Shown here piece by piece: positions 1 through 64,000 of a DNA stretch of 64,000 nucleotides; the stretch's first letter is position 1; each line of letters opens with the position of its first letter. The notes under the pieces are model-generated. The model made no database searches. It had not been told where the DNA came from and worked only from the letters and a program-made list of their open reading frames with translations. Where the stretch lies: assembly GCF_009725205.1 (NCBI RefSeq), contig NZ_WNZY01000008.1:1-64000 (forward strand), read 5' to 3'. The translations under genes were made by a program, and so were the position numbers. This stretch comes from Paenibacillus timonensis (GTDB lineage Bacteria > Bacillota > Bacilli > Paenibacillales > Paenibacillaceae).

Positions 1-16
1 AAGACAACAAAGTAAG

Positions 17-57
17 ATCGTCGGCCAGGAATAACCTCTCCTGGCTGACGATTTTTC
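17..57 (+). terminator. Rho-independent terminator of an upstream gene
   Basis: A 14-bp stem (17-30 pairing with 39-52, one G-U pair) with an 8-nt loop is followed by six T residues. The gene it ends lies to the left of the window. Confidence 0.85.
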
Positions 58-83
58 AAAAAACGAGGGTTTTTAAATGGAAA

Positions 84-124
84 GCTGTCCCTTAGAGTAG
101 TTTTTCAACTACTTTTGGGACAGC
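84..124 (-). terminator. Hairpin downstream of the CarD-type gene
   Basis: GCTGTCCC at 84-91 pairs with GGGACAGC at 117-124, with an inner AGTAGT/ACTACT stem. It lies 33 bp beyond the stop of the CarD-type gene; the T-run on the minus strand is imperfect, so termination is likely but not certain. Confidence 0.6.
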
Positions 125-156
125 CCCTTTGTTTATTCCCGGATGACATCCATCCG

Positions 157-657
157 TTATTCGTATTGGCCGATTCGGTTCTCGATATATTCTTCAACCT
201 CTTCTTTGGGAATGTCCAAGGCGATCGCCAACTCGCCGTGCAAATTCTCAGAAGCTGAGCTCAATAGCCGTTCGTCCGATTGCCGCAGCTTTTTGCCTAA
301 ACCGTGCTGCTCTCTTTTTTTGTGCACCATCGCTTTGATGACCTTGATCCACTCCACGTAATCGCCTGTACCGATCGCTTGCTTGCAGCTGGCTTCCCGG
401 GCTTTATCGTTGCTGATCCAGGTCACGTCAATGCTTGGAATTCGGGAGATCAGACGCTCTGATTCTTCCCGCGAAATGATGCTGCGCATGATCACCTTGA
501 TATTGTCGACCGGCGTATAAATCGTAGTTCCTTTAAGATAAATCGGGTTGAGCAGATAATACTTGCGGTCCCCCTCCACTCCTGGCGGCGTGCAAATGTC
601 TTTAATTTGGCAGACCCCATTGCTTCCGTAGATCACATACTCATTTACCGCAAACAT
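157..657 (-). CDS. CarD/CdnL-family RNA polymerase-binding regulator
   Basis: A 166-residue cytoplasmic protein that opens with the CarD_CdnL_TRCF fold signature: YVIYGSNGVCQIKDI near residues 8-22, then the YYLLNP strand at about 33-38. The C-terminal half is helical and charged, as in CarD proteins that bind the RNA polymerase beta subunit and stabilise open promoter complexes at many promoters. The length (about 160) matches the family. The ATG follows an AAGGAGG site at 663-669 with good spacing. Upstream lies a leader with a terminator-like hairpin at 711-749, so expression may be attenuated. The family call is secure; which promoters it acts on cannot be told from sequence. Confidence 0.9.
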   Translation of the reverse strand: MFAVNEYVIYGSNGVCQIKDICTPPGVEGDRKYYLLNPIYLKGTTIYTPVDNIKVIMRSIISREESERLISRIPSIDVTWISNDKAREASCKQAIGTGDYVEWIKVIKAMVHKKREQHGLGKKLRQSDERLLSSASENLHGELAIALDIPKEEVEEYIENRIGQYE

Positions 658-710
658 ATGCCTTCCTCCTTTAGTCTTCTGATGAGAAACCTTGAATCTG
701 GACCCTAAAA

Positions 711-749
711 TATAAAAACACCGCCCACTCTAGCTGAGTGAAACGGTGT
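711..749 (-). promoter_or_regulatory. Terminator-like hairpin in the carD leader (candidate attenuator)
   Basis: On the minus strand ACACCG (749-744) pairs with CGGTGT (723-718), with an inner CACTC/GAGTG stem, followed by TTTTTATA. It sits between the probable carD promoter and the carD start. A competing dyad, AAACGG with CCGTTT, spans roughly 741-768 and overlaps the 5' arm, so alternative folds are possible. Confidence 0.5.
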
Positions 750-793
750 CTGAGAACTCCGCCGTTTGGTTATTTATCACCCTAAGGATGTAC

Positions 794-834
794 CTATAAT
801 TCCATTATAGACTAAATAACGGGGTTCATGTCAT
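794..834. promoter_or_regulatory. Probable carD promoter with back-to-back -10 boxes
   Basis: CTATAAT-TCC-ATTATAG at 794-810 is a perfect inverted repeat that gives a TATAAT on each strand. The minus-strand copy (809-804) has TGACAT 18 bp upstream at 834-829 and would drive carD. No good -35 was found for the plus-strand copy, which points towards the small gene at 891. Confidence 0.45.
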
Positions 835-890
835 TTATTTAGGAAATACTAAATTTTATTCGATAATCCCTTAGGAGGTTAGGTGTACCG

Positions 891-1085
891 ATGAGCGAAA
901 ACGAGAACGCCAAACAGCAGCTGGAACGGGCAAAGGCCAAGGATTCAACCGATGAAGGCCGAAAAGGCGCCTTCATGACGAAGGACGCCTGGAACCAAGA
1001 CGGCAACCCTACCGCGGCGGTCGACGAATTCGGCCCGGAGATGAAACCGGAGGACCCGCCGACGTTGAATGGGAAGCCGATGTAA
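891..1085 (+). CDS. Small hydrophilic protein, unknown function
   Basis: A 64-residue, strongly hydrophilic protein, rich in charged residues and in Gly, Pro and Asn, with no membrane segment and no Cys. A strong TAGGAGG site at 872-878 lies 12 bp before the ATG, which is the best reason to accept the gene. The N-terminal third (residues 2-20, Glu/Gln/Ala/Lys-rich) should be helical and the rest disordered. I do not recognise a family; short proteins of this composition in Bacillales are often stress or spore components, but nothing here proves that. Confidence 0.65.
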   Translation: MSENENAKQQLERAKAKDSTDEGRKGAFMTKDAWNQDGNPTAAVDEFGPEMKPEDPPTLNGKPM

Positions 1086-1176
1086 CTCGTTACAGCCTGA
1101 CTTTTTCGCGGAGCACGGAGTTACTAGACTAATCTATATGATTTTTCGAATCCATTTTGCCGGAATCGTCGGATTT

Positions 1177-1310
1177 GGCGGATTGTATTCGTTTTTTCAT
1201 ATAGAATATTGGATTCGACCCGTGTTAATCACAAATCTGTACGATATTTCGAATACAATCGTTCAAAAACGGTGAAACCAGCGGATTCTATTCGAAATTT
1301 CATATAGAAT
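1177..1310 (+). repeat. Two copies of a 30-bp intergenic repeat
   Basis: GCGGATTnTATTCG followed by TTTCATATAGAAT occurs at about 1179-1208 and again at 1281-1310. Shorter related pieces (TTTTTCGAATCC near 1142, ATATTTCGAATAC near 1245) lie around them. The whole 1086-1369 interval holds this material and no supported gene. Confidence 0.6.
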
Positions 1311-1369
1311 GTACCCAACGGCGATACGCGTTATATCGCTCGCTTATAGCTTGTCATTCCCACTCCGCA

Positions 1370-2077
1370 TCAACAACGCACATACTTCCGCTTAAATCCA
1401 AGCTGTCCGCGATCCAGCGATTTTTGGATCGTTTCCGTGGCGTTCAGGAAGGTGTTTTTCTTATTCTCCCGTTTCATCTCTACCGGACCGACCGCCTTGG
1501 CGGCCTCGACCGCTTGCGCGTGGAGCGGCATATACGAAATCCCGACGGTGTAAATAAAGTTGTTCATCGCGGATTTCGTTCGTTCGGGCGCCTCGTGGAT
1601 CGTGTTCTTCACCGTTTCTAGCATACCTGCGAGTTTGCTCTCGGCAAATTCGCTGTCCGGCTGGCTCCCCAATAGCCAGCAATAACAGCTCCAACCCGCC
1701 GACATTCTTAGCTCGTCTCCACTGGCGATCCACTTGTCGGCAACCTCCTGCGCAATATCCGTCTCCGCCAAAGTAACAGCCACCACATAATCCGATAGCA
1801 TATAAAAGTAGGCGCCCTCGATCCATCGCTCGAAATCCGCGTGCGTCATCGCTTTCGGATCGGCAATGATCCCCGCAAAGTACATCGCATCATAGTTTCC
1901 CGTCGCATAAAGCTGTTCGGCCAAAGACTGATTGATTTTGATTTGCCGGAATAACGGCTTCATTTCTCCAGTCGCTACGCCAAACAGCGGCTCCCGCGCG
2001 CCGTTAGACATGTACATTTTCTTCAGACGCTCTTTACCGAGCGCTTCAAGCTCCTGCATTACCGTTTCTATATTCAT
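1370..2077 (-). CDS. AlkD-like DNA alkylation repair protein
   Basis: A 235-residue all-helical protein of the AlkD/AlkC HEAT-like superfamily. Such proteins bind alkylated DNA and excise N3- or N7-alkyl bases. Family marks are the N-terminal GVATGEMKPLFRQIK segment (about residues 31-45), the AGIIADPKAM helix and a Trp/Asp-rich middle (WIEGAYFYMLSDYVV). An ATG seven codons upstream is open, but the AAGGGAG site at about 2089-2095 lies inside those codons, so the start at 2077 is preferred. Many Firmicute paralogues lack confirmed glycosylase activity, so the catalytic role is inferred. Confidence 0.85.
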   Translation of the reverse strand: MNIETVMQELEALGKERLKKMYMSNGAREPLFGVATGEMKPLFRQIKINQSLAEQLYATGNYDAMYFAGIIADPKAMTHADFERWIEGAYFYMLSDYVVAVTLAETDIAQEVADKWIASGDELRMSAGWSCYCWLLGSQPDSEFAESKLAGMLETVKNTIHEAPERTKSAMNNFIYTVGISYMPLHAQAVEAAKAVGPVEMKRENKKNTFLNATETIQKSLDRGQLGFKRKYVRC

Positions 2078-2182
2078 TATGGATTTGACTCCCTTCATCC
2101 CGCATGGATTCTTTCATCTAGCTTACTACGTTAGGTGGGCTAGATTCAAATCCCTGACCGGGTCGTCGAGCGTCTCGCCGTA

Positions 2183-3049
2183 TTACTTGCTGCGTGCCAA
2201 ACGGAACCCTTGATCCGGACCAAAGCCGTTCGCATCAAACTTCCCGCGAAACGACACCTCACTACTGCGTATATCGCCGATCCAACCGCCACCTTTGACC
2301 ACTCGAAAGGAACCGCGATCCTCTCTCCGGCTCACATCGTCCCCGTACCAATCCCAGCACCATTCCCTCACATTGCCGGACATATCGTAAAGCCCCAGCT
2401 CATTAGGCTTCTTGCCCCCGACGGGCTTGGGTTGGCCATGATTGCTCTCGATGATCGGCCAGTTCCAGTCCCCGGTCAGGTATTTATCCCCGACGTTTCG
2501 CCAATACCAAGCCACGTCGTCCGCGCGGGAGCTTCCGCTGTATTTGAAACTTTTGCTCTCTTGACCGCCGCCAGCCGCATATTCCCACTCCGCCTCTGTC
2601 GGTAGTCGGTACCCGTTCGCCTCCGCATTAATCGTGACGAGCCATTTCAGTTGATCGTTATCGCTTTGATTATTCGGGTCTATCTTGCTCTTATCTATAT
2701 GGTAAAAAGGTGTCAATCCCTCTTGTATGCTGCGCTGATTGCAATACTCGATCACGTCGTACCAACTGACCATTTCCACCGGTAAATCGTTGCCTTGAAA
2801 CTGGGATGGGTTACTCCCCATCACTTCCGTCCATTCCTTTTGGGTGATTTCATATTTTCCGATATAAAAATCCTTCAGTGAGATGCCCGAACCGTAGTAG
2901 TTGGAAAGGGGGTTCTTCACCTCCCCGCCTTTGACCAGCACGAAGCGATCCTTCAGCCGATCTGATTGTCCTGAGCCAACCTGCGAGCAGGCCGTGATCA
3001 GCACAAACATCGAGAGAAACAGAAACAGATACATCCATCGCTTCCTCAT
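2183..3049 (-). CDS. SUMF1/formylglycine-enzyme-fold lipoprotein without catalytic Cys
   Basis: A 288-residue exported lipoprotein. It has a basic N-terminus, a hydrophobic stretch (about residues 7-18) and the lipobox ITAC with the lipid-acceptor Cys near residue 20. The rest is a SUMF1/FGE-sulfatase domain: FYIGKYEITQKEW, NDLPVEMVSWYDVIEYCNQ, GYRLPTEAEWEYAAGG, LYDMSGNVREWCWDWY, and a terminal GFRLAR. True formylglycine-generating enzymes carry a pair of active-site Cys just before this terminal GFR; here that stretch (RGKFDANGFGPDQGFR) has none, so it is probably a non-catalytic ligand-binding or surface relative. The start at 3049 follows AAGGAGAG; a longer frame from 3097 has no such support. 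Confidence 0.88.
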   Translation of the reverse strand: MRKRWMYLFLFLSMFVLITACSQVGSGQSDRLKDRFVLVKGGEVKNPLSNYYGSGISLKDFYIGKYEITQKEWTEVMGSNPSQFQGNDLPVEMVSWYDVIEYCNQRSIQEGLTPFYHIDKSKIDPNNQSDNDQLKWLVTINAEANGYRLPTEAEWEYAAGGGQESKSFKYSGSSRADDVAWYWRNVGDKYLTGDWNWPIIESNHGQPKPVGGKKPNELGLYDMSGNVREWCWDWYGDDVSRREDRGSFRVVKGGGWIGDIRSSEVSFRGKFDANGFGPDQGFRLARSK

Positions 3050-3133
3050 GGGTAACTCTCCTTTGATTGAAAGATCGACAAGGCCGCCGGCGAACACCGA
3101 ACGGCCTTCTCACAAAGTTCAGCGATTAACCGG

Positions 3134-3766
3134 TTACCACACCGTCACGTTGGAGCTTCCGCTACTTTGATAGCCTTCCGTCGCCAGAACCTGGTAGGAC
3201 CAGCTGCTTCCCAGATTCATGCCTTTGCTCTTCCAAGCATTCACATGATTGCTGAAAGTGATGGCAACGTTGCTGCCGGTTGGTCTTTTGGATTGCCGAA
3301 CGCTCCAGAATTGTTGGAACGTCTGCGTACCGTCGATCGAAGGCGCATTGTAACGCATCGTCGTATAAATATCGTAGGTGCCTCCGTCACTGGTCACCGT
3401 ACCTTTATAAGTGCCGGTCGGCCGGTACGTGCCCCAGCTGTCCACAACGTAATACTCGATCAATGAGTTTCTGGTCCATCCGTAAAGCGTCAAATATCCG
3501 TTACCCGAAGGAGCCCAGACACCGGCGTTATAGTTGATCGTCCGATTCGGCGAACCTACATTCCAGCCTTTGCCGACCACGAAGTTCCCGGTATTGTACC
3601 AATTGACACTGTAATTGCCCCCAGACCCGTTTACCGCATTCACCGTCCCGCCGCCGTCTGTCCAATTTTGCCAATAATCCGTCGCTGCATTTGAGGTCGC
3701 CCCAAACAAACCGAAACTCATCGAAGCTGTCAGGAGTAAAGTCAACATCTTTCTTTTCAATTTCAT
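3134..3766 (-). CDS. xynA: GH11 endo-1,4-beta-xylanase, secreted
   Basis: A 210-residue secreted enzyme that hydrolyses internal beta-1,4 linkages of xylan. It has a signal peptide (KRK, hydrophobic core, cleavage near ATSNAA) and then a single GH11 jelly roll matching the Bacillus XynA plan over its whole length: [12 protein letters not shown], the [12 protein letters not shown] strand, nucleophile Glu in [11 protein letters not shown], the thumb loop [10 protein letters not shown], acid/base Glu in [10 protein letters not shown], and the terminal SSNVTVW. There is no binding module. The ATG at 3766 is preferred over an in-frame TTG two codons earlier, since GAGGAGGA lies 7 bp before it. A candidate CcpA site overlaps the promoter. 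Confidence 0.97.
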
Positions 3767-3914
3767 GATCAATTCCTCCTCAGAACTCTATTTTTTTAGA
3801 AAAAACCGTTCCTTCTCCCTGCTTCATACCGAGATGCGTCTTTGCTGTTGTGGGGCACCACCTACCTTGTGTCATAATCTAGAAACATTTAACTATCACC
3901 CCCTTTACTAGAAA

Positions 3915-3938
3915 ATTATAGAAGGTAAGCGCATACAT
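3915..3938 (-). promoter_or_regulatory. xynA -10 box with candidate cre (CcpA) site
   Basis: The minus strand has TATAAT at 3920-3915. Just upstream, in the spacer, is ATGTATGCGCTTACCT (3938-3923), which differs from the Bacillus cre consensus at two positions. This placement fits catabolite repression of a xylanase. No clear -35 was found. Confidence 0.4.
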
Positions 3939-4008
3939 TTCACTTCGCAAAATAAAGGTTTTATCTTCTTTTTTACATAGATTGATAGAATCAAACGATT
4001 TGGAAAGT

Positions 4009-4033
4009 AAAAAACGACCCCAACGGAGTCGTC
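4009..4033 (-). terminator. Second of two tandem terminators after the NSS transporter
   Basis: ACGACTCC and GGGGTCGT form a short stem followed by TTTTTTAC on the minus strand. It lies about 30 bp beyond the first terminator. Confidence 0.7.
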
Positions 4034-4060
4034 TTGTGGATAGGGATCAGTTTGCGAGCC

Positions 4061-4090
4061 AAAAAAAGGGACGCTTTGAACGCGCCCCCT
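4061..4090 (-). terminator. First terminator after the NSS transporter
   Basis: On the minus strand GGGGGCGC pairs with GCGTCCC around a 7-nt loop and is followed by seven T residues (4067-4061). Confidence 0.8.
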
Positions 4091-4102
4091 CTGCTTGATT
4101 TC

Positions 4103-5452
4103 CTAAAACTTAATAATCCCGGTGGTATGGAGTAGAACCAGAAATACGAGAACCGGTGCAATATAGCGAACCATAAACAGCCATACCCGGAACCAGCCCG
4201 CCTTGAGCCCAGCGGCTTCCGCAGCATTCTTCCAGAAGTATCCCGCAAACACCGTGGTAATCAAACCACCAAGCGGCAACAAAATATTCGAGGTCATGAA
4301 ATCAAGCCAGTCAAAGAAGCTCTTCCCACCCATATCCGTGAATACCGGAACGGCTCCAAAGGAGAACACCGACGGGAGCCCGATCAACAAAACCAGAACG
4401 CTGATGATCGTCACGGATTTTCCACGGCCCCAGCCCCAACGATCCATTACGTAAGTTACTGGGACTTCAAGCAGCGATACCGAAGACGTCAATGCCGCGA
4501 TCGCCAGCAGGATGAAGAACAGCCCGCCAAAGAATGCTCCCAGCGGCATGGCCGAAAACGCGGCAGGAAGCGCAATGAAGACCAGAGACGGCCCCGCATC
4601 AGACTCCAACCCAAAAGAGGCGGTCGTCGGGAAAATAATCAGCCCCGCAATAAACGCGTAAATCAAATCACCCGCTCCAATCGCCAGGGTAGCCGGACCG
4701 AGGGATTGACGTTTGTCGACGTAAGCCCCGTAGGTAAGCAAAATCCCCATGCCAAGTGACAGCGAGAAAAAGGCATGTCCCAGCGCAACCAATGCCGCTT
4801 CCGGACTTAATTTCGAGAAATCCGGCTGAAGGAAGAAGGATACGCCCGCACCAGCTCCCGGTAAGGTTAAAGCCCTAATCATCAAAATGATCAAAAGCAC
4901 GATCAAGCCCGGAATCAGTACTTTATTAAATTTCTCGATGCCGCCGGAGATTCCTTTACCCACTACGATCCCGGTGATCAATACGGCCACCGCCTGCCAT
5001 ACCAGCGGCATGTAGCCTTCAGTAAACGAGCTGAATTGTCCAGCGTAGTCGGAGTTCGCAAACAGATTTCCGCTGAAGGACTGTATAGCATAGTGTAGTG
5101 TCCACCCGGCTACGATGACATAAAAGCTCAGAATCAGAAAAGGTGCAATGACTTGCAGCAAACCGAGACGGCCAAAAGCTTTAGGGCCGCCAGCTTTGAC
5201 AAAAGACGTGGACGCGCTGCCTCTACCTGCTCGCCCGATGGCCAGCTCCGCCAAAAGCAAAGGCAAGCCAATCAAAATCAAACAGATGATAAACAGTAGG
5301 AAGAATGCGGCTCCACCGTTCTCCCCCGTAATATATGGGAATTTCCACATATTCCCCAGCCCCACGGAACTGCCGATGGCGGCCAAGATAAAACCGGTAG
5401 AAGAGAAGCGTTCATTTCGTCCTTGGTCTAGGTTGTTTTGTGATGGTTTCAT
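4103..5452 (-). CDS. Neurotransmitter:sodium symporter (NSS, LeuT-type) family transporter
   Basis: A 449-residue integral membrane protein with 11-12 predicted helices. It should import an amino acid or related amine using the sodium gradient across the cytoplasmic membrane. The NSS signature is at the first helix: AAIGSSVGLGNMWKFPYITGENGGAAF (residues 24-50), whose unwound Gly-rich centre forms the sodium and substrate sites in LeuT. The GLPLLLAELAIGRAGRGS loop and the GMGILLTYGAYV segment are also typical. The ATG follows GGGGGAT. It is a single-gene unit with tandem terminators. The substrate cannot be assigned. Confidence 0.93.
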   Translation of the reverse strand: MKPSQNNLDQGRNERFSSTGFILAAIGSSVGLGNMWKFPYITGENGGAAFFLLFIICLILIGLPLLLAELAIGRAGRGSASTSFVKAGGPKAFGRLGLLQVIAPFLILSFYVIVAGWTLHYAIQSFSGNLFANSDYAGQFSSFTEGYMPLVWQAVAVLITGIVVGKGISGGIEKFNKVLIPGLIVLLIILMIRALTLPGAGAGVSFFLQPDFSKLSPEAALVALGHAFFSLSLGMGILLTYGAYVDKRQSLGPATLAIGAGDLIYAFIAGLIIFPTTASFGLESDAGPSLVFIALPAAFSAMPLGAFFGGLFFILLAIAALTSSVSLLEVPVTYVMDRWGWGRGKSVTIISVLVLLIGLPSVFSFGAVPVFTDMGGKSFFDWLDFMTSNILLPLGGLITTVFAGYFWKNAAEAAGLKAGWFRVWLFMVRYIAPVLVFLVLLHTTGIIKF

Positions 5453-5619
5453 GGTGATCCCCCATTTTTTATATATTCATCTATTATAATCAAAAACCGT
5501 GACAGAGGGGTATGAAGTTTCTCTTGTTAATGATCCTTCAATATAAGGGATTTATCGTTTACACTAAGGCAAAGGCCTACCATTCATATCAGATCATACA
5601 ACCGGGGAGGAATCCTCTG

Positions 5620-6552
5620 ATGAGCATAGAACCGTTATCCTTCATCCCGTCGTTTCGACGGGCCAATTCCGTCATGAACCGAACGCTAAGCAGTCTCAGA
5701 CAGCCGGATTTGGCCGTTCAGATCCACTATTGGGGCTTTATGCCCCGCCATTTCGACAATACGGAGCATAAGCATTCATTCTTCGAAGCTTGTTACGTGT
5801 TAACAGGATCCGGCTTCTACCTCGAAGAACATACGAAGTTCCCGCTTCAAACCGGGACCCTGTTTCTGTCCAGACCGGGAATCCAGCACCGGATTTTGAG
5901 CAAAGAAGGGCTGGCGTTGTGTTACGTCGCCTTCGAGCCGGAGGAATCGGCTTGCAGCGAACTTTATTCCGCCGCGTTCGAGTTGCTTGCCAAACAGGGA
6001 ATCCCTGTGCTTCAAGAAGGGAACGACCAAACGCCTGGACTACTCTGGCGCTCTCTCTTATCCCTGTTTGCTTCGTCTGCCGCCGGCGCAAATTACCCGC
6101 CGCCCATGCTGCACAGCTTGGCGGAGTCCCTGATCTTGTCCATCCTTACCGCCCACGGCCCCGGCTTCGATCATGAGACGGGCGGTACGGACAAGAATGA
6201 CGAAGGCGCCTTCATGGTTCATCAGGCCGAATTATTTATCATGGATAACCTGAGCGAGACTCTATCCCTAGAACGGGTTGCCGGTCACCTGCACATCACA
6301 ACACGCCATTTGACGAGGTTGTTCCGCAACTACGGGCACCAATCCTTTGTGCATTACGTACAGGAGCAGCGTGTACAAAAAGCCAAGAACCTCATCTTGA
6401 ACACAGACCTTCAGCTTAAACAGATTGCCGCTTTGTGCGGATTTGAATCCATACACTATTTCACGCGCGTATTCACGACCAAGCTTGGCGTAACCCCTGC
6501 TCGCTTCCGGCGCTCGCAATTTACGGAAGGACGGTACGATTCCGATTTATAA
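5620..6552 (+). CDS. AraC-family regulator, probably of the mannoside cluster
   Basis: A 310-residue regulator. Residues 1-190 hold a cupin-like sensing domain (HKHSFFEACYVLTGSGFY, then LFLSRPGIQHRI). The C-terminal 100 residues hold the two helix-turn-helix motifs of AraC/XylS proteins: LSLERVAGHLHITTRHLTRLF and LKQIAALCGFESIHYFTRVFTTKLGVTPARFR. Such proteins bind a sugar or sugar derivative and activate nearby catabolic genes. It lies directly upstream of the three co-directional sugar genes at 6677-12041. An in-frame start at 5512 has no ribosome site, while GGGGAGGA lies just before 5620. Confidence 0.88.
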   Translation: MSIEPLSFIPSFRRANSVMNRTLSSLRQPDLAVQIHYWGFMPRHFDNTEHKHSFFEACYVLTGSGFYLEEHTKFPLQTGTLFLSRPGIQHRILSKEGLALCYVAFEPEESACSELYSAAFELLAKQGIPVLQEGNDQTPGLLWRSLLSLFASSAAGANYPPPMLHSLAESLILSILTAHGPGFDHETGGTDKNDEGAFMVHQAELFIMDNLSETLSLERVAGHLHITTRHLTRLFRNYGHQSFVHYVQEQRVQKAKNLILNTDLQLKQIAALCGFESIHYFTRVFTTKLGVTPARFRRSQFTEGRYDSDL

Positions 6553-6676
6553 CCTATCGCTGGAATCGATGTCCTGATCGTACAAAAACACTTCCTCTTT
6601 TTATAAAGACGGATTCTCCCTTCTGCTTCTACAATAGGACCGTAAGCTGATCCGAAGAAGGGAGGATCCATCCATC

Positions 6677-8539
6677 TTGAACCCTGTACCGGCTTTTCAA
6701 AAATATCCTATCAATAACTTACACTTCCGAGACAGCCCCGTGTTCATGCAGCGGGGTACGAGCTCCTGGTGTTCATTCATTCTATCTGCTTATCAAGAAA
6801 CTGCGGGCACTTTCTATATCACGCTTGACGGGACTCACGGAGCTGATTTCTCCGCCTTGCTGGACCCCCTGCGGCAAGCTTGTGAAAAGGAAGGTATTCC
6901 TTTCTCAAGCGATTTCACAGCGAAATATGTGAAGCCTGAAGGGGAACTGCGTTCGGAAATGGCGGCTTACCTGACGGATAACCGGGCATTTGGCTATAAA
7001 GCAAATGATGTCCGTCCTATGCGATATTTTCGGAACGATGCCAAGGCATTCCTGGAGAAAAAAGCCCTTGAAGATGCACCGGGTGACGGGATATATGTTC
7101 TCTACGGACCAGGAGCCGCTCTTCTTGCCGGAAAGGAACCCGATCTCGCTTTCTTTGCCGACTATTCCCGGGAAAACCAACAGTTGCGTCATGCCCAGCG
7201 GATGGGTAGCTTTGGCTTCGGCGAATCGGACGACAAGGTCGAGACCTACAAGCACTGCCTGTTCCTGGAATGGCCCGTATGGGAGCCCTATCGCCAAGAC
7301 TGGCTGACACTGAATGGAGGGCATCCGAATAAGAAGGCTTGCTACTATATGGACTTGAATCGTCCTAATGCTCCAGTATGGCTGCCGGTCGTAGCATTAA
7401 AGAGTGTACTCCAAGAAGCGGCGAAGCAGCCGTTCCGGGTGAAGCCTTTTTTTGCTCCCGGCATCTGGGGAGGGCAATATTTGAAGAAGTTGTGCGACCT
7501 TCCGGAGGAATGGGCGAACTGCGCCTGGAGCTTCGAACCGATCGCTCCCGAGAATACGCTTCTTTTCGAAGTACAGGGGATGCCCTTGGAAGTACCGTTC
7601 ACCCTTCTTATGGAGGAAGCCCCCTACGATATTTTGGGAGAGCGTAATGTAGGGCTGTTCGGCAATTATTTCCCCATCCGGTTCGACTACTTGGATACGA
7701 TGCAAGGTGGGGAATTATCGCTCCAGGTCCACCCGCTACAAGCGTATGTGGAATCTACATTCAACGAGCATATGACGCAGCAGGAATCCTATTACATCAT
7801 GCGAAATGCACCGGGGGCCAAGGTTTATCTTGGATTAAAGGAAGGCGTCACCGGCGAGAAGCTGCTCGAAGCCGTGGAACACGCCCACTCGACAAGAGAA
7901 CCGCTCACGTTGTCTTCCTATGCGAACGAATACGAATCGGAGAAGGGCAATTTGTACCTCATTCCTCCGGGAACAGTGCACTGCTCCGGTAGAGACAATC
8001 TGGTTCTGGAGATTTCCTCAACCACCTGGTGGTTCACTTTCAAAATCTATGATTACCTGCGCCTGGATGCGGATGGCAAGCCACGTCCCATGAATCCCGA
8101 ACACGCACGGCATAATATCAACGATGCCATGGACACCTCCGCCGTCGAAGGCGGTTTGATCGCTCGGCCGATTGTTGTTCGCAGACAGGGCCGGAGCACG
8201 GAAGAATTACTGGGGCAACGCGGCGATCTTCTGTTCCAGGTCAGCAGGCTGTCCCTGCAGAATACCTGGCACGCGGATACCCGTGGCGAATTTGTCATGT
8301 ACAATCTGGTGGATGGCGAACGTGTCCGTCTTGTACCGGCGGACAACGAAGCGGCAGCGGTTGAATGGGGATATGCCGAAGCTTATATCGTACCGGCCAG
8401 CGTAGGCGAATACCGTCTGGAGAACCTCTCCGATTCCCCGTGTACGCTTATAGCCGCTAGAGTAAATCCGGAATGGAGCCTTCCTCTCCTTCCGCCAACC
8501 TGGAATTCGAGCAAAGAGGCCTCCCATGAACTTCAGTAA
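6677..8539 (+). CDS. Class I mannose-6-phosphate isomerase-like protein with extra N-terminal domain
   Basis: A 620-residue cytoplasmic protein. The C-terminal part (about 255-610) is a type I phosphomannose isomerase double cupin: FFAPGIWGGQYLKKL at the start, LSLQVHPLQAYV with a metal-binding His, and LIPPGTVHCSGRDNLVLEISS. It would interconvert mannose-6-P and fructose-6-P. The N-terminal 240 residues are not part of ManA. They carry GDGIYVLYGPGAALL and DLAFFADYSRENQQLR, which recall a degenerate nucleoside-kinase-like fold, but I cannot name it. The start is TTG, 11 bp after GGGAGG; no ATG fits. It overlaps the next gene by 14 bp. Confidence 0.82.
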   Translation: MNPVPAFQKYPINNLHFRDSPVFMQRGTSSWCSFILSAYQETAGTFYITLDGTHGADFSALLDPLRQACEKEGIPFSSDFTAKYVKPEGELRSEMAAYLTDNRAFGYKANDVRPMRYFRNDAKAFLEKKALEDAPGDGIYVLYGPGAALLAGKEPDLAFFADYSRENQQLRHAQRMGSFGFGESDDKVETYKHCLFLEWPVWEPYRQDWLTLNGGHPNKKACYYMDLNRPNAPVWLPVVALKSVLQEAAKQPFRVKPFFAPGIWGGQYLKKLCDLPEEWANCAWSFEPIAPENTLLFEVQGMPLEVPFTLLMEEAPYDILGERNVGLFGNYFPIRFDYLDTMQGGELSLQVHPLQAYVESTFNEHMTQQESYYIMRNAPGAKVYLGLKEGVTGEKLLEAVEHAHSTREPLTLSSYANEYESEKGNLYLIPPGTVHCSGRDNLVLEISSTTWWFTFKIYDYLRLDADGKPRPMNPEHARHNINDAMDTSAVEGGLIARPIVVRRQGRSTEELLGQRGDLLFQVSRLSLQNTWHADTRGEFVMYNLVDGERVRLVPADNEAAAVEWGYAEAYIVPASVGEYRLENLSDSPCTLIAARVNPEWSLPLLPPTWNSSKEASHELQ

Positions 8540-9533
8540 CGGACCGGACCTCGAAGCGGGAGCCCCTACCCTGATCACGCTGACGCTCGATGCCGGAGGA
8601 ACCGTCCTAAAGGGGGCACTTCTCGTTAACGGGGAGATCGTACCCGATTCGTTCATGAGCCGACCCTCCGAATCCCAGGGGTCTGCATCCAACACGATCG
8701 CCAGCTTTGCCGGAGTATGCCTTCATTTGCTAAGCTACTATACCGCAGCTTACGGACCTTTGCGTAATAACGATAAAATCCGGATCGGATTTGCCTTTCC
8801 CGGTCCGTTCAATTATGAGGAAGGCGTCGCGCTTCTTCAAGGGATCGGCAAATATGAAGCCCTGTATAAGCTGTCCGTTCGGGATCTGCTTCGTGAAAAA
8901 TTGCATCAACTCTCTTCCCATACACCAGGCATCCTGACCGATTTGCTCGCCTCAGCCGAAATCCGGTTCGGGAATGACGCCCACCTATTCGGACTCGGAG
9001 TCGGCCTCCGTTTCCCGTCGGAACGACTGATCTGCCTCACGCTTGGAACCGGCTTGGGCTCCGCTTTTGTCGAGAACGGACAACTCGCCTCCTCCGCCGA
9101 TGGAGTTCCGTTGAACGGCATGCTGTTCGCCGAACCTTATCGGGAGGCGATCGTTGACGACTATTTTGGGAGAAGAGGGATTCTTGGGATGGCGAAGGAG
9201 CGGGGATTCCTTGTGGAGAACACCGATGTCGCGGATCTGGCGGAGGCAGCTAAACACGGAGACAAAGAAGCTCTGGAATTATTCCATGAATACGGCAGAC
9301 GGCTGGGAGAGATGCTTTTGCCTTATGTTGCTGCTTTCAAGCCCGATCGCATTATTCTCGGGGGACAGATCTCCAACAGCTTCCCGCTCTGGGATAATGA
9401 CTTTCAGCAATCTCTTGGCGAGTTCACGCTTCCGGTTATCCAGTTGCAGGATGGGATCACCGACGTATTTAAAGGCATTCATCGGCTATTCGAAAATACG
9501 GATGGACATCCGTCCGCCTCACTTCAAAACTAG
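8526..9533 (+). CDS. ROK-family sugar kinase-like protein
   Basis: A 335-residue ROK-type protein, probably an ATP-dependent kinase for a hexose such as mannose. ATP-binding motifs are LTLDAGGTVLKGALL (about 18-32) and LTLGTGLGSAFVENG. The catalytic Asp is in RFGNDAHLFGLG. The zinc motif of typical ROK kinases (HxxxGxxCxCGxxGC) is absent: after GVPLNGMLFAE the chain continues without any Cys, so it belongs to the zinc-free branch. There is no HTH, so it is not a NagC-type repressor. The ATG overlaps the end of the preceding gene and has an AGAGG site, implying translational coupling in the mannoside operon. Confidence 0.85.
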   Translation: MNFSNGPDLEAGAPTLITLTLDAGGTVLKGALLVNGEIVPDSFMSRPSESQGSASNTIASFAGVCLHLLSYYTAAYGPLRNNDKIRIGFAFPGPFNYEEGVALLQGIGKYEALYKLSVRDLLREKLHQLSSHTPGILTDLLASAEIRFGNDAHLFGLGVGLRFPSERLICLTLGTGLGSAFVENGQLASSADGVPLNGMLFAEPYREAIVDDYFGRRGILGMAKERGFLVENTDVADLAEAAKHGDKEALELFHEYGRRLGEMLLPYVAAFKPDRIILGGQISNSFPLWDNDFQQSLGEFTLPVIQLQDGITDVFKGIHRLFENTDGHPSASLQN

Positions 9534-9548
9534 GAGGTTATCTCAAAT

Positions 9549-12041
9549 ATGCACCATCTCAGCAAAAACGAACCTAAACCCGCCCGTCCCTGGACCCTCT
9601 TTGTCATCCACCATTCCCACACGGATATCGGCTATACGGAGCGTCAGGAGAGAATCGAACAGTACCATGCCGATTTTATCCGCCAAGCCCTGAAGATTAC
9701 GGAAGCCGCCCACCGCGGGGAACGCCCGGAGTGGAAATCCTTCCGATGGACATGCGAAACGTTCTGGGCCGTGGAAAGATTTCTGGAGAGCGCTTCGGCC
9801 GAGGAGAAAGAAGCCTTCCAGCAGGCTGTGACCCGAGGGAATATCGAGCTGTCGGGAACTTACCTGAACATGACCGAGCTGCCCGACTTTGACCTCCTGC
9901 TTCGGAACCACAGCAAAGCCCAACAGTTCGCTAAATCGTTCGGACACCGGATCGACAGCGCCATGACGGCCGATATCAATGGATACGGGTGGGGTTATGC
10001 CGCAAGCCTGCTGCAAAACAACATCGAGCATCTATTCTCCTGTATCCACACGCATCACGGCATGTACCCGCTCGGCCGCAAGCAAACCCCGTTCTGGTGG
10101 GAAACGCCGGACGGCGACAAGTTGCTCGTCTGGAACGGAGAGCACTACATGTTCGGCAATGAGCTGGGATTCTGTCCGGACGCGCTAGGAAAATATATCA
10201 TCAAGGACGAAATCCAGCATTTCCTGATGGAGCCGGAGCCTCGTCATGACGAGATCGCATCCTTACGGATTCACCGTTATCTGTGGAATCTGGAGCAGGA
10301 GCAGTATCCCTATTCTTTCGTTCCGATCATGGTCTCCGGCCTGGGGACGGACAATGCTTCCCCGAATGCGGATATCGCGGAATGGATTGCGAAGTGGAAT
10401 GAACAACACGGCAACCGAATTACGATCAAGATGGCTACGCTTTCCGAGTTCTTCGCAACGTTGAAACAGGAAGATCTGTCTTCTCTCCCAATACATCGGG
10501 GCGATTGGCCAGACTGGTGGACCGACGGTGTTGCCTCCACGGCGATGCACACCCAAATTTACCGCGATGCCCAGCGGACGCTGCGGAAAGTGAAAAAACT
10601 CGATCCGAACCATGAAGCAGCAAGTCTCGCCGACATTGACGAAGTGTCGCAGGCGCTAACGATGTACGCCGAACATACGTGGGGATATCATTCCTCCGTA
10701 TATGAGCCTTGGCATCCGCAAGTACAGATGCTTGAAGTTCGTAAGCAGTCTTATGCGGCTGAAGCCAGCAAGTTGGCTCACCGGGCCTTGGATAAAGCGT
10801 TGATCGCTCGAAAAGGAGCTCTCCTGGCTCCCAAACGCCCGCTGCGATATGAGATCATAAATACGGAGCCCGCCAAAGCAACGCTTCTGGTGACGATTCC
10901 GCTGGATGGATGGGAAACCGTGCTGCTGCAAAAGGAGTTCCTACTAATCGATGAATCGACGGGGCAAGCCATACCGTACCAGCTGTCCTCTACGCAAGCC
11001 GTCGTCACCGAACTGACACTGTTCCCCGGCGAGTCCCGCACGCTCCATCTTCATCCGGTCGATAACGCGGGACTCTACGCCGATTCGAATAAGATCGTGA
11101 CGGCCCGGAATAACGAACCGATCCCCTGCGAAGGAATCAACGATATCTGGTCCGCCTCTTCCGCCAAGTATCCGATCCTTGTCGGAGACGACTTCCTGGA
11201 ATCCGACACGATGCGGATCGAATGGAGAATCAAGGAAGGAATCACGGCATGGATCGATAAAACCCTATCCGCCGATTTGCTGGACATGAACCGCAAGCAT
11301 GCGCCATTCACTCCGGTATACGAAGTGACTCCGGCACAGGATGAACATAGTCCTTCACAGATCTGTTCAACACGGTCACGTATGGGCCGGAACCGAAAAG
11401 GGATGAATGTTCAGCGGGACAGCGGCTGCCTGACCAAGGTGAAGGTGCTGGACAATGGGCCTTTGTACGCGCTTGTGGAGCTGGTGTATGAAGTAAAAGG
11501 ACTCAGCTATTACGCCCTACAACTTAAAATGTTCGCCAATCAGCCTCGGGTCGAAGTATCCGTCCGCTTCCATAAGGACAGCGTATGGCTCCCGGAGAAC
11601 GTTTATGTAGCCCTCCCCTTCTCTTTGGGACCGGAAGCAGAGCTTTACGTGGAGAAAGCCGGCTGTCTCGTTCGCCCATGGAAGGATCAGGTTCCCGGCT
11701 CCTGCCTGGATTACACCGCAGTACAGGAAGGTTTGTTCTGGCACTCGGCCAAAGATCAGGGAGCTCTTGCTCTCTCCATGACGGATACCCCTCTTGTCCA
11801 GTTGGGTACCCTTGAACACGAGCCGCGGAAGCTTCATACGATGCAATCCGAGGACAGCCGTCCCAGCACGTATGCTTGGATTCTGACCAACTATTGGGAA
11901 ACCAATTTCAAAGCCACGCTGGGCGGTTTCTATGAATTCCGCTATGCGCTTGAACGCCTGCATCAGGTTGATCCGCAAGAGACGGTGGGATCCCTTCACG
12001 CCTCTACCGGACAATTCACCGTTCACCGCATTCAATCGTAG
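9549..12041 (+). CDS. GH38-like alpha-mannosidase
   Basis: An 830-residue protein with no signal peptide, so it acts on imported mannosides. The N-terminal catalytic domain has the GH38 zinc-site motif FVIHHSHTDIGYT (residues 18-30) and the nucleophile region MTADINGYGWGYAA (about 138-151). A helical middle segment (YAEHTWGYHSSVYEPWH) and C-terminal beta-sandwich domains follow, as in GH38 enzymes. The family is the bacterial GH38-like branch; linkage specificity is unknown. CTAGGAGG lies 11 bp before the ATG, 15 bp after the ROK gene. Together the three genes could hydrolyse a mannoside, phosphorylate the sugar and isomerise it to fructose-6-P. Confidence 0.85.
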   Translation: MHHLSKNEPKPARPWTLFVIHHSHTDIGYTERQERIEQYHADFIRQALKITEAAHRGERPEWKSFRWTCETFWAVERFLESASAEEKEAFQQAVTRGNIELSGTYLNMTELPDFDLLLRNHSKAQQFAKSFGHRIDSAMTADINGYGWGYAASLLQNNIEHLFSCIHTHHGMYPLGRKQTPFWWETPDGDKLLVWNGEHYMFGNELGFCPDALGKYIIKDEIQHFLMEPEPRHDEIASLRIHRYLWNLEQEQYPYSFVPIMVSGLGTDNASPNADIAEWIAKWNEQHGNRITIKMATLSEFFATLKQEDLSSLPIHRGDWPDWWTDGVASTAMHTQIYRDAQRTLRKVKKLDPNHEAASLADIDEVSQALTMYAEHTWGYHSSVYEPWHPQVQMLEVRKQSYAAEASKLAHRALDKALIARKGALLAPKRPLRYEIINTEPAKATLLVTIPLDGWETVLLQKEFLLIDESTGQAIPYQLSSTQAVVTELTLFPGESRTLHLHPVDNAGLYADSNKIVTARNNEPIPCEGINDIWSASSAKYPILVGDDFLESDTMRIEWRIKEGITAWIDKTLSADLLDMNRKHAPFTPVYEVTPAQDEHSPSQICSTRSRMGRNRKGMNVQRDSGCLTKVKVLDNGPLYALVELVYEVKGLSYYALQLKMFANQPRVEVSVRFHKDSVWLPENVYVALPFSLGPEAELYVEKAGCLVRPWKDQVPGSCLDYTAVQEGLFWHSAKDQGALALSMTDTPLVQLGTLEHEPRKLHTMQSEDSRPSTYAWILTNYWETNFKATLGGFYEFRYALERLHQVDPQETVGSLHASTGQFTVHRIQS

Positions 12042-12072
12042 CAACTTCAGTAGAGACCGTCCCCTCACCGAC

Positions 12073-12111
12073 AAAAAGGGCGTCCCGAGGTCAAGCGACC
12101 TTCGGACGCCC
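12073..12111 (-). terminator. Terminator between convergent mannosidase and helicase genes
   Basis: GGGCGTCC (12078-12085) pairs with GGACGCCC (12104-12111), with an inner GAGGTC/GACCTT stem. Five A residues at 12073-12077 give a T-run for the minus-strand helicase transcript. It may also stop the plus-strand operon. Confidence 0.8.
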
Positions 12112-12122
12112 TATATGTCATG

Positions 12123-14261
12123 TCATCCTTTTTCCCGTTCCAACAACCCCATTTCAAGGCAAGTTCTCGTCGATAAGGCCTTTTCTTCCGCTTCGAACCG
12201 GATATGAATACGTTCATCCGTCACCTTCACGATAACACCTGCTCCAAAGGCCCTGTGGTGAACCGTTTCCCCAACGATGAGTTCGTTTTCCGTACGGATC
12301 GCATTCGGATTGATCGGGGGTTTAACGGCAGCTGGATGCGATGTTGCAGGTTCCTGCGGAGGATTCTGAATATTCCTCACCGCCGTCATAAACCGTGACT
12401 CTGTCACTTCCGCCCCATCCCGTTTCTTATAAGTGATCAATTCCAAATGCTGCTTCGCCCGGGTCATCCCCACATAAAATAATCGAGTAGCCTCCTCCAT
12501 CATCGCCGTGTTCCCTTTATCGTCCTTGGAAGGAAGAACCCCCTCCACAAGGTCGATCATATACACTCTTTCGAATTCCAAGCCCTTCGAACTGTGCATC
12601 GTGGAGAAGGTGACGGCCTTCTGTCCCCTCCTCGATCTTGAGGTTTTCAACGCAGACTCCAAGTACTTTAACCTGCTGGCAAACTCCTCCATCGTCGTTA
12701 ACCCCGCCGCAATTTCCTCCAGCGTGTTCAGGATGCCGATCAGGTATTCCTTCCGGAACCCAAGCCGCTCGCACATCTTCTCTAGAGCTTTCTCATAACC
12801 CAGCCGATCTCGAATGACCTGTATGGCAGGCAGAGGCGGCATCCCCTTCATTTCCTGAAATGTTTCCTTGCACATCTGCAGCTGCTTTACTTGATAGTCC
12901 TGCAGCTGTACTCGATTCAGCAAATTATCGAATACCGATTCGTCATTCCGGATCTCAAGCAAGGCCGCCATCTGCTGCTTGCTAATGTATCCATTGAATT
13001 TCAGATGAATCTTCTCCAAAATATCGGGACGTTTATCCGTGAACGTCATCCGCATGAAATTAAGGATATCCTCAACCACCCAATGGGAAAAGAACCGATT
13101 ATCCGCGTCTTTCATATAAAAAGGAATGCCGACCCGGTCGAATTCGTTCATTAAAGCGATGGACGACGAGTTATTTCGATAAAGTACGGCTACCTCTGAA
13201 AGGTCCTCGAGTTGTTGAATCTCCTGCACTAGATATTTGGCCTGGTTGCCGTAATCGTCCAACCCCCGCATTTCGATAGGCTTGTATGGAGGATTCTTCG
13301 TAAACATGTTCTTGTTGTAGCGGTCCTTATTTCGCTGGATAAACGTGTTGGCTACTTCCACGATCTCCTTGGACGAACGGTAATTTTGCTCCATGTACAA
13401 AGTCACCGCATCCGGATACACTTGCTTGAAGTTCAATAAATACTTGGGGTCCGCCCCTCGCCAGCTGTAGAGACTTTGATCATCGTCGGCGACGACACAT
13501 AAATTGTGATGCCTGTGCACCAGCTTCTCGATAATCGCATGCTGAACCCTAGACGTATCTTGACTCTCATCCGTAAGAACGTAATCGTAGCGCTCCTGAT
13601 ATTTGCGAAGCAAACTTTCCTCCCTCGCCAAGATCTGCTCGCAAACCACCAGCATGTCGTCATAATCAAGGAGCAACATCCGAGCTCCGGATTGCTTGAA
13701 GAGTTCGTATTCCCGTAGAATCCGTTCGGCATGGGGCACATCGACTTTCACCGTGGGCCACTGCTCGGACGGAATCATTTTATTTTTGATAAAGCTAATG
13801 TAAGTGGTGAGCTCATCTAGCTGGTCATCCGTGATGTTCTCTCCGCTAATCGCCTTAAAGAGATTCCGCAAAATAATCTTCTTATGCAAAGGCTGTTGTT
13901 CCGAAACTATGGTTTCTAGCTCGGCAGAGTTAACTTCCCCTTCAATGATTTGAAATGGAGTCTGGATCACGCGGAAATGCTCCCGCACCACCTCGTAAGC
14001 CAAGCTATGGATCGTAGAGAAATCAACGGGCGCGAGATGTGGATAAAAAGATTGAAATCGCTCCTTCATATCGCTTGCCGATGCTCGGCTAAAGGTCACG
14101 GCTTTGATCCTTCTAGGGGGAACCCTCTTCTCCTCGATCAGGTATCCGATCCGCTTAATGATCGTCGTTGTCTTCCCCGATCCAGGGGAAGCTAACAAAA
14201 GCAAAGGTCCTTCGGTATGAAGGACCGCTTGCTTCTGAATTCTATTTAATTCCATGCTCAT
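12123..14261 (-). CDS. UvrD/PcrA-like superfamily 1 DNA helicase
   Basis: A 712-residue 3'-5' DNA helicase and translocase. SF1 motifs are in order: Q-motif LNRIQKQAV, Walker A LASPGSGKTT (residues 23-32), Ia AVTFSRASASDM, Walker B DYVLTDESQDTS, III VVADDDQSLYSWRGA, IV EQNYRSSKEIVEVA, V FSTMHSSKGLEFERVYM, VI FYVGMTRAKQHLEL. The C-terminus (ETVHHRAFGAGVIVKV) is the Tudor-like domain of PcrA that contacts RNA polymerase. It is shorter than housekeeping PcrA and stands alone, so it is more likely an accessory paralogue than the essential pcrA. The ATG follows AAAGGGT. Confidence 0.9.
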   Translation of the reverse strand: MSMELNRIQKQAVLHTEGPLLLLASPGSGKTTTIIKRIGYLIEEKRVPPRRIKAVTFSRASASDMKERFQSFYPHLAPVDFSTIHSLAYEVVREHFRVIQTPFQIIEGEVNSAELETIVSEQQPLHKKIILRNLFKAISGENITDDQLDELTTYISFIKNKMIPSEQWPTVKVDVPHAERILREYELFKQSGARMLLLDYDDMLVVCEQILAREESLLRKYQERYDYVLTDESQDTSRVQHAIIEKLVHRHHNLCVVADDDQSLYSWRGADPKYLLNFKQVYPDAVTLYMEQNYRSSKEIVEVANTFIQRNKDRYNKNMFTKNPPYKPIEMRGLDDYGNQAKYLVQEIQQLEDLSEVAVLYRNNSSSIALMNEFDRVGIPFYMKDADNRFFSHWVVEDILNFMRMTFTDKRPDILEKIHLKFNGYISKQQMAALLEIRNDESVFDNLLNRVQLQDYQVKQLQMCKETFQEMKGMPPLPAIQVIRDRLGYEKALEKMCERLGFRKEYLIGILNTLEEIAAGLTTMEEFASRLKYLESALKTSRSRRGQKAVTFSTMHSSKGLEFERVYMIDLVEGVLPSKDDKGNTAMMEEATRLFYVGMTRAKQHLELITYKKRDGAEVTESRFMTAVRNIQNPPQEPATSHPAAVKPPINPNAIRTENELIVGETVHHRAFGAGVIVKVTDERIHIRFEAEEKALSTRTCLEMGLLEREKG

Positions 14262-14422
14262 GATGACTGACCCTTTCGAACGTTCATAGATAGATAGCTT
14301 TCAAGCTCCTCCGGTCATTATACCCTTCGATCAGGTATGGAACAACCGTTACGTGCCTGTCTTTGGCCTGAATATGGAAACCTCTGTTCTGATCAAGAGC
14401 GCCTCCGGGTATCCTCTGGCGT

Positions 14423-15847
14423 TTAACTCTGGGTTGCTCTTTTATTAGGCAAGAAGGCGATAAACAGAAGGGATAGGATCGTAAACCCCACGGACCACAT
14501 AAAGGTGTGATGATATGCCGTATTCAGCATGGTGATATCACGAGTGGATCCGGTTTTGATTTGATTTTGCAAAATGACGGCAAAAACAGAAGCGCCAAAA
14601 GCGCCTCCAATTTGCTGGAGAATCCGGGTAGCGCTGCTGGCATGCGGAATCAACTCTTGGGCTAATCCCTCGTAGGCGGTTGCCATTATAGGGAGCATAA
14701 GGCCTCCAAGTCCTCCGCCACGGACAATCAGGGATACTGCGAGCAAAACCTCGCTGGTGTCGGCTGCACCCAAGGCAAAGGGGAGGGTTCCGAGTAATGT
14801 CAGGAGAGTACCGCAGAGCACCACCCAACGTGAGCCGATGGTATCGGTTAGCTTCCCTGCTAGTGAACGCGTCAATAACATCCCTATGCCTTGAGGGATC
14901 AATAATAACCCTGAAGCAAGCACACTCTCTCCGCGTACCTGTTGATAGTAGAGAGGTAATAATAACATACCTGCATAAGTGGAGAGTCCCGATATAAACA
15001 GAAGGCAGGAGGACGCCGTAAAGGACTTGCTCTTAAATATCCGTAGGTCGATGAGAGGATGATGAGATTTTCTTAACCCATACAAACCGAAGGCCATCAG
15101 AAATAGAAGTCCAGTAATCATCGGAACAAGGACGGAGCTTTGAGAGACCCCCTGCTCCGAGCTGACTTTGGTTAGCCCAAAAATCATCAACACGAGACCA
15201 GGAGACAATAAGAATAATCCAGGCAGATCCAGCTTTTGAGGTTGATTGGCGGCATCGTCTTTGGGCAAACCCCTAACGGCAAGGAATAACGCAATCAAGC
15301 AAACCGGAATATTCACATAAAAAATCCAACGCCAATTCAGATCGTGGATTATCATCCCGCCTAAAACGGGGCCGAGAATCGGACCGATCAGAACCGGTAA
15401 ACCCACAATCGCCATTAACCTGCCTAATTTCTCTCCACCCGCTGCGCGAACAATCATCGTCTGCATGATGGGCATCATCAGCCCCCCGCCCAAACCCTGA
15501 ATCACACGAAAGGCAATGAGACTTCCCACATTCCAGGACAAGCTGGATAATACTGAACCTGCCATAAATAAACTCAAAGCCAATAACCACATTGTCTTTC
15601 CACCATATCGTTCAACCGCCCAGCCGGAAATAGGGATAACCATCCCTATGGCAAGTAAATATGCCGTCATAACCCACTGAATCGTTGTAACGGAAGCGTG
15701 TAACGCAGTTCCAAGGGTATCGATGGCTACGTTCATTATGGTAGTATCGAATAAAGGGGCAAGCAGCCCAATCAGCAGAATCCATGCCACTTTCATCACG
15801 GCTGGGTCTATTTGGGGGTTAGCTGCAAGTTCGCTTGGTTTATCCAT
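14423..15847 (-). CDS. MFS multidrug efflux transporter, DHA2 (EmrB/QacA) type
   Basis: A 474-residue proton-coupled drug exporter with about 14 transmembrane helices. Motif A variants are present: LLAPLFDTTIMNVAIDTLG in helix 1, WVMTAYLLAIGMVIPISGW, and motif C GLPVLIGPILGPVLGGMI in helix 5, typical of exporters. GAGGAGTGG precedes the ATG. It is divergent from a TetR-family gene, with 108 bp between the two starts containing overlapping promoters and paired dyads, so it is almost surely repressed by that regulator and induced by its ligand. The substrate is unknown. Confidence 0.92.
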   Translation of the reverse strand: MDKPSELAANPQIDPAVMKVAWILLIGLLAPLFDTTIMNVAIDTLGTALHASVTTIQWVMTAYLLAIGMVIPISGWAVERYGGKTMWLLALSLFMAGSVLSSLSWNVGSLIAFRVIQGLGGGLMMPIMQTMIVRAAGGEKLGRLMAIVGLPVLIGPILGPVLGGMIIHDLNWRWIFYVNIPVCLIALFLAVRGLPKDDAANQPQKLDLPGLFLLSPGLVLMIFGLTKVSSEQGVSQSSVLVPMITGLLFLMAFGLYGLRKSHHPLIDLRIFKSKSFTASSCLLFISGLSTYAGMLLLPLYYQQVRGESVLASGLLLIPQGIGMLLTRSLAGKLTDTIGSRWVVLCGTLLTLLGTLPFALGAADTSEVLLAVSLIVRGGGLGGLMLPIMATAYEGLAQELIPHASSATRILQQIGGAFGASVFAVILQNQIKTGSTRDITMLNTAYHHTFMWSVGFTILSLLFIAFLPNKRATQS

Positions 15848-15871
15848 TTCATTCCACTCCTCAACCAGATT

Positions 15872-15935
15872 AGAAACTTAACGTTTCTTATTTGAATTCA
15901 TGATATAATAAACAAATAAGAAACGCAACGTATTT
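15872..15935. promoter_or_regulatory. Divergent promoters and TetR operator array
   Basis: AGAAAC-TTAAC-GTTTCT (15872-15888) is a 17-bp dyad, and a second, less perfect copy lies at 15919-15935. GTTTCTTATTTG (15883-15894) and CAAATAAGAAAC (15913-15924) form a larger perfect 12-bp inverted repeat centred on the regulator's extended -10 (TGATATAAT, 15901-15909). On the minus strand TTGCGT (15928-15923), 17 bp and TATCAT (15905-15900) form the efflux promoter. Both promoters would be covered by bound repressor. Confidence 0.75.
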
Positions 15936-15955
15936 TATTGGAGGTTCGTTCGTTT

Positions 15956-16534
15956 ATGAATAAGGTCAACGAAGGAGAAATATCGACGAGAAGAAGAGGA
16001 ACAGAATTGGAGGCGGCCATTATTCAAGCCGCATGGGACGAGCTGATGGAAGTTGGTTTTCATAGCCTTACGATCGAAGGGGTTGCCGCCCGCGCTCAAA
16101 CCAGTAAGCCCGTCATTTATCGACGTTGGCCAAATCGTGAGGAGCTTGTCCTGGCGGCCATCGTACACCATTTACCGGCTGTTTCGGAGGAACTCCCGGA
16201 TACCGGAAATCTACGCAGCGATTTACTCCTCGTGCTAAATCAGTTGAATGACATGCTGCACCAAATTGGACCCAAAACCATTCATGGCCTTATGTCCGTC
16301 CTCTCAGACATCCCTTTCTCCGAAATTTTAAATGTTCGGAGAACTAACGCAATGACGACTCTTTTGAATCGAGCTGCTGAGAGAGGAGAAATCCATCCTG
16401 AGAAAATCACGCCGCGCATTACAAGGCTGCCGGTGGATCTTGTCCGTCATGAACTGCTCATCACCTCCGAACCCGTCTCCAGGGAAACCATTGAGGAAAT
16501 CGTGGATGACATATTTTTGCCGTTATTGATGTGA
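15956..16534 (+). CDS. TetR-family repressor of the divergent efflux gene
   Basis: A 192-residue TetR/AcrR protein. The N-terminal HTH is clear: AIIQAAWDELMEVGFHSLTIEGVAARAQTSKPVIYRRWPNREELVLAA (about residues 20-67), and the rest is a helical ligand domain of the TetR_C type. The start at 15956 is chosen because GGAGG at 15939-15943 precedes it; the longer frame from 15938 begins inside that ribosome site. It should bind the dyads in the intergenic region and repress both itself and the DHA2 exporter. Confidence 0.9.
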   Translation: MNKVNEGEISTRRRGTELEAAIIQAAWDELMEVGFHSLTIEGVAARAQTSKPVIYRRWPNREELVLAAIVHHLPAVSEELPDTGNLRSDLLLVLNQLNDMLHQIGPKTIHGLMSVLSDIPFSEILNVRRTNAMTTLLNRAAERGEIHPEKITPRITRLPVDLVRHELLITSEPVSRETIEEIVDDIFLPLLM

Positions 16535-16551
16535 ATCATAAGTTCGGGTAT

Positions 16552-16600
16552 AAAAAAAGCTGTTCACTTAGCCATTAATAGGCTTTAGTGAACAGCTGTT
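16552..16600. terminator. Bidirectional terminator between tetR and dus
   Basis: AGCTGTTCACT pairs with AGTGAACAGCT, extended by a TAGCC/GGCTT inner stem, with seven A residues on the left and GTTT on the right. The longer U-run serves the minus-strand dus transcript. Confidence 0.85.
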
Positions 16601-16616
16601 TAAGTTATAGCCATCG

Positions 16617-17612
16617 TTAAGTTGATTCTTGTCTACCTGGCATCTCTTCCATCTGTTGAGCAAACTCGTCCAGAAGCGTACGTACTTCATCGGTAGACGT
16701 TGTGCTCATCAACAGATTTCTTAATTCACTTGCCCCCCGAAACCCTTTGACATAAATCTTAAAGAAACGATGAAGCGCCTTAAAGGGACGCACCTCCAGT
16801 TGTTCGGAGTACTGATCATGGAGATCCAGCTGTAGTCTTAACAGATCAAGATATTCCGTGCTGCTATGTTCTCTTGGCTCTTTTTCAAAGGCAAATGGAT
16901 TCTTAAAAATACCTCGTCCGATCATGATTCCATCTACGCCATACTGTTCAGCCAGCTTCAGACCTGTTTGCCGATCCGGAATATCGCCGTTGATCGTAAG
17001 CAGGGTCTGCGGGGCCACCCAATCACGAAGCGCCTTAATCTCAGGGATCAGTTCCCAATGCGCATCGACTTGGCTCAGTTCCTCTCGTGTACGCAAATGG
17101 ATCGAAAGATTCGCTATATCCTGCCTCAAAATATGGGTCAGCCAGTCCTCCCACTCATCCACTTGATTGAATCCAAGTCTCGTCTTGACGCTTACGGGCA
17201 ATCCTCCTGCCTTTGCGGCTTGGATGATGTCTGCGGCAACCTCTGGACGAAGAATTAAGCCGCTCCCCTTCCCATTGGAGGCTACATTAGAAACGGGACA
17301 CCCCATATTGATATCGATTCCCTTGAATCCTTGCTTCGCCATATCGATACTCATCTTTGCAAAATACTCCGGCTTATCGCCCCATATATGTGCCACCATA
17401 GGTTGTTCGTCCTCGGTAAAAAGCAAACGACCCCGTACGCTATGATTCCCCTCTGGGTGACAATAGCTTTCTGTATTGGCAAACTCCGTAAAGAAGACAT
17501 CCGGTCTTCCCGCTTGACTTACGACATGACGAAACACGACATGCGTCACATCTTCCATCGGTGCAAGTATAAAAAAAGGTCGTGGTAAATCACGCCAAAA
17601 ATGATTCGTCAT
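16617..17612 (-). CDS. dus: tRNA-dihydrouridine synthase
   Basis: A 331-residue flavoenzyme that reduces specific uridines in tRNA to dihydrouridine using NADPH. FMN-barrel motifs are [13 protein letters not shown] (about residues 16-28), [35 protein letters not shown] with the catalytic Cys in the Dus C-P signature, [19 protein letters not shown] and [15 protein letters not shown]. The C-terminal four-helix tRNA-binding domain is present and the length is normal. It is a second-type Dus (ESYCHPEG near residue 50 rather than the DusB form), with exact target sites not assignable. The ribosome site (TTGGAG) is modest. Confidence 0.95.
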
Positions 17613-17769
17613 CTTCTAACTCCAATCCTCTCGTTGTCCCTAATACTCTATTATAATGGCTCTCCCTCGCTTAAGCATCCCCAGTTTCCTCCAATCCAAA
17701 TGCATGAATATGGAAATTGTGAATCATATTATGACAGACCGCGAAAATTCCTAACCACAGAGGAGCAAG

Positions 17770-18423
17770 ATGAGGATGAAGAAATGGTTCCCGGCTTTAC
17801 TGTTAACTTTGGGGCTCATATGCAGCATCGCGCAGCCCGTATCTGTAGATGCGAGGGTGATTCAAAAGGATCCCTCGACATGCCTTAGCCCCAAGATGGT
17901 GCAGTTGAAAACGGCGATGCAAAAAGTTTGGATCGACCATACGATTTGGACGCGAAGCTATATTGTCAGCGCCATGTCGGATCGTCCTGATCAGAAAGAC
18001 GTGTTGGATCGGCTGTTGCGTAACCAGCAGGAAATCGGCGATGTAATCAAGCCGTATTATGGGGAAGCCGCCGGCAATCAGCTGGCTGAGCTGTTGAAAG
18101 AGCATATTCAGATCGCGGTCCAAATCGTAGCTGCTGCCAAAGCAGGCAATCAGGCGGACGTGAAGAAGTGGGATGCCGATTGGCATCGAAACGCGGATGA
18201 TATCGCTAAATTTCTAAGCAACGCCAATCCCAATTGGTCGTTTAAAACGATACAGGATATGATGTACACCCATCTGCAGTTGATTACCGAAATCGTCGTG
18301 AACTGCCTCAAAGGCGACTGGAAGGCAGATATCGCCGCGACCGACAAAAACGAGATTCACATGATTCATTTAGCCGATATCTTGACAGAAGGCATCGTGA
18401 AGCAGTTTCCGGACAAGTTCTAA
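17770..18423 (+). CDS. Secreted helical protein, unknown function
   Basis: A 217-residue exported protein. The signal peptide covers residues 1-28 (MRMKKW, a Leu/Gly/Ile core, cleavage near VDARV). The mature part is almost all amphipathic helix with several His and Trp residues (DHTIWTRSYI, EHIQIAVQIVAAAKAG, DADWHRNADDIAKF, MMYTHLQLITEIV, EIHMIHLADILTEGI), suggesting a four-helix bundle; His spacing hints at metal or heme contact but does not prove it. AGAGGAGC precedes the ATG. Similar exported bundles are common in Paenibacillus without a defined role. It stands alone with its own terminator. Confidence 0.75.
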   Translation: MRMKKWFPALLLTLGLICSIAQPVSVDARVIQKDPSTCLSPKMVQLKTAMQKVWIDHTIWTRSYIVSAMSDRPDQKDVLDRLLRNQQEIGDVIKPYYGEAAGNQLAELLKEHIQIAVQIVAAAKAGNQADVKKWDADWHRNADDIAKFLSNANPNWSFKTIQDMMYTHLQLITEIVVNCLKGDWKADIAATDKNEIHMIHLADILTEGIVKQFPDKF

Positions 18424-18439
18424 GCGAAGACAACATGGA

Positions 18440-18474
18440 GAAGACACCCGTGGGATTGCGGGTGTCTTCTTCTC
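18440..18474 (+). terminator. Terminator after the secreted helical protein
   Basis: GAAGACACCCG (18440-18450) pairs with CGGGTGTCTTC (18459-18469), followed by TTCTCT. Confidence 0.8.
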
Positions 18475-18493
18475 TATTGACTTAGTTGAAGGA

Positions 18494-19012
18494 TCAGATT
18501 ATTTTCTTGCAAGGCAAATAATAGCCAAACGTAAAGGTGCTTCTCCCATCCCCTTGGATATTGGCATACTTCTCGAAGGAATAATACTCCATGGAGATTC
18601 CGACAATGGAATAATCCGGCTCAAACCCGTTGGCCCTCATAATCTTCTCCGTTTTTCTATGCGCACCTTTCTCCAGATGAGACGTCGTTCCCTGGATCCA
18701 ACCGATTCCCATTAGACAATCAGGAATGTCACGATATGAAAATCCATTCGGAACCGCAGCGTTTGGCTCGGCAAAAATCCCTGCAATATAGACGAACTCT
18801 TTGGTCCGGGGATCATATTCCCCCATCCATCCGATCGTGTCTCCCTTTGGAGATACGCGCACAGGCAAACTCTGGAGCAGATCGTTGGTCCCATCGTGCA
18901 AGATCTTTTCCCATAATTCCGGAACTGGGTTGTACTTGCCGACAACGACTTCTTTGCCGATAAACCGAACGGCTTTAAAAGGATGAACTTCAAAATCCAC
19001 TTTGATTCCCAT
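18494..19012 (-). CDS. GyrI-like/AraC effector-binding-domain protein
   Basis: A 172-residue single-domain protein with the GyrI-like small-molecule-binding fold (SOUL/BmrR effector-binding superfamily). It opens with DFEVHPFKAVRFIGKEVVVG (about residues 5-24), continues with IGWMGEYDPRTKEFVYIAGIFAEP and ends with FEKYANIQGDGRSTFTFGYYLPCK. It has no HTH, so it is a stand-alone binder rather than a regulator; relatives bind or hydrolyse small amphiphiles. GGGAGG lies just before the ATG at 19012; the longer frame from 19060 lacks such a site. Its role here is unknown. Confidence 0.8.
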   Translation of the reverse strand: MGIKVDFEVHPFKAVRFIGKEVVVGKYNPVPELWEKILHDGTNDLLQSLPVRVSPKGDTIGWMGEYDPRTKEFVYIAGIFAEPNAAVPNGFSYRDIPDCLMGIGWIQGTTSHLEKGAHRKTEKIMRANGFEPDYSIVGISMEYYSFEKYANIQGDGRSTFTFGYYLPCKKII

Positions 19013-19154
19013 AACAACCTCCCGCGGGTATATATGATGAGAAATCGTAGATGAAAACACTCGTTACGGATAGGATAATCGATTTTCTCAACGAAAGCTT
19101 GACTGCGCCTGTTCTTTTTATGAGAGATTCGTGAATTATGGCGCCAAGGAGGAT

Positions 19155-19197
19155 CAAAAACAAGATCCACCTGAACCTTACGGTCGGTGGATCTTGT
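19155..19197 (-). terminator. Terminator of the lytic transglycosylase gene
   Basis: A 12-bp perfect stem (ACAAGATCCACC with GGTGGATCTTGT) is followed on the minus strand by TTTTTG. Confidence 0.85.
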
Positions 19198-19211
19198 ATC
19201 TCATTCACGCT

Positions 19212-19958
19212 TTAGTTCCTGCCGCCATAACCTTTATACGTCGCGTAAACCGAATTTGCATATTGATCGGCAAGAATAGGACGGCCATAGGAATCTGTAG
19301 CCCCCGGATACCAGTAATCGCCTCCGTTATAGTGCAATAAGCCGTTATAGATATTACCAAATCTAGCAATCTTCTCATTCAAAATCAATGCGCCCATATA
19401 AACCTGATCCTGTTCGCTGCTGTGATTATAGGCATGGCCAAATTTAGCACTAAATGGAGATAAATAAGCGTTACGCGTATTGGGTTCAACCTGCATCAAT
19501 CCGTCGCCGGCTGAGGGGCTACCTGGCAAACCTGCTCCAAAGCTGCTTTCCTTTTTGATCACAGCACTCAGCAATAAAGCAAAATCTCCGCCTTTAACAT
19601 AGGCATTGTCCGCATTCATGACATAGGTCCAGATGTGACTTGGAACTTCTGCAGGCTTTGTAACTGGTGAGGGTGTTGGGTTTGGTGTTGGGGTTGGTGT
19701 AGTTCCACCGCCGCCGCTTCTCCCCCATAAAGCAGGAACATTGGAGGGTTCCCAACCTACGAGGGATGTATGTGCCTGAATACAAGTATAGGTGCTTCCG
19801 TTATAGGTGACTGTATCGTTTACTGCATATGAAGTATTTGGAGCCCAAGCTCCTCTCGAGGCCGCACTAGCTGGTAAAACTGCTAAAAATGTGGATAGGA
19901 ATACGGTTAAAACTACCAAAAGGGATACGGTTTTAAAAGAGACCTTCTTACGAGTCAT
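19212..19958 (-). CDS. Secreted lytic transglycosylase-like enzyme with chitin-binding module
   Basis: A 248-residue exported cell-wall enzyme. It has a signal peptide (residues 1-33, ending PASAAS), then a CBM5/12-type carbohydrate-binding module (GAWAPNTSYAVNDTVTYNGSTYTCIQAHTS), a Pro/Thr linker (TPTPTPNPTPSP) and a C-terminal SLT/lysozyme-like domain. The likely catalytic Glu is in LLSAVIKKESSFG and is followed by GDGLMQVEPNT, the usual order in soluble lytic transglycosylases. It probably cleaves peptidoglycan or chitin-like glycans. AAAGGAGG precedes the ATG and its own terminator follows. Transglycosylase versus muramidase chemistry cannot be settled by eye. Confidence 0.85.
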   Translation of the reverse strand: MTRKKVSFKTVSLLVVLTVFLSTFLAVLPASAASRGAWAPNTSYAVNDTVTYNGSTYTCIQAHTSLVGWEPSNVPALWGRSGGGGTTPTPTPNPTPSPVTKPAEVPSHIWTYVMNADNAYVKGGDFALLLSAVIKKESSFGAGLPGSPSAGDGLMQVEPNTRNAYLSPFSAKFGHAYNHSSEQDQVYMGALILNEKIARFGNIYNGLLHYNGGDYWYPGATDSYGRPILADQYANSVYATYKGYGGRN

Positions 19959-20157
19959 TTTTATACCTCCTTTTATTTAGGATCTGTGGCTCACCCGGGA
20001 GACGAACCGCAGATGTGTAACCGCATTATCTTCTAAATATTTCATACGCTGACAAATTAATCAATATATTACATTTATGATCATACGAAAATATGAAAAT
20101 AATTCCAATAGTTCCCAGGTCCCGTTTTTCCCAATGTACATTGTCCGCAAGTGGATT

Positions 20158-20202
20158 TTAAAGTTTTCTTTAAGTTTCATGAATAGGCTAATCTAGCATG
20201 AT
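20158..20202 (+). promoter_or_regulatory. OmpR-type direct-repeat promoter, site A
   Basis: Half-sites TTAAAGTTTTC (20158-20168) and TTTAAGTTTCA (20169-20179) form an 11-bp direct repeat. After 17 bp comes CATGAT (20197-20202). It precedes the SLH gene at 20256 by about 50 bp. The remaining 19959-20157 interval holds the transglycosylase promoter region and nothing else recognised. Confidence 0.8.
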
Positions 20203-20255
20203 AAAGTAGTAGAAGAAAAATCAATGCCATTAATCACACTTCAGGAGGGCAAACG

Positions 20256-22055
20256 ATGAGAAAAAAAGTTGTCGGATTATTGATGACTATGCTGCTTTGC
20301 TTTGTTTCCGTCATTTACTTTGCCGATAGCGCAGCAGCGGCAAAGACTTCAGCCGACTTCACGGACTTGAAGGATCTGGATGCTGCAACGAAAGCCAAGT
20401 TCGACGCGATGATCGAAACCGGCATATTCGAGGGTGTAAAAGAGGGCAATTTCGGACTCAATGATAAGATGAACCGGGCACAATTCGCCAAGGTTGCGGC
20501 GTTGATTTTCAATTTGGATGTGGATAAAGACTTAAAGTCATCTTCATTCTCCGACGTCAAAGCCGATGACCCTGCCAATGGTTACGCATTGCCTTATATC
20601 GAAGCAGTGAAAGCCGCGGGCATTACGGACGGATATGGGGAGGGCAGCTACAATCCGGCGGGTGAAGTAACCAAGGAGCAGCTAGCCACGTTTCTTATTC
20701 GCGGGCTGGGAATGGATGCGGATGCCAAGGCAACACCGGGCGTAAGTGATACGACGGTATCTGACTGGGCAAAAGGGTATGTCGCCTTAGCGTTGGAAAA
20801 AAAATTGTTGGAAAACGGAGCGGACGGGACGTTCGGCGGGACTTCCGTCGCTCTTCGATCTCAGCTCGTTATAGCCTCATACCAAGCAGATCAACAGTAC
20901 GTCGAAGTGAAAAAGAAGGAAGAGGAAGAACAGAAGAAAAAAGAAGAAGAGAAGAAGAAAGAAGAGGAAGAGAAGAACAAGGAAGAGGAACAGAAATCGC
21001 AGCCAGAGCCGTCTTCGTCTCCAGCTCCGCAGCCAGATTCGTCTTCATCTCCATCTCCTCAGCCGCCAGTACAGGCTACCGTTCAGACTCCTACGGCATC
21101 TCCTGCAGGCGGCACCGTGACTTCGGGAACGCAAGTTGCCTTGACTTCGGCGACCGTATCTGCGGCGGTGTATTATACGACGGATGGAAGTCAACCGACA
21201 ACGTCCAGCACGCTGTACACAGGACCGATCACCATAACGAACAATACAACGATTAAAGCCATCGCCGTAAAGACTGGATCGACGAATAGCTCGGTGGCTA
21301 GATTTGATTATACGGTCACGGTCACGATGCCCATTGTTCTACCCGAATCCGAATCGATTACACCTATGATCGTAGGAGCTTCCTATAGCGGCAGCGTAGC
21401 GAAGCTGTCTGGAGGAACGGGAGCCATTACATATGCAGTAACAAGTGGCGCACTGCCTGCGGGGCTGACTTTGAATCCAAGTACAGGTGCAATTACCGGA
21501 ACCCCAAGCGTGAGCGGTGCGTATGATTTTACGATTAGCGCGACAGATTCGGCAACGCCGCTGGCAACCGCAACCCTGCAATATACCGGTAATGTCACGC
21601 CTGCACTATCCAAAACGCCACTACAATTGATCAATGAAGCAGCGGAATCCGGGGATTGGACCGGGGTTGATGAGTCGACGTTTGCCGATGCAGGTATTAC
21701 GGGGGTCACATCTGTGAACCTCTACAGCGTCCAATACTACTTGGACCCTGCTGTAACAACACATTTACCACTTCCAAGAACATTGGCTGACATTCAAGCG
21801 ATTGTTAACGAGACGATTAAAGAAATGATGGTAACTGCAATCTATGATTATTTGAATCCCCTCGGTGGAGGATCTCGCCCAACCGTAGAATTATTCGCTA
21901 GCGCCGGCATCACCGGAGTGGATGCTTCAAATCTGGATGCAATCTTAGATGAACTTAGTTTGGCTTATCAGGAGTCCAGAACCAATCCTATGGGAACGCC
22001 TATGTCTACGAAACAAGATATTCAAGACGTTGTGGACCTATTCCTAGCAATATAA
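20256..22055 (+). CDS. S-layer-homology surface protein with Ig-like domains
   Basis: A 599-residue exported surface protein. After a signal peptide (residues 1-28) come three SLH motifs (about 34-80, 90-145, 150-205), which anchor it to pyruvylated cell-wall polymer. Then comes a Lys/Glu-rich coiled segment (about 215-247), a Pro/Ser linker, a chitobiase C-terminal-like beta domain (AAVYYTTDGSQPTTSSTLY, about 280-350) and a He_PIG-type Ig domain (YAVTSGALPAGLTLNPSTG). The C-terminus has two copies of a short motif, FADAGITGVTSVNL and FASAGITGVDASNL. AGGAGGG precedes the ATG and direct-repeat site A lies just upstream, so it is a likely target of the nearby response regulator. Confidence 0.9.
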   Translation: MRKKVVGLLMTMLLCFVSVIYFADSAAAAKTSADFTDLKDLDAATKAKFDAMIETGIFEGVKEGNFGLNDKMNRAQFAKVAALIFNLDVDKDLKSSSFSDVKADDPANGYALPYIEAVKAAGITDGYGEGSYNPAGEVTKEQLATFLIRGLGMDADAKATPGVSDTTVSDWAKGYVALALEKKLLENGADGTFGGTSVALRSQLVIASYQADQQYVEVKKKEEEEQKKKEEEKKKEEEEKNKEEEQKSQPEPSSSPAPQPDSSSSPSPQPPVQATVQTPTASPAGGTVTSGTQVALTSATVSAAVYYTTDGSQPTTSSTLYTGPITITNNTTIKAIAVKTGSTNSSVARFDYTVTVTMPIVLPESESITPMIVGASYSGSVAKLSGGTGAITYAVTSGALPAGLTLNPSTGAITGTPSVSGAYDFTISATDSATPLATATLQYTGNVTPALSKTPLQLINEAAESGDWTGVDESTFADAGITGVTSVNLYSVQYYLDPAVTTHLPLPRTLADIQAIVNETIKEMMVTAIYDYLNPLGGGSRPTVELFASAGITGVDASNLDAILDELSLAYQESRTNPMGTPMSTKQDIQDVVDLFLAI

Positions 22056-22101
22056 GGATGAAGCAGAGCGTAATCATAGCAAGGAAATAATATACCCTAG
22101 A

Positions 22102-22141
22102 AAAATAGCGGCGTAAGGGAGATCATCCCTACGCCGCTTTT
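22102..22141. terminator. Bidirectional terminator between convergent SLH and response-regulator genes
   Basis: AGCGGCGTAAGGGA pairs with TCCCTACGCCGCT (22107-22137), with A-runs to the left and TTTTA to the right, serving both converging transcripts. A diverged copy of the same hairpin occurs at 26771-26801. Confidence 0.88.
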
Positions 22142-22170
22142 ACTTACCTATCTTATCGCTAGGTTCGCTC

Positions 22171-22863
22171 TTACGTCCCGCCTCTAGCAACCAGCATATA
22201 TCCGGTCCCCCGAACCGTAACAATTCGCTCCGCATGAGCAGGGTCAATCTCAATTTTTTTGCGTAAATTGCTGATGTGTACAGCGACCGTTCTCGTATCC
22301 TCCAGACTCTCCGTTCCCCAGACGAGCTGAAACAACGCATCGACACTGACGGCACGATTCACGTTTTGTGCCATAAAGGACAGCAGACTGAACTCTTTTT
22401 TCGATAAAAAGATGGTCTCACTCCCCATGATGACGGACTGTGCATAGAAGTCGAGCGTCAATCCCGGCAACTCCAGTAGTTGCTCCTTTCTACCCGTCGA
22501 CACTCTGCGAAGATGAGCCTTGATCTTGGCCATGAGGACTCCAGGACTGAACGGTTTGGTCACATAATCGTCGCCGCCATCGGATAGTGCACTGATTTTC
22601 ACCTCGTCTTCTTCATGACTGCTCAGAAACACAATCGGCGCATTGGTGTAACCCCGTACGTTCCTGCACCAATCAATGCCGTTTTCATTAGCCAGCAGTA
22701 CATCCAGCACAATCAAATCTGGTTCGAACGACGTAAGCAGCATCCTAGCTTCTGCCCCGTTATGACAGTAGGTTGATATGAAGCCTTCTCGCTCGCAATA
22801 GGCCTGAACAATCTCGCAGATATGGGGGTCATCATCGACGATCATAATTTTGTACGTGTCCAT
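22171..22863 (-). CDS. OmpR/PhoB-family response regulator
   Basis: A 230-residue DNA-binding response regulator. The receiver domain (1-120) has the acidic pair in IMIVDDDPHI, the phospho-acceptor Asp in LIVLDVLL, the Ser switch in IVFLSSHEED and the conserved Lys in YVTKPFSPG. The C-terminal winged helix (130-228) shows FLSKKEFSLLSFM, VWGTESLEDTRTVAVHISNLRKKIE and RGTGYML. The start is set at 22863 by the D-D-D receiver N-terminus and by AAGGTG upstream; the open frame further up is vestigial histidine-kinase sequence. Direct-repeat site B lies about 95 bp upstream, implying autoregulation. Its cognate kinase is most likely the 7TMR-DISM kinase at 27551. Confidence 0.95.
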   Translation of the reverse strand: MDTYKIMIVDDDPHICEIVQAYCEREGFISTYCHNGAEARMLLTSFEPDLIVLDVLLANENGIDWCRNVRGYTNAPIVFLSSHEEDEVKISALSDGGDDYVTKPFSPGVLMAKIKAHLRRVSTGRKEQLLELPGLTLDFYAQSVIMGSETIFLSKKEFSLLSFMAQNVNRAVSVDALFQLVWGTESLEDTRTVAVHISNLRKKIEIDPAHAERIVTVRGTGYMLVARGGT

Positions 22864-22870
22864 CCCGTCG

Positions 22871-22930
22871 TCACCTTCCCTCTTCTCGAATGCAAGGGAG
22901 CAATAGAAACAGCATCCCGGTAATCTCTGC
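22871..22930 (-). pseudogene. Vestigial histidine-kinase C-terminus upstream of the response regulator
   Basis: In the frame that ends at a TGA 7 bp before the regulator's ATG, the last codons read LPCIREEGR-stop, preceded by TGMLFLL. The intact kinase at 27551 ends SLPCIQEDRR-stop, preceded by TGSIFYV. Nucleotide identity continues through the spacer GACGACGGG into the regulator start. This is the residue of a kinase gene once translationally coupled to this regulator. Confidence 0.8.
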
Positions 22931-22956
22931 TTGGTATCTGGAGTCAAACCTATCTT

Positions 22957-23001
22957 ATCATGGTAGGCCAACCCATTTGTGAAATATAAAGAAAACTTTA
23001 A
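22957..23001 (-). promoter_or_regulatory. OmpR-type direct-repeat promoter, site B
   Basis: On the minus strand TTAAAGTTTTC (23001-22991) and TTTATATTTCA (22990-22980), then 17 bp, then CATGAT (22962-22957). It would transcribe the response-regulator gene. Confidence 0.8.
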
Positions 23002-23045
23002 GCCTGCGCTAAAAATGTTCGCCTCTAGGCACGCAAGTAACAAAA

Positions 23046-23067
23046 TAGAGGGGCTTGCCGCCCCTCT
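23046..23067 (-). terminator. Terminator of the fibronectin-III/SLH gene
   Basis: AGAGGGG and CCCCTCT form a 7-bp GC-rich stem with a 7-nt loop, followed by ATTTTG on the minus strand. Confidence 0.75.
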
Positions 23068-23088
23068 TTACGATTTTAGCCTTCATTT

Positions 23089-25572
23089 CTAGTTGATAAA
23101 CTGTAAGGTTTGAAGCATCCGCTTCAGCATCACCACAGCTTCTGCGCGGCTTGCATTCTCTTTAGGCGAGAAGGTGGTAGCCGTTCTGCCGTTAATCACG
23201 CCTGCATCTACAGATTGAGCGATGGCATCTTTAGCCCAACTGCTGACGAGTGGACTGTCAGTAAATACGGGCAGGACCTTTGCATCGGCAGCTGGCTGTT
23301 GGCCTGCGAAGCTCATAGCATGAGCAATCATCACCGCCATTTCCTCACGGGTAATATTGGCGTTTGGTTTAAAGGTGCCATCTTCAAAACCATCAACAAA
23401 TCCTGCCTTGGCTGCTGCATTGACCGCTCCTGCGAACCAATCTGAAGGTTTCACATCCGGGAATTTAGAAGTGTTGTCTTCCGAGATCCCCATTACACGT
23501 ACTAAGAGCGATGCAAATTCAGCGCGGGTAATTTGACTTTCCGGTGCAAAACGATCATCCGATACTCCTTCAACCACCAATTTGGATGCGAGCAATTCTA
23601 CATCTGCTTTGGCCCAGTGTCCGCTCAAATCGTCGAAGGTTTTGGTATATTCAATAACGGCGTAAATACTGTTGCCATTACGCTTAAGCGTCGCTACAGT
23701 TTTCCCGTTATTCGTTTCAAAGGTAGCCGGAACGAACGAAAATGCACCCGTACCTGGATTGTATAGGACACCCGTTGCATTGTTTGAAGTTGGGGCTATA
23801 TGGATTGTTCTGGTTACATAGGTGCTTCCGAAATCACTTATCGATGTTGATTGGCCAGTTGTTGGTGATTCTACTGTTACATTAAAGTCCACCGGATCAG
23901 AAATCGGTTGTAGTCCAGATTGTTTCGCTGCCCTTTCAATTTCCGCAGCGGTCGCACCGGTAACTTTATCAATGGTAATATTGATATTAAGGTCTTCCGC
24001 TTCTGCTCCCATATTCTTCGCGATAGCCGGAATATCGAGAACTTCTGCAGGAAGATCGTAAGTCACGCTATCAGATTGTACAGAAATCACAGCGGATGGA
24101 ACTTGGGCTTGGATACCGGCAACCACTGTAGCGTTAAGCTGAAAATTCGTTGACTCCGTGTTACCAGGTACTTGAATCACAACTTTCGGCGTGCCTGAAG
24201 CTGATTTCATCGCATCCATCGCTTTTTGCAAATCAACCGGATCAACGGTGATCTTCGAAACGGATTTACCGTCTGCGGTCTGCTCTATTGTAGAGGTAAC
24301 CTTTAATATAACCGTACTGTTATTGTCATCAGTTCGCTTGGTTGAACCGTCTTCTACTCCTGGTGGTTTCGGGATTAGGACCGGACTGTTATTTTCACCG
24401 GATGGATTGGATGAATCGTCTTTTGATCCTGGCTGTGTGGGTCCAACAACGGTCGCAGCCGGCCTCGCGCTCACTTCGTTGGAATTGGCGCTTTCCAATC
24501 CTAGATTCACCGCATTGACTACATAGTAGTAGGTCGTTCCGTTGGCTGCTGTTGTATCTGTGTAGGTCGTTGCTGCTATATTGGCTGCTATTGTAGTGTA
24601 AGAACCACCTAACGTTGTGCTGCGCTTCACGTTATAGGACCCCGCACCCGTTACTGAGTTCCATGCAAGACTCACTTTTGCGTCACCCGCTGTTGCCGTC
24701 AAGCCTGTTGGTGCGGCAGGTGTCGCTGGAGCAGTGGTAAACGTATAGGTATATTCACTTGAAGATTCTATCGAGTTACTAGCAATCAATGAGAAGGTAT
24801 AGCTTGTATTCGGGGATAGCCCTGTAAGCCCATAAGTAACAGCAGTCACACTCTGCTCAAAATCCTCACCGTCCGATAAGTGGTATTCCGTGGCAGTAGG
24901 AATTTCATTCCACACTAATGTTGCAGTCGTAGCTGTTACAGCCTCTGCTCTCAAGTTCACGACCGAAGCATCCGGCCAAGAACTTCCGGTTGTAAATTCG
25001 ATTTCAGCCGCAGGCGAATTCTGGAGGAGATTGGATGCAACCACTTCAACGTTATAGGTAGTATTCGCTGTTAAATCATTCATCAAATAAGGACTGCTCT
25101 CTGCTCTTCCTGCATAAACGCCATCGACAGAAATATAATATTCTATTGCATATGGATGTCCTACCCAATGGATTTCTGCACTATTCGTTGTTACATTCAA
25201 GACCCTTAGATTAGTTGGAGGCGCTATAATTAAGGGTTCCGTGGTAAACTCATACTCTTCTAATTGGAAGGTCCCACCCTCCGCATCCTTGTAAAATAGA
25301 ATCGCTGTTTGTGCCAGGTTAGGGTTCAAACCTGTCACATCATGACGGAACTTGTTTGGCGTAAAGTCAAAGAGTGCCGTCCCGTTAATTTGTAATGAAT
25401 AACTTACTGCCCCATCAATGGGGTCCCATTCTAAAGTAGCTGTCGTATCCGTTATATGAATTGCTTCAAACCTGGGATCCTCACCCGTGGAGGCTGCGAC
25501 ATTTATATCACCTGACGAAAAAAACATACTAAACATCGTGAAAATGATAAGACTAGAAAATAATCTTTTCAT
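23089..25572 (-). CDS. Fibronectin type III / SLH cell-surface protein
   Basis: An 827-residue exported protein. After a signal peptide (MKRLFSSLIIFTMFSMFF) come four fibronectin-III-like domains in the first 370 residues (each with a W or L core such as TATLEWDPIDGA, AEIHWVGHP, ATLVWNEIP, VSLAWNSVTGA). A Pro/Ser/Asn linker and a middle domain of unknown type follow, and three C-terminal SLH motifs close the chain (FDDLSGHWAKADV, FPDVKPSDWFAGA, FTDSPLVSSWAKD). It should be wall-bound through the SLH domains and display the Fn3 array. The start is 25572: the -10 box at 25607-25612 lies downstream of the longer frame's start, ruling that start out. GGGAGA precedes the ATG. Confidence 0.92.
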   Translation of the reverse strand: MKRLFSSLIIFTMFSMFFSSGDINVAASTGEDPRFEAIHITDTTATLEWDPIDGAVSYSLQINGTALFDFTPNKFRHDVTGLNPNLAQTAILFYKDAEGGTFQLEEYEFTTEPLIIAPPTNLRVLNVTTNSAEIHWVGHPYAIEYYISVDGVYAGRAESSPYLMNDLTANTTYNVEVVASNLLQNSPAAEIEFTTGSSWPDASVVNLRAEAVTATTATLVWNEIPTATEYHLSDGEDFEQSVTAVTYGLTGLSPNTSYTFSLIASNSIESSSEYTYTFTTAPATPAAPTGLTATAGDAKVSLAWNSVTGAGSYNVKRSTTLGGSYTTIAANIAATTYTDTTAANGTTYYYVVNAVNLGLESANSNEVSARPAATVVGPTQPGSKDDSSNPSGENNSPVLIPKPPGVEDGSTKRTDDNNSTVILKVTSTIEQTADGKSVSKITVDPVDLQKAMDAMKSASGTPKVVIQVPGNTESTNFQLNATVVAGIQAQVPSAVISVQSDSVTYDLPAEVLDIPAIAKNMGAEAEDLNINITIDKVTGATAAEIERAAKQSGLQPISDPVDFNVTVESPTTGQSTSISDFGSTYVTRTIHIAPTSNNATGVLYNPGTGAFSFVPATFETNNGKTVATLKRNGNSIYAVIEYTKTFDDLSGHWAKADVELLASKLVVEGVSDDRFAPESQITRAEFASLLVRVMGISEDNTSKFPDVKPSDWFAGAVNAAAKAGFVDGFEDGTFKPNANITREEMAVMIAHAMSFAGQQPAADAKVLPVFTDSPLVSSWAKDAIAQSVDAGVINGRTATTFSPKENASRAEAVVMLKRMLQTLQFIN

Positions 25573-25606
25573 GAAAATTCTCCCAACAATTATTTTCCTA
25601 TATCTT

Positions 25607-25651
25607 AGCATAGTAGAATTGCCCATTTAGGAAACCTAAAGAAAACTTTAT
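25607..25651 (-). promoter_or_regulatory. OmpR-type direct-repeat promoter, site C
   Basis: On the minus strand ATAAAGTTTTC (25651-25641) and TTTAGGTTTCC (25640-25630), then 17 bp, then TATGCT (25612-25607), about 35 bp before the Fn3/SLH start. Confidence 0.8.
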
Positions 25652-25696
25652 GTTTGCTCTTGCAAGGTGCTTTGGCAACCAAGTTCAATGAACCGT

Positions 25697-26668
25697 TCAA
25701 GACTTGGAGTCGAGGAACTCATTCACATATTTGCTCATTTCCTTATACTGCGTCCAATGTAAATAGTGCTCTCCTTCTAGAACTACGAGTTGATTCATAT
25801 TTACATGTTGCAATTGGGTTTGATAGAAACTGATTTTTGATTTGCCAAATACATTGTCTTCCTTAGGAGTAAAGATCATGACAGGCAGATCCGACGGTAA
25901 TGTCATATTCTTGGTTTTATCCACGTTATTCTTTAACTCGTTCATTTCGGCAACTACATTTTTGTTGTAGGTTTTCCAGGCAGAGATCGCCTTTGTTATT
26001 CTGAGGTTTTCTTCTGTATAGGTTCCCTTCTCTGCATGCGGCAGAACTTCATTGGGTTGGAAGTATACCATGAATCTTGCAATACCCGATGGCGCCAGAT
26101 AGCTCATATAGTTAGGCATCGTAGGAAAAGCAGATTCACCGAAATACTCCATCATTTGAGGTAAGGTAGAATCTATGCCTATGATAGCTTTCACCTCATC
26201 AGGATACCGATTGGCATAATACATACTATAAATTCCGGAAATGGAATGAGGCATCAAGATATAAGGGCCTTTGATGTTGGATTGTTGCAATGCAGCCCTT
26301 GTTTCCTCTACGATGTTCTCCACCGTTCGCCCCCTGTTGGTTGTCTCGCTCCATCCATATCCGAACGCCTCTACGACGACCACCTTATTTGTCTTTGACA
26401 ATTCATTCATCAAAGGCTCAAAATCCATTGCGGGTGCTGGAGTTCCAAGTCCGCTTAGTAAAACGATCGTATTTTCCCCTTCTCCTTTTGTATAAACATG
26501 CATTTGCTTACCCTCTACTTCAACGAATTCCCCTCTTGCCGGATATTTTTGTTGTTCATACTTCGTCATCACAAGATGGATCATGAACCAAACCACACAT
26601 ACGGTTACGATAGCGAAAAGAATATTCCTTACTACTTTCCAAAATTTAAACCTCTTTCTGTTTTTCAT
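25697..26668 (-). CDS. Membrane-anchored alpha/beta hydrolase
   Basis: A 323-residue alpha/beta-fold hydrolase. One transmembrane segment (about residues 12-33, VVRNILFAIVTVCVVWFMIHLV) anchors it with the enzyme outside. The fold shows the oxyanion strand TIVLLSGLGTPAPAMDF, the nucleophile elbow LMPHSISGIY (Ser as nucleophile), an acidic residue in MIFTPKEDNVFG and the His in LEGEHYLHW. It resembles proline-iminopeptidase/lipase-type hydrolases, but the substrate is unknown. The start at 26668 is favoured because GGGAGAGG lies just before it, inside the first codons of a longer frame. It lies between two direct-repeat-controlled surface genes but has no such repeat of its own. Confidence 0.85.
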   Translation of the reverse strand: MKNRKRFKFWKVVRNILFAIVTVCVVWFMIHLVMTKYEQQKYPARGEFVEVEGKQMHVYTKGEGENTIVLLSGLGTPAPAMDFEPLMNELSKTNKVVVVEAFGYGWSETTNRGRTVENIVEETRAALQQSNIKGPYILMPHSISGIYSMYYANRYPDEVKAIIGIDSTLPQMMEYFGESAFPTMPNYMSYLAPSGIARFMVYFQPNEVLPHAEKGTYTEENLRITKAISAWKTYNKNVVAEMNELKNNVDKTKNMTLPSDLPVMIFTPKEDNVFGKSKISFYQTQLQHVNMNQLVVLEGEHYLHWTQYKEMSKYVNEFLDSKS

Positions 26669-26765
26669 TGGTTTAACCTCTCCCTTCATCGTTAGTTAAA
26701 TGATATCTAGTGGAACTTTCCTTTTTCTTAATCAATTCTTATAAAAAACTTACTTTTTAGGTAAT

Positions 26766-26802
26766 CAAAAAGCGACGCAAGGAAGGTATCCCTACGCCGC
26801 TA
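26766..26802 (-). terminator. Terminator of the DNRLRE-domain gene
   Basis: On the minus strand AGCGGCGTAGGGA pairs imperfectly with TTCCTTGCGTCGCT, followed by TTTTTG. It is clearly related in sequence to the terminator at 22107-22137, supporting a past duplication in this region. Confidence 0.75.
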
Positions 26803-26815
26803 TGACTCACCAACC

Positions 26816-27376
26816 CTAACTCACAAGGACAAGTTCAGGCCTTTGATTCGCATTGTTAGTCGATTTAATCGTGATTTCGCTGTGTCCATCGCCAGATGAA
26901 TTGCCTTCAAAAATGAAGGAGACATACTCATTCTGTGCACGTTTCAATTGATCCTTCACATAATCAGTAACGACAAATTCCTTCCATTTCCCAGACGCAA
27001 AATGATTTTCTTCCTCACCTGTAAGGGGGATAGTGATCGAACCATCAGGAAATGCATCCGTATCATCCGTCCAATCAACCGTATCCGTACCATATAACTT
27101 AACAGATGGCGTATTCAATGTACCCGTTACATACACCCTTAAGGTTGCTCTTCGGATCTCCTTCACCTGAGGGGGCAATTCAAATCGGAGCGCCGTTCTT
27201 GACTTTCCATGAGGCAATGATCCGATATAATTTACAGATGTATTGCCCACTTGAATTCCACCTGCATAATTTGTGCCAAAGTCATCAAGCTTATCGAAGT
27301 CGGCACGGATCGTAACTTCCTTCGCAGAAGCGTCTTTATCAGAGAAGGATAAAAGTCTAATCATCTTTATTAACAT
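26816..27376 (-). CDS. DNRLRE-domain beta-sandwich protein
   Basis: A protein of about 186 residues formed almost wholly by a DNRLRE domain, a carbohydrate-binding-like jelly roll found in large surface proteins. Marks are the start VTIRADFDKLDDFGTNYAGG, RTALRFELPPQVKEIRRATLRVYV and the end NNANQRPELVLV. No signal peptide is seen, odd for this domain, so the N-terminus may be damaged or secretion may be non-classical. The start is uncertain: ATG at 27376 is used, with a weak G-rich site; ATG at 27364 and TTG at 27409 are alternatives. The leader contains seven C residues in a row at about 27382-27391. Direct-repeat site D precedes it. Confidence 0.75.
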   Translation of the reverse strand: MLIKMIRLLSFSDKDASAKEVTIRADFDKLDDFGTNYAGGIQVGNTSVNYIGSLPHGKSRTALRFELPPQVKEIRRATLRVYVTGTLNTPSVKLYGTDTVDWTDDTDAFPDGSITIPLTGEEENHFASGKWKEFVVTDYVKDQLKRAQNEYVSFIFEGNSSGDGHSEITIKSTNNANQRPELVLVS

Positions 27377-27425
27377 ACCCGCCCCCCCGAAACCTACAAG
27401 ACTCGTCAAAGATCTCCACTATACT

Positions 27426-27470
27426 ATCACGGTAGACTTGCCGATTTGGGAAACTCAAAGAAATCTTTAA
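27426..27470 (-). promoter_or_regulatory. OmpR-type direct-repeat promoter, site D
   Basis: On the minus strand TTAAAGATTTC (27470-27460) and TTTGAGTTTCC (27459-27449), then 17 bp, then CGTGAT (27431-27426). It lies about 20 bp downstream of the vestigial response-regulator start. Confidence 0.75.
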
Positions 27471-27490
27471 GTTTGTGCTTGCATCGCACC

Positions 27491-27550
27491 TCACTCATAT
27501 GGGGGGGCATCATCGAGTATCATCATTTTTTGTACGTGTCCTTCCCGTCG
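27491..27550 (-). pseudogene. Vestigial response-regulator 5' end downstream of the kinase
   Basis: Directly after the kinase stop the sequence repeats the spacer and first codons of the regulator at 22863: GACGACGGG, then AAG in place of the start ATG, then GACACGTACAAAA. A short frame reads MMILDDAPPYE-stop where the intact regulator has IMIVDDDPHICE. Homology stops within about 60 bp, so this copy is dead. Confidence 0.8.
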
Positions 27551-29698
27551 TCACCTTCTGTCTTCTTGAATGCATGGAAGCGATACATAGAAGATCGACC
27601 CCGTTTCGCCGTCGCTCTCCGCTCGAACCGTCCCTCCGTGTGCTTGCACGATCTCCCTGCAAATCGCCAGCCCGAGCCCGCTTCCCTCTACTCCATTTTC
27701 CATGCCCGGTCGATCAACCCTGTAATTGCGATTGAAGATTTGCTCAAGCTGCTCTGGCGGGATACCCATTCCAGTGTCTTGCACACTAATGATTGCATAG
27801 CGGATCTCATTCACCTCTTTCACGGCTAGTGCAATACGTACCGCACCACCTCTAGAGGAGAACTTCATTGCGTTCGACACCAGATTGAACAATACCTGCT
27901 CCAGTCTTTGCGCATCCAGCTCTACAACAGAAGAGCCAGTTCCTTGGTCTTCCGCAACTCCGACATCCAGCATGAAATTAAGCCCCGCGTCACGCACAAC
28001 TAGCTCATATTGTTCATAAAACCCACGCAAGAAGTGAACGATATGGACCGGCACCATTCGGTACGAGACTTGTCCTGTCTCCAAATGCGATAAGAAGGAC
28101 AACTCCTCGATCATGCGGTTAATCCTTATCGTGTTATCCCGGATATATTTCAAGTACTGTTCATCGCGTTCCGGCTTGACCCTATCCCGCACAGCTTCGA
28201 CATACCCAAGCATGCTGGACAGCGGCAAACGCAGATCGTGCGTAATATAGGCAAGGAGCTTTTTTCTCCCTTGCTCGGATAGAAGCAACTGATCATACGA
28301 TGAGCGGAGATCATCATGAGCTACGGATAAGGCTTGTGTACGCTCCTGCACGGTCTGTTCCAAATTCATATTCATTTCGGTCAACTTGTTGTTCGCGTCC
28401 TGTAATTGACGTGCAATCCTTTCTTCGTTAGTTGCCGCCCTCGTAAATCTGGAAGAAAGCAGAAACATCTGCGCGATCGTAAACACCAACAAACCCAGCG
28501 GAGAAGTGTTCCCGATGGGTGACCCTTCATTGAAATATAGAAAATCATTGATGACCGTAACCAAAGCAACCATCGACACCAATAGGAAAAATAGCGCTCC
28601 CTCCATACGCCGTACCGCCGATTGAACCAGCCCAACCATCAGATACACCATGTGCAGAACAACGACCACACCGATTACCGTTAATAATTTGGTATAAAAA
28701 AGTGCAGGGGATACCGCAACAACTAGACAGAGTGCACCCGTTACGATTTCCGAGCCAAGACGAAACCATCGCGACACGGAATTCGGAAAAATGCTATTCG
28801 AGTACTTGGTGATAATATACCCCCCGCTGCAAAGGGTCAGGTACTCTATCTTGAATTGAATTTCCCATGGAAACGCCGGCCACAATTGGGTAAGCAAGTG
28901 TTCGCCAACCAGCAAGGATCGGATGCCAAACAACAAGGTGAACAACCCAAAATACAAGGGAGCCCTGTCTTTGCGTCGTAGTACGAACAGTAGCAGGTGA
29001 TAGATGCCAATCAACAGCAGGCTTGCGGTCACGAACATTTCACCCGCGATGTTCAGATGGGTCTTGACCGTTAGCACATCACTGCCGCCCAACTCGATAA
29101 ACTTGGTGATGCCGCCTCGTTTATGATGAAAGTTGGATACTTGCATCACCAGTTCCACCGTGTCATTTTCGGGCTGGAAGAACACCAGCCGCGTTGCGAG
29201 TTGCGGTGTCACACTGCGCTTGTCCTGACCAACGACACCGACTTCGGCCAGCAGCTCGCCATTCACCCACAATTTATACGCATGAAAAATGGTCGGCAGC
29301 CGCAGAGCAAGCCGCTCGTTTCGATCCTGCTCGCTAAGCTGGATGACCAGCCGATAGGTTGCAAACCCTGTACCGTTCAGCTGCTGGTCATCTAGCCGAT
29401 AGCCCAGCCAGGAGCTTGGGATACGGATCCAGCGGTCATGACTTCCGTCCCTGGCTAAGCGATTCTGTATGTCCTCAGGCGACAGCAACTCTTGCCAATA
29501 GAACTCCCACTCCCCATTTAACTTTTGCGGATTCTCACTGATGCGAACCTGCGTTAAATCCAGAATGCCTTCTTCACTTTGAAATTTTGGGGAATCCGGC
29601 GCAGGAATGACGGCATAACTTGCCACCAAACCAACAACAATGGCAGCAGCTACATAAAGCAAAATCTTTCGTGAACCGAATCGAAGAATACCCCTCAT
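27551..29698 (-). CDS. 7TMR-DISM sensor histidine kinase
   Basis: A 715-residue membrane kinase. A signal anchor (about 12-32) is followed by an extracellular 7TMR-DISM ligand domain (about 55-200: LNGEWEFYWQELL, FATYRLVIQLSE, YKLWVNGELLAEVG), seven helices (about 215-430), a coiled coil (LQDANNKLTEMNMNLEQTVQERTQAL), HisKA with phospho-acceptor His in LLAYITHDLRLPLSSMLGY, and HATPase_c with the N box VLFNLVSNAMKFS, G1 VQDTGMGIP and G2 GSGLGLAICREIV. It probably senses a carbohydrate or wall-derived ligand and phosphorylates the regulator at 22171: vestiges of each gene lie beside the other. The ribosome site is weak (GGGGTCGG). Confidence 0.95.
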   Translation of the reverse strand: MRGILRFGSRKILLYVAAAIVVGLVASYAVIPAPDSPKFQSEEGILDLTQVRISENPQKLNGEWEFYWQELLSPEDIQNRLARDGSHDRWIRIPSSWLGYRLDDQQLNGTGFATYRLVIQLSEQDRNERLALRLPTIFHAYKLWVNGELLAEVGVVGQDKRSVTPQLATRLVFFQPENDTVELVMQVSNFHHKRGGITKFIELGGSDVLTVKTHLNIAGEMFVTASLLLIGIYHLLLFVLRRKDRAPLYFGLFTLLFGIRSLLVGEHLLTQLWPAFPWEIQFKIEYLTLCSGGYIITKYSNSIFPNSVSRWFRLGSEIVTGALCLVVAVSPALFYTKLLTVIGVVVVLHMVYLMVGLVQSAVRRMEGALFFLLVSMVALVTVINDFLYFNEGSPIGNTSPLGLLVFTIAQMFLLSSRFTRAATNEERIARQLQDANNKLTEMNMNLEQTVQERTQALSVAHDDLRSSYDQLLLSEQGRKKLLAYITHDLRLPLSSMLGYVEAVRDRVKPERDEQYLKYIRDNTIRINRMIEELSFLSHLETGQVSYRMVPVHIVHFLRGFYEQYELVVRDAGLNFMLDVGVAEDQGTGSSVVELDAQRLEQVLFNLVSNAMKFSSRGGAVRIALAVKEVNEIRYAIISVQDTGMGIPPEQLEQIFNRNYRVDRPGMENGVEGSGLGLAICREIVQAHGGTVRAESDGETGSIFYVSLPCIQEDRR

Positions 29699-29813
29699 GA
29701 CGAATCCGACCCCAATCTACAAAATGCGACATAAACATGCTAATTATTTAGATCATAACATCATTATAGGAAAATGTACCCTGCGAATATCTGCGGAGGA
29801 TAAAATGGACGCA

Positions 29814-32800
29814 TCACTGCGATCGGCTCACCAAAATCGCCTCGATTTCAGCTGTTGGCATCGGTTTAAAGAAATAATACCCCTGGATTTCGTCACAATC
29901 GTATTGATTGAAAAAATCAAATTGCGACTTGCTTTCGACGCCTTCGGCGATCACGCTCAGCTTCAAGTTTTTTGCGAGTTGAATGATCGTTTTTGCGATC
30001 GCTTCGTCTTCATTCCCTTGTAATATGCCGCGTACAAACTGCATGTCAATTTTGATCCGATCTACAGGCAATGTCTTCAATCGGCTCAAAGAGGAATAAC
30101 CGGATCCAAAATCGTCGATGGAGAGGGTGACTCCGAGTTCCTTCAAACGATGAAGCACTTGGATAATCGCGTCTTCCCCATCTGCTGCCATACTTTCAGT
30201 GACTTCAAGCTCCAAGTACTTCGACTCCAGACCCGTTTCACGAAGCGTTCTGTCTACAATACGATACAGATTCCGATCCTGGAATTGGACCATCGAGAGA
30301 TTCACTGCCATACGGACAGGCGGCAACCCCATCTCCTGCCACACCTTGTTCTGCCGACATGCGGTCTCTAGAACCCACTGTCCAATCGGAATAATGAGCC
30401 CCGTTTTCTCTGCTAAAGGAATAAAGATAGCTGGCGAAATCAACCCTAACTCTGGGTTATTCCAACGAACTAAAGCTTCAAGACCTACAATTTCTTGGGT
30501 TTGAACATTCACCTGAGGCTGATAGTAGAGAACAAATTCATTTCGATCCAAGGCCCTGTAAAGACTGTTTGTCAGCTGCGTTTTTTGCAGCACTTCCTCT
30601 TTCATGGCCGAAGAACATAAAGTAAATTGATTCTTCCCTCTTTCTTTCGAAGCGTACATTGCCAGATCGGCATTTCGAATCAACTCTTCTGTACTTTCGC
30701 CATCAGTAGGATATAATGCGATACCTGCACTAGCTGTAATGAAGAACTCCTGATCTTTGACGATCACAGGCTGAGAGATCGTCTTCATGATCGTATCCGT
30801 GATGGCAAGAATATCTTCTACTCGTTCCCTTTCGGCAAGTTGGATCAGGAATTCATCTCCGCCAAAACGCGATACCATGTCCTGCGGTCGCAAACATCCG
30901 GATAGCCGGTGGGTCACCTGTTTCAGCATCTCATCTCCGCCCAGATGGCCGATGGTATCGTTCACGGTTTTAAATGAATCCAAATCAATAAAAAGAACTC
31001 CCACGCGTTTACCGGTTTCCTTCGCATGTTGAAGAGTCTGCTCCAACTGTTTCTTGAACAAAGTGTGATTGGGAAACCCGGTCAAGGCGTCATAATACGC
31101 CATGTGGCTTATTTCTTTTTCAGCTTCCACTTTGACCAGTGCGTCGGACAATATATTTGACAGTATTCTCAGCAATTCCTGATGGGTTCTCCCCCAGATT
31201 TTTGCCTCTTTAACCGATGCGAAGAACAACATACCTAGAATTTTGCCTTTATTGGTTACCGTCATGGACACCAACGATTTCAAATGATGAGCGTGGAACA
31301 TCTCTTTTTCCGCACAGGCCTCTGATGGCAGCATGTCCCCATTCGTAACATTCACCACATTCGTCTTTAGCATCTCGTTCATCCACCAAGGAAAAGACTC
31401 GCCACGCAACTCGGGAATACGGTCTGCCGTGGATTCGATCCCTTCGCTGCACCATTCATGGATCTTCTGACCTTCAGATAAATGGATGAAATACGTCCGA
31501 TCGACTTGAAAAAACTTTCCGCTCAGCTCTAGCAGGTCGTCGATTTTCTCATCCAGATCCGATTCGGTGACCTTAACAAAATTACCCGAAAATCGAGAGA
31601 CCATCTTCTGAAACCGGATCTGCTCTTCATTTTCTTCAAGCCGCTTGATATAGACTCGGTTGACGAAATAGGCTAACCAAAGTGTGATGCATAAGATGCC
31701 AATTCTCGTCAGATAATCCGAACCGTCAACCTGGACGAGGGACTTCGGAATTCTCACCCAAATATAGACTTGCATAACCAAGATCGAAATCCCGATCCAA
31801 AAAATCATCAAACGTTTGTTAAACAGCACCGATAGCATGATCACAATAAACGGGGCAGCCCATACGGTAATACTGGCCGTCTCGATAAAGTTAACCGAGA
31901 TTAGAAGGATGGACATGAGCATAATCAGAACAAAACTATACTCTTTAATGCCCTCGTGAATAGGTAGAGATTTAATGAGGATCAATACAGCTCCTACGGC
32001 GAACAGGAAACAACTGAATAATAATATCGTGTTGAGATGGGGAAGCTTCTGGTTAAAAAAATACTGTGACGCGAAATTCAACATGCCTCCAAGGATGCAC
32101 ACGAATGACATTATTTTGATAAATCGATTCATATTCACTTCGCTTAAGATTTTTCCGGGTTCAACCCGATCGCTTTTTTCTTGCCCCATAAGGCCATACC
32201 GTTGGATTGCATAGAAAATTGCTGTGGTCGGTAAAAGTACGATCACGGGTGCCAACTGAGGAATCGTATAAGAAGTATAGGTATTCACAATCATATCAGT
32301 CACCGTGCCCAAGATCATAGCGACGATATAGGAGGACATGAACAGATACGCCTGCTTTTTTTTCACCCGGTCTGTTGTCCGCTTCCCCCAATTCCAGAGT
32401 AGCAACAATCCCACCGTCGTATATAAAACATAGTACAGGTTAAAATACCAATCCCCCCAACTGTTCGCTGAAACGTTCACCCAGCCTACTGGAGTCTGAA
32501 CTAGGGTGTACTGTCCCTTAGCCGCATCACTCAAACCAAATGCCAATACGTTCACCAACGCGGGCAGGTACAAGAGCACATACAGCCATTTTTTCTTCAG
32601 CAGGGCCTTCCTTTCCGTCACGATGAGATAAAAATTCAGGAGGATGCTATATACTGTTCCCCAACCGATGGATGCCAGCCTGCGCCAAAAGAGAGCGATC
32701 TCCGCATCCTGCGCTGAATTGGCGATGGAGAAACAAAATGCCCATACAGCAAGAGCTATACAGGCAACAAAATATAGGCGATTTAACATCCTCTTCGCGT

Positions 32801-32885
32801 TGAGAGAAATCGTATAAATCCCCATCATAAAATAAATAGCAAAAGCGATAAAAAAGATTAGCGAATAAACATAGGGTAATGACAT
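29814..32885 (-). CDS. Membrane GGDEF/EAL cyclic-di-GMP enzyme
   Basis: A 1023-residue protein. The N-terminus has two groups of helices (about 5-230, like the 7TM region of sensor kinases, and 260-400). A GAF-like domain follows (about 430-575: FFQVDRTYFIHLSEG), then GGDEF (580-745) with an intact RFGGDEF active site and an ALYPTDGES segment, then EAL (760-1015) with LEALVRWNNPELG, LELEVTESM, IDDFGSGYSSL and ViAEGVES. Both catalytic centres look complete, so it could make and/or degrade c-di-GMP. The start at 32885 follows GGAGGGATCC; the longer frame starts within that site. It has no direct-repeat site. Confidence 0.95.
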   Translation of the reverse strand: MSLPYVYSLIFFIAFAIYFMMGIYTISLNAKRMLNRLYFVACIALAVWAFCFSIANSAQDAEIALFWRRLASIGWGTVYSILLNFYLIVTERKALLKKKWLYVLLYLPALVNVLAFGLSDAAKGQYTLVQTPVGWVNVSANSWGDWYFNLYYVLYTTVGLLLLWNWGKRTTDRVKKKQAYLFMSSYIVAMILGTVTDMIVNTYTSYTIPQLAPVIVLLPTTAIFYAIQRYGLMGQEKSDRVEPGKILSEVNMNRFIKIMSFVCILGGMLNFASQYFFNQKLPHLNTILLFSCFLFAVGAVLILIKSLPIHEGIKEYSFVLIMLMSILLISVNFIETASITVWAAPFIVIMLSVLFNKRLMIFWIGISILVMQVYIWVRIPKSLVQVDGSDYLTRIGILCITLWLAYFVNRVYIKRLEENEEQIRFQKMVSRFSGNFVKVTESDLDEKIDDLLELSGKFFQVDRTYFIHLSEGQKIHEWCSEGIESTADRIPELRGESFPWWMNEMLKTNVVNVTNGDMLPSEACAEKEMFHAHHLKSLVSMTVTNKGKILGMLFFASVKEAKIWGRTHQELLRILSNILSDALVKVEAEKEISHMAYYDALTGFPNHTLFKKQLEQTLQHAKETGKRVGVLFIDLDSFKTVNDTIGHLGGDEMLKQVTHRLSGCLRPQDMVSRFGGDEFLIQLAERERVEDILAITDTIMKTISQPVIVKDQEFFITASAGIALYPTDGESTEELIRNADLAMYASKERGKNQFTLCSSAMKEEVLQKTQLTNSLYRALDRNEFVLYYQPQVNVQTQEIVGLEALVRWNNPELGLISPAIFIPLAEKTGLIIPIGQWVLETACRQNKVWQEMGLPPVRMAVNLSMVQFQDRNLYRIVDRTLRETGLESKYLELEVTESMAADGEDAIIQVLHRLKELGVTLSIDDFGSGYSSLSRLKTLPVDRIKIDMQFVRGILQGNEDEAIAKTIIQLAKNLKLSVIAEGVESKSQFDFFNQYDCDEIQGYYFFKPMPTAEIEAILVSRSQ

Positions 32886-33020
32886 GATGGATCCCTCCAC
32901 TTTTTCTGTCTACGATGTGTGTCTGTCTAAGGGAAACCTACTAAAATGAGTCTATACCTATATTTCGGCAAAAATATATATTCCGATTACATCGGTAGTT
33001 TGTATGATCCGTGTCCGCAT

Positions 33021-33053
33021 AAAAAAAACCTCCACCGCGTGATAGGTAGAGGT
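33021..33053 (-). terminator. Strong terminator with no assigned gene
   Basis: On the minus strand ACCTCTACC (33053-33045) pairs with GGTGGAGGT (33036-33028), followed by eight T residues. The nearest upstream minus-strand gene starts far away, so it may end a short RNA. Confidence 0.75.
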
Positions 33054-33198
33054 GATAGGATAGGCTTCGACTCACGATCGAGCGTCGTGCGAGCCTTGAG
33101 ACTCACGGCTTCAAATCCATTGTCAACAAGCGGCAACCGAAGATCCTCAATCCAATAGTGACCCGCCTCACTATTCAACCCGTCATCCCGGATTATAC
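33054..33198 (-). ncRNA. Possible small RNA ending at the 33021 terminator
   Basis: Minus-strand TATAAT at 33198-33193 lies about 145 bp before the terminator. The interval encodes only a TTG-initiated 63-codon frame that runs into the terminator stem and has no ribosome site. It contains several short inverted repeats (for example CGATCGAGCGTCGTGCG). No RNA family is recognised and no good -35 was found; this is a weak call. Confidence 0.3.
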
Positions 33199-33232
33199 TG
33201 ACAATTAATTTGTTGAATGGAGAGGGATACCC

Positions 33233-33589
33233 ATGAATAAAAATGATCTGCCTCTAGTCTACTCCTGCTCCGGATGTTCCTCGGCTGCTCAAACCGCTAA
33301 CCAGGTTGCGATTAAAATGGATCGGGAAATGATCGCCGAAATGTCCTGCATTGCTGGTGTCGGAGGTGACGTAAAGCCGCTAGTGAGAACAGCAAAGTCC
33401 GGACGTGACATCATTGCCATTGACGGTTGCCCGTTGGCCTGCTGCAAAAGCTGTTTAGCCAGGCATGACGTCCAACCCAAGCATCATTTTGATTTATCAA
33501 AATTCGATGTGCCCAAGCGTCTTGGAGAAGATCCCAATCCCCAGCATGTTCAGAATGCCTATCATCTGATTCTCGAACGGATCAAGTAA
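33233..33589 (+). CDS. DGC-domain putative zinc-binding protein
   Basis: A 118-residue protein matching the DGC-domain family, named for the Asp-Gly-Cys in AIDGCPLACCKSC (about residues 64-76). Conserved Cys are in the N-terminal YSCSGCSSAAQTAN, at MSCIAGVGGD and in the DGC stretch, arranged as in a metal or redox site. The family is small and poorly characterised, often linked to metal or electron-transfer genes. GGAGAGGG lies 8 bp before the ATG. It is a single-gene unit. Confidence 0.8.
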   Translation: MNKNDLPLVYSCSGCSSAAQTANQVAIKMDREMIAEMSCIAGVGGDVKPLVRTAKSGRDIIAIDGCPLACCKSCLARHDVQPKHHFDLSKFDVPKRLGEDPNPQHVQNAYHLILERIK

Positions 33590-33650
33590 CAACAAAAATC
33601 AAAATTGCACGTCCCCTAGACCATCTCTAGTCATTCGCGGGGATCAACCT

Positions 33651-34220
33651 TCACAAGGTATTGCGCCGCAATTCATAGAAATACTGGACAATCGGGTGCT
33701 TTAACTTCATCTTCTCGGACATATTCAAGATCCGCTTCTTTCCAACTCTTTTGTCCACTAAAGCTAGAATATTCAATAAGATATCATTGCTCTCCAGACT
33801 CTCCTCTATAGGAGTAGTCAAAAATGTATTAGCCACAACGTTGAAATTCGATTTACTTAATGCAGCCTGTGCGGACAAAAGCTCTTTTGCATGTTCCGTA
33901 CTTTTTTTGCTTCTGGCTATGACGATTAAGCGATCCTCCGGCACTGTCCCCTTGGTATCTTTTCTGACCGCTTCCATTTCGTCACTGCTTACAGGAACTT
34001 GGAATTCCGGATCATTCTTGATCTCCAGCTCGGTTTGATACCATCGGATCAAATTCGTTTTATCTCTCATATTGAGTACGTTCTTTTTATTTACCGTGAT
34101 ATAACAAGTACCTGATTTATCAGGTAAATAGCGGTAAGCGGGTGCACGGTATTCGACCTTGCCAATTAACGCTGGACTGAGAAAACCCTCCAGTTGTTGC
34201 TTCAATTTACTCCAGGACAT
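33651..34220 (-). CDS. SF0329-like conserved hypothetical protein
   Basis: A 189-residue soluble protein. The N-terminal SWSKLKQQLEGFLSPALIGKVEYRAPAYRY (residues 2-31), with CYITVNKKNVLNM after it, is the signature of the SF0329 family of uncharacterised bacterial proteins, as I recall it. The rest is helical and charged. There is no membrane segment or Cys cluster. A GAGGAG site lies before the ATG. No partner gene is evident and the function is unknown. Confidence 0.65.
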   Translation of the reverse strand: MSWSKLKQQLEGFLSPALIGKVEYRAPAYRYLPDKSGTCYITVNKKNVLNMRDKTNLIRWYQTELEIKNDPEFQVPVSSDEMEAVRKDTKGTVPEDRLIVIARSKKSTEHAKELLSAQAALSKSNFNVVANTFLTTPIEESLESNDILLNILALVDKRVGKKRILNMSEKMKLKHPIVQYFYELRRNTL

Positions 34221-34590
34221 GATTTTTTAACTCCTCTGATTCTCTAAAGACGATTTTTGTTCCTCTTTATCTGTCGAAACACGAATATATATTGCGCATC
34301 TCATGAGTTACGCAACCCCCTCACTATGAGATGTGTTGGCGTTGCTATCATTATACTGGAAATGCGAGAGTTGTTCTTGATCAAATTATTACAAGTGGTC
34401 CCCCTAAAAGGATCTATGTTGGGAACAAATGCCCCCGAGCCATATCGTCCCTTCCCTTAAAAAACAGAGAAAAGAGCCGAGGAAAAACAGGCGTGAATCC
34501 CTGAGTTTTTCGCGACTCTTAGGTAGACTATTTAGGATTAATGTAAACTTGGCACACTCCGAATGCACCGTTGAGGTGGGCTGTATCGAG
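34221..34590. other. Intergenic interval, no gene seen
   Basis: It contains an imperfect dyad, CATCTCATGAG with ATGAGATG (about 34297-34332), and GCTGTAT/ATACAGC (34579-34600) at the end of the FliD-like gene, the latter a possible weak terminator without a T-run. No open frame with a ribosome site was found. Confidence 0.5.
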
Positions 34591-35841
34591 TTAATACAGC
34601 GTATTCACGAACCACCCGTTTTCCTGTGTTGGCATAGCCATTTGCATCGATGACTGGTACATCACGAATTGCTGCATCTGGCGAGCCTTCGAGTTCAGCA
34701 AGCTGCTTGCCGGGACTTCATTGTATCTTTCCACTGCTGATGATAAACGGTCAGCTAGACCATAGTTGCCGCTAATCGCTTTCGTTGTTTGCTCGAAATT
34801 TGAGCTTAAGCTCTTCCTAAGCTGCTCTTCATCCAGTTTGATAGTACCATCACCGTTACGAAGAATACCGATTCGCTCATAGGTAGATGAGCTGACTAAC
34901 GATTCCATGCTTTTTCGGACAGACGAATTCATAACTCCACCGGCTTCTTTCAAACGATCATGCATCGAATTGTAACTCGACACCAAATCTTTAACTTGCG
35001 CGATGATTTTGCCTTCGTCCGGTTTGATTTGAATGTTCACAGCTTCTATCGATGGAGCGATTAGTGTCGCCGTAGCTTTGCCCTTTTCCAGATCAATCGT
35101 GTTCGACTGCGAGGTTTGAGTAGCGCCGCCATTCACGCTGTAGGAAGCATTCGATGCTAGTTGCGTAGCATGCTGAACGCCGGTTGTCGACATCGCGTTG
35201 CCGGTAACATCTTCAACCCTGAAAGCCTGATCTACTCCTGTCTTGTCGCTGCTTAACTCAAGCTTCTTATTGCCTGTTTTATCATCCGTTACAATATGGG
35301 CGGTTACACCCGTCTTCGCTGTATTGACCGCATCTTTCAGCTTGGTCAGTGCTTGATCGTTCGTATCGTTATCCGAGATGGTAGCCGATACTTTCGTTGT
35401 CTTGCCGCCTATCGTAATGTTGAACAGATTCATGCCCTTGCTTACAACGGAATGGTCTACTTTAGACAAAAATGTTCCACTGTTCGTTTGAGAAGTCGCG
35501 ATCGCATTCACATTAAGTTCATAAGTTTTGCTCGCAGCTCCGGCCAATGCAGTTGCGGTAACCTTCTTGCTATCCGATGATTCCGCCATCCTTGTTTGGA
35601 AAAGTGAATTTTCCTTCTGCATTAACTTTTGTGCCGATGCTTGCATATCCTGCGCAGATTTCATAAAATTCGCAATCCCGGTTGCCGCTGTCTTGATATA
35701 TTGCTCATATGATTTGCTCTTCGAAACGAACTTCGAGAATAGCGATGGGTTCGCACCCAGACTATCGGAAGCTTGGAAACTCAAAGACGTCGTTCTGCTA
35801 ACCGGATTCATCAAGTTATACGAGTTAATCGATAACGCCAT
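34591..35841 (-). CDS. Orphan FliD (flagellar cap)-like protein
   Basis: A 416-residue protein. It carries FliD-type features: the D1-like strand KTYELNVNAIATSQTNSGTF, a FlgK/FliD-like segment ITIGGKTTKVSATISDNDTNDQALTKLKDAVN, SSDKTGVDQAFRVED, and a long C-terminal helical pair. The N-terminus (ALSINSYNLMNPVSRTTSLSF) and C-terminus (ALSSAVERYNEV... MQQFVMYQSSMQMAMPTQENGW) are amphipathic, like axial flagellar proteins that self-assemble. No flagellar gene lies nearby. The start at 35841 follows GGAGGGG. Direct-repeat site E lies upstream, with a leader of about 170 nt that can fold into hairpins. It may be a surface fibre or adhesin rather than a flagellar cap. Confidence 0.78.
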   Translation of the reverse strand: MALSINSYNLMNPVSRTTSLSFQASDSLGANPSLFSKFVSKSKSYEQYIKTAATGIANFMKSAQDMQASAQKLMQKENSLFQTRMAESSDSKKVTATALAGAASKTYELNVNAIATSQTNSGTFLSKVDHSVVSKGMNLFNITIGGKTTKVSATISDNDTNDQALTKLKDAVNTAKTGVTAHIVTDDKTGNKKLELSSDKTGVDQAFRVEDVTGNAMSTTGVQHATQLASNASYSVNGGATQTSQSNTIDLEKGKATATLIAPSIEAVNIQIKPDEGKIIAQVKDLVSSYNSMHDRLKEAGGVMNSSVRKSMESLVSSSTYERIGILRNGDGTIKLDEEQLRKSLSSNFEQTTKAISGNYGLADRLSSAVERYNEVPASSLLNSKARQMQQFVMYQSSMQMAMPTQENGWFVNTLY

Positions 35842-36021
35842 CCATCTACCCCTCCATACTGTCGCAAAATATATAATGATCATCTCTGCTTCAACCTAAG
35901 TTGGCTATGGTTTCACCCCCGCAATTTACGAGGTGCGCAGCTTCTTGCCCTGCACGCATATACCATCCCCTTAACAGCCAGCGATTCTTCGTCAGAAGCC
36001 TGTAAATATTACCAGTAATAT

Positions 36022-36066
36022 ATCATAATAGATTGTTCCTTATATGGAACATAAAGAAAACTTTAA
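36022..36066 (-). promoter_or_regulatory. OmpR-type direct-repeat promoter, site E
   Basis: On the minus strand TTAAAGTTTTC (36066-36056) and TTTATGTTCCA (36055-36045), then 17 bp, then TATGAT (36027-36022). It would drive the FliD-like gene. Confidence 0.8.
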
Positions 36067-36180
36067 GTTCGAATTTATAAGTAAGGGCAATAACGAAACA
36101 AGTACGATTCCAGTAAACGAAGCCAGTTCGGCCGACTTTACTGTTATTATCTAAACCTAACACTTATTCTAAGACTCACA

Positions 36181-36218
36181 GCTAAACAGCCTGCTCCGAT
36201 GGGAGCAGGCTGTTTAGC
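36181..36218. terminator. Perfect 17-bp hairpin, terminator of a decayed gene
   Basis: GCTAAACAGCCTGCTCC and its exact complement flank a 4-nt loop. The stop codon of the degenerate minus-strand reading frame above it (36216-36214) falls inside the stem. Confidence 0.75.
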
Positions 36219-36420
36219 TAGCTTTGAACTGTTTAAGGTTGATGTACTTCATCGCAATCTCTATATCATAAATACCGGAGCTCCAAACTGGTCTGACAAT
36301 AAAGTTCACATCGATGTTTTCGTTACTGTCTGCAGCGACCTATAACCACCGAATTTCGTCTACGTTAGTTGGGGAGATGTCGGCATACTCTACGACGCTC
36401 CAGGAAATTGTTCCCGAACT
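36214..36420 (-). pseudogene. Decayed coding remnant, family unknown
   Basis: One minus-strand frame reads protein-like sequence (VVEYADISPTNVDEIRWL, in-frame TAG at 36342-36340, VAADSNENIDVNFIVRPVW, then YDIEIAMKYINLKQF) and stops in the terminator hairpin. Upstream, coherent sequence shifts to other frames (EDPVINEKRHILVTTP, REGDGDEVREQF). No start or ribosome site serves the whole. I do not recognise the family. The stretch 36421-36617 holds only such fragments. Confidence 0.45.
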
Positions 36421-36617
36421 TCATCACCGTCACCTTCTCTTAACAATAGGAGTTGTAACCAATATATGCCTTTTCTCATTAATAACAGGATCTTCACTAA
36501 CCAAAGGGGTATTTTGATGGATCTGGTTTTTGCCAGTTCTCCATTCATCCCTTCCCCAATTTTATCTCGTCTTTATTTGATTTTTAGCACAGGTTTATTA
36601 TGAATATCAGGGGTTTA

Positions 36618-36720
36618 TTAGAGTCCAACAAAATCTCTCACCAACAACGCCACACTCTCCACATGCACTGTATGCGGGAACACTCTATCATGGGATGTGG
36701 TCTGTTGCAAACCGCGGAAA
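36618..36720 (-). pseudogene. C-terminal fragment of a 23S rRNA uracil-5-methyltransferase (RlmCD/RumA type)
   Basis: The minus-strand frame ending at 36618 reads VFPHTVHVESVALLVRD followed by a stop. This matches the C-terminal signature of TrmA/RlmCD methyltransferases (FPHTxHVExV). Only this tail is present; upstream the frame meets the helicase gene's 3' region. The 3' end of this gene is a known integration hotspot for mobile elements in some Firmicutes, so the fragment may mark an old junction of the defence island. Confidence 0.6.
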
Positions 36721-36819
36721 CCCTGATTTAACGGGCTCTTGATAATGGATATCCGTACCGTTTGGTTGCAATCCGAACATTTCGTTGATGTTTTACATCA
36801 ATTTTACATCAGTGAAACG

Positions 36820-39522
36820 TTATCGTGGCATAAGTTCGCCATATGTAGATAACCGTCCGTTCAAAACATGGATTTCTAATACGATATTTAAATATTCGTC
36901 GGTGACAGTAATAACTAGATCGGCAGCTCCATGAAGCCAATTCTCCCTCAGGATGGTATCCTTAGTGAACGTTTGGGCCGCATATTGTTTGACCCAGTAC
37001 TTTTCCGCCGGATGCCATTGGTATTTACTTGCTCGAAGTAGGGATTTAATCTCGTAAGTACTTTTTCCTGTGACTCTGACGTAGTACCTAGAAGATTCAT
37101 CCTTAACCGGGGACTCTAAACTCATAAGATCGATATTTAAGATGGATGCGGGCATAAATGGCGACGCCATTCCGGCTTCTGTCACCAATACCATGGCCTC
37201 TTTCGCACGACTTGCCGCAACATAAAACAATCGTTTCTCTTCTAAAACAACGTCTGCAATCGATCTACCGAGCACTTCAAAGAAAATATTGCTTGGATGT
37301 ACGAGAGGATAACTCCGGTCAACCGCATCCACCACGATTACTACATCCTCCTCCTTCCCCTTGAAGGAATGGACTGTGTCCATATGCACTACCAAAGCTC
37401 GATATTTCTCGGGTAGTGCCTGTTTAAGCGCTACTAGGAAATCGGAATGATACTTCCCCTTTTGGGTACCATAGGGTGTGTACCATGGCAAACCGCTTCC
37501 TCTTCTACATAACAGGGCAACTTTCCGTCCGTTCTTAACAAATAAATAGACCAACCTGACGAGTACAGGAGTTATTGAATCTCCTTTGTAATTAACGATT
37601 TCAAAATCATTGGGAGAGAAAGAATTAAGATCAGCGACCCATACCTCCCCACCTTGTTGATGAACCGCTTTGGACTTTGCGCCATGCCCCTCCATAATTT
37701 GGTTACCGACAGCAACAATTCTTCCCTTAGACCGGTAATTAGAAGTTATTTTGAGTTGCTTGGAATCGTTAAAATAGTTAGCAAACTCGTTGAAGAATCG
37801 AAGATCTGAACCGGCAAATCCGTTGATGGCTTGCCAGTCGTCACCGACACAAAACAATTTGAAACTATTATTTTTTTCTTTTATAGCGAATACCATATTG
37901 TAAAAAAGAAGAGAGAAATCTTGATATTCGTCAATAAATAGATATTTTAGTACACGCAAATCACCGGAGCCCGATTTTCTCATCCACTGCATTTTCCCCG
38001 ATTGGATCTTCAGATCGGCACGCATTAGTAATCCATCAAAATCCTCCAAATTTTGTTGTTGAAGAATCTCCACGTATGCCTCATAAATCTTCCAGACGAT
38101 ACGCAGTAGATCCAATTGGATATCATGTAAATAGCTTTTCTTTGAAGTTACAAGCTCCCTTAGATCAGTTGGAGAGATCATAGATTTGCGACACAGGCTA
38201 ATGAATTGACTAATAATTTGACAAAAATCATCTACTGCCCGGTCTTTGATACGATGCCACACTTCCATATCTGTAAGCTTTGGACCTAGAAGACCATATT
38301 GCTTAAGAATGGGTGTAAGCATAACATCAGGCCTATTTTCGGGGTACATTTCAATGTAGAGATAATCCTTATTCTTCTCCCAATAATTCCGTTTGTCGAC
38401 AGTTTGTTGATCGTACGCTTCATTTCCAGTCATTCCTAGGTATTCGATAACGATTCCCTTGGCAGTCGGATCCTGAACATAAATTGTGAAATCTGGCTTG
38501 TAATTAATTCCACCCCACCAGAAATTTCTTTCATAGAGGTAGGGAATATCGTATTCAAATAAAAAGTCGGCCAATCGTTTTTCCCCGAACGATTTATAAT
38601 ACTTTCCGTCCAGCCCTACGTATGGAATACAACGACGGTAGTTTACCATTTGTTCCGGGTTCAAGTGAAAACCGCCTGCCACTATCTTCTCCCAATCTTC
38701 CCGAAAATACTTAAGCATAAAAGCTTCGATTTTTCTGCGCCAATGCTTATCATGAAGAAAGGAATCAATAACTTGTTGTACAGTCTTACTTTTTTCTAGT
38801 CCGTTAAAGTCGTCATCATAGACAAGAGCTTCCTCTGGATGTACCAGGGCATAAGCAAGAGCATGAAACGTCATCGCTTGGGGCGCGCTGTTTCCTAACA
38901 GTTTTTTAACCCGGTCACTTACTTCTTGAGCAGCATCACGGTTAAAGGCGAGTAGGAGAATTTCTGATGGAGAGACACCACAATGCTTGACCAGAAAGGC
39001 CGTCCTGTTTACCGTAGTTGCGGTTTTCCCACTGCCTGCCCTAGCTGTGACCAGCACATCATCCCAAACTTCGGCTATACACCGAGCTTGTTCTGGATCA
39101 GGAACTTCCCAAGATTGTTTCTCGAACCAACTTCTAACGAAATCTACAGCAAGATTAATAAATTCTGATTCATTCACAAAAGTGGCCATCTCATTTGCCC
39201 ACTTTTTACGAGCGGATAAATAATCGAGTTCAAACCACTCTAATATTCTATTAGGAGCTTGATTCTTTCGTTCAAGAAAACCCTGTACGCCATGCATACT
39301 GATTATTTCTTCTATCCTCTTAAAATGTTCAGTGTCGGAGGTTTCAAGCAAGATTAGTGTTTCTTTGCTCACCCTTTGTAAGTGACAGTTCAGACATCGC
39401 AACCAATGTCCGTACTCGTCAACCTTAGTTACCTCAAACATATTCCCTTTGCACCTTGAGCACTGTTCTGCTATGCAGATCTTGTACAGCTTCTTCACCT
39501 CGCATTCCATAGCGCCGTTCAT
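36820..39522 (-). CDS. UvrD-like helicase with zinc ribbon and PD-(D/E)XK-like insert
   Basis: A 900-residue SF1 helicase. A zinc-ribbon (CSRCKGNMFE... CLNCH, residues 20-47) comes first. Helicase motifs follow: Walker A VTARAGSGKTAT (about 155-166), LLLAFNRDAAQEV, Walker B YLFIDEYQDFS, III VGDDWQAINGFAGSD, IV ITSNYRSKGRIV, V DTVHSFKGKEEDVVI, VI FYVAASRAKEAMVL. Between motifs I and II is a nuclease-like insert: SFGEKRLADFLFEYDIPYLYER, then YKPDFTIYV and IVIEYLGM, the order E-(n)-PDF-(n)-E of PD-(D/E)XK nucleases. Such proteins are frequent in defence islands. The start is not well fixed: no good ribosome site precedes 39522. Confidence 0.85.
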   Translation of the reverse strand: MNGAMECEVKKLYKICIAEQCSRCKGNMFEVTKVDEYGHWLRCLNCHLQRVSKETLILLETSDTEHFKRIEEIISMHGVQGFLERKNQAPNRILEWFELDYLSARKKWANEMATFVNESEFINLAVDFVRSWFEKQSWEVPDPEQARCIAEVWDDVLVTARAGSGKTATTVNRTAFLVKHCGVSPSEILLLAFNRDAAQEVSDRVKKLLGNSAPQAMTFHALAYALVHPEEALVYDDDFNGLEKSKTVQQVIDSFLHDKHWRRKIEAFMLKYFREDWEKIVAGGFHLNPEQMVNYRRCIPYVGLDGKYYKSFGEKRLADFLFEYDIPYLYERNFWWGGINYKPDFTIYVQDPTAKGIVIEYLGMTGNEAYDQQTVDKRNYWEKNKDYLYIEMYPENRPDVMLTPILKQYGLLGPKLTDMEVWHRIKDRAVDDFCQIISQFISLCRKSMISPTDLRELVTSKKSYLHDIQLDLLRIVWKIYEAYVEILQQQNLEDFDGLLMRADLKIQSGKMQWMRKSGSGDLRVLKYLFIDEYQDFSLLFYNMVFAIKEKNNSFKLFCVGDDWQAINGFAGSDLRFFNEFANYFNDSKQLKITSNYRSKGRIVAVGNQIMEGHGAKSKAVHQQGGEVWVADLNSFSPNDFEIVNYKGDSITPVLVRLVYLFVKNGRKVALLCRRGSGLPWYTPYGTQKGKYHSDFLVALKQALPEKYRALVVHMDTVHSFKGKEEDVVIVVDAVDRSYPLVHPSNIFFEVLGRSIADVVLEEKRLFYVAASRAKEAMVLVTEAGMASPFMPASILNIDLMSLESPVKDESSRYYVRVTGKSTYEIKSLLRASKYQWHPAEKYWVKQYAAQTFTKDTILRENWLHGAADLVITVTDEYLNIVLEIHVLNGRLSTYGELMPR

Positions 39523-39895
39523 ATCTAGGAGTCTACAATATTGATACCCCTGCTTTTCAACTCAACGAGCACGGCGCGTTTTGCAATTGGTAACAAAGCC
39601 AACTTCGAACGCAAAATCTAGTATCTCTTCTAAGTGATATTATATCTTCCTAATGCTTTTTAGTATATTTGAAAGCAGCGAGTTATGCATTGATCTTGCC
39701 TCTTACGCCTTTTACATATTGAGCTTTTCTATTTAGTGTCCGTAATTTACCAATTCCACTTCTTAATTTCTGTTGCTCTCTAGAAACTTATCAAATAGTG
39801 TAATCTACTTCCTTAACAAAACAAGCAGAAAACGTGTACTAACCTGGCTCTCTCATTGCCAAGTTATTACCCGTTCACCAGTCATATCATTCTGC
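39523..39895. other. Intergenic interval, no gene seen
   Basis: AT-rich and without an open frame of note. Neither of the two repeated promoter families found elsewhere in the window occurs here. It must contain the helicase promoter, but no convincing -35/-10 pair was identified. Confidence 0.5.
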
Positions 39896-41386
39896 TCACA
39901 CCTTTTCCAATAATATCTCATCTAATTTATTCTCCAACTCTTGCTCCATCCCGCCCGGCTTTAAGCAATAAACTCCCATCCGATATCGCTGGCAATAGTC
40001 ATCTTCGAATAGGTGCGAATTTTCTTGCCCCAGTGCCGGTGTGACGATGTAGACTTCTTCCACAACTCTGCTGCCGTCCACTTTGCTCACGATACCATCC
40101 CGATACTTATGCATCTCACCAAGTGCCATCGGAAGGTTATGGTCAAGCCGATATTTGGGATCAAAAATATATAACCTTCCCTTCGACTCAAGCACAATAT
40201 CCGGCTTCATCCCATGCGTATAGGTAACAAAATCCTGTGTTGCGCTTGTAAACCATCGCTGGTATGCGAGTGTCGCTCCGCCAACAAGTTGTATGCGGCT
40301 CTCTTTCTTCTCGGATAAGTTCAATACCAAATCGTCCTGTTCCACGGAAAAGAGCTCGGAGGTATCCAGCAATGCTTCTCTTTCCCGGAGGATCTTAACC
40401 ATCCGCATAAAAACCCAAATTTCATAAAGATGATACGTATCCTTCAGCGGTATCGAATTTTTGAAGCCAATCACGAACTCATTAAATTGATAGAGCTGAT
40501 GAAACCAGAAAAACCAATTACGATAGATCGGATGCTTGCGAAAAGCTTGAGAAATAACTATCGGACCACTGTGCGGGTTTATTCCATGCAAAAAAGGAGA
40601 CCGAAGCCAATAGTTGATACGGTCCAGATAATGCTCCGCTTTCGATCGTATGGCATCAACAGATACCGTTTGGTACTCACGCAGCAGACGCTGTAATTCA
40701 TGCAGTTGTCGAAGCAGGACTTGATTTTCATATACGTTGAAAGTGTCTTCCCGCACAGCTGACCAAATAAGCTCAGGGAATGGAATTTCCGAACTCACTC
40801 CGTTGCCTGCATGTCGTTCCGCCCAAGCGAGTACCGCCGGCGTTACATGCTTCACATTTTCTCTGTGAATCCACTGCTCCTTTGATCTTAGCCTGCGAAG
40901 CGGTTCAGCCTGAATTCGTTTAAAATTTCGCTGCAACCAATGAAAAGTCCGATCGATATAATCCCATTGTGCCAAGGAAACTTTTCGATCAAAGCCGCTG
41001 TTATCAAACCTCGAATATGCAGCACAATACTGAAAGCAAGTCGCAGCTTCTTCTAAAATATCAGTAATCATCTGTTGAAAATCGTCTTCTGTTAATTTCC
41101 GCCTATCCGAATACAAAAATGTTTCTACAGCTTTCCGTTCCTCCTGTTCGATGGTGAACACAAGCATGCCCGACTGGAAAGGCGCCGACCACTCGCCTTC
41201 CCAACCGTAAGCCGTCGAGACCATAGGTAAGGGCATACCGTTTATTAGGAATCGGAATGGAGCAGGGTATGCTGTTCTCCAACGATACGTTTTAGCCTCT
41301 TCGAAACGCATTTGTTCAATTGGAGTCCACTCTCCCGCATCCGGGCAAAAAAAGTCAAGACTATCTCCAGAACTGGGCTGCACCAT
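39896..41386 (-). CDS. DUF2357 / McrC-like nuclease subunit
   Basis: A 496-residue protein, partner of the McrB-like ATPase whose 3' end it overlaps by 26 bp. The C-terminal third has a PD-(D/E)XK nuclease core: MKPDIVLESKGRLYIFDPKYRLD (about 400-422), with Asp, Asp and Lys as likely catalytic residues. The N-terminal part is the DUF2357 region typical of McrC-like subunits in McrBC-like type IV restriction systems. It would cut modified foreign DNA when driven by the McrB-like motor. The modification it recognises cannot be predicted. Confidence 0.85.
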   Translation of the reverse strand: MVQPSSGDSLDFFCPDAGEWTPIEQMRFEEAKTYRWRTAYPAPFRFLINGMPLPMVSTAYGWEGEWSAPFQSGMLVFTIEQEERKAVETFLYSDRRKLTEDDFQQMITDILEEAATCFQYCAAYSRFDNSGFDRKVSLAQWDYIDRTFHWLQRNFKRIQAEPLRRLRSKEQWIHRENVKHVTPAVLAWAERHAGNGVSSEIPFPELIWSAVREDTFNVYENQVLLRQLHELQRLLREYQTVSVDAIRSKAEHYLDRINYWLRSPFLHGINPHSGPIVISQAFRKHPIYRNWFFWFHQLYQFNEFVIGFKNSIPLKDTYHLYEIWVFMRMVKILREREALLDTSELFSVEQDDLVLNLSEKKESRIQLVGGATLAYQRWFTSATQDFVTYTHGMKPDIVLESKGRLYIFDPKYRLDHNLPMALGEMHKYRDGIVSKVDGSRVVEEVYIVTPALGQENSHLFEDDYCQRYRMGVYCLKPGGMEQELENKLDEILLEKV

Positions 41387-43625
41387 ATCGATCCAGTTCT
41401 CCTTTCATACGTACCAAGTGACGGAGTGACTCTGATTCTTCACCAAACACCGCGGCCGTCCACTTAATCATGTCGACAAGCAACGAATCGATTCGTTCAT
41501 CCCCGCGAATTTTAGGCAGTACTTTCTCCGCAATAACCCTATCAACCGCTTCCTTCTTAGCCATACGGAATTCCTGATCAAGCTCAAAGTTGGCGTAGAG
41601 TTTACGGAGCATTTCATTCATCGTTCTATAACCAAAATGAAGGTCAAAGTGTCTTAATTTATAATGAAGCTCTTGCAGCAGTTCCCATTCTTCCTGCAAA
41701 GCAGTCTTATACTTGGACTCTATGTGACCCCAGAACTGATCCAAATCGACATCCGACAAAGTCATGACGAAGGCCCGATCCAACACTTTATCCGAGATAC
41801 TATGCGTTGTCTCGTCTACGTTGATGGTGCCGATTACATATAGGTTGTGAGGAATGTGCAGTTCTTGTGGAACATCTATAATGTGGCTTTCCGTATGCAG
41901 AAGAATCGGTTGCCTTGATTCAATGGCACTTAAGTAGTCACTCAAATAGTACTCGACACGGGCCAGATTCATCTCATCCAGCACAATGAACATCGGTTTT
42001 CCTTCCTGGATGGCTTGAAGCACTGCGTTCAGGAATGGCGTTCGAACATATCTTTTTTCTAAAGCGCTGTAATATCCGAACAAAGACGTAGAATCGGTCC
42101 AATCCGGCCGGACCGGGATGACTTTTAAATACGGATTTATTTCATCGTACGTTTTGCCGTAGACAGCGTTTGCATATAGCAAGCAAAGTTTTGTTTTACC
42201 TGTACCGGATATGCCATTTAGGATGACAAAATGTTTGTCTTCCAGACTCGTCAAGTTCAGATGAAAATCTCTTACGATCACGTCTGGGTATGTAAAAGGA
42301 CTTTCACGGACATTAGATATGATGGCGTTCAGGTTAAAATCGTGCTGAAATACTTCCTCATCATTCGGTTCATCATTCATATTTTCGAAGTCGTTATTCC
42401 CCCTTTGTACTAAATCAATATTATCCTTGGGGAGATTAACTTTTCCGCTACAATCCGCTAATAGTGCCCCTGCGATAAACAAGCGCTTCTTCACGTCAGC
42501 AATGGGTTCGACGAAGTTGATGGAATCATTGTCCCATGTCCCTACATAAAACGAAGATCCACTGACGTCAAAACCATGTTGAGTTAACACTTCCATCGCT
42601 TTTAACTGAAATGTTTTATTCATATCAGCTGAGTTCTCTTTGCCGCGGGAATAGAAACTTTTTGAGATAGACCACTCTACTTTGCCAGTACCATGCAAGG
42701 TTCGGAGATTAGAATAAATTTGACCTCGACCATCAACCTTAACCCCAATCACCTCGTTAGGTTCCCTTAAGAAACTATACAATGCGATTTTGGCAACCAA
42801 CTGTCCTTTATCTAAAACACTGAAAGTTTGACGGCGCTCGTTTGCCTTAACTTCCTGCAGCTCATCAAACTTAATCGTGTAGTTTCTACCATAGAGGGTG
42901 ACTTTTAAATCTTCCTGATTCGAATTAAATAAATTCAGTATTTGCAGGGATAGAGCATGTCTGGAGGCTTCCAGGCGGATAAAATTACGGAGTGGCTCTA
43001 GTTTGACCCAAGTATCCCATACCAAATCAACAAGATCTTCCCTGTGCGGAATATGATCAAAATCGATAAAAGTACCAAAGGATAACCAGGGCTTTCGCTT
43101 TTCATCCACACACTTATGGAGATAAGGGATCAAATCGTGTTTTGAAAGAAATGGGCCATCTTTATCACTGACTTTAATCTGAATTTCATCCGATAAGCGC
43201 TCGATCACTTCCTCCAATTCTTTGGAATTACTTTGTGTTCGGATAGCCTCCCATAATGGATAAAAATTGCTGGCCAAGACGATCTTCATCTTCTTCTCTA
43301 TCCCGTTCAACTCAAGAGATAACACCCCATATTCAGTTTGAAAAAAACGTTTATCGTTCAAATCTACAAATGCCTTCTTACCAATATCGGAATCTTGCTT
43401 CTTACTCGCATATTTGGGGTTTCGAGCATCATGCATCGTTGTCCGAAGGGTAGCTTCATACGTATGAACATAATAATCGAGCAATTCCGGGGCGGAGGCA
43501 GCATATTTTTTTTTAAAATCATCCATGAGTTGACGAAGTACGGGTTGGACTTCATCAAGTACACGTTGACAACGAAGCGAGGTTTCGGGAATATTCAGGG
43601 CTTCTTCAATTTGGGTAATGTTCAT
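41361..43625 (-). CDS. McrB-like AAA+ GTPase/ATPase motor
   Basis: A 754-residue protein. The N-terminal 450 residues form a substrate-sensing region of unclear fold (GTFIDFDHIPHREDLVDLVW, FYVGTWDND). The C-terminal AAA+ module has Walker A LNGISGTGKTKLC, Walker B MFIVLDEMNLARVEYYLSDYLSAIE and the signature GTINVDETTHSISDKVLDRAFVM, placing it in the McrB family. It would translocate DNA and activate the DUF2357 nuclease. The start at 43625 follows GGAGG; the longer frame from 43673 has none. It lies 62 bp downstream of the HD gene in one operon. Confidence 0.88.
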   Translation of the reverse strand: MNITQIEEALNIPETSLRCQRVLDEVQPVLRQLMDDFKKKYAASAPELLDYYVHTYEATLRTTMHDARNPKYASKKQDSDIGKKAFVDLNDKRFFQTEYGVLSLELNGIEKKMKIVLASNFYPLWEAIRTQSNSKELEEVIERLSDEIQIKVSDKDGPFLSKHDLIPYLHKCVDEKRKPWLSFGTFIDFDHIPHREDLVDLVWDTWVKLEPLRNFIRLEASRHALSLQILNLFNSNQEDLKVTLYGRNYTIKFDELQEVKANERRQTFSVLDKGQLVAKIALYSFLREPNEVIGVKVDGRGQIYSNLRTLHGTGKVEWSISKSFYSRGKENSADMNKTFQLKAMEVLTQHGFDVSGSSFYVGTWDNDSINFVEPIADVKKRLFIAGALLADCSGKVNLPKDNIDLVQRGNNDFENMNDEPNDEEVFQHDFNLNAIISNVRESPFTYPDVIVRDFHLNLTSLEDKHFVILNGISGTGKTKLCLLYANAVYGKTYDEINPYLKVIPVRPDWTDSTSLFGYYSALEKRYVRTPFLNAVLQAIQEGKPMFIVLDEMNLARVEYYLSDYLSAIESRQPILLHTESHIIDVPQELHIPHNLYVIGTINVDETTHSISDKVLDRAFVMTLSDVDLDQFWGHIESKYKTALQEEWELLQELHYKLRHFDLHFGYRTMNEMLRKLYANFELDQEFRMAKKEAVDRVIAEKVLPKIRGDERIDSLLVDMIKWTAAVFGEESESLRHLVRMKGELDRYGAAQFWR

Positions 43626-43687
43626 GTTTTCCTCCAATTCTTTATGCTTTTCTTTGCAAATAGCCAATAACAAAGTGAATCTCGTTG

Positions 43688-44941
43688 TTAACCTAAAATT
43701 CCCCGCTCTAAATTTCTCTTGAAGTGCAGATACACTTCGGACGGATACATATTGAGCAGCTGCTTTAGAGCTGTGCTGAAACCAATCAGTAGAGTGGGAC
43801 CTTCACTGTTCGATTGGAACTCGATACCACGCATCTGCAGGTATTCAGCCATTGCAAAAAACTCTTCACTGTTTATCAGTTCAACGGAGTTTGCTTGGGT
43901 ATGTATTTCTTCCATCAGATCAAATGCACCAATACGTTTGAATTGAAGCTCACGATCTTTTATCGACTCCGGGTTCCCATAGGCCGTTTCGAACGCAAGG
44001 TCAATGAATTTACGGTCTCTTCTCAACTTCTTCCAATCTGCGTTTAATTGGGTCGGACCAAACACTTCTTCGACTGCGTCCTGTAGGTCATCTAAAAGGG
44101 CAAAACGAGAAGAGTAGCCTAAGCTTTCTATTATTCCTCTGTAATACCACTCCTGACTTTCCCGTCCTCGTTTGAACCTATTCCAAGCGTCCTCCCCGTG
44201 TACCCTCAAATCCTTCTTTATGGAACGGATATTATGCAGCTTATCTGCACAAGACACCTGACGAATTGGTAATGGAGCGTGTTTAAGTTCATCGAGCGTA
44301 TGCTGCTTTCTCTCTTCCCAAGACGCTCCCTTGTCAGGTTCCGAGCAGCCTTTGACAATCTCAAGCACCACCGGTCCGAACCGTTCAAGCAAGTCTCTTT
44401 CCGTTGTTTCGGTATCTTCAAGTGTATCGTGTAAAATTCCAGCAATGACAACTTCCTCGGAACATCTTGCCTTCTGCAAAATCATTCCTACTGCATAAGG
44501 ATGACTGATGTACGGGATATCGGTGCCTTTACGCTTCTGTCCCTGGTGCGCGTAAGCGGCATACTCGATTGCATGATCAACAAGAGATGATGACTGAACT
44601 GCATTTTCCTTTACTTGATCCCTGATCACGTTGATTAATTTCTTGATAAATGCTTTATCTCCGGGACTCATATTCCGTTGACCAGAATTACGCAATTGTC
44701 CTTGCATAGCAAACAAACATGCTCGTAATTCTGAAAGATTGAGTTCTCTGGGAAGGCTCTTATTTGTATTAAAGAATTCAGCTACCGTAGAAAGTAGCTT
44801 AAGTAACTCGTCCGAGTCACCTTGAAAATAATCGTAACCATCAAACGTAAGAGCAAAATCACTCCACTTCTTCCAAATTTCTTTGGTCCGGGTAGAGGGG
44901 ATATTCCATAATCTTAAGTCCTCATTTGTAATTCCAGTCAT
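43688..44941 (-). CDS. SpoT/RelA-like HD-domain hydrolase
   Basis: A 417-residue protein with a metal-dependent HD domain of the SpoT hydrolase type: AAYAHQGQKRKGTDIPYISHPYAVGMILQ, GILHDTLEDTETTERDLLERFG and VSCADKLHNIRSI (about residues 128-235), giving the H...HD...D set. There is no synthetase, TGS or ACT domain, so it resembles small alarmone or nucleotide hydrolases. The N-terminal 110 and C-terminal 130 residues are unfamiliar. GAGGGG precedes the ATG. As first intact gene of the McrB/DUF2357 operon, it may hydrolyse a nucleotide signal or simply be an accessory defence enzyme. Confidence 0.82.
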   Translation of the reverse strand: MTGITNEDLRLWNIPSTRTKEIWKKWSDFALTFDGYDYFQGDSDELLKLLSTVAEFFNTNKSLPRELNLSELRACLFAMQGQLRNSGQRNMSPGDKAFIKKLINVIRDQVKENAVQSSSLVDHAIEYAAYAHQGQKRKGTDIPYISHPYAVGMILQKARCSEEVVIAGILHDTLEDTETTERDLLERFGPVVLEIVKGCSEPDKGASWEERKQHTLDELKHAPLPIRQVSCADKLHNIRSIKKDLRVHGEDAWNRFKRGRESQEWYYRGIIESLGYSSRFALLDDLQDAVEEVFGPTQLNADWKKLRRDRKFIDLAFETAYGNPESIKDRELQFKRIGAFDLMEEIHTQANSVELINSEEFFAMAEYLQMRGIEFQSNSEGPTLLIGFSTALKQLLNMYPSEVYLHFKRNLERGILG

Positions 44942-44960
44942 TCAAGCACATCCCCTCTAT

Positions 44961-45496
44961 TTAACATTTGTATGGATTAGGTCTTAACGTCATTCCTGGA
45001 TTGACCAGCGAAAGCATATATTGATGTTCTTCAAAAGTATCATTCAACCTGGACAGCAATGCATTATCCGACTCAATAGGAATAGCCATTCCATTTTCAA
45101 AAACACAAAGAGGGACAGCACCTTCTAATATCGGGATTGCAGACTCCATTCGAATATATCCTTTATGCTGCCACATTGTCTCGACAAGCGGGTCCACATC
45201 TCTACCAACCACATCTTAATAGAAGGGGGTTACAATTAACGCAAACCCATCCACAAATTGATTATCATCTCCCAAAAGCTTTTTCTGGCAAATTCAAACA
45301 TAAAATGGACCCTTTAATATTTATTTTGACTACATCTGCTTGGTAGAGTCTGGAGGGCTGATAAATATACATTTCTAATAGGCTCATTAATGGTGTCTTC
45401 ATTGAAGTCAGCTAAAACAGACAAATCGAATTGGTATGCCCAGCCCTTGGATTTAAGAACTTGCTCAGTCAATTCTACAGTTTACAATGAAAACAT
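44961..45496 (-). pseudogene. Frameshifted gene of about 175 codons, family unknown
   Basis: Coherent protein sequence runs across three frames in one direction: TEQVLKSKGWAYQFDLSVLA to NVYLSALQ; shift to YQADVVKINIKGSILCLNLP; shift to DDNQFVDGFALIVTPFY and a TAA; then DVDPLVETMWQHKGYIRMES to the end TLRPNPYKC. The final part remains an 83-codon frame from a GTG without a ribosome site. GTGAGGAG and an ATG lie at its head, 20 bp after the start site predicted from LexA-like promoter I. It would have led the HD/McrB/DUF2357 operon. Sequencing error is an alternative, though several errors would be needed. Confidence 0.6.
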
Positions 45497-45521
45497 CTCC
45501 TCACATTTACTTCATGCTAAT

Positions 45522-45569
45522 AGTATAAATCAATGAGCGGACACATATTTGTCAGGAAACATATGTTCT
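45522..45569 (-). promoter_or_regulatory. LexA-like dyad promoter I
   Basis: On the minus strand AGAACATATGTTTC (45569-45556), CTGACA (45555-45550), 22 bp, TATACT (45527-45522). It precedes the decayed gene and the HD/McrB operon. Confidence 0.75.
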
Positions 45570-45723
45570 TCGTATTGAGGCAGCCACTATTTACCATTAT
45601 TCGTCAAAGTCTCATATAGCCACTTAATATGTCGGTGCATTTATAACCACTAATGAGAGTTGAACTGTGCTTTAACCACCGAAGTGGATTCGGCGATAGA
45701 TTTAGGCTAACAGACTGACGGAT

Positions 45724-45751
45724 AAAAGAAAAGACCTGCTATTGACAGGTC
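45724..45751 (-). terminator. Terminator, probably of the UDG-like gene
   Basis: GACCTG and CAGGTC flank a 7-nt loop, followed on the minus strand by TTTTCTTTT. Confidence 0.65.
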
Positions 45752-46013
45752 AGTTGAATGTCAGAAGACCAAAACCTCAGCGAATATCGGATGAACAAGT
45801 CTGCATTATAGTCACCATGAATCATATCTACACGTAGTCAGAGATCAAGCACTGTTCGAATCGTGACGACACCCTTACTCAATCATTAAGAGTAACGAAG
45901 CTTTTACTTATGTGATCCGCAGATATGCCTTCTTATCCGCTATAGCGTTCAACAAACCAGCCGTTATTTCGAAGCCTCTTAATAAACAAGTATAAACCAC
46001 ACAACTTCCACCG
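45752..46013. other. Intergenic interval, no gene seen
   Basis: The 262 bp between the UDG-like stop and its probable terminator carry no coherent frame on either strand. Confidence 0.5.
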
Positions 46014-46709
46014 TTAATTGAAGAAATACGTTTCAAACTGCTCGCGGAATTCCTTGGCATGATAAGAAGGATGTATTAAGTGCCCTGCTGTTTGCACTCC
46101 AATTTTCTTACAAACCCTTTCTGCTTTTTTTCCTACAGATATGATCTTAACTCCGGGGAACAAATCCACAACCGTCGATAGTGCATGTACCCCCATCTCC
46201 AGTTCAGCAGAAGTAGGCGGCCTATTACCTCCGTCCTTTTTCCTCGGATGCAGCGGTAACGCGTTCCACATCACCGGTGGCTTCGACAACCGATCGACCG
46301 CCCCCCAAACGACTGTTGCCGAAGCTTCAGATTTATTGTCCTCCACCACAAATCGAGTACCAGGAAAATGACGCTCCAAGCGTCTTTCTTGAATCAATCG
46401 CTCCGAAGTAAAGGGAATACCCGTTTTTACGCAGCCATGAACCCCTGGCGCCTCTCCAATAAACATCCAATCGGGCTTGATCCAGAATAACGCATTAAAG
46501 TATTTTACTAAATTCAGTTTCCTCATGTCCGAATCTGTATAAAAGTTTCCGACTTCAGGTAGGTCCTGGCTGGCTAACCAATCCACCAAATTACGGACCT
46601 TGCTTTCGAACTCCCCTTCTTCGTCCACCTCGGGATGAAGCCAAGCATCTCCGTTTTTTGAGTATCCTTCCCCTCTTACGTTCCTCCGCTTTTCATTTTG
46701 TTCCTTCAT
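46014..46709 (-). CDS. Uracil-DNA-glycosylase-superfamily protein
   Basis: A 231-residue protein of the UDG fold. The catalytic motif is DWMFIGEAPGVHGCVKTGIPFTSERL (about residues 82-107), with GEAPG in the place of the family's GxxPG. The second motif is LIHPSYHAKEF near the C-terminus (HPS). The arrangement fits family 4/6-like UDGs or UDG-like binders and is not the Ung class. It has too few Cys for the iron-sulfur cluster of family 4. GGGGGGAT precedes the ATG at 46709. Inside a defence island it may act on uracil- or otherwise modified phage DNA; this is inference. Confidence 0.75.
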   Translation of the reverse strand: MKEQNEKRRNVRGEGYSKNGDAWLHPEVDEEGEFESKVRNLVDWLASQDLPEVGNFYTDSDMRKLNLVKYFNALFWIKPDWMFIGEAPGVHGCVKTGIPFTSERLIQERRLERHFPGTRFVVEDNKSEASATVVWGAVDRLSKPPVMWNALPLHPRKKDGGNRPPTSAELEMGVHALSTVVDLFPGVKIISVGKKAERVCKKIGVQTAGHLIHPSYHAKEFREQFETYFFN

Positions 46710-46843
46710 CTCACGATCCCCCCTATTGATTTCCATTTTGTATCATCAATAGATTGCATTGCAAACCCGATTTCGGATGATCATCACTATAACGCTTCTA
46801 CGTATATGCTAGGACGGTTATAGGGAGAACTTCGCTTTTCGCA

Positions 46844-47416
46844 CTATTTTATTTCAATCTTTATCATTCCGTCATTCCAGAAATTAGGTTGATAAATTAA
46901 CTGAAGACCCGTGTCCCCTTTAGGTTGCTCAAAAACTAGCACACCGTTGACCTTTCCTTTTGGTGCCAACTCACCAGAGCTTAGTTGCTTATCTTGCTCG
47001 GTCAAGGTGAACGCTCCGTCTAGGATTTGCCCCTGGCTGTTCTGCATGGTGAAATCGAAGGGATTATATGATATAGTCTCTGACCCACCATTTTCAATGG
47101 TAACTTCTACGATAATGTACTCGTGTCCCTCTTTGGGAGTATCAAATTCATTGTCTCCTTGGGATCTAGCGAAGCCATTAACAGTTAAAACATTATCACC
47201 AAGCGCAATTCTCTCTCCAATCGCGAAGATTGTATCCTCAGGAGCAGCGGTTTGTTCTTGAGAAGTTTCTTTTTCATTTGGGGTAGTTGTATTCAAACCT
47301 TGATCTTGGTTGACAACCACCGGGGTTTCCGTAGTGCAGCCGATAAGTACTGAAAAGAGCGATAACAAGGCTAACGCATAAAACACGGTTTGAACTCTTT
47401 TAAGCAAAACATTCAT
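46844..47416 (-). CDS. DUF4352 lipoprotein
   Basis: A 190-residue lipoprotein: hydrophobic signal and lipobox LIGC (Cys at about residue 27), an acidic Thr/Glu/Gln linker, then a telokin-like DUF4352 domain (about 75-188: IGERIALGDNVLTVNGFARS, EYIIVEVTIENGGSETISYNPFDFTMQNSQGQ, LAPKGKVNGVLVFEQPKG). The Ig-like fold is common on Firmicute surfaces and is often a signal or wall-stress accessory. ATAGGAGG precedes the ATG. LexA-like promoter II ends about 40 bp upstream. What a lipoprotein does in this island is unknown. Confidence 0.85.
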   Translation of the reverse strand: MNVLLKRVQTVFYALALLSLFSVLIGCTTETPVVVNQDQGLNTTTPNEKETSQEQTAAPEDTIFAIGERIALGDNVLTVNGFARSQGDNEFDTPKEGHEYIIVEVTIENGGSETISYNPFDFTMQNSQGQILDGAFTLTEQDKQLSSGELAPKGKVNGVLVFEQPKGDTGLQLIYQPNFWNDGMIKIEIK

Positions 47417-47452
47417 CAGGAGAACCTCCTATAAATTGAATTATTTAATTCG

Positions 47453-47500
47453 ATTATTACATTCTGAAGCGACGTGATGTTGTCAGCGAATACACGTTCC
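47453..47500 (-). promoter_or_regulatory. LexA-like dyad promoter II
   Basis: On the minus strand GGAACGTGTATTCG (47500-47487), CTGACA (47486-47481), 22 bp, AATAAT (47458-47453). The predicted start lies about 30 bp before the lipoprotein ATG. Confidence 0.75.
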
Positions 47501-47526
47501 CAAATCCATATACGGGAATGGGGATC

Positions 47527-47883
47527 TTAATAAGTTGAAAACGAGCTGTCTGTTGTAGCCTTAATCACAAACAATTCTTCTATCCCTGGAACCAGTTCAA
47601 CAATCGCTGTATCTTTTATTACAAATCGCACACATCCGCAAATGTGATGTTCGAAAGTATCATATATCCGGCCGGCACTCCAACAACCTCTCGGCACGGT
47701 ATGTATACTGTTAGCGACATAGCCGATTTTCCCAATGGGAACGATATCCACTTTAATGGCTTCGTGGTCATGTGAGTTATCCGGCTCTTTGATCAAATGG
47801 ACAATCTGACCGGGTCTTAAAAAAGCTGTACCTAAATAGTGTTGTGATCCTGTGATAGCGATAAAGATCGGTTGTTGTTCCAT
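47527..47883 (-). CDS. Stand-alone HIRAN-domain protein
   Basis: A 118-residue protein formed by a single HIRAN domain: ITGSQHYLGTAFLRPGQIVHLIKEPDNSHDHEAIKVD (residues 10-46), then GKIGYVANSIHTVPRGCWSAGRIYD (about 51-75). HIRAN domains bind single-stranded 3' DNA ends, for example in the helicase HLTF, and are usually fused to helicases or nucleases; here it is alone. GAGGGGGAT precedes the ATG and LexA-like promoter III lies just upstream, which fits a role in recognising damaged or foreign DNA ends. Confidence 0.85.
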   Translation of the reverse strand: MEQQPIFIAITGSQHYLGTAFLRPGQIVHLIKEPDNSHDHEAIKVDIVPIGKIGYVANSIHTVPRGCWSAGRIYDTFEHHICGCVRFVIKDTAIVELVPGIEELFVIKATTDSSFSTY

Positions 47884-47913
47884 TTTAGATCCCCCTCTCG
47901 TTGTCTTTTCTCC

Positions 47914-47961
47914 ATTATGACCGATTGTAACGGCACTAGATTGTCAGCGAATATACGTTCC
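47914..47961 (-). promoter_or_regulatory. LexA-like dyad promoter III
   Basis: On the minus strand GGAACGTATATTCG (47961-47948), CTGACA (47947-47942), 22 bp, CATAAT (47919-47914). The predicted leader of the HIRAN gene is about 25 nt. Confidence 0.75.
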
Positions 47962-47970
47962 CTCCCCCCC

Positions 47971-48009
47971 AAAAAAAGCACCGGCGGTTCTAGCAAGAAC
48001 CGCCGGTGC
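47971..48009 (-). terminator. Terminator of the 48081-49667 operon
   Basis: A perfect 14-bp stem, GCACCGGCGGTTCT with its complement, and a 4-nt loop, followed by seven T residues on the minus strand. Confidence 0.92.
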
Positions 48010-48080
48010 TCCTAGCGTATTAAGAACTCTATTAATTAGCTAATGAATTCAGAATCAGTAAGTGAGACTTGAGATTATGA

Positions 48081-48287
48081 TTAGTAACGTCTTTGCCAAC
48101 TCGTGCAGCTATTCCATGCTCTTCTCTCAGTCGAATTTTGATAGCAAACCTTAGTCTCTTGATCATCGTACTGCATTGTATTACGCATTCCAACCCGAGG
48201 TTGTACAAAGTCTCCACCGCGGGGACCGTTCCAATGTTCGCACATCGCGCATATCCGTGTGTTCGGCGAAGTATATTTGATCGTCAT
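48081..48287 (-). CDS. Small Cys-containing protein, unknown
   Basis: A 68-residue protein with four Cys: CAMC (residues 13-16), Cys 48 in TKVCYQNS and Cys 61 in NSCTSW, so it may bind zinc. Aromatic and Arg residues are frequent, suggesting nucleic-acid contact. A ribosome site (AAAGGGTG) lies 8 bp before the ATG, 13 bp after the preceding gene, in the same operon. No family is recognised. Confidence 0.55.
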   Translation of the reverse strand: MTIKYTSPNTRICAMCEHWNGPRGGDFVQPRVGMRNTMQYDDQETKVCYQNSTERRAWNSCTSWQRRY

Positions 48288-48300
48288 TGTTCGTCACCCT

Positions 48301-48729
48301 TTAAATTTCGATGATTGTATTACCTTCAAGCAAGTTCGATAACTGCTGAAAATTTGCAAAGGGACTGCTTGACACAATCGTACTAAGGCTTTTCATCCCC
48401 ATACTTATTAATTCCTTATCCCCGGCAGCTAAGCCACGATCAATGATATCAAAGGACTTGTTGATTGCTGCTCGGCGCTCATCAAATATAGAATCGAACA
48501 CCTTATGGTATAAATCGTATTTGCTTTTTATCTCAAGCAAGGCAACTTCCTTCTGAGCCTCAAGTTTAGCTAATTCTAATTTTGTAACTTGCCCCTCCTT
48601 GTAAGCCTCGGTTAACACATTAAAAAACCTCAATACATCGGGAGCCGGGATTACGTTCGAGGCCACTTCTAGTTTTTTTACCGCTGTTTTAAGTTGTTTG
48701 TTTTTCGTAATTTTTTCAATAATGCCCAT
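48301..48729 (-). CDS. Helical protein of unknown function, middle gene of a three-gene operon
   Basis: A 142-residue soluble, almost fully helical protein. The centre (about residues 40-80: VLTEAYKEGQVTKLELAKLEAQKEVALLEIKSKYDLYHKVF) predicts a coiled coil, and a Gly/Ser-poor C-terminus follows. There is no Cys and no membrane segment. GGAGG lies 10 bp before the ATG at 48729, 14 bp after the stop of the membrane-hairpin gene, so the two are surely co-translated and may form a complex. Not recognised. Confidence 0.7.
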   Translation of the reverse strand: MGIIEKITKNKQLKTAVKKLEVASNVIPAPDVLRFFNVLTEAYKEGQVTKLELAKLEAQKEVALLEIKSKYDLYHKVFDSIFDERRAAINKSFDIIDRGLAAGDKELISMGMKSLSTIVSSSPFANFQQLSNLLEGNTIIEI

Positions 48730-48743
48730 ATTTCTCACACCTC

Positions 48744-49667
48744 CTACTCTTCATCAAAAATGGGTGTATCAATTAAAGTGGCTAGTTCTGTAGCCAAGCC
48801 GCCAATGTAACCTATCTTAGCAACGTCTGCTTGCGAATAATAATTCTGCCGAAATATGTATTTTCGTACAAGACGAACAAGCCCTGAAATTACCGGAATG
48901 GGATTCAACTCATGCATAACCTTCTTCATTTCATATTCAAAAATCGATGTTGCTTTTTCAACCGAGGTGATGATTTCTTCCGAACGTTCCTCAATCAGTT
49001 CCAATTTTAATAAATTTGCTTCCATTTCGTCCAAGTATTTTACGATTTTACGCATTTCTCGTTCAATTTCTGCGATCTTTTTATTTGCGCTCAGATGGTT
49101 AAATACACCGAATATAGCCAATGCCGGAATAGCCACAATTCCTCCTAGAACGGTAGTTCCGGCCATCACTCCCCCACCCCCTGCTGCTAATGCTCCACCA
49201 CCGAACCAGGCCAACGTCGCATTCGTCGCCGCTGCTCCTGAGAGTCCAGCGATAGCAGCACCGGTTGAAGCAGAACCGAGTGTGGACACAAGAGCCCAAG
49301 CTCCTAGAGCTGTACCAACACCAGCCGATAGTCCCTTAGTTGCAGACATAGCAATTTTCCCGGAGGAAATGGTTTGATCTATATGGCGGAAGTCAACAGT
49401 CTCATATTCATTACCAACTTTGGAATATACAAAATCACGGTCTTTTCCTTTAATATTTTTGGAAACTTTCTGTATCTGTTTTAGGCTCTTTACAGCCTTA
49501 ATCTTTGTTCGAATAACATGTTGCAGTGTCCGATTAACCTCTTCTCGCTTCTGTTCCATTCTTCTGAACAGTGATTCGTATTCATCCTTTAACTCATCAA
49601 ACTCTTCCAATTTGTTATCGATCCGTCCTTGCGCACCAAACGTCACTAAGTTCTTCAAAAATCCCAT
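48744..49667 (-). CDS. Coiled-coil protein with Gly-rich membrane hairpin
   Basis: A 307-residue protein. The N-terminal 95 residues are a charged coiled coil (LEEFDELKDEYESLFRRMEQ). A long Gly/Ala-rich hydrophobic region follows (about 110-195: GVGTALGAWALVSTL, GAAIAGLSGAAATNATLAWF, GGGVMAGTTVLGGIVAIPALAIFGVF), enough for two to three membrane passes. A second coiled coil (IAEIEREMRKIVKYLDEME) and a helical tail close the chain. The layout resembles pore-forming or membrane-remodelling proteins; I do not know a named family. GGGGGAT precedes the ATG at 49667. It leads a three-gene operon behind LexA-like promoter IV, so an abortive-infection effector is possible but untested. Confidence 0.72.
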   Translation of the reverse strand: MGFLKNLVTFGAQGRIDNKLEEFDELKDEYESLFRRMEQKREEVNRTLQHVIRTKIKAVKSLKQIQKVSKNIKGKDRDFVYSKVGNEYETVDFRHIDQTISSGKIAMSATKGLSAGVGTALGAWALVSTLGSASTGAAIAGLSGAAATNATLAWFGGGALAAGGGGVMAGTTVLGGIVAIPALAIFGVFNHLSANKKIAEIEREMRKIVKYLDEMEANLLKLELIEERSEEIITSVEKATSIFEYEMKKVMHELNPIPVISGLVRLVRKYIFRQNYYSQADVAKIGYIGGLATELATLIDTPIFDEE

Positions 49668-49817
49668 ATGATCCCCCAGTCTCTGATTGTTAGTCATAAC
49701 CTGTCGAAAACTTATATGAAATACTTTAGGCTTGTCATTTTATGTACATTTTACTATTCTACGATTGACTGTCTTCTCCTTCTTTTTACCTACAATTCTT
49801 TATTCATTTTTGGTCTT

Positions 49818-49865
49818 AGTATAATAGTTTAATTTGACGACATGATGTCAGCGAACGTATGTTTT
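49818..49865 (-). promoter_or_regulatory. LexA-like dyad promoter IV
   Basis: On the minus strand AAAACATACGTTCG (49865-49852), CTGACA (49851-49846), 22 bp, TATACT (49823-49818). The leader to the first gene is about 145 nt. The rest of 49698-49970 holds the BREX operon terminator and no gene. Confidence 0.75.
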
Positions 49866-49883
49866 GCATAAAAAATGATATAT

Positions 49884-49914
49884 AAAAATGCCGCTCCTTA
49901 TAAAAGATAGCGGC
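49884..49914 (-). terminator. Terminator of the BREX operon
   Basis: On the minus strand GCCGCT and AGCGGC form a 6-bp GC stem with a long AT loop, followed by ATTTTTATA, 57 bp after the last gene of the operon. Confidence 0.7.
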
Positions 49915-49970
49915 TGTTTCTTGATTTGTTATTAATTTCTATTAATTACTGCCGGATAAACTAATTTTCA

Positions 49971-50573
49971 CTACCTTCCCCCATGGTACACCTTAATATA
50001 CCCTTCTGTCGGAACCTCACGATAATTCAAAAACGCCCTATCACTAGTTGACACTTTTTGTTCATAGCCGAGGATTTGTAGAATTTCACCCAATCTATTT
50101 TCCAAGTGTTCAAATCTTTCGTTATTAAACTTAGCTAGTTCAATCTGTTTCTTAATTCTATGAAGTTCTCGGTGATACTTACTCGAGTGTCTTAATTTTT
50201 GAGCTTGGCTCAAACAATTTCTGGCCAAATCGGTCGACACTTGAGCAAGTTTCTTAATGATTTGATTCTGTTTGATGTGTATAAATTTTCGTAACAAGAC
50301 AACCGATTCCGTCATTAAGCCTTTCGGTTTACCGATGTATAGATAATTGGAGTTTTGGGCTGTAGGCTTTCGGCTCCGATCTATTTGGAACTTCTTCATT
50401 CTTTTGAGTTTCTTTTGTTTGATATCCTCTTCTTGCTTATCCCTTTCAGTAAAAGTTCTAATCTGCAGCAGTGTTAATCCGTCAAGTTCAGCTTTTATGC
50501 AGAGTGCCGGTACTACTTTTTCAACAATAGGCTTTACCAGTAAAATGTCCCCAATATTCGGACGATTATACAT
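49971..50573 (-). CDS. Last gene of the BREX operon, unknown function
   Basis: A 200-residue basic protein. The N-terminus (NIGDILLVKPIVEKVVPALCIKAELDGLTLLQIRTFT) looks like a small beta domain, distantly like PemK-type barrels but without their catalytic motifs. The rest is Lys/Arg-rich helix with a probable coiled coil (HRELHRIKKQIELAKFNNERFEHLENRLGEIL), which suggests nucleic-acid binding. GAGGTAGGGAG precedes the ATG. It is 26 bp after the 88-residue gene in the BREX transcript. I do not recognise it as a standard BREX component. Confidence 0.7.
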   Translation of the reverse strand: MYNRPNIGDILLVKPIVEKVVPALCIKAELDGLTLLQIRTFTERDKQEEDIKQKKLKRMKKFQIDRSRKPTAQNSNYLYIGKPKGLMTESVVLLRKFIHIKQNQIIKKLAQVSTDLARNCLSQAQKLRHSSKYHRELHRIKKQIELAKFNNERFEHLENRLGEILQILGYEQKVSTSDRAFLNYREVPTEGYIKVYHGGR

Positions 50574-50599
50574 AAACTTTTCTCCCTACCTCTTTGATT

Positions 50600-50866
50600 C
50601 TAAGAATTCCACTCCCTGATCACAAACCGCTCGCACTCCGCAAACTCCGTCAACTTCCTAATGACCCCAGCTTTATGATACCTACAAATCTCGCCAAGTT
50701 CTTCTGGTATCCCGTTTTCTATATAGATCTCCTGCAAACAGTATGCCGTATCTTCTTTTTCGAACCACAAATCAAAACATTTCTCGCGACCGTCAGATTC
50801 AACAAAGGTAATAGTATAAGCTAAACCGTATTCAAGCTCGGTCAATATACGCTCCAACTTCTCCAT
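50600..50866 (-). CDS. Small acidic protein coupled to brxL
   Basis: An 88-residue acidic protein (many Glu; predicted alpha/beta: AYTITFVESDGREKCFDLWFEKEDTAYCL, then EELGEICRYHKAGVIRKLTEF). Its ATG directly abuts the brxL stop (TAA-ATG), with GGTGGAG inside the end of brxL, so translation is coupled. The acidity and position suggest a partner or regulator of BrxL, or a cognate of the basic protein that follows. No family is recognised. Confidence 0.7.
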   Translation of the reverse strand: MEKLERILTELEYGLAYTITFVESDGREKCFDLWFEKEDTAYCLQEIYIENGIPEELGEICRYHKAGVIRKLTEFAECERFVIREWNS

Positions 50867-52927
50867 TTACTCCACCCCTAAAGCTTTAAACACCGCATCT
50901 TCAGCCGTTTGGTAAAAAATAATATTAAAGCAGCCGATCAGCTCAGAGGGGACAGTTCCGAGATCAACAGCTGACGTAATAGGAACCAGTACTTTTTTAG
51001 CGCCGCTGTCAAGGCAGACCTGGAGCGTATTGGCGAGCTCCTCTACCTTGATGATCGTGCCGCCGATGCTTAAATCGCCGAGAATAACGGTACTGCTAAG
51101 TATCGGCTTATTAAGAGCAACAGAACAGATAGCGACAACTGCAGGTAGAGTTAGATATTTGGTCATGCCAATGCCATTCAGATCCTGAACATGCATCAGG
51201 TAATCTTTCGTTGTTGTACTCAATAATCCGCTGATATTTCGTCCATTTGCTTTCAGATATCGATAAGCAGTATCCACGGCTTCTCTTGCTTCCCGATCGG
51301 AACCGATCCCGGTCTTTTCAAATTTACCGGTTCCCGCCGTCATCTGTGTCTCCAATTTGTACACGCCGATCATCCCGGACTTGCCGTGCGACACGGTATA
51401 GACATGTCCCGGTTTATTCATCCCTTCCGGAATCAGCTTGCCGCCTCCCTGCTCGGGAACGGAGACGTATTCTTCATTAAATGTTTCCTGATCGATATAG
51501 GAGAAGTTCACGTCATAGAACTCCATTCCACCGATCTTCTTCAACTGTTCCTTCACCCGACGGCGCATTTCCAGCGCAAATCGGAGTATCTCCTCCACAT
51601 TTTCTTTCGTAAAACGTCCGTCGGGATGGACCAGTTTGATCAAACCGGAAACGGTCTTCCTTACGGCAATAACATCGCGTTGGTTCAAATTGTTGCCCAG
51701 TTTGAAGTACTTATCAAATGCATCGCCATAAGATATTTTGCGCAGTTCCCGCATCATTTCCGCGAAATAGTCCGTAATAAAGCCATAGTCGTTCGTAAAA
51801 AACTCCGGCCGATATTTCGGGATTTCCCACCCTGGAATGTAGCAATGCATCCGGTCAAGGAATGCGGTGTCATTCGCCATAGCAGCCGGAAACGGATCAA
51901 ATAAATGAGATGTTTTCAGGATCACGTCTACACTTTGATTAATATTGCCGACAAAAGTCATCGAGGCATACGCATTTTTTTCTTCTTTGCCGCGGGCAAA
52001 CGAACCGGACGCCATGTAATCCTTCATGATCTGAATTCCATCCTGATCCTTGAATTTGATTCCCGCCACCTCGTCAAAAGCGACACAATCCCATAACCCG
52101 ACCAGACCCACCGTCTTGTTCCCCATATTGTAGAACAAATTCGCTACCGTCGTCTGACCCCCGGAGACCAAGATGCTGTTCGGACTGATTTCCTTATAGA
52201 TGTGGGACTTACCCGTACTTCTTGGTCCCAGTTCACACAGGTTATAGTTGTTCTCGATCATCGGAACGAGTCTGGCCAAATGCAGCCATTTCACCCGTTT
52301 CGTGAACTGGGATGGTTCCATGCCGGTACTTCTCAGGAGCACATCAATCCATTCTTCATCCGTAAAATAGCTTCTCGCTGCCTTAACTTCTTCCAAATCC
52401 AGACTTGGCATTTGAATCGGATCAAGCTTTCGAATGATGAACGGGCAGCGGTTCTTATCCGCTTCGTCATAGAAATACTCCATCTGAACTATGCACCAGA
52501 TTCCACCTGCAAGAAGGCGCTCATACTGAGAGACATATTTCTCCCCAATCGGTACGTTTCCAATCCCGAGATTGGAAAATTCGGCTTCGTATACGTCATT
52601 CTTGTAATTCAACTTGACGGATACTTTATCGATCACCGTGTAACCTCCCTTTTCCCGCAGTTTTGAAATGATTTTCTGTGCTTCATCCGGGCGAACATAA
52701 TTCTCCGCCAAAATGCTCTTCACATTGCGAACACCGGCTTCAATCTCCTCCTCATCCATGGAGGAACAGTACATGCCGAGCAGGTATTCCAATACATAAA
52801 CCGGAACGTTTGCGCCTTCTTTGATTTTCTTGGTTAAATCTTTACGAACAATTTTGCCGGCAAAGTAAGTGTTCAACTTATCGATGAGCCCGGATTCACC
52901 TTCTAATCGGCCAGAAATTTCATTCAT
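50867..52927 (-). CDS. brxL: BREX Lon-like protein BrxL
   Basis: A 686-residue AAA+ protein of the BREX-associated Lon-like family. The N-terminal domain (GLIDKLNTYFAGKIVRKDLTKKIKEG) starts as in known BrxL. The ATPase has NYNLCELGPRSTGKSHIYKEISP (Walker A near residue 240) and GLWDCVAFDEVAGIKF (Walker B). The C-terminal Lon-like domain ends with LGDLSIGGTIIKVEELANTLQVCLDSGAKKVLVP. BrxL forms ring assemblies on DNA and is needed for type 1 BREX phage exclusion. The start at 52927 follows GCAGGGGAT; a GTG at 52945 overlaps the pglZ stop and is less likely. Confidence 0.95.
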   Translation of the reverse strand: MNEISGRLEGESGLIDKLNTYFAGKIVRKDLTKKIKEGANVPVYVLEYLLGMYCSSMDEEEIEAGVRNVKSILAENYVRPDEAQKIISKLREKGGYTVIDKVSVKLNYKNDVYEAEFSNLGIGNVPIGEKYVSQYERLLAGGIWCIVQMEYFYDEADKNRCPFIIRKLDPIQMPSLDLEEVKAARSYFTDEEWIDVLLRSTGMEPSQFTKRVKWLHLARLVPMIENNYNLCELGPRSTGKSHIYKEISPNSILVSGGQTTVANLFYNMGNKTVGLVGLWDCVAFDEVAGIKFKDQDGIQIMKDYMASGSFARGKEEKNAYASMTFVGNINQSVDVILKTSHLFDPFPAAMANDTAFLDRMHCYIPGWEIPKYRPEFFTNDYGFITDYFAEMMRELRKISYGDAFDKYFKLGNNLNQRDVIAVRKTVSGLIKLVHPDGRFTKENVEEILRFALEMRRRVKEQLKKIGGMEFYDVNFSYIDQETFNEEYVSVPEQGGGKLIPEGMNKPGHVYTVSHGKSGMIGVYKLETQMTAGTGKFEKTGIGSDREAREAVDTAYRYLKANGRNISGLLSTTTKDYLMHVQDLNGIGMTKYLTLPAVVAICSVALNKPILSSTVILGDLSIGGTIIKVEELANTLQVCLDSGAKKVLVPITSAVDLGTVPSELIGCFNIIFYQTAEDAVFKALGVE

Positions 52928-52941
52928 CTTGATCCCCTGCC

Positions 52942-55461
52942 TCACACATTAAATCCAAAATCATTGGCAAACGCAACATCCATCACTACGGGATGCCGAA
53001 GCACTTCTACATTTTTATCATCCACCGCGATGAGATAATATGGCTTTGACTTGTCGTAAAGCTGGTTTTTGAAATTAAAACGCAGACGGAACATCCGCTT
53101 ATGCGGTTCGGTATCTTTGCTATCCGCAACATAAGTGTTCTCGTTCGATATTTTCTCATTGTCCTCGGATACAAAATAGATTTTGTAGGTCATTCCTTTT
53201 ACGACATCGCTGACCGGATCCGATTGAATAAAATCCAGCGTGGTAATCAAATTTGTAATCTTTTGCACCATGCTGACGAGCATAATCTGAACAGGGCGGG
53301 TTTCCTTATGCCCCTTCTCGGTTTTGACTTGAATCACCGGAACAATCATCTCCTGCGGCGAAGACCCGCCATGAACATAGTTCTGACCGCCGCCTGCGAC
53401 TTTGAATACATGGGAACTGACCGGAACAGAAACAAACTTCGGATCGTCATGGCCAAGGACCATCCTCAGCGGCACGGAAATGATCCCGTCTTCCTGAACG
53501 ACGTTCTCCGAAATCATGAACCTGCGATTCACAAATGCCTCTTTACCAGAAACACCCGTAATCTTATCGCTTTCCTGCAGCTTGTCCCGCTTGTATATAA
53601 ATCCGTGATCCGCGGTAACGATAAAATTCGTGGCGCTAACATCTTCGGTTAATCTTTTGATCAATCCAAATACCTCTTCAATGGCTTCTTCACAAGCAAA
53701 AAACACTTCATTCTCCGTATTCAGCTTATCTCCTCGGGCATCGATCTGATTGTGATAAACGTAGATCACATCCATGCCGGCAAACAGCTGGCGTACGGTA
53801 TCCCGTTTCATAGACTTGAGATCATCATACTGGACACAGCGGCTATTCGGGTTCACCTTCTGCAGAACAGCTTCCCTCTGCTTCAAATCGTCGCATGCTG
53901 CGCCATCTACCAATACACGGTAATCCTCGGTGATCTCAAGCGTTTTATGAGGAAGGAGCGACGCCATTCCCAGCCGGGTGTATGAGGGAAGTACACTCAA
54001 CATGGCTGCCATCTCTGCCGTACATTTCTTATCATCCTGCAATTTACTCCACAGCGCCCGACCCGTTTCATAGCGCATCGCATCGGATATGATCACGACA
54101 ACCCGATCTTTCACATCCCGAATATATTTAGCGTAAAACTGGCGCTGCAACGGAAGAACGGACATCAGTTCTCCTTGAGACCAACCTGCATTCCACTTGG
54201 GAAGAAGGGTGCCTAAGTACTCGTTGCTGTAGATGTTCTCCACCAAATCACGCAACGCTTCGAATTCTTGATTGTCTTCAATCCGATCATAACAAGCGTA
54301 GAAACAACGATAATAAGAATCCAACCGATGATCGTGTCGAAGATATTGATTCACGATTTCGTGGACATCATTTGAGCAAGTGTAGTTCGCATGCCCAATC
54401 AGATGCCATGCCTGACTCAAAAGTTCATAATGCAGTTTATAAATATCGCCGAAATGCATTTTCATTCGCTGCTCGCATAGCTGCGGAATCGTCAGACTGC
54501 CCAGCTTCGCACCAGAGTCTTCAGACAATAAACGTTCTCCAATCCAACGGATAAGAAACCGATCAATGACCGCGAAGGTTTCACAATCAACCAGCACCTC
54601 CGGATCTAATGAAGCAAACTTCTCTTCCACCCGAAGGGCTTCGGCCACCTGACCGGAAAGCTCACGATAGCGTTCTCGATAAAGCACACTATTCATCAAA
54701 TTGTCCAGGAAAGCAATGATGTTGCCGGACTTATAGGAAACCAGGCTTACCCAAGCCTTAGGCAGCTCTCCTTCCATATATCGATCCGTATATGTTATGA
54801 ACAACGTATGGACCAGCTTTTCCAAGCTAGGATCCGAATCGGTGTAACCGAATTGTTGTTCACATAGCCGCCAAAAAGCGGGCAGAAGATCGTATTTATC
54901 AAACTCGGCCAAAAACTTGTTCTGCTCCAGATCATCATCCGTAAGCACAACCCGAACCACTTCTTCAAAAGAAGCGGTCCGGGTTTTACAACAGGCGCTC
55001 ATTAAGGCGATCTCGATGACATCCTCTGTAAAGTTCTCAATCTCGAGGTCATAGAAGCGCCGGGTGCGGTCTTTAGCTCCGAAAAATTTGATATATTTTT
55101 GGATGACCGGCTTGTACTTCTCATCAATCCCCAGATCCACTGCGAGCAAGGAGGCACGATCGGCATAAAATTGCTTGGAATACTTGATCGTATCAGCCAA
55201 ATGATTGTCCCTGACAGGCGGCTTCGGAAACGGAGCATAGATGAGGTAATTTGTCGTCCGATCCAACCGCTCCAGAAAGTATTTCGTATAAAACTGGTTG
55301 TCCGGTTCCAAATGATACACTTTGGCATTTTGCAGCTCAAGGGTATCAATATCCTCGGCAAACTCTCCTTGGTCATCGTACCAGAACACCAGTTTTCGGG
55401 TTTCTCCCGTAAATTCATTATTTAATTTATCCGCAATTTGCTTCAAATTCAGTTCAGCCAT
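52942..55461 (-). CDS. pglZ: BREX type 1 PglZ (alkaline-phosphatase fold)
   Basis: An 839-residue protein. The N-terminus is typical of type A PglZ (KLVFWYDDQGEFAEDIDTL). The phosphatase-superfamily core lies in the C-terminal half: metal-binding Asp in VVVIISDAMRYETGRALW (about 450-467) and NFIVTADHGFIYKRDKL (about 617-633). PglZ is a core BREX protein that binds PglX and is needed for both methylation and restriction. It is complete and uninterrupted. It is followed 14 bp later by brxL; upstream is the broken SIR2 gene with a 116-bp gap. Confidence 0.95.
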   Translation of the reverse strand: MAELNLKQIADKLNNEFTGETRKLVFWYDDQGEFAEDIDTLELQNAKVYHLEPDNQFYTKYFLERLDRTTNYLIYAPFPKPPVRDNHLADTIKYSKQFYADRASLLAVDLGIDEKYKPVIQKYIKFFGAKDRTRRFYDLEIENFTEDVIEIALMSACCKTRTASFEEVVRVVLTDDDLEQNKFLAEFDKYDLLPAFWRLCEQQFGYTDSDPSLEKLVHTLFITYTDRYMEGELPKAWVSLVSYKSGNIIAFLDNLMNSVLYRERYRELSGQVAEALRVEEKFASLDPEVLVDCETFAVIDRFLIRWIGERLLSEDSGAKLGSLTIPQLCEQRMKMHFGDIYKLHYELLSQAWHLIGHANYTCSNDVHEIVNQYLRHDHRLDSYYRCFYACYDRIEDNQEFEALRDLVENIYSNEYLGTLLPKWNAGWSQGELMSVLPLQRQFYAKYIRDVKDRVVVIISDAMRYETGRALWSKLQDDKKCTAEMAAMLSVLPSYTRLGMASLLPHKTLEITEDYRVLVDGAACDDLKQREAVLQKVNPNSRCVQYDDLKSMKRDTVRQLFAGMDVIYVYHNQIDARGDKLNTENEVFFACEEAIEEVFGLIKRLTEDVSATNFIVTADHGFIYKRDKLQESDKITGVSGKEAFVNRRFMISENVVQEDGIISVPLRMVLGHDDPKFVSVPVSSHVFKVAGGGQNYVHGGSSPQEMIVPVIQVKTEKGHKETRPVQIMLVSMVQKITNLITTLDFIQSDPVSDVVKGMTYKIYFVSEDNEKISNENTYVADSKDTEPHKRMFRLRFNFKNQLYDKSKPYYLIAVDDKNVEVLRHPVVMDVAFANDFGFNV

Positions 55462-55577
55462 GGCTCTGCTCCGTTAAGTTAGTTGTTGTCTTTATCATAC
55501 ATTCGTGGTAAAATGATGATACTAATAAGGCTTCAAGAGGCTGATGGCAATCCACTCCGTGGGTTAGGCGTCAGTCT

Positions 55578-57165
55578 CTATTTATTTTCAATAAAGTCGT
55601 AAATTGTAAGCAATCTCCTCATCGATGTCGACACACTTCTAATCCCATCAGCCTTAAATTTCTCCAACTTCTCTTTCAAATACGCCCCTACTTCTTGCTT
55701 GTCCAACTTTAGCGCATTATAAGCAATAAGATCGTATTCTTTACTCCGGCTTCAGTTGTTGTTCCAAAATTTCCGTTAACGAATCTGCCTTGATCCGGTT
55801 GGATGGATTAATTGAATCCAAACAAATTTGTGGACTGGTAAACTTTGAAATTCTCTGGTTTATTTTTTCGATTTCAACGGGGTGAAGATTGGTTTTATCC
55901 AGATCGATCCCCTCAACATATTTAATAAACGGAATCCGTGAATTGCTGTTTTGACTCGCAATAAAGCGAAGTGCAATATCCGTATGAATGGAACGGCCGC
56001 CGAAGAAATAATCAAATAAATAAGTGAGAAGGTCGGGCATTTGAAAGATATAGGTGGTGTCTCCTAAGGCAACAACCAGCTTTTCATCACCAATCCGCTT
56101 CTCGATATCTTCCAATTCTTCAGGTGATACCAAGAGCGTGTTTAGACTTCCCTTTTTGCCTCGATCAAGGATCAGTTGCTTAATAACATGTTGGTATTTC
56201 CGCACTTCCGAAGGATGGATCCCTTGATCAATCTCAGACAGAATTTCATACAGCAGTTTATAGTTATCGGTTCGAAGTACCGTATACTCACAACCTAAAT
56301 CCGTATCAAAAAAGGTCTGTTCGACAATTCCCGTCTGACCTTTCTCCCATTCTACAATGATAATTTTTGGAGCTAATCGTTTGAGTTCCTCTTTCGACAG
56401 CGAGGAGGAAAAATCCCGCAATATTTTCCGTACATTCCCGTCGGTTAACGAATAGCCAAAGAAAATAATTGGCGAGTGCAGGAGCAACGAAATAATCTTG
56501 GCGCTGATGAGAATCTAATTTTTCGAAAACTGCTCATAATCCGCTTTAGAAATTACGATCGATTTCGGATTTGTTGCACAACCATGGATTTTATAAATTT
56601 CGGCCCATCCATAGGTGGATTCAAAGAACCCCTTTTGGCCGATATATTTTTTCATCCCAAGGGGATTAACCGAATTAACGGAATCCTCAATAAAGGTATC
56701 ATAGTTTGTTGTAATGACAATTTGTGTTTTGTTCAAGAAGGTTTTAAAGGACGCATACTCCTCTTCCATCCCGCTCTTTACCTGGTAGGATGAAAATTGA
56801 TGGGCAATGGCCATTTTAAATGGCGAGATATCCAATTTGTAGGCTTTCTCGGTATCAAACCCTGGAATTTCTATTTCCTGATGAAAGAACTTTTCGCTAA
56901 ACCGATCTTCAATCTCCGATCCGGCTTGAATATTCGTCAAGAAATCCACATCATATTCCGTGTCCGAGGTTGTTTCCGACATATGTCTTTTCAGTGTACT
57001 CAAGAATCCGTAGAAATCTTTGCCCGTGTTTAATTGGTCCCAGAATTGTTTAAGCAATTCCTCCCATCCTGGAAAGGATTGAAGGTATCGCCTCGACATG
57101 CCGGAACCGATAAACACAATCGGATATTCATTATTTCTCTTTAAAAGCTCTAATGCGACACTCAT
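55578..57165 (-). pseudogene. SIR2-family (SIR2_2-like) gene broken by an amber codon and a frameshift
   Basis: The frame from 57165 encodes an NAD-binding SIR2-like domain (YPIVFIGSGMSRRYL, ITTNYDTFIEDSV, IYKIHGCATNPKSIV) and stops at TAG 56517-56515 after DYEQFSKN. The same frame continues directly with ISAKIISLLLHSPIIFFGYSLTD and 240 more codons to 55741, exactly as SIR2_2 proteins do. Past that stop, a +1 frame reads LKEKLEKFKADGIRSVSTSMRRLLTIYDFIENK-stop, the expected C-terminus. So one gene of about 530 codons carries two lesions. Translation of the second half could restart at TTG 56487, but no ribosome site is evident. Confidence 0.8.
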
Positions 57166-57249
57166 CGGAACACCTCCATTAACCGAACCTTGTTCTTAAT
57201 ACATTCGATAAAAGTTGGCGTCCTCCTGTCGGATTAGAGCTCCTAGTGA

Positions 57250-60200
57250 CTAGATCTTTGCTAAAATTTCATACTTTTTGCCATCCCCTGCCGTTTGCAC
57301 CTTTTCATAATTGACTTTGACCCCGTCATCCAGATCAATTTCTATTCGGGCAAGCGCCAGATGAGCAATTTTCTCATCGTATTCTTTCGTTTCCTTCAAC
57401 TGCTTGGTCAGCTTTTCTTTCCGTTTCGTTGCTGCAGCGACCTCACGAGCATTTCCACTGTTGTCGATCGTCTCCTGCATCCGAGCAATTTCACTATCAT
57501 AAACCCGCTGCATCCGATGCAAATAGTCAATTCGCAGATTCCCGATCGTATCTGCATTATACCGATGCATGTATACGAGTGCTTTGAAGCCATCCGCTTT
57601 CCCACTGTCAAACAGCCAATAGATCGGCCGCTTCTGATAAATTTTGCAGTGATCCTTGAAGAAGTCCTTCAGGAAGTAGTTCCGAATCACTTCACGGGAT
57701 GTGTTCCCTTTGTTGCCTAGCGCTTTTGCGATAAAATCGAGATTTTCCTCGAGCGTCTCTTCCCCAAACGTCTTCTTGAGGAAGGCACAGAACAGACCGA
57801 CAACATCATCCTCGAAATACTCTTCATCCGTAATAGGTATCACATTATCCTTATCCGGGACGAAGGTCTTGTATTTGCTGCTATCCCAGTCGCCGCCCGC
57901 GTAGGCTAGTCCATCCACATCCAGGCTGTACCGTCCGAACATGCAGCCGACGGCATAGGAGAGGAATGAACGAACGTCACGGCCGAGGTCGGCTTTGCGG
58001 ACGGTTATGTCTTTATCGTCAACTTCGGGCGTGAGTTCGTCCTGCAAGCCGTAAATATCGATGAAGATTCGGTTGAGTTCTTCCTCGTTGGATTTGAGTT
58101 GGTTAAATTTATTTACTGAATGCTCCTGCCAATTTAAAAATGCGCTATGAAGAGTTGATATATTTGTTTTATTCAACAAAAATGGGTGCCGCTGAAAATC
58201 CCAACTAACCTCAAAACTATCCCAATCAGTTTGTGAAATTAAGATGTTTTCATCCACTAGATTATTTATAGTAATTATGCTTTCCTCAGATTCAGTAATC
58301 TTTACGGGAATAGAACCTATGTGATTTTCATTGTAATTTAAAGTTGGTGATATTAGTTCCAGAATCTTACCTGTTACCTTTGAATTTAATACCCCAAGTA
58401 AATATTTTATCTGTTGAGGATCATTAATGAATAATGAGCCTCCGGCACCATCAAACAAATAGTTTTCTTCAAATATTCTAAATCCAGTTCCTGAACTTGA
58501 TATTTTTGTCCATGAGATAAAAGGCATTAAATAGACGTCTTTATTTCGTAAAAGTGCTCCGTTAGTAATTAACTGACTTCCATCAGTTCCCCAATAAACA
58601 ACTGACTCCTTATTTCCATACCATTTACGGTAATTTCCTCCTTTATTATAACGAACCCAATGTTCTCGATAATCTGGACTAAATATATTGCTTCTTTTAA
58701 TGCTGATTTCAAACCATAATTTGGTAAATCTATCTACATCACAAGTCGACATACCCTGCTTTGGAGAAGCCAAACTATTTAATAAGGGGAAGCGAGAAAA
58801 TGCCTTTAACAATTTATTTGAAATATTATATGCGATAGATTTGCCCGGGATTTTCAAATATTGATCTTGATTGACAACAGTTCCACCCTTTTCAAGTTCA
58901 TTAAAAAAAGCTCGATGTTTATCATAAGCTTGAGGATAATTATTAGTTAAATCGTAATAAATCCCCTTATATTTTTTAATAGGCTTTTTCCTTAATTGGA
59001 AGGTTACTGCTTGTGCTATTTTAGAATTGATATCAGGAAAACTATTATAGCCTATATGAATAAGAGATGTAATATTAGTGTCCCTAAGTACTAGGTCACG
59101 AAGTTTTTCAAAACTCGATAGGAACATCCAAGATTGCATTGTTATCATACTTGTAAAACCGAAACTTTGCGTCATTTCCACACATTTTTCTAGGAATACA
59201 GAAAACAAATCAGATTTGTTATTTGAGTAGTATTTTTTACAAAAATTAATTAAGTTCACATTTCCGTTGCTAATCCCCATATACGGCGGGTTTGTTACTA
59301 CTACATCGTACTTTTGTGTCATAGCGGCAGCAATCCCTACCAGTTGTCTCAATTTCACCTGGGTAATATCCAAATCAACGGTATCAGCTGTCACTTGACC
59401 ATCCAAATAAGCCCGTTCAACAAACTCCTCCAGCAAGTCCCATTTCAGTTCATCAATGATCAAAATGGACCCATACTCTTTCGCATCATGCATCGTGTCG
59501 AGCAGGTACTCCATTTGATGCAAAGCCATATTTCGCTCGGATTCGTCCATTCCAACGCCGAAGTATTTCAACTGCTCCCGGTTGATCCCGTTGCTTTCCT
59601 GGATCGCATAGAGGTGGCATTTCGTTTCACCGTTCAGGATGCGGCGGTTGTATTGCCTGGCTTTCATCATGACGGCAAAATAAGCCAGCTGATATGCACG
59701 TTTGTCGATGTCGAGACCATAAAGGTTATGTTCAAGAATACTCTTGGCCGCATCGCGCTGGCTGTAGCCATAGCTCTCATAGATTTGCATCAATACATCA
59801 AAAGCATAGACCAGGATGTGCCCGCTCCCCATACAAGGGTCGATCACTTTGATCTCTTCCGGTTTGATCGTTTTATATTGCTCCCGAATCGCTTCCAGCT
59901 GTGCCTGCACCTCTGGCTCTTGCTCCGCTTCGTCTAAATAATACTTCCATCCGGCGCGGAGCTCATCATTGGGATGGCCCTCCAACCAGAGGCGGCCGAG
60001 ACTGTTTTCAACCATATAACGCACGATCCAATCCGGGGTAAACAATTGAGTCGCTGCAGGAATTCGCTCTTTTGTAATCTTGACGTTCTTTTTGAGCAAG
60101 GCAAAGGTTTCGTCTTTAAGTTCCGTGTTGTAATACTGATACAACCACCCGATGATTTCAACCTGACCTTCCTCTTTCACGTCGAAGTCACTCTCTGGGA

Positions 60201-60837
60201 TATCATTCACCAGATGATAGACAACGCCTTCTTGATCCGTGAAGGACACGTTGAGTAGCAGCTCGGTATAGTCGCTCGTTTGCTCAAATAATTCAGGCAG
60301 GATGGCGTTCAAGGCATTACACTGCTTGATAAACAGCATTTGAAACAGTTTGTCCAGTTCATTGTTGTTTTTCAGCTTGATGATCTGTTCCTTTTCATCC
60401 TGGCTATACTCCAAATCCGCATCAAACGGTGAAGTGACCAGATCCGGTTCGGATTTGCCATTGCTGTCCGACGAGAGCACTCGTACCCGTGACGGAAGAT
60501 AATCGTTTACCTCCATGAAACGAACCGCAATCAGACGGTTGAACCAGGTATAGGCGACTTCTTCTATCACATTGTTAAACGCGGACTTATAATCAGACCG
60601 CTCCATTCTCTCTTGAATGACTTCGGCCAATTTTTTGCGTTGTTCAATTTCAATGCCGCTAATCGAATACGGTTCCTTTGTGCTTATATCATAAAACTCG
60701 ACATCGCGGGTAGATTGGGGCAACGGAGATTTTATCTCCTTATCCGTAATCCCGAGCAAACCGGCTTTATAGGAAATATCCGCGATCAGCTTTTTGCGGG
60801 CCCAGATTGCAAAGTTCTTGATGGCTGTCTTGTTCAT
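57250..60837 (-). CDS. pglX: BREX type 1 adenine-specific DNA methyltransferase PglX
   Basis: A 1195-residue N6-adenine methyltransferase that marks host DNA at the BREX motif. N-terminal features (NKTAIKNFAIWARKKLIADISYKAGLLGI) are those of type 1 PglX. The SAM site is in IKVIDPCMGSGHILVYAFDVLMQIY (about 335-360) and the catalytic NPPY in YDVVVTNPPYMGISNGN (about 513-529). The region 58,090-59,290, which follows NPPY and contains the target-recognition part, is visibly more AT-rich than the flanks, as if exchanged by recombination. The gene is intact, with no homopolymer that would suggest phase variation. Confidence 0.96.
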   Translation of the reverse strand: MNKTAIKNFAIWARKKLIADISYKAGLLGITDKEIKSPLPQSTRDVEFYDISTKEPYSISGIEIEQRKKLAEVIQERMERSDYKSAFNNVIEEVAYTWFNRLIAVRFMEVNDYLPSRVRVLSSDSNGKSEPDLVTSPFDADLEYSQDEKEQIIKLKNNNELDKLFQMLFIKQCNALNAILPELFEQTSDYTELLLNVSFTDQEGVVYHLVNDIPESDFDVKEEGQVEIIGWLYQYYNTELKDETFALLKKNVKITKERIPAATQLFTPDWIVRYMVENSLGRLWLEGHPNDELRAGWKYYLDEAEQEPEVQAQLEAIREQYKTIKPEEIKVIDPCMGSGHILVYAFDVLMQIYESYGYSQRDAAKSILEHNLYGLDIDKRAYQLAYFAVMMKARQYNRRILNGETKCHLYAIQESNGINREQLKYFGVGMDESERNMALHQMEYLLDTMHDAKEYGSILIIDELKWDLLEEFVERAYLDGQVTADTVDLDITQVKLRQLVGIAAAMTQKYDVVVTNPPYMGISNGNVNLINFCKKYYSNNKSDLFSVFLEKCVEMTQSFGFTSMITMQSWMFLSSFEKLRDLVLRDTNITSLIHIGYNSFPDINSKIAQAVTFQLRKKPIKKYKGIYYDLTNNYPQAYDKHRAFFNELEKGGTVVNQDQYLKIPGKSIAYNISNKLLKAFSRFPLLNSLASPKQGMSTCDVDRFTKLWFEISIKRSNIFSPDYREHWVRYNKGGNYRKWYGNKESVVYWGTDGSQLITNGALLRNKDVYLMPFISWTKISSSGTGFRIFEENYLFDGAGGSLFINDPQQIKYLLGVLNSKVTGKILELISPTLNYNENHIGSIPVKITESEESIITINNLVDENILISQTDWDSFEVSWDFQRHPFLLNKTNISTLHSAFLNWQEHSVNKFNQLKSNEEELNRIFIDIYGLQDELTPEVDDKDITVRKADLGRDVRSFLSYAVGCMFGRYSLDVDGLAYAGGDWDSSKYKTFVPDKDNVIPITDEEYFEDDVVGLFCAFLKKTFGEETLEENLDFIAKALGNKGNTSREVIRNYFLKDFFKDHCKIYQKRPIYWLFDSGKADGFKALVYMHRYNADTIGNLRIDYLHRMQRVYDSEIARMQETIDNSGNAREVAAATKRKEKLTKQLKETKEYDEKIAHLALARIEIDLDDGVKVNYEKVQTAGDGKKYEILAKI

Positions 60838-60852
60838 TACATGCTACTCCTT

Positions 60853-63800
60853 TTAAAACTCAATATTTACGATCGTGTTCTCTTCCAATTCCTTTAAGAT
60901 CCTCTGTTTTAGTTCTGCTACATACTTCTCGACATCCTGTGGCGATTCAATTTGCCAGGAGGCGGAGAGACTGACCGATTTAATGCTGATGTTTTTTCTT
61001 TTCTTCAACTTTTGCTCCGGAGCAGGTTTTGGAATTGTTTGCCCTTCGGATTGGTCCACAACGAGTTTCGCTTGTTGTTCCTTAACTCGGTCAAGAGCGA
61101 TCATTTCATCTTTACGAGCCAATTCATTAAGCAACCTCACCTTCAAGGCGTCCGCTTCGATTTTGATATTTTGCAAGGTCGCCACATTGTTGCAAGTTTC
61201 CGCTTTTTCGGAAATTTCTTTAAACAACATGAGGAAACGCGACATAAACTGCTCTTTGTATTCCTTCGTCTCCAACACTTCGAATACTCTCTCGCGCGCA
61301 TCATCAATCGCCGCTTTCACGGGAACAACCATCTCTTCCAATAACCCGGCATATAGCTCGGAAAAACGATCCAGCAATTCCGGAAGCTTCGGAATATCTC
61401 CGTATGGGGCTTCTTTTCTCAAAATGGCTTTTATATCAGATACCACTTGTTCTACTTGTTCATGAACGACAAACGTTTTACTTTGGTCATAAATGCTTAT
61501 CAGGTTCAATGCCTTCTCATAGATTGCCTTCTGTTCACCGCCAAAGAACAATTTAACGGGTTCAAAGTCTTCCGCAAAATCGAGCAATTCTTCCCGTTCG
61601 GCATGGATTTTCTTATAAAACTCCAACTGGAATTCCATTTGCAAAATCGAACGCAACAAGTTCTTCCCTTTAGCAACCACGTTTCGGCCAGGAAAAGCTT
61701 TCGTTTGGTACAGAAGTTCAAATATTTCTATCTTTTCATTAAGCAACTCGCGACTGTACTTCTGAAAACTGCGCATTAGGGCATCGTCATCCTCATGGTT
61801 GCCCGAAGTACCGAACAGCTCTTTCATCACTTCGCGAACGGACTTCTTTAGACGCTCATCCGGCCTTTCCCGCTTTTCGGTCAGCAGCTTCTCAACATAC
61901 TCCCGCTTCGTAATAAAACGAACAATCTCCTCATCTGACTTATTAAACAAGGTCACGTTGGAACCGTTGACCGTAAAGGAAATATCGCCATTCTTGAACA
62001 ATTTAGCCACAAGCCATTCGACATCATCTTCCACAAAGCCGTATGGAGCTTTCATAAAGCGATCCATCAAGCTTTTCATCGACGTCTTCATGTGCATCGA
62101 AGAATTGGTGGATATATAACTAAGCAGATCATTCAACGCATGCTGGTTGGGCTCCGTACCATTTTCCAGGGACAGAGCCATCTGATCAGTGCTTTTAAAC
62201 AAAGCGCGTATGTTGGCTTCGCTCATGGCTGTATCGATATAGGATAGTTTATGGTAGACCGTATTCACAAGCCGTCCCAACGCTTCATTGATCCGGGAGG
62301 AGACTTCCTTGGAACCGATCTGGGACTTATCCCCATTGACATAAATATCCGCCTGCTTCAGAGCCTCTGTCAGGAATAACTTAGCATTTTCATTCCGTTT
62401 CCGCATTTCATCTCTCTTTGCTTCCTTGATTTGGTCAAATTTAGGCAAGGCGCTAGTCGTATTCAACCGCAAATATTTCTCAATTTGCAGGGCACGACGA
62501 GTTTCATCCAGGAAAGCGGAATCGTTTGGCAACACGACAAGAACTTCTTTTTGTTGACCGGACATGATGCGAAGTGTCGTTTCATCATCGCCGAAATCAG
62601 AGTTTGGCGTAAGAATCCGAACCCCGATATCATGGTTCTGATTCGCTTTGTAAGGCCGGTCATCAATCACTTGATTGAAGGCAAAGTTGTACCTGCCGTT
62701 AAAGGCGGGATAGCGGTATTTATTTTCCTTGAAAATATCTTCAAACACCAGTTCCGACACCTTGCCAATGACTTCCGACATTTCCACATTCAAATGGTCA
62801 ATTTCCTTGTTGATTTCCTGCTCTTCATCCGTCAGAAATACGTAAATTTCACCGTTCTTCTGAATGAGAGTCTGGCTGGACAAAACTTTCAACGCTTCCT
62901 CTACTTGCGCCTTCAACACAATTCTGTCCGTATCGATATCGGAAATCATCAAGCTGGTGATGTTATCGATGTTAGCCGTAATTTCCTTGACATATTTAAT
63001 CATAAACAGGGTCTTCAATACATTGACCGCAAAACACTCTTCAACCTTGTCCGGATTAATGATTTCATTATCCATAGCCTTGCTGATGACACCCTTATGG
63101 CTATGGTCAAGGAATTGATGCAGGGCATCATAGAACAGGTTAAACGGGACAAGCGTCCCTTCCGCCCGTTCCATCAATCTCATCGCGGATTCCTTGAACA
63201 AGGCGATCATCGAGCGCTCCCCCTCAGCAAGGTGTTTGCCCGAAGCGCCGTGAGTCCGAATCGAAGTGAGCACGCTCCCTAGCAGGTTAAATTGATAGGG
63301 AATAAACGGGTAAACGGTCGAAAAATCCTCTTTATCAGTATAAAGTTTTTTCTCAACCCCATCATTGAACACAATCAAATTTTTGATAATGGTTGCTTTT
63401 TGTTCGTAGAGCAATCTTAGGGTTTGATCTGCAGTCGTGTTTTTCTCCAATATTCTCTTCTTGATCACTTCATCGACATTCGCGGACGACAAGGACAGAC
63501 GGGTATCAAAACGACCCTGAATTTTGGAGAAATCATTGCCTTTCGTCTTCGTTATCGAGTCGATATCCTGCTGGCTAGTGACAACGATCCATACTTTACC
63601 CTTGCAAGCTGTCCCCAAGTCCTCAGTAACGGTTTGCAAATTCAGCATCAGTTTGGAATCATCGCCAATGTATTGCCCGATTTCGTCGACTAGAAAAACA
63701 ATATGATGATTGTTGCCCCGGCGCTCGATGTATTCCTTTACGAGACGAGCAAAATCTTCAATGCTGATATTGTAAGGTTCGATCGCTCTCTCACACCAGT

Positions 63801-64000
63801 TGCGCGCCGCTGCTCCGCTCATAAAGTTCATCTGGACCAACACATCGACAATGCTATCCTGAATGAAGTCAAACTTGTGGCGGGAGGTTTCCCACGGCTT
63901 GCCATAGTCCGCTTCAAACAAACGCTTGAATTCATCGTAACGTCCAACTTCAACTAATTGTCGCTCCAGGTCTGCCAGAATCGGAATTGATCCGCAAAAT
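60853..64000 (-). CDS. brxC: BREX P-loop ATPase BrxC (5' end outside the window)
   Basis: At least 1048 codons are visible; the frame stays open to the right edge (it reads FCGSIPILADLERQLVEVGRYDEF before the first listed start), so the N-terminus with Walker A is missing. Walker B is HHIVFLVDEIGQYIG (near the visible start) and DTRLSLSSANVDEVIKKRIL follows, as in BrxC. A long coiled-coil C-terminal half ends with SLSASWQIESPQDVEKYV. BrxC is the large ATPase of BREX and is needed for methylation and defence. The brxA and brxB genes are expected to the right of the window. It is 15 bp upstream of pglX. Confidence 0.95.
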   Translation of the reverse strand, partial: FCGSIPILADLERQLVEVGRYDEFKRLFEADYGKPWETSRHKFDFIQDSIVDVLVQMNFMSGAAARNWCERAIEPYNISIEDFARLVKEYIERRGNNHHIVFLVDEIGQYIGDDSKLMLNLQTVTEDLGTACKGKVWIVVTSQQDIDSITKTKGNDFSKIQGRFDTRLSLSSANVDEVIKKRILEKNTTADQTLRLLYEQKATIIKNLIVFNDGVEKKLYTDKEDFSTVYPFIPYQFNLLGSVLTSIRTHGASGKHLAEGERSMIALFKESAMRLMERAEGTLVPFNLFYDALHQFLDHSHKGVISKAMDNEIINPDKVEECFAVNVLKTLFMIKYVKEITANIDNITSLMISDIDTDRIVLKAQVEEALKVLSSQTLIQKNGEIYVFLTDEEQEINKEIDHLNVEMSEVIGKVSELVFEDIFKENKYRYPAFNGRYNFAFNQVIDDRPYKANQNHDIGVRILTPNSDFGDDETTLRIMSGQQKEVLVVLPNDSAFLDETRRALQIEKYLRLNTTSALPKFDQIKEAKRDEMRKRNENAKLFLTEALKQADIYVNGDKSQIGSKEVSSRINEALGRLVNTVYHKLSYIDTAMSEANIRALFKSTDQMALSLENGTEPNQHALNDLLSYISTNSSMHMKTSMKSLMDRFMKAPYGFVEDDVEWLVAKLFKNGDISFTVNGSNVTLFNKSDEEIVRFITKREYVEKLLTEKRERPDERLKKSVREVMKELFGTSGNHEDDDALMRSFQKYSRELLNEKIEIFELLYQTKAFPGRNVVAKGKNLLRSILQMEFQLEFYKKIHAEREELLDFAEDFEPVKLFFGGEQKAIYEKALNLISIYDQSKTFVVHEQVEQVVSDIKAILRKEAPYGDIPKLPELLDRFSELYAGLLEEMVVPVKAAIDDARERVFEVLETKEYKEQFMSRFLMLFKEISEKAETCNNVATLQNIKIEADALKVRLLNELARKDEMIALDRVKEQQAKLVVDQSEGQTIPKPAPEQKLKKRKNISIKSVSLSASWQIESPQDVEKYVAELKQRILKELEENTIVNIEF

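Follow-up and report, generated by a model that had tools for sequence, protein, structure and literature searches.

The histidine kinase (HK) and the response regulator (RR) encoded 4.7 kb apart in the genome of Paenibacillus timonensis are probably what is left of an operon that was duplicated as a block, lost one partner from each copy and was rewired towards autoregulation of the remaining regulator, the last step presuming that the regulator binds a promoter-like element (P box) ahead of its own gene. As far as sequence can tell, the duplication and the reciprocal loss are shown by the remains that each partner still carries of the other. The window, as we call the whole stretch of DNA analysed (64,000 nucleotides, contig NZ_WNZY01000008.1), holds three genes between the two, encoding a CBM96-domain protein, an alpha/beta hydrolase and an SLH-fn3 surface protein, an earlier, sequence-only reading having likewise counted three genes in between. 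On the minus strand the order is kinase, RR fossil, box, CBM96 gene, terminator, hydrolase gene, box, SLH-fn3 gene, box, kinase-tail fossil, regulator and terminator, and the SLH1 gene (20256–22055, plus strand) converges on the regulator gene. The features are as follows.

27551–29698, minus strand: intact histidine kinase, 715 aa (ORF and domain search)
27475–27550, minus strand: fossil of a first regulator (RR1), its first ~20 codons (start AAG, frameshifted) joined to its last ~6 codons
27421–27474, minus strand: P box 3 (repeats and extended -10), upstream of the CBM96 gene
26816–27409, minus strand: CBM96-domain protein, 197 aa, TTG start assumed (domain search)
26767–26811, minus strand: terminator T', second copy of the terminator 3' of the regulator
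25697–26689, minus strand: alpha/beta hydrolase, 330 aa, without a P box upstream (ORF and domain search)
25656–25683, minus strand: remnant of the 3' end of a third regulator (LVA..., ~9 codons), abutting P box 2
25602–25655, minus strand: P box 2, promoter-like, ahead of the SLH-fn3 surface gene
23089–25572, minus strand: surface protein SLH2, 827 aa, fn3 and three SLH domains (domain search)
22952–23005, minus strand: P box 1, 88 nt ahead of the regulator start
22864–22930, minus strand: fossil of the last ~18–20 codons of a second kinase (E 2e-18)
22171–22863, minus strand: response regulator RR2 (Response_reg and Trans_reg_C), 230 aa (ORF and domain search)
22146–22169, minus strand: probable P-box remnant with its middle deleted, 3' of RR2 (by eye against P box 1)
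22085–22141, no strand assigned: terminator T, flanked by RR2 and the convergent SLH1 gene
20256–22055, plus strand: SLH1 surface protein, 599 aa, with SLH, CHB_HEX_C_1 and He_PIG domains (domain search)
20154–20207, plus strand: P box 4, upstream of SLH1
36017–36070, minus strand: P box 5, upstream of the FliD-like gene
34591–35883, minus strand: FliD-like (flagellar hook-associated protein 2) gene, candidate target

The kinase combines a sugar-binding-like N-terminus with 7TMR-DISM_7TM (PF07695, 1e-23), HisKA (PF00512, 3e-14) and HATPase_c (PF02518, 1e-26) domains, and the regulator a Response_reg receiver (PF00072, 9e-24) with a winged-helix Trans_reg_C domain (PF00486, 7e-24). With dN/dS values of 0.13–0.22 against relatives for the kinase and of 0.10–0.16 for the regulator, both proteins are under purifying selection. 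Just a kinase tail lies directly upstream of the regulator, the nearest kinase being the intact one 4.7 kb off at 27551–29698. Since this kinase is present in the same genome, the pair has been split and not orphaned.

Ahead of the regulator ATG (22861–22863) the minus strand encodes LLPCIREEGR followed by a stop, and the C-terminus of the kinase reads SLPCIQEDRR-stop. The sequence 3' of the kinase stop, GACGACGGGAAGGACACGTACAAAAAATGATGATACTCGATGATG, matches the regulator start, with AAG in place of ATG and 2 nt inserted. Both peptide ends (LPCIREEGR-stop and LPCIQEDRR-stop) and the AAG codon had been pointed out before, exactly as they stand. The similarity extends over the direct repeats 22848–22916/27528–27596 (83%) and 22824–22851/27502–27529 (86%). 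An alignment of the two junctions had been proposed as a check; for 22820–22930 against 27480–27620 it gave 107 columns with a score of 59, against a mean of 9.4 and a maximum of 17 in 2000 dinucleotide shuffles, which rules out chance similarity. With either junction as a query against the entire own genome, only these two places matched at such strength (E 4e-34 and 2e-18).

Inspection of the kinase side revealed more than a regulator start. After ~20 codons the sequence jumps to a regulator 3' end and then enters a P box. This 3' end (GAGGTGCGATGCAAGCAC) is 17/18 identical to GAGGTGCGTTGCAAGCAC of the related genome G023, and against locus L031 the fossil gives two BLAST pieces (E 3e-19 and 2e-14) that jump from regulator start to regulator end. 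The fusion indicates that a whole regulator once stood 3' of the kinase and has since lost ~640 nt. The sequence-only reading overlooked this 3' end, and also that the repeat family at 22952, 25602 and 27421 (with further members at 20154 and 36017) is a promoter-like box. Of the two origins it had offered, duplication of the block with reciprocal loss of partners stands, whereas mere copying of the junction falls, as the kinase-side fossil holds both ends of a regulator around a deletion, followed by the box. Another regulator 3' end (GGTTGCCAAAGCACCTTGCAAGAGC) precedes P box 2. None of 300 shuffles was as good, and together with its box it gave E 3.5e-10 in a whole-genome search; at least three regulator 3' ends, not two, were once present at the locus. 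A relic of this kind was sought at all five boxes and was significant at boxes 2 and 3 and not at 1, 4 or 5.

The end of the kinase-tail fossil is also the Shine-Dalgarno sequence of the functional regulator (GGGAAGGTGA), and its retention would be explained by the position of this Shine-Dalgarno within the last kinase codons. A full P box is absent 3' of the regulator in the own genome; the sequence found there, GCGAAC...CTA..GATAAGATAGGT, likened to P box 1 by eye and with no separate statistic, is probably a P box minus its middle. The terminators at 22107 and 26771 had been called related, and they are duplicates: the sequence at 22085–22165 has one further copy in the 5.1-Mb genome, at 26767–26811 (80% over 46 nt, E 3.5e-4). 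A common genomic repeat is ruled out by there being two places only. Hairpins related to terminator T were found 3' of the regulator in L033 and 3' of the RR1 fossil in L114 and L090.

Kinase and regulator genes are adjacent and essentially complete in four genomes of the genus (G023, G009, G032 and G007), the kinase of G032 ending a few codons early, and their contiguity is therefore ancestral. In G032 and G007 the pair adjoins an SLH1 homologue, as it does in the window. A wider search yielded 86 regulator copies above 60% identity from Paenibacillus, Cohnella, Saccharibacillus and a few other genera. Of these, 68 directly follow this kinase (including two genomes reached twice, L065 = L034 and L104 = L035) and 18 are detached, some of them on short or edge contigs. 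The kinase-linked majority makes HK and RR partners by descent, as the earlier reading had proposed from the vestiges, and this genomic association (68/86) points to the two window genes as a cognate pair. A different intact partner for either gene was looked for in the relatives and was not found.

A quick tree requires ~13 changes for the detached state, though just four are forced by well supported branches, and on this count the detached regulators were rejected as one old clade; the box-fronted state requires eight. Regulators with 85–87% identity from records labelled Lederbergia, Bacillus, Peribacillus and Sporosarcina (L052, L057, L058, L085) nest among Paenibacillus copies in this tree, possibly as a result of horizontal transfer or mislabelled contigs. 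A second regulator copy in G023 (L032, 8219–8917) is located behind groEL, with a P box on either side and then a 1444-aa SLH protein, in a genome that also has the intact HK-RR operon.

The P box, 54 bp long (consensus GAACTTAAAGTTTTCTTTAAGTTTCATAAATGGGCTAATCTACCATGATAAAAT), comprises a pair of 11-bp repeats and an extended -10 (TGnTAnnnT); its core TTAAAG/TTTCTTT and the TGnTA are invariant or nearly so. We found 102 copies across 63 loci. In nine loci the distance from the final regulator codon in the alignment to the start of the box is 10–17 nt, and the box includes the stop codon; in L031, L060 and similar loci the regulator stop TAA lies inside the first repeat. Among the proteins scanned behind P boxes, 21 of 29 carry SLH domains. 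In relatives the box follows the regulator with SLH sequence next (G023 and elsewhere), which makes the surface genes behind P boxes part of the duplicated unit and not later inserts; the earlier dating of a surface-gene insertion after the duplication finds no support in that form.

All five P boxes of the own genome are within the window, ahead of the SLH1, regulator, SLH-fn3, CBM96 and FliD-like genes, and a genome-wide repeat is thereby ruled out. Across 41 genomes of the genus the box was found in 5/5 with this regulator and in 3/36 without it (hypergeometric 7e-5, calculated by hand and ignoring relatedness between genomes), an association that is in part due to the shared locus, box and regulator having been duplicated together. 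Furthermore, a box is present within 200 nt upstream of eight of the 18 detached regulators (the window, L032, L047, L050, L059, L060, L090 and L114) but upstream of the kinase in only one of 61 complete HK-RR operons (Fisher 1.3e-5, relatedness ignored).

These distributions bear on the strongest competing explanation, which accepts duplication and loss and takes the P box for a surface-gene promoter that is constitutive or under some other control, with the regulator simply carried along. The three genus genomes that have the box without this regulator are in its favour, and the physical linkage of box and regulator 3' end would let both travel together; the operator role is, as regards binding, putative. 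This explanation fits less well with 11-bp repeats that lie just above the -35 position and suit an OmpR-type activator, and with own-genome boxes that are confined to the neighbourhood of the regulator and yet front genes that differ in their history (SLH1, encoded on the opposite strand, and the FliD-like gene). Detached regulators, moreover, acquire the box and operonic ones rarely do. We consider this explanation rather unlikely.

A distance of 14 kb separates P box 5 and its FliD-like gene from the regulator. Cohnella sp. AR92, too, has a FliD_N-like ORF behind a box (L067:3057–3428), and the boxes before FliD-like genes suggest a flagellum-related target of the system. G006 (L041), one of the three box-bearing genomes without the regulator, represents the system in decay: its kinase is truncated after residue ~504, a close regulator is missing from the genome, and a P box lies ~1.1 kb upstream. 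A different conserved block, ATTATCTTTGTAATCTGTTTCTTTGGCATGCTTTATCTCGAGCGC, stands ahead of many boxes (L050, L053, L054, L058, L063, L092, L106, L112), and often no long ORF was called behind these. In L033 (9770–9852) a head-to-head pair of P boxes overlaps (minus 9809–9770, plus 9801–9852), which looks like a single operator shared by divergent promoters. Two small families without a confident Pfam match, beginning MVIxxxSSGAQLG... and VNVKSVQPxSDYFKAMQQ... (L047:10782–11165 and L114:12964–13347; L109:10870–11298 and similar), recur in Cohnella and Paenibacillus immediately after P boxes and are candidate regulon members of an unassigned kind.

The split has parallels in relatives. A kinase, a fossil proximal regulator and a retained distal regulator were found, with breakpoints unlike those of the window, in at least four loci (L046, L048, L114 and L090). 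Cohnella terricola (L047) has the order kinase-RR-box-RR-box, second units with a shortened kinase are present in Paenibacillus sp. 1_12 (L054, L063) and strain CAVE-418 (L088), and in P. oceani (L064) a kinase tail stands ahead of a second regulator. These stages, together with the other breakpoints, show that what happened in the window has happened repeatedly.

Extra units that are whole or almost so, as in L047, L054, L063, L064 and L088, also speak against an origin of the similarities by recurrent gene conversion, or by short stretches of the HK-RR junction being copied from locus to locus, in place of block duplication, as does the succession of regulator start, regulator end, box and terminator in the order of a whole unit. 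Five sites common to both window junctions differ from all four relatives; they would fit a duplication later than the split from G023 and G009, but recent copying would give the same. Conversion appears very unlikely to us. The insertion of a foreign three-gene block into an intact operon, which would agree with the ancestral contiguity and with ~100 bp repeated at both ends of the block, is highly improbable and was rejected: no transposase or insertion-element ORF was seen in 22900–27500, the kinase-side copy is no plain repeat but an internally deleted gene with the regulator start joined to the regulator end and P box, an additional regulator 3' relic lies inside the block, the terminators are duplicated, and 100 bp is far above the length of usual target duplications.

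On the reading of block duplication followed by loss and rewiring, the ancestral unit consisted of kinase and regulator, followed in many relatives by a P box holding the regulator stop in its first repeat and then by a surface gene, and closed in several relatives by the related hairpin terminator. In the window lineage this unit was duplicated in place at least twice; the proximal regulator lost its middle, one kinase was reduced to its tail and a third regulator to its 3' end, and one kinase, one distant regulator, surface genes and fossils are left. The kinase, through its sugar-binding-like domain and 7TM sensor, would phosphorylate the distant regulator, which in turn may bind the repeats TTAAAGTTTTC-TTTAAGTTTCA just above the would-be -35 and activate the extended -10. 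Having been set behind P box 1 by the duplication, the regulator would have exchanged co-transcription with the kinase for positive feedback, and the outcome would be a local regulon of five promoters, mostly of cell-surface genes. Binding, phosphotransfer and feedback are suggested by the genomic confinement, the co-occurrence and the anatomy of the promoter.

A more general speculation, which we put forward tentatively and consider possible though not probable, is that with an operator on the regulator's own stop codon each tandem duplication automatically places a second regulator under the first. Through this architecture, at least four to five Paenibacillus/Cohnella lineages may each have lost the copy linked to the kinase and kept the one that activates itself, the freed regulator ends seeding new surface-gene promoters. 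If true, it would constitute a structural ratchet from a plain operon to a feedback circuit with a growing local regulon. As a rule, trees are used to reconstruct how a regulator parts from its kinase operon; in the present case the successive states, from an intact through a doubled and a half-lost unit to an end state with both fossils, are legible in the sequence and repeated in several genera. The comparison also provides this sensor system of the surface layer with a concrete putative operator and a local regulon of small size.

Our literature search found no paper describing the P box or this sensor system of surface-layer genes, and a study of collective motility (PMC5072692) contains no regulator matching that of the window. 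SlhA of P. alvei (PMC3776848) has SLH anchoring domains in common with the proteins encoded here; the excerpt of that report notes no regulator linked to SlhA, whereas a dedicated box and regulator are proposed for the present locus. The kinase shares its extracellular carbohydrate-binding-like domain and seven-helix membrane domain with 7TMR-DISM sensor kinases, and differs in being paired with a regulator of surface (SLH) genes. OmpR-family two-component systems have the same domain make-up, an ancestral operon and 11-bp direct repeats upstream of the promoter; here, by contrast, the box overlaps the regulator stop in relatives, and kinase and regulator are split by three genes, each with a fossil of the other. 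In myxobacteria, two-component system genes arise by duplication and horizontal gene transfer, and indels in part of a locus alter its organisation (PMC4603909). Orphan response regulators that arise by duplication and partner loss have taken the same route as the window regulator, but at the present locus both lost partners have left readable remains, an intact kinase persists in the vicinity and the split has recurred, with other breakpoints, in several lineages. That regulators leave their kinases after duplication is thus a known phenomenon, which is here unusually legible, recurrent and accompanied by an uncharacterised operator-like element.
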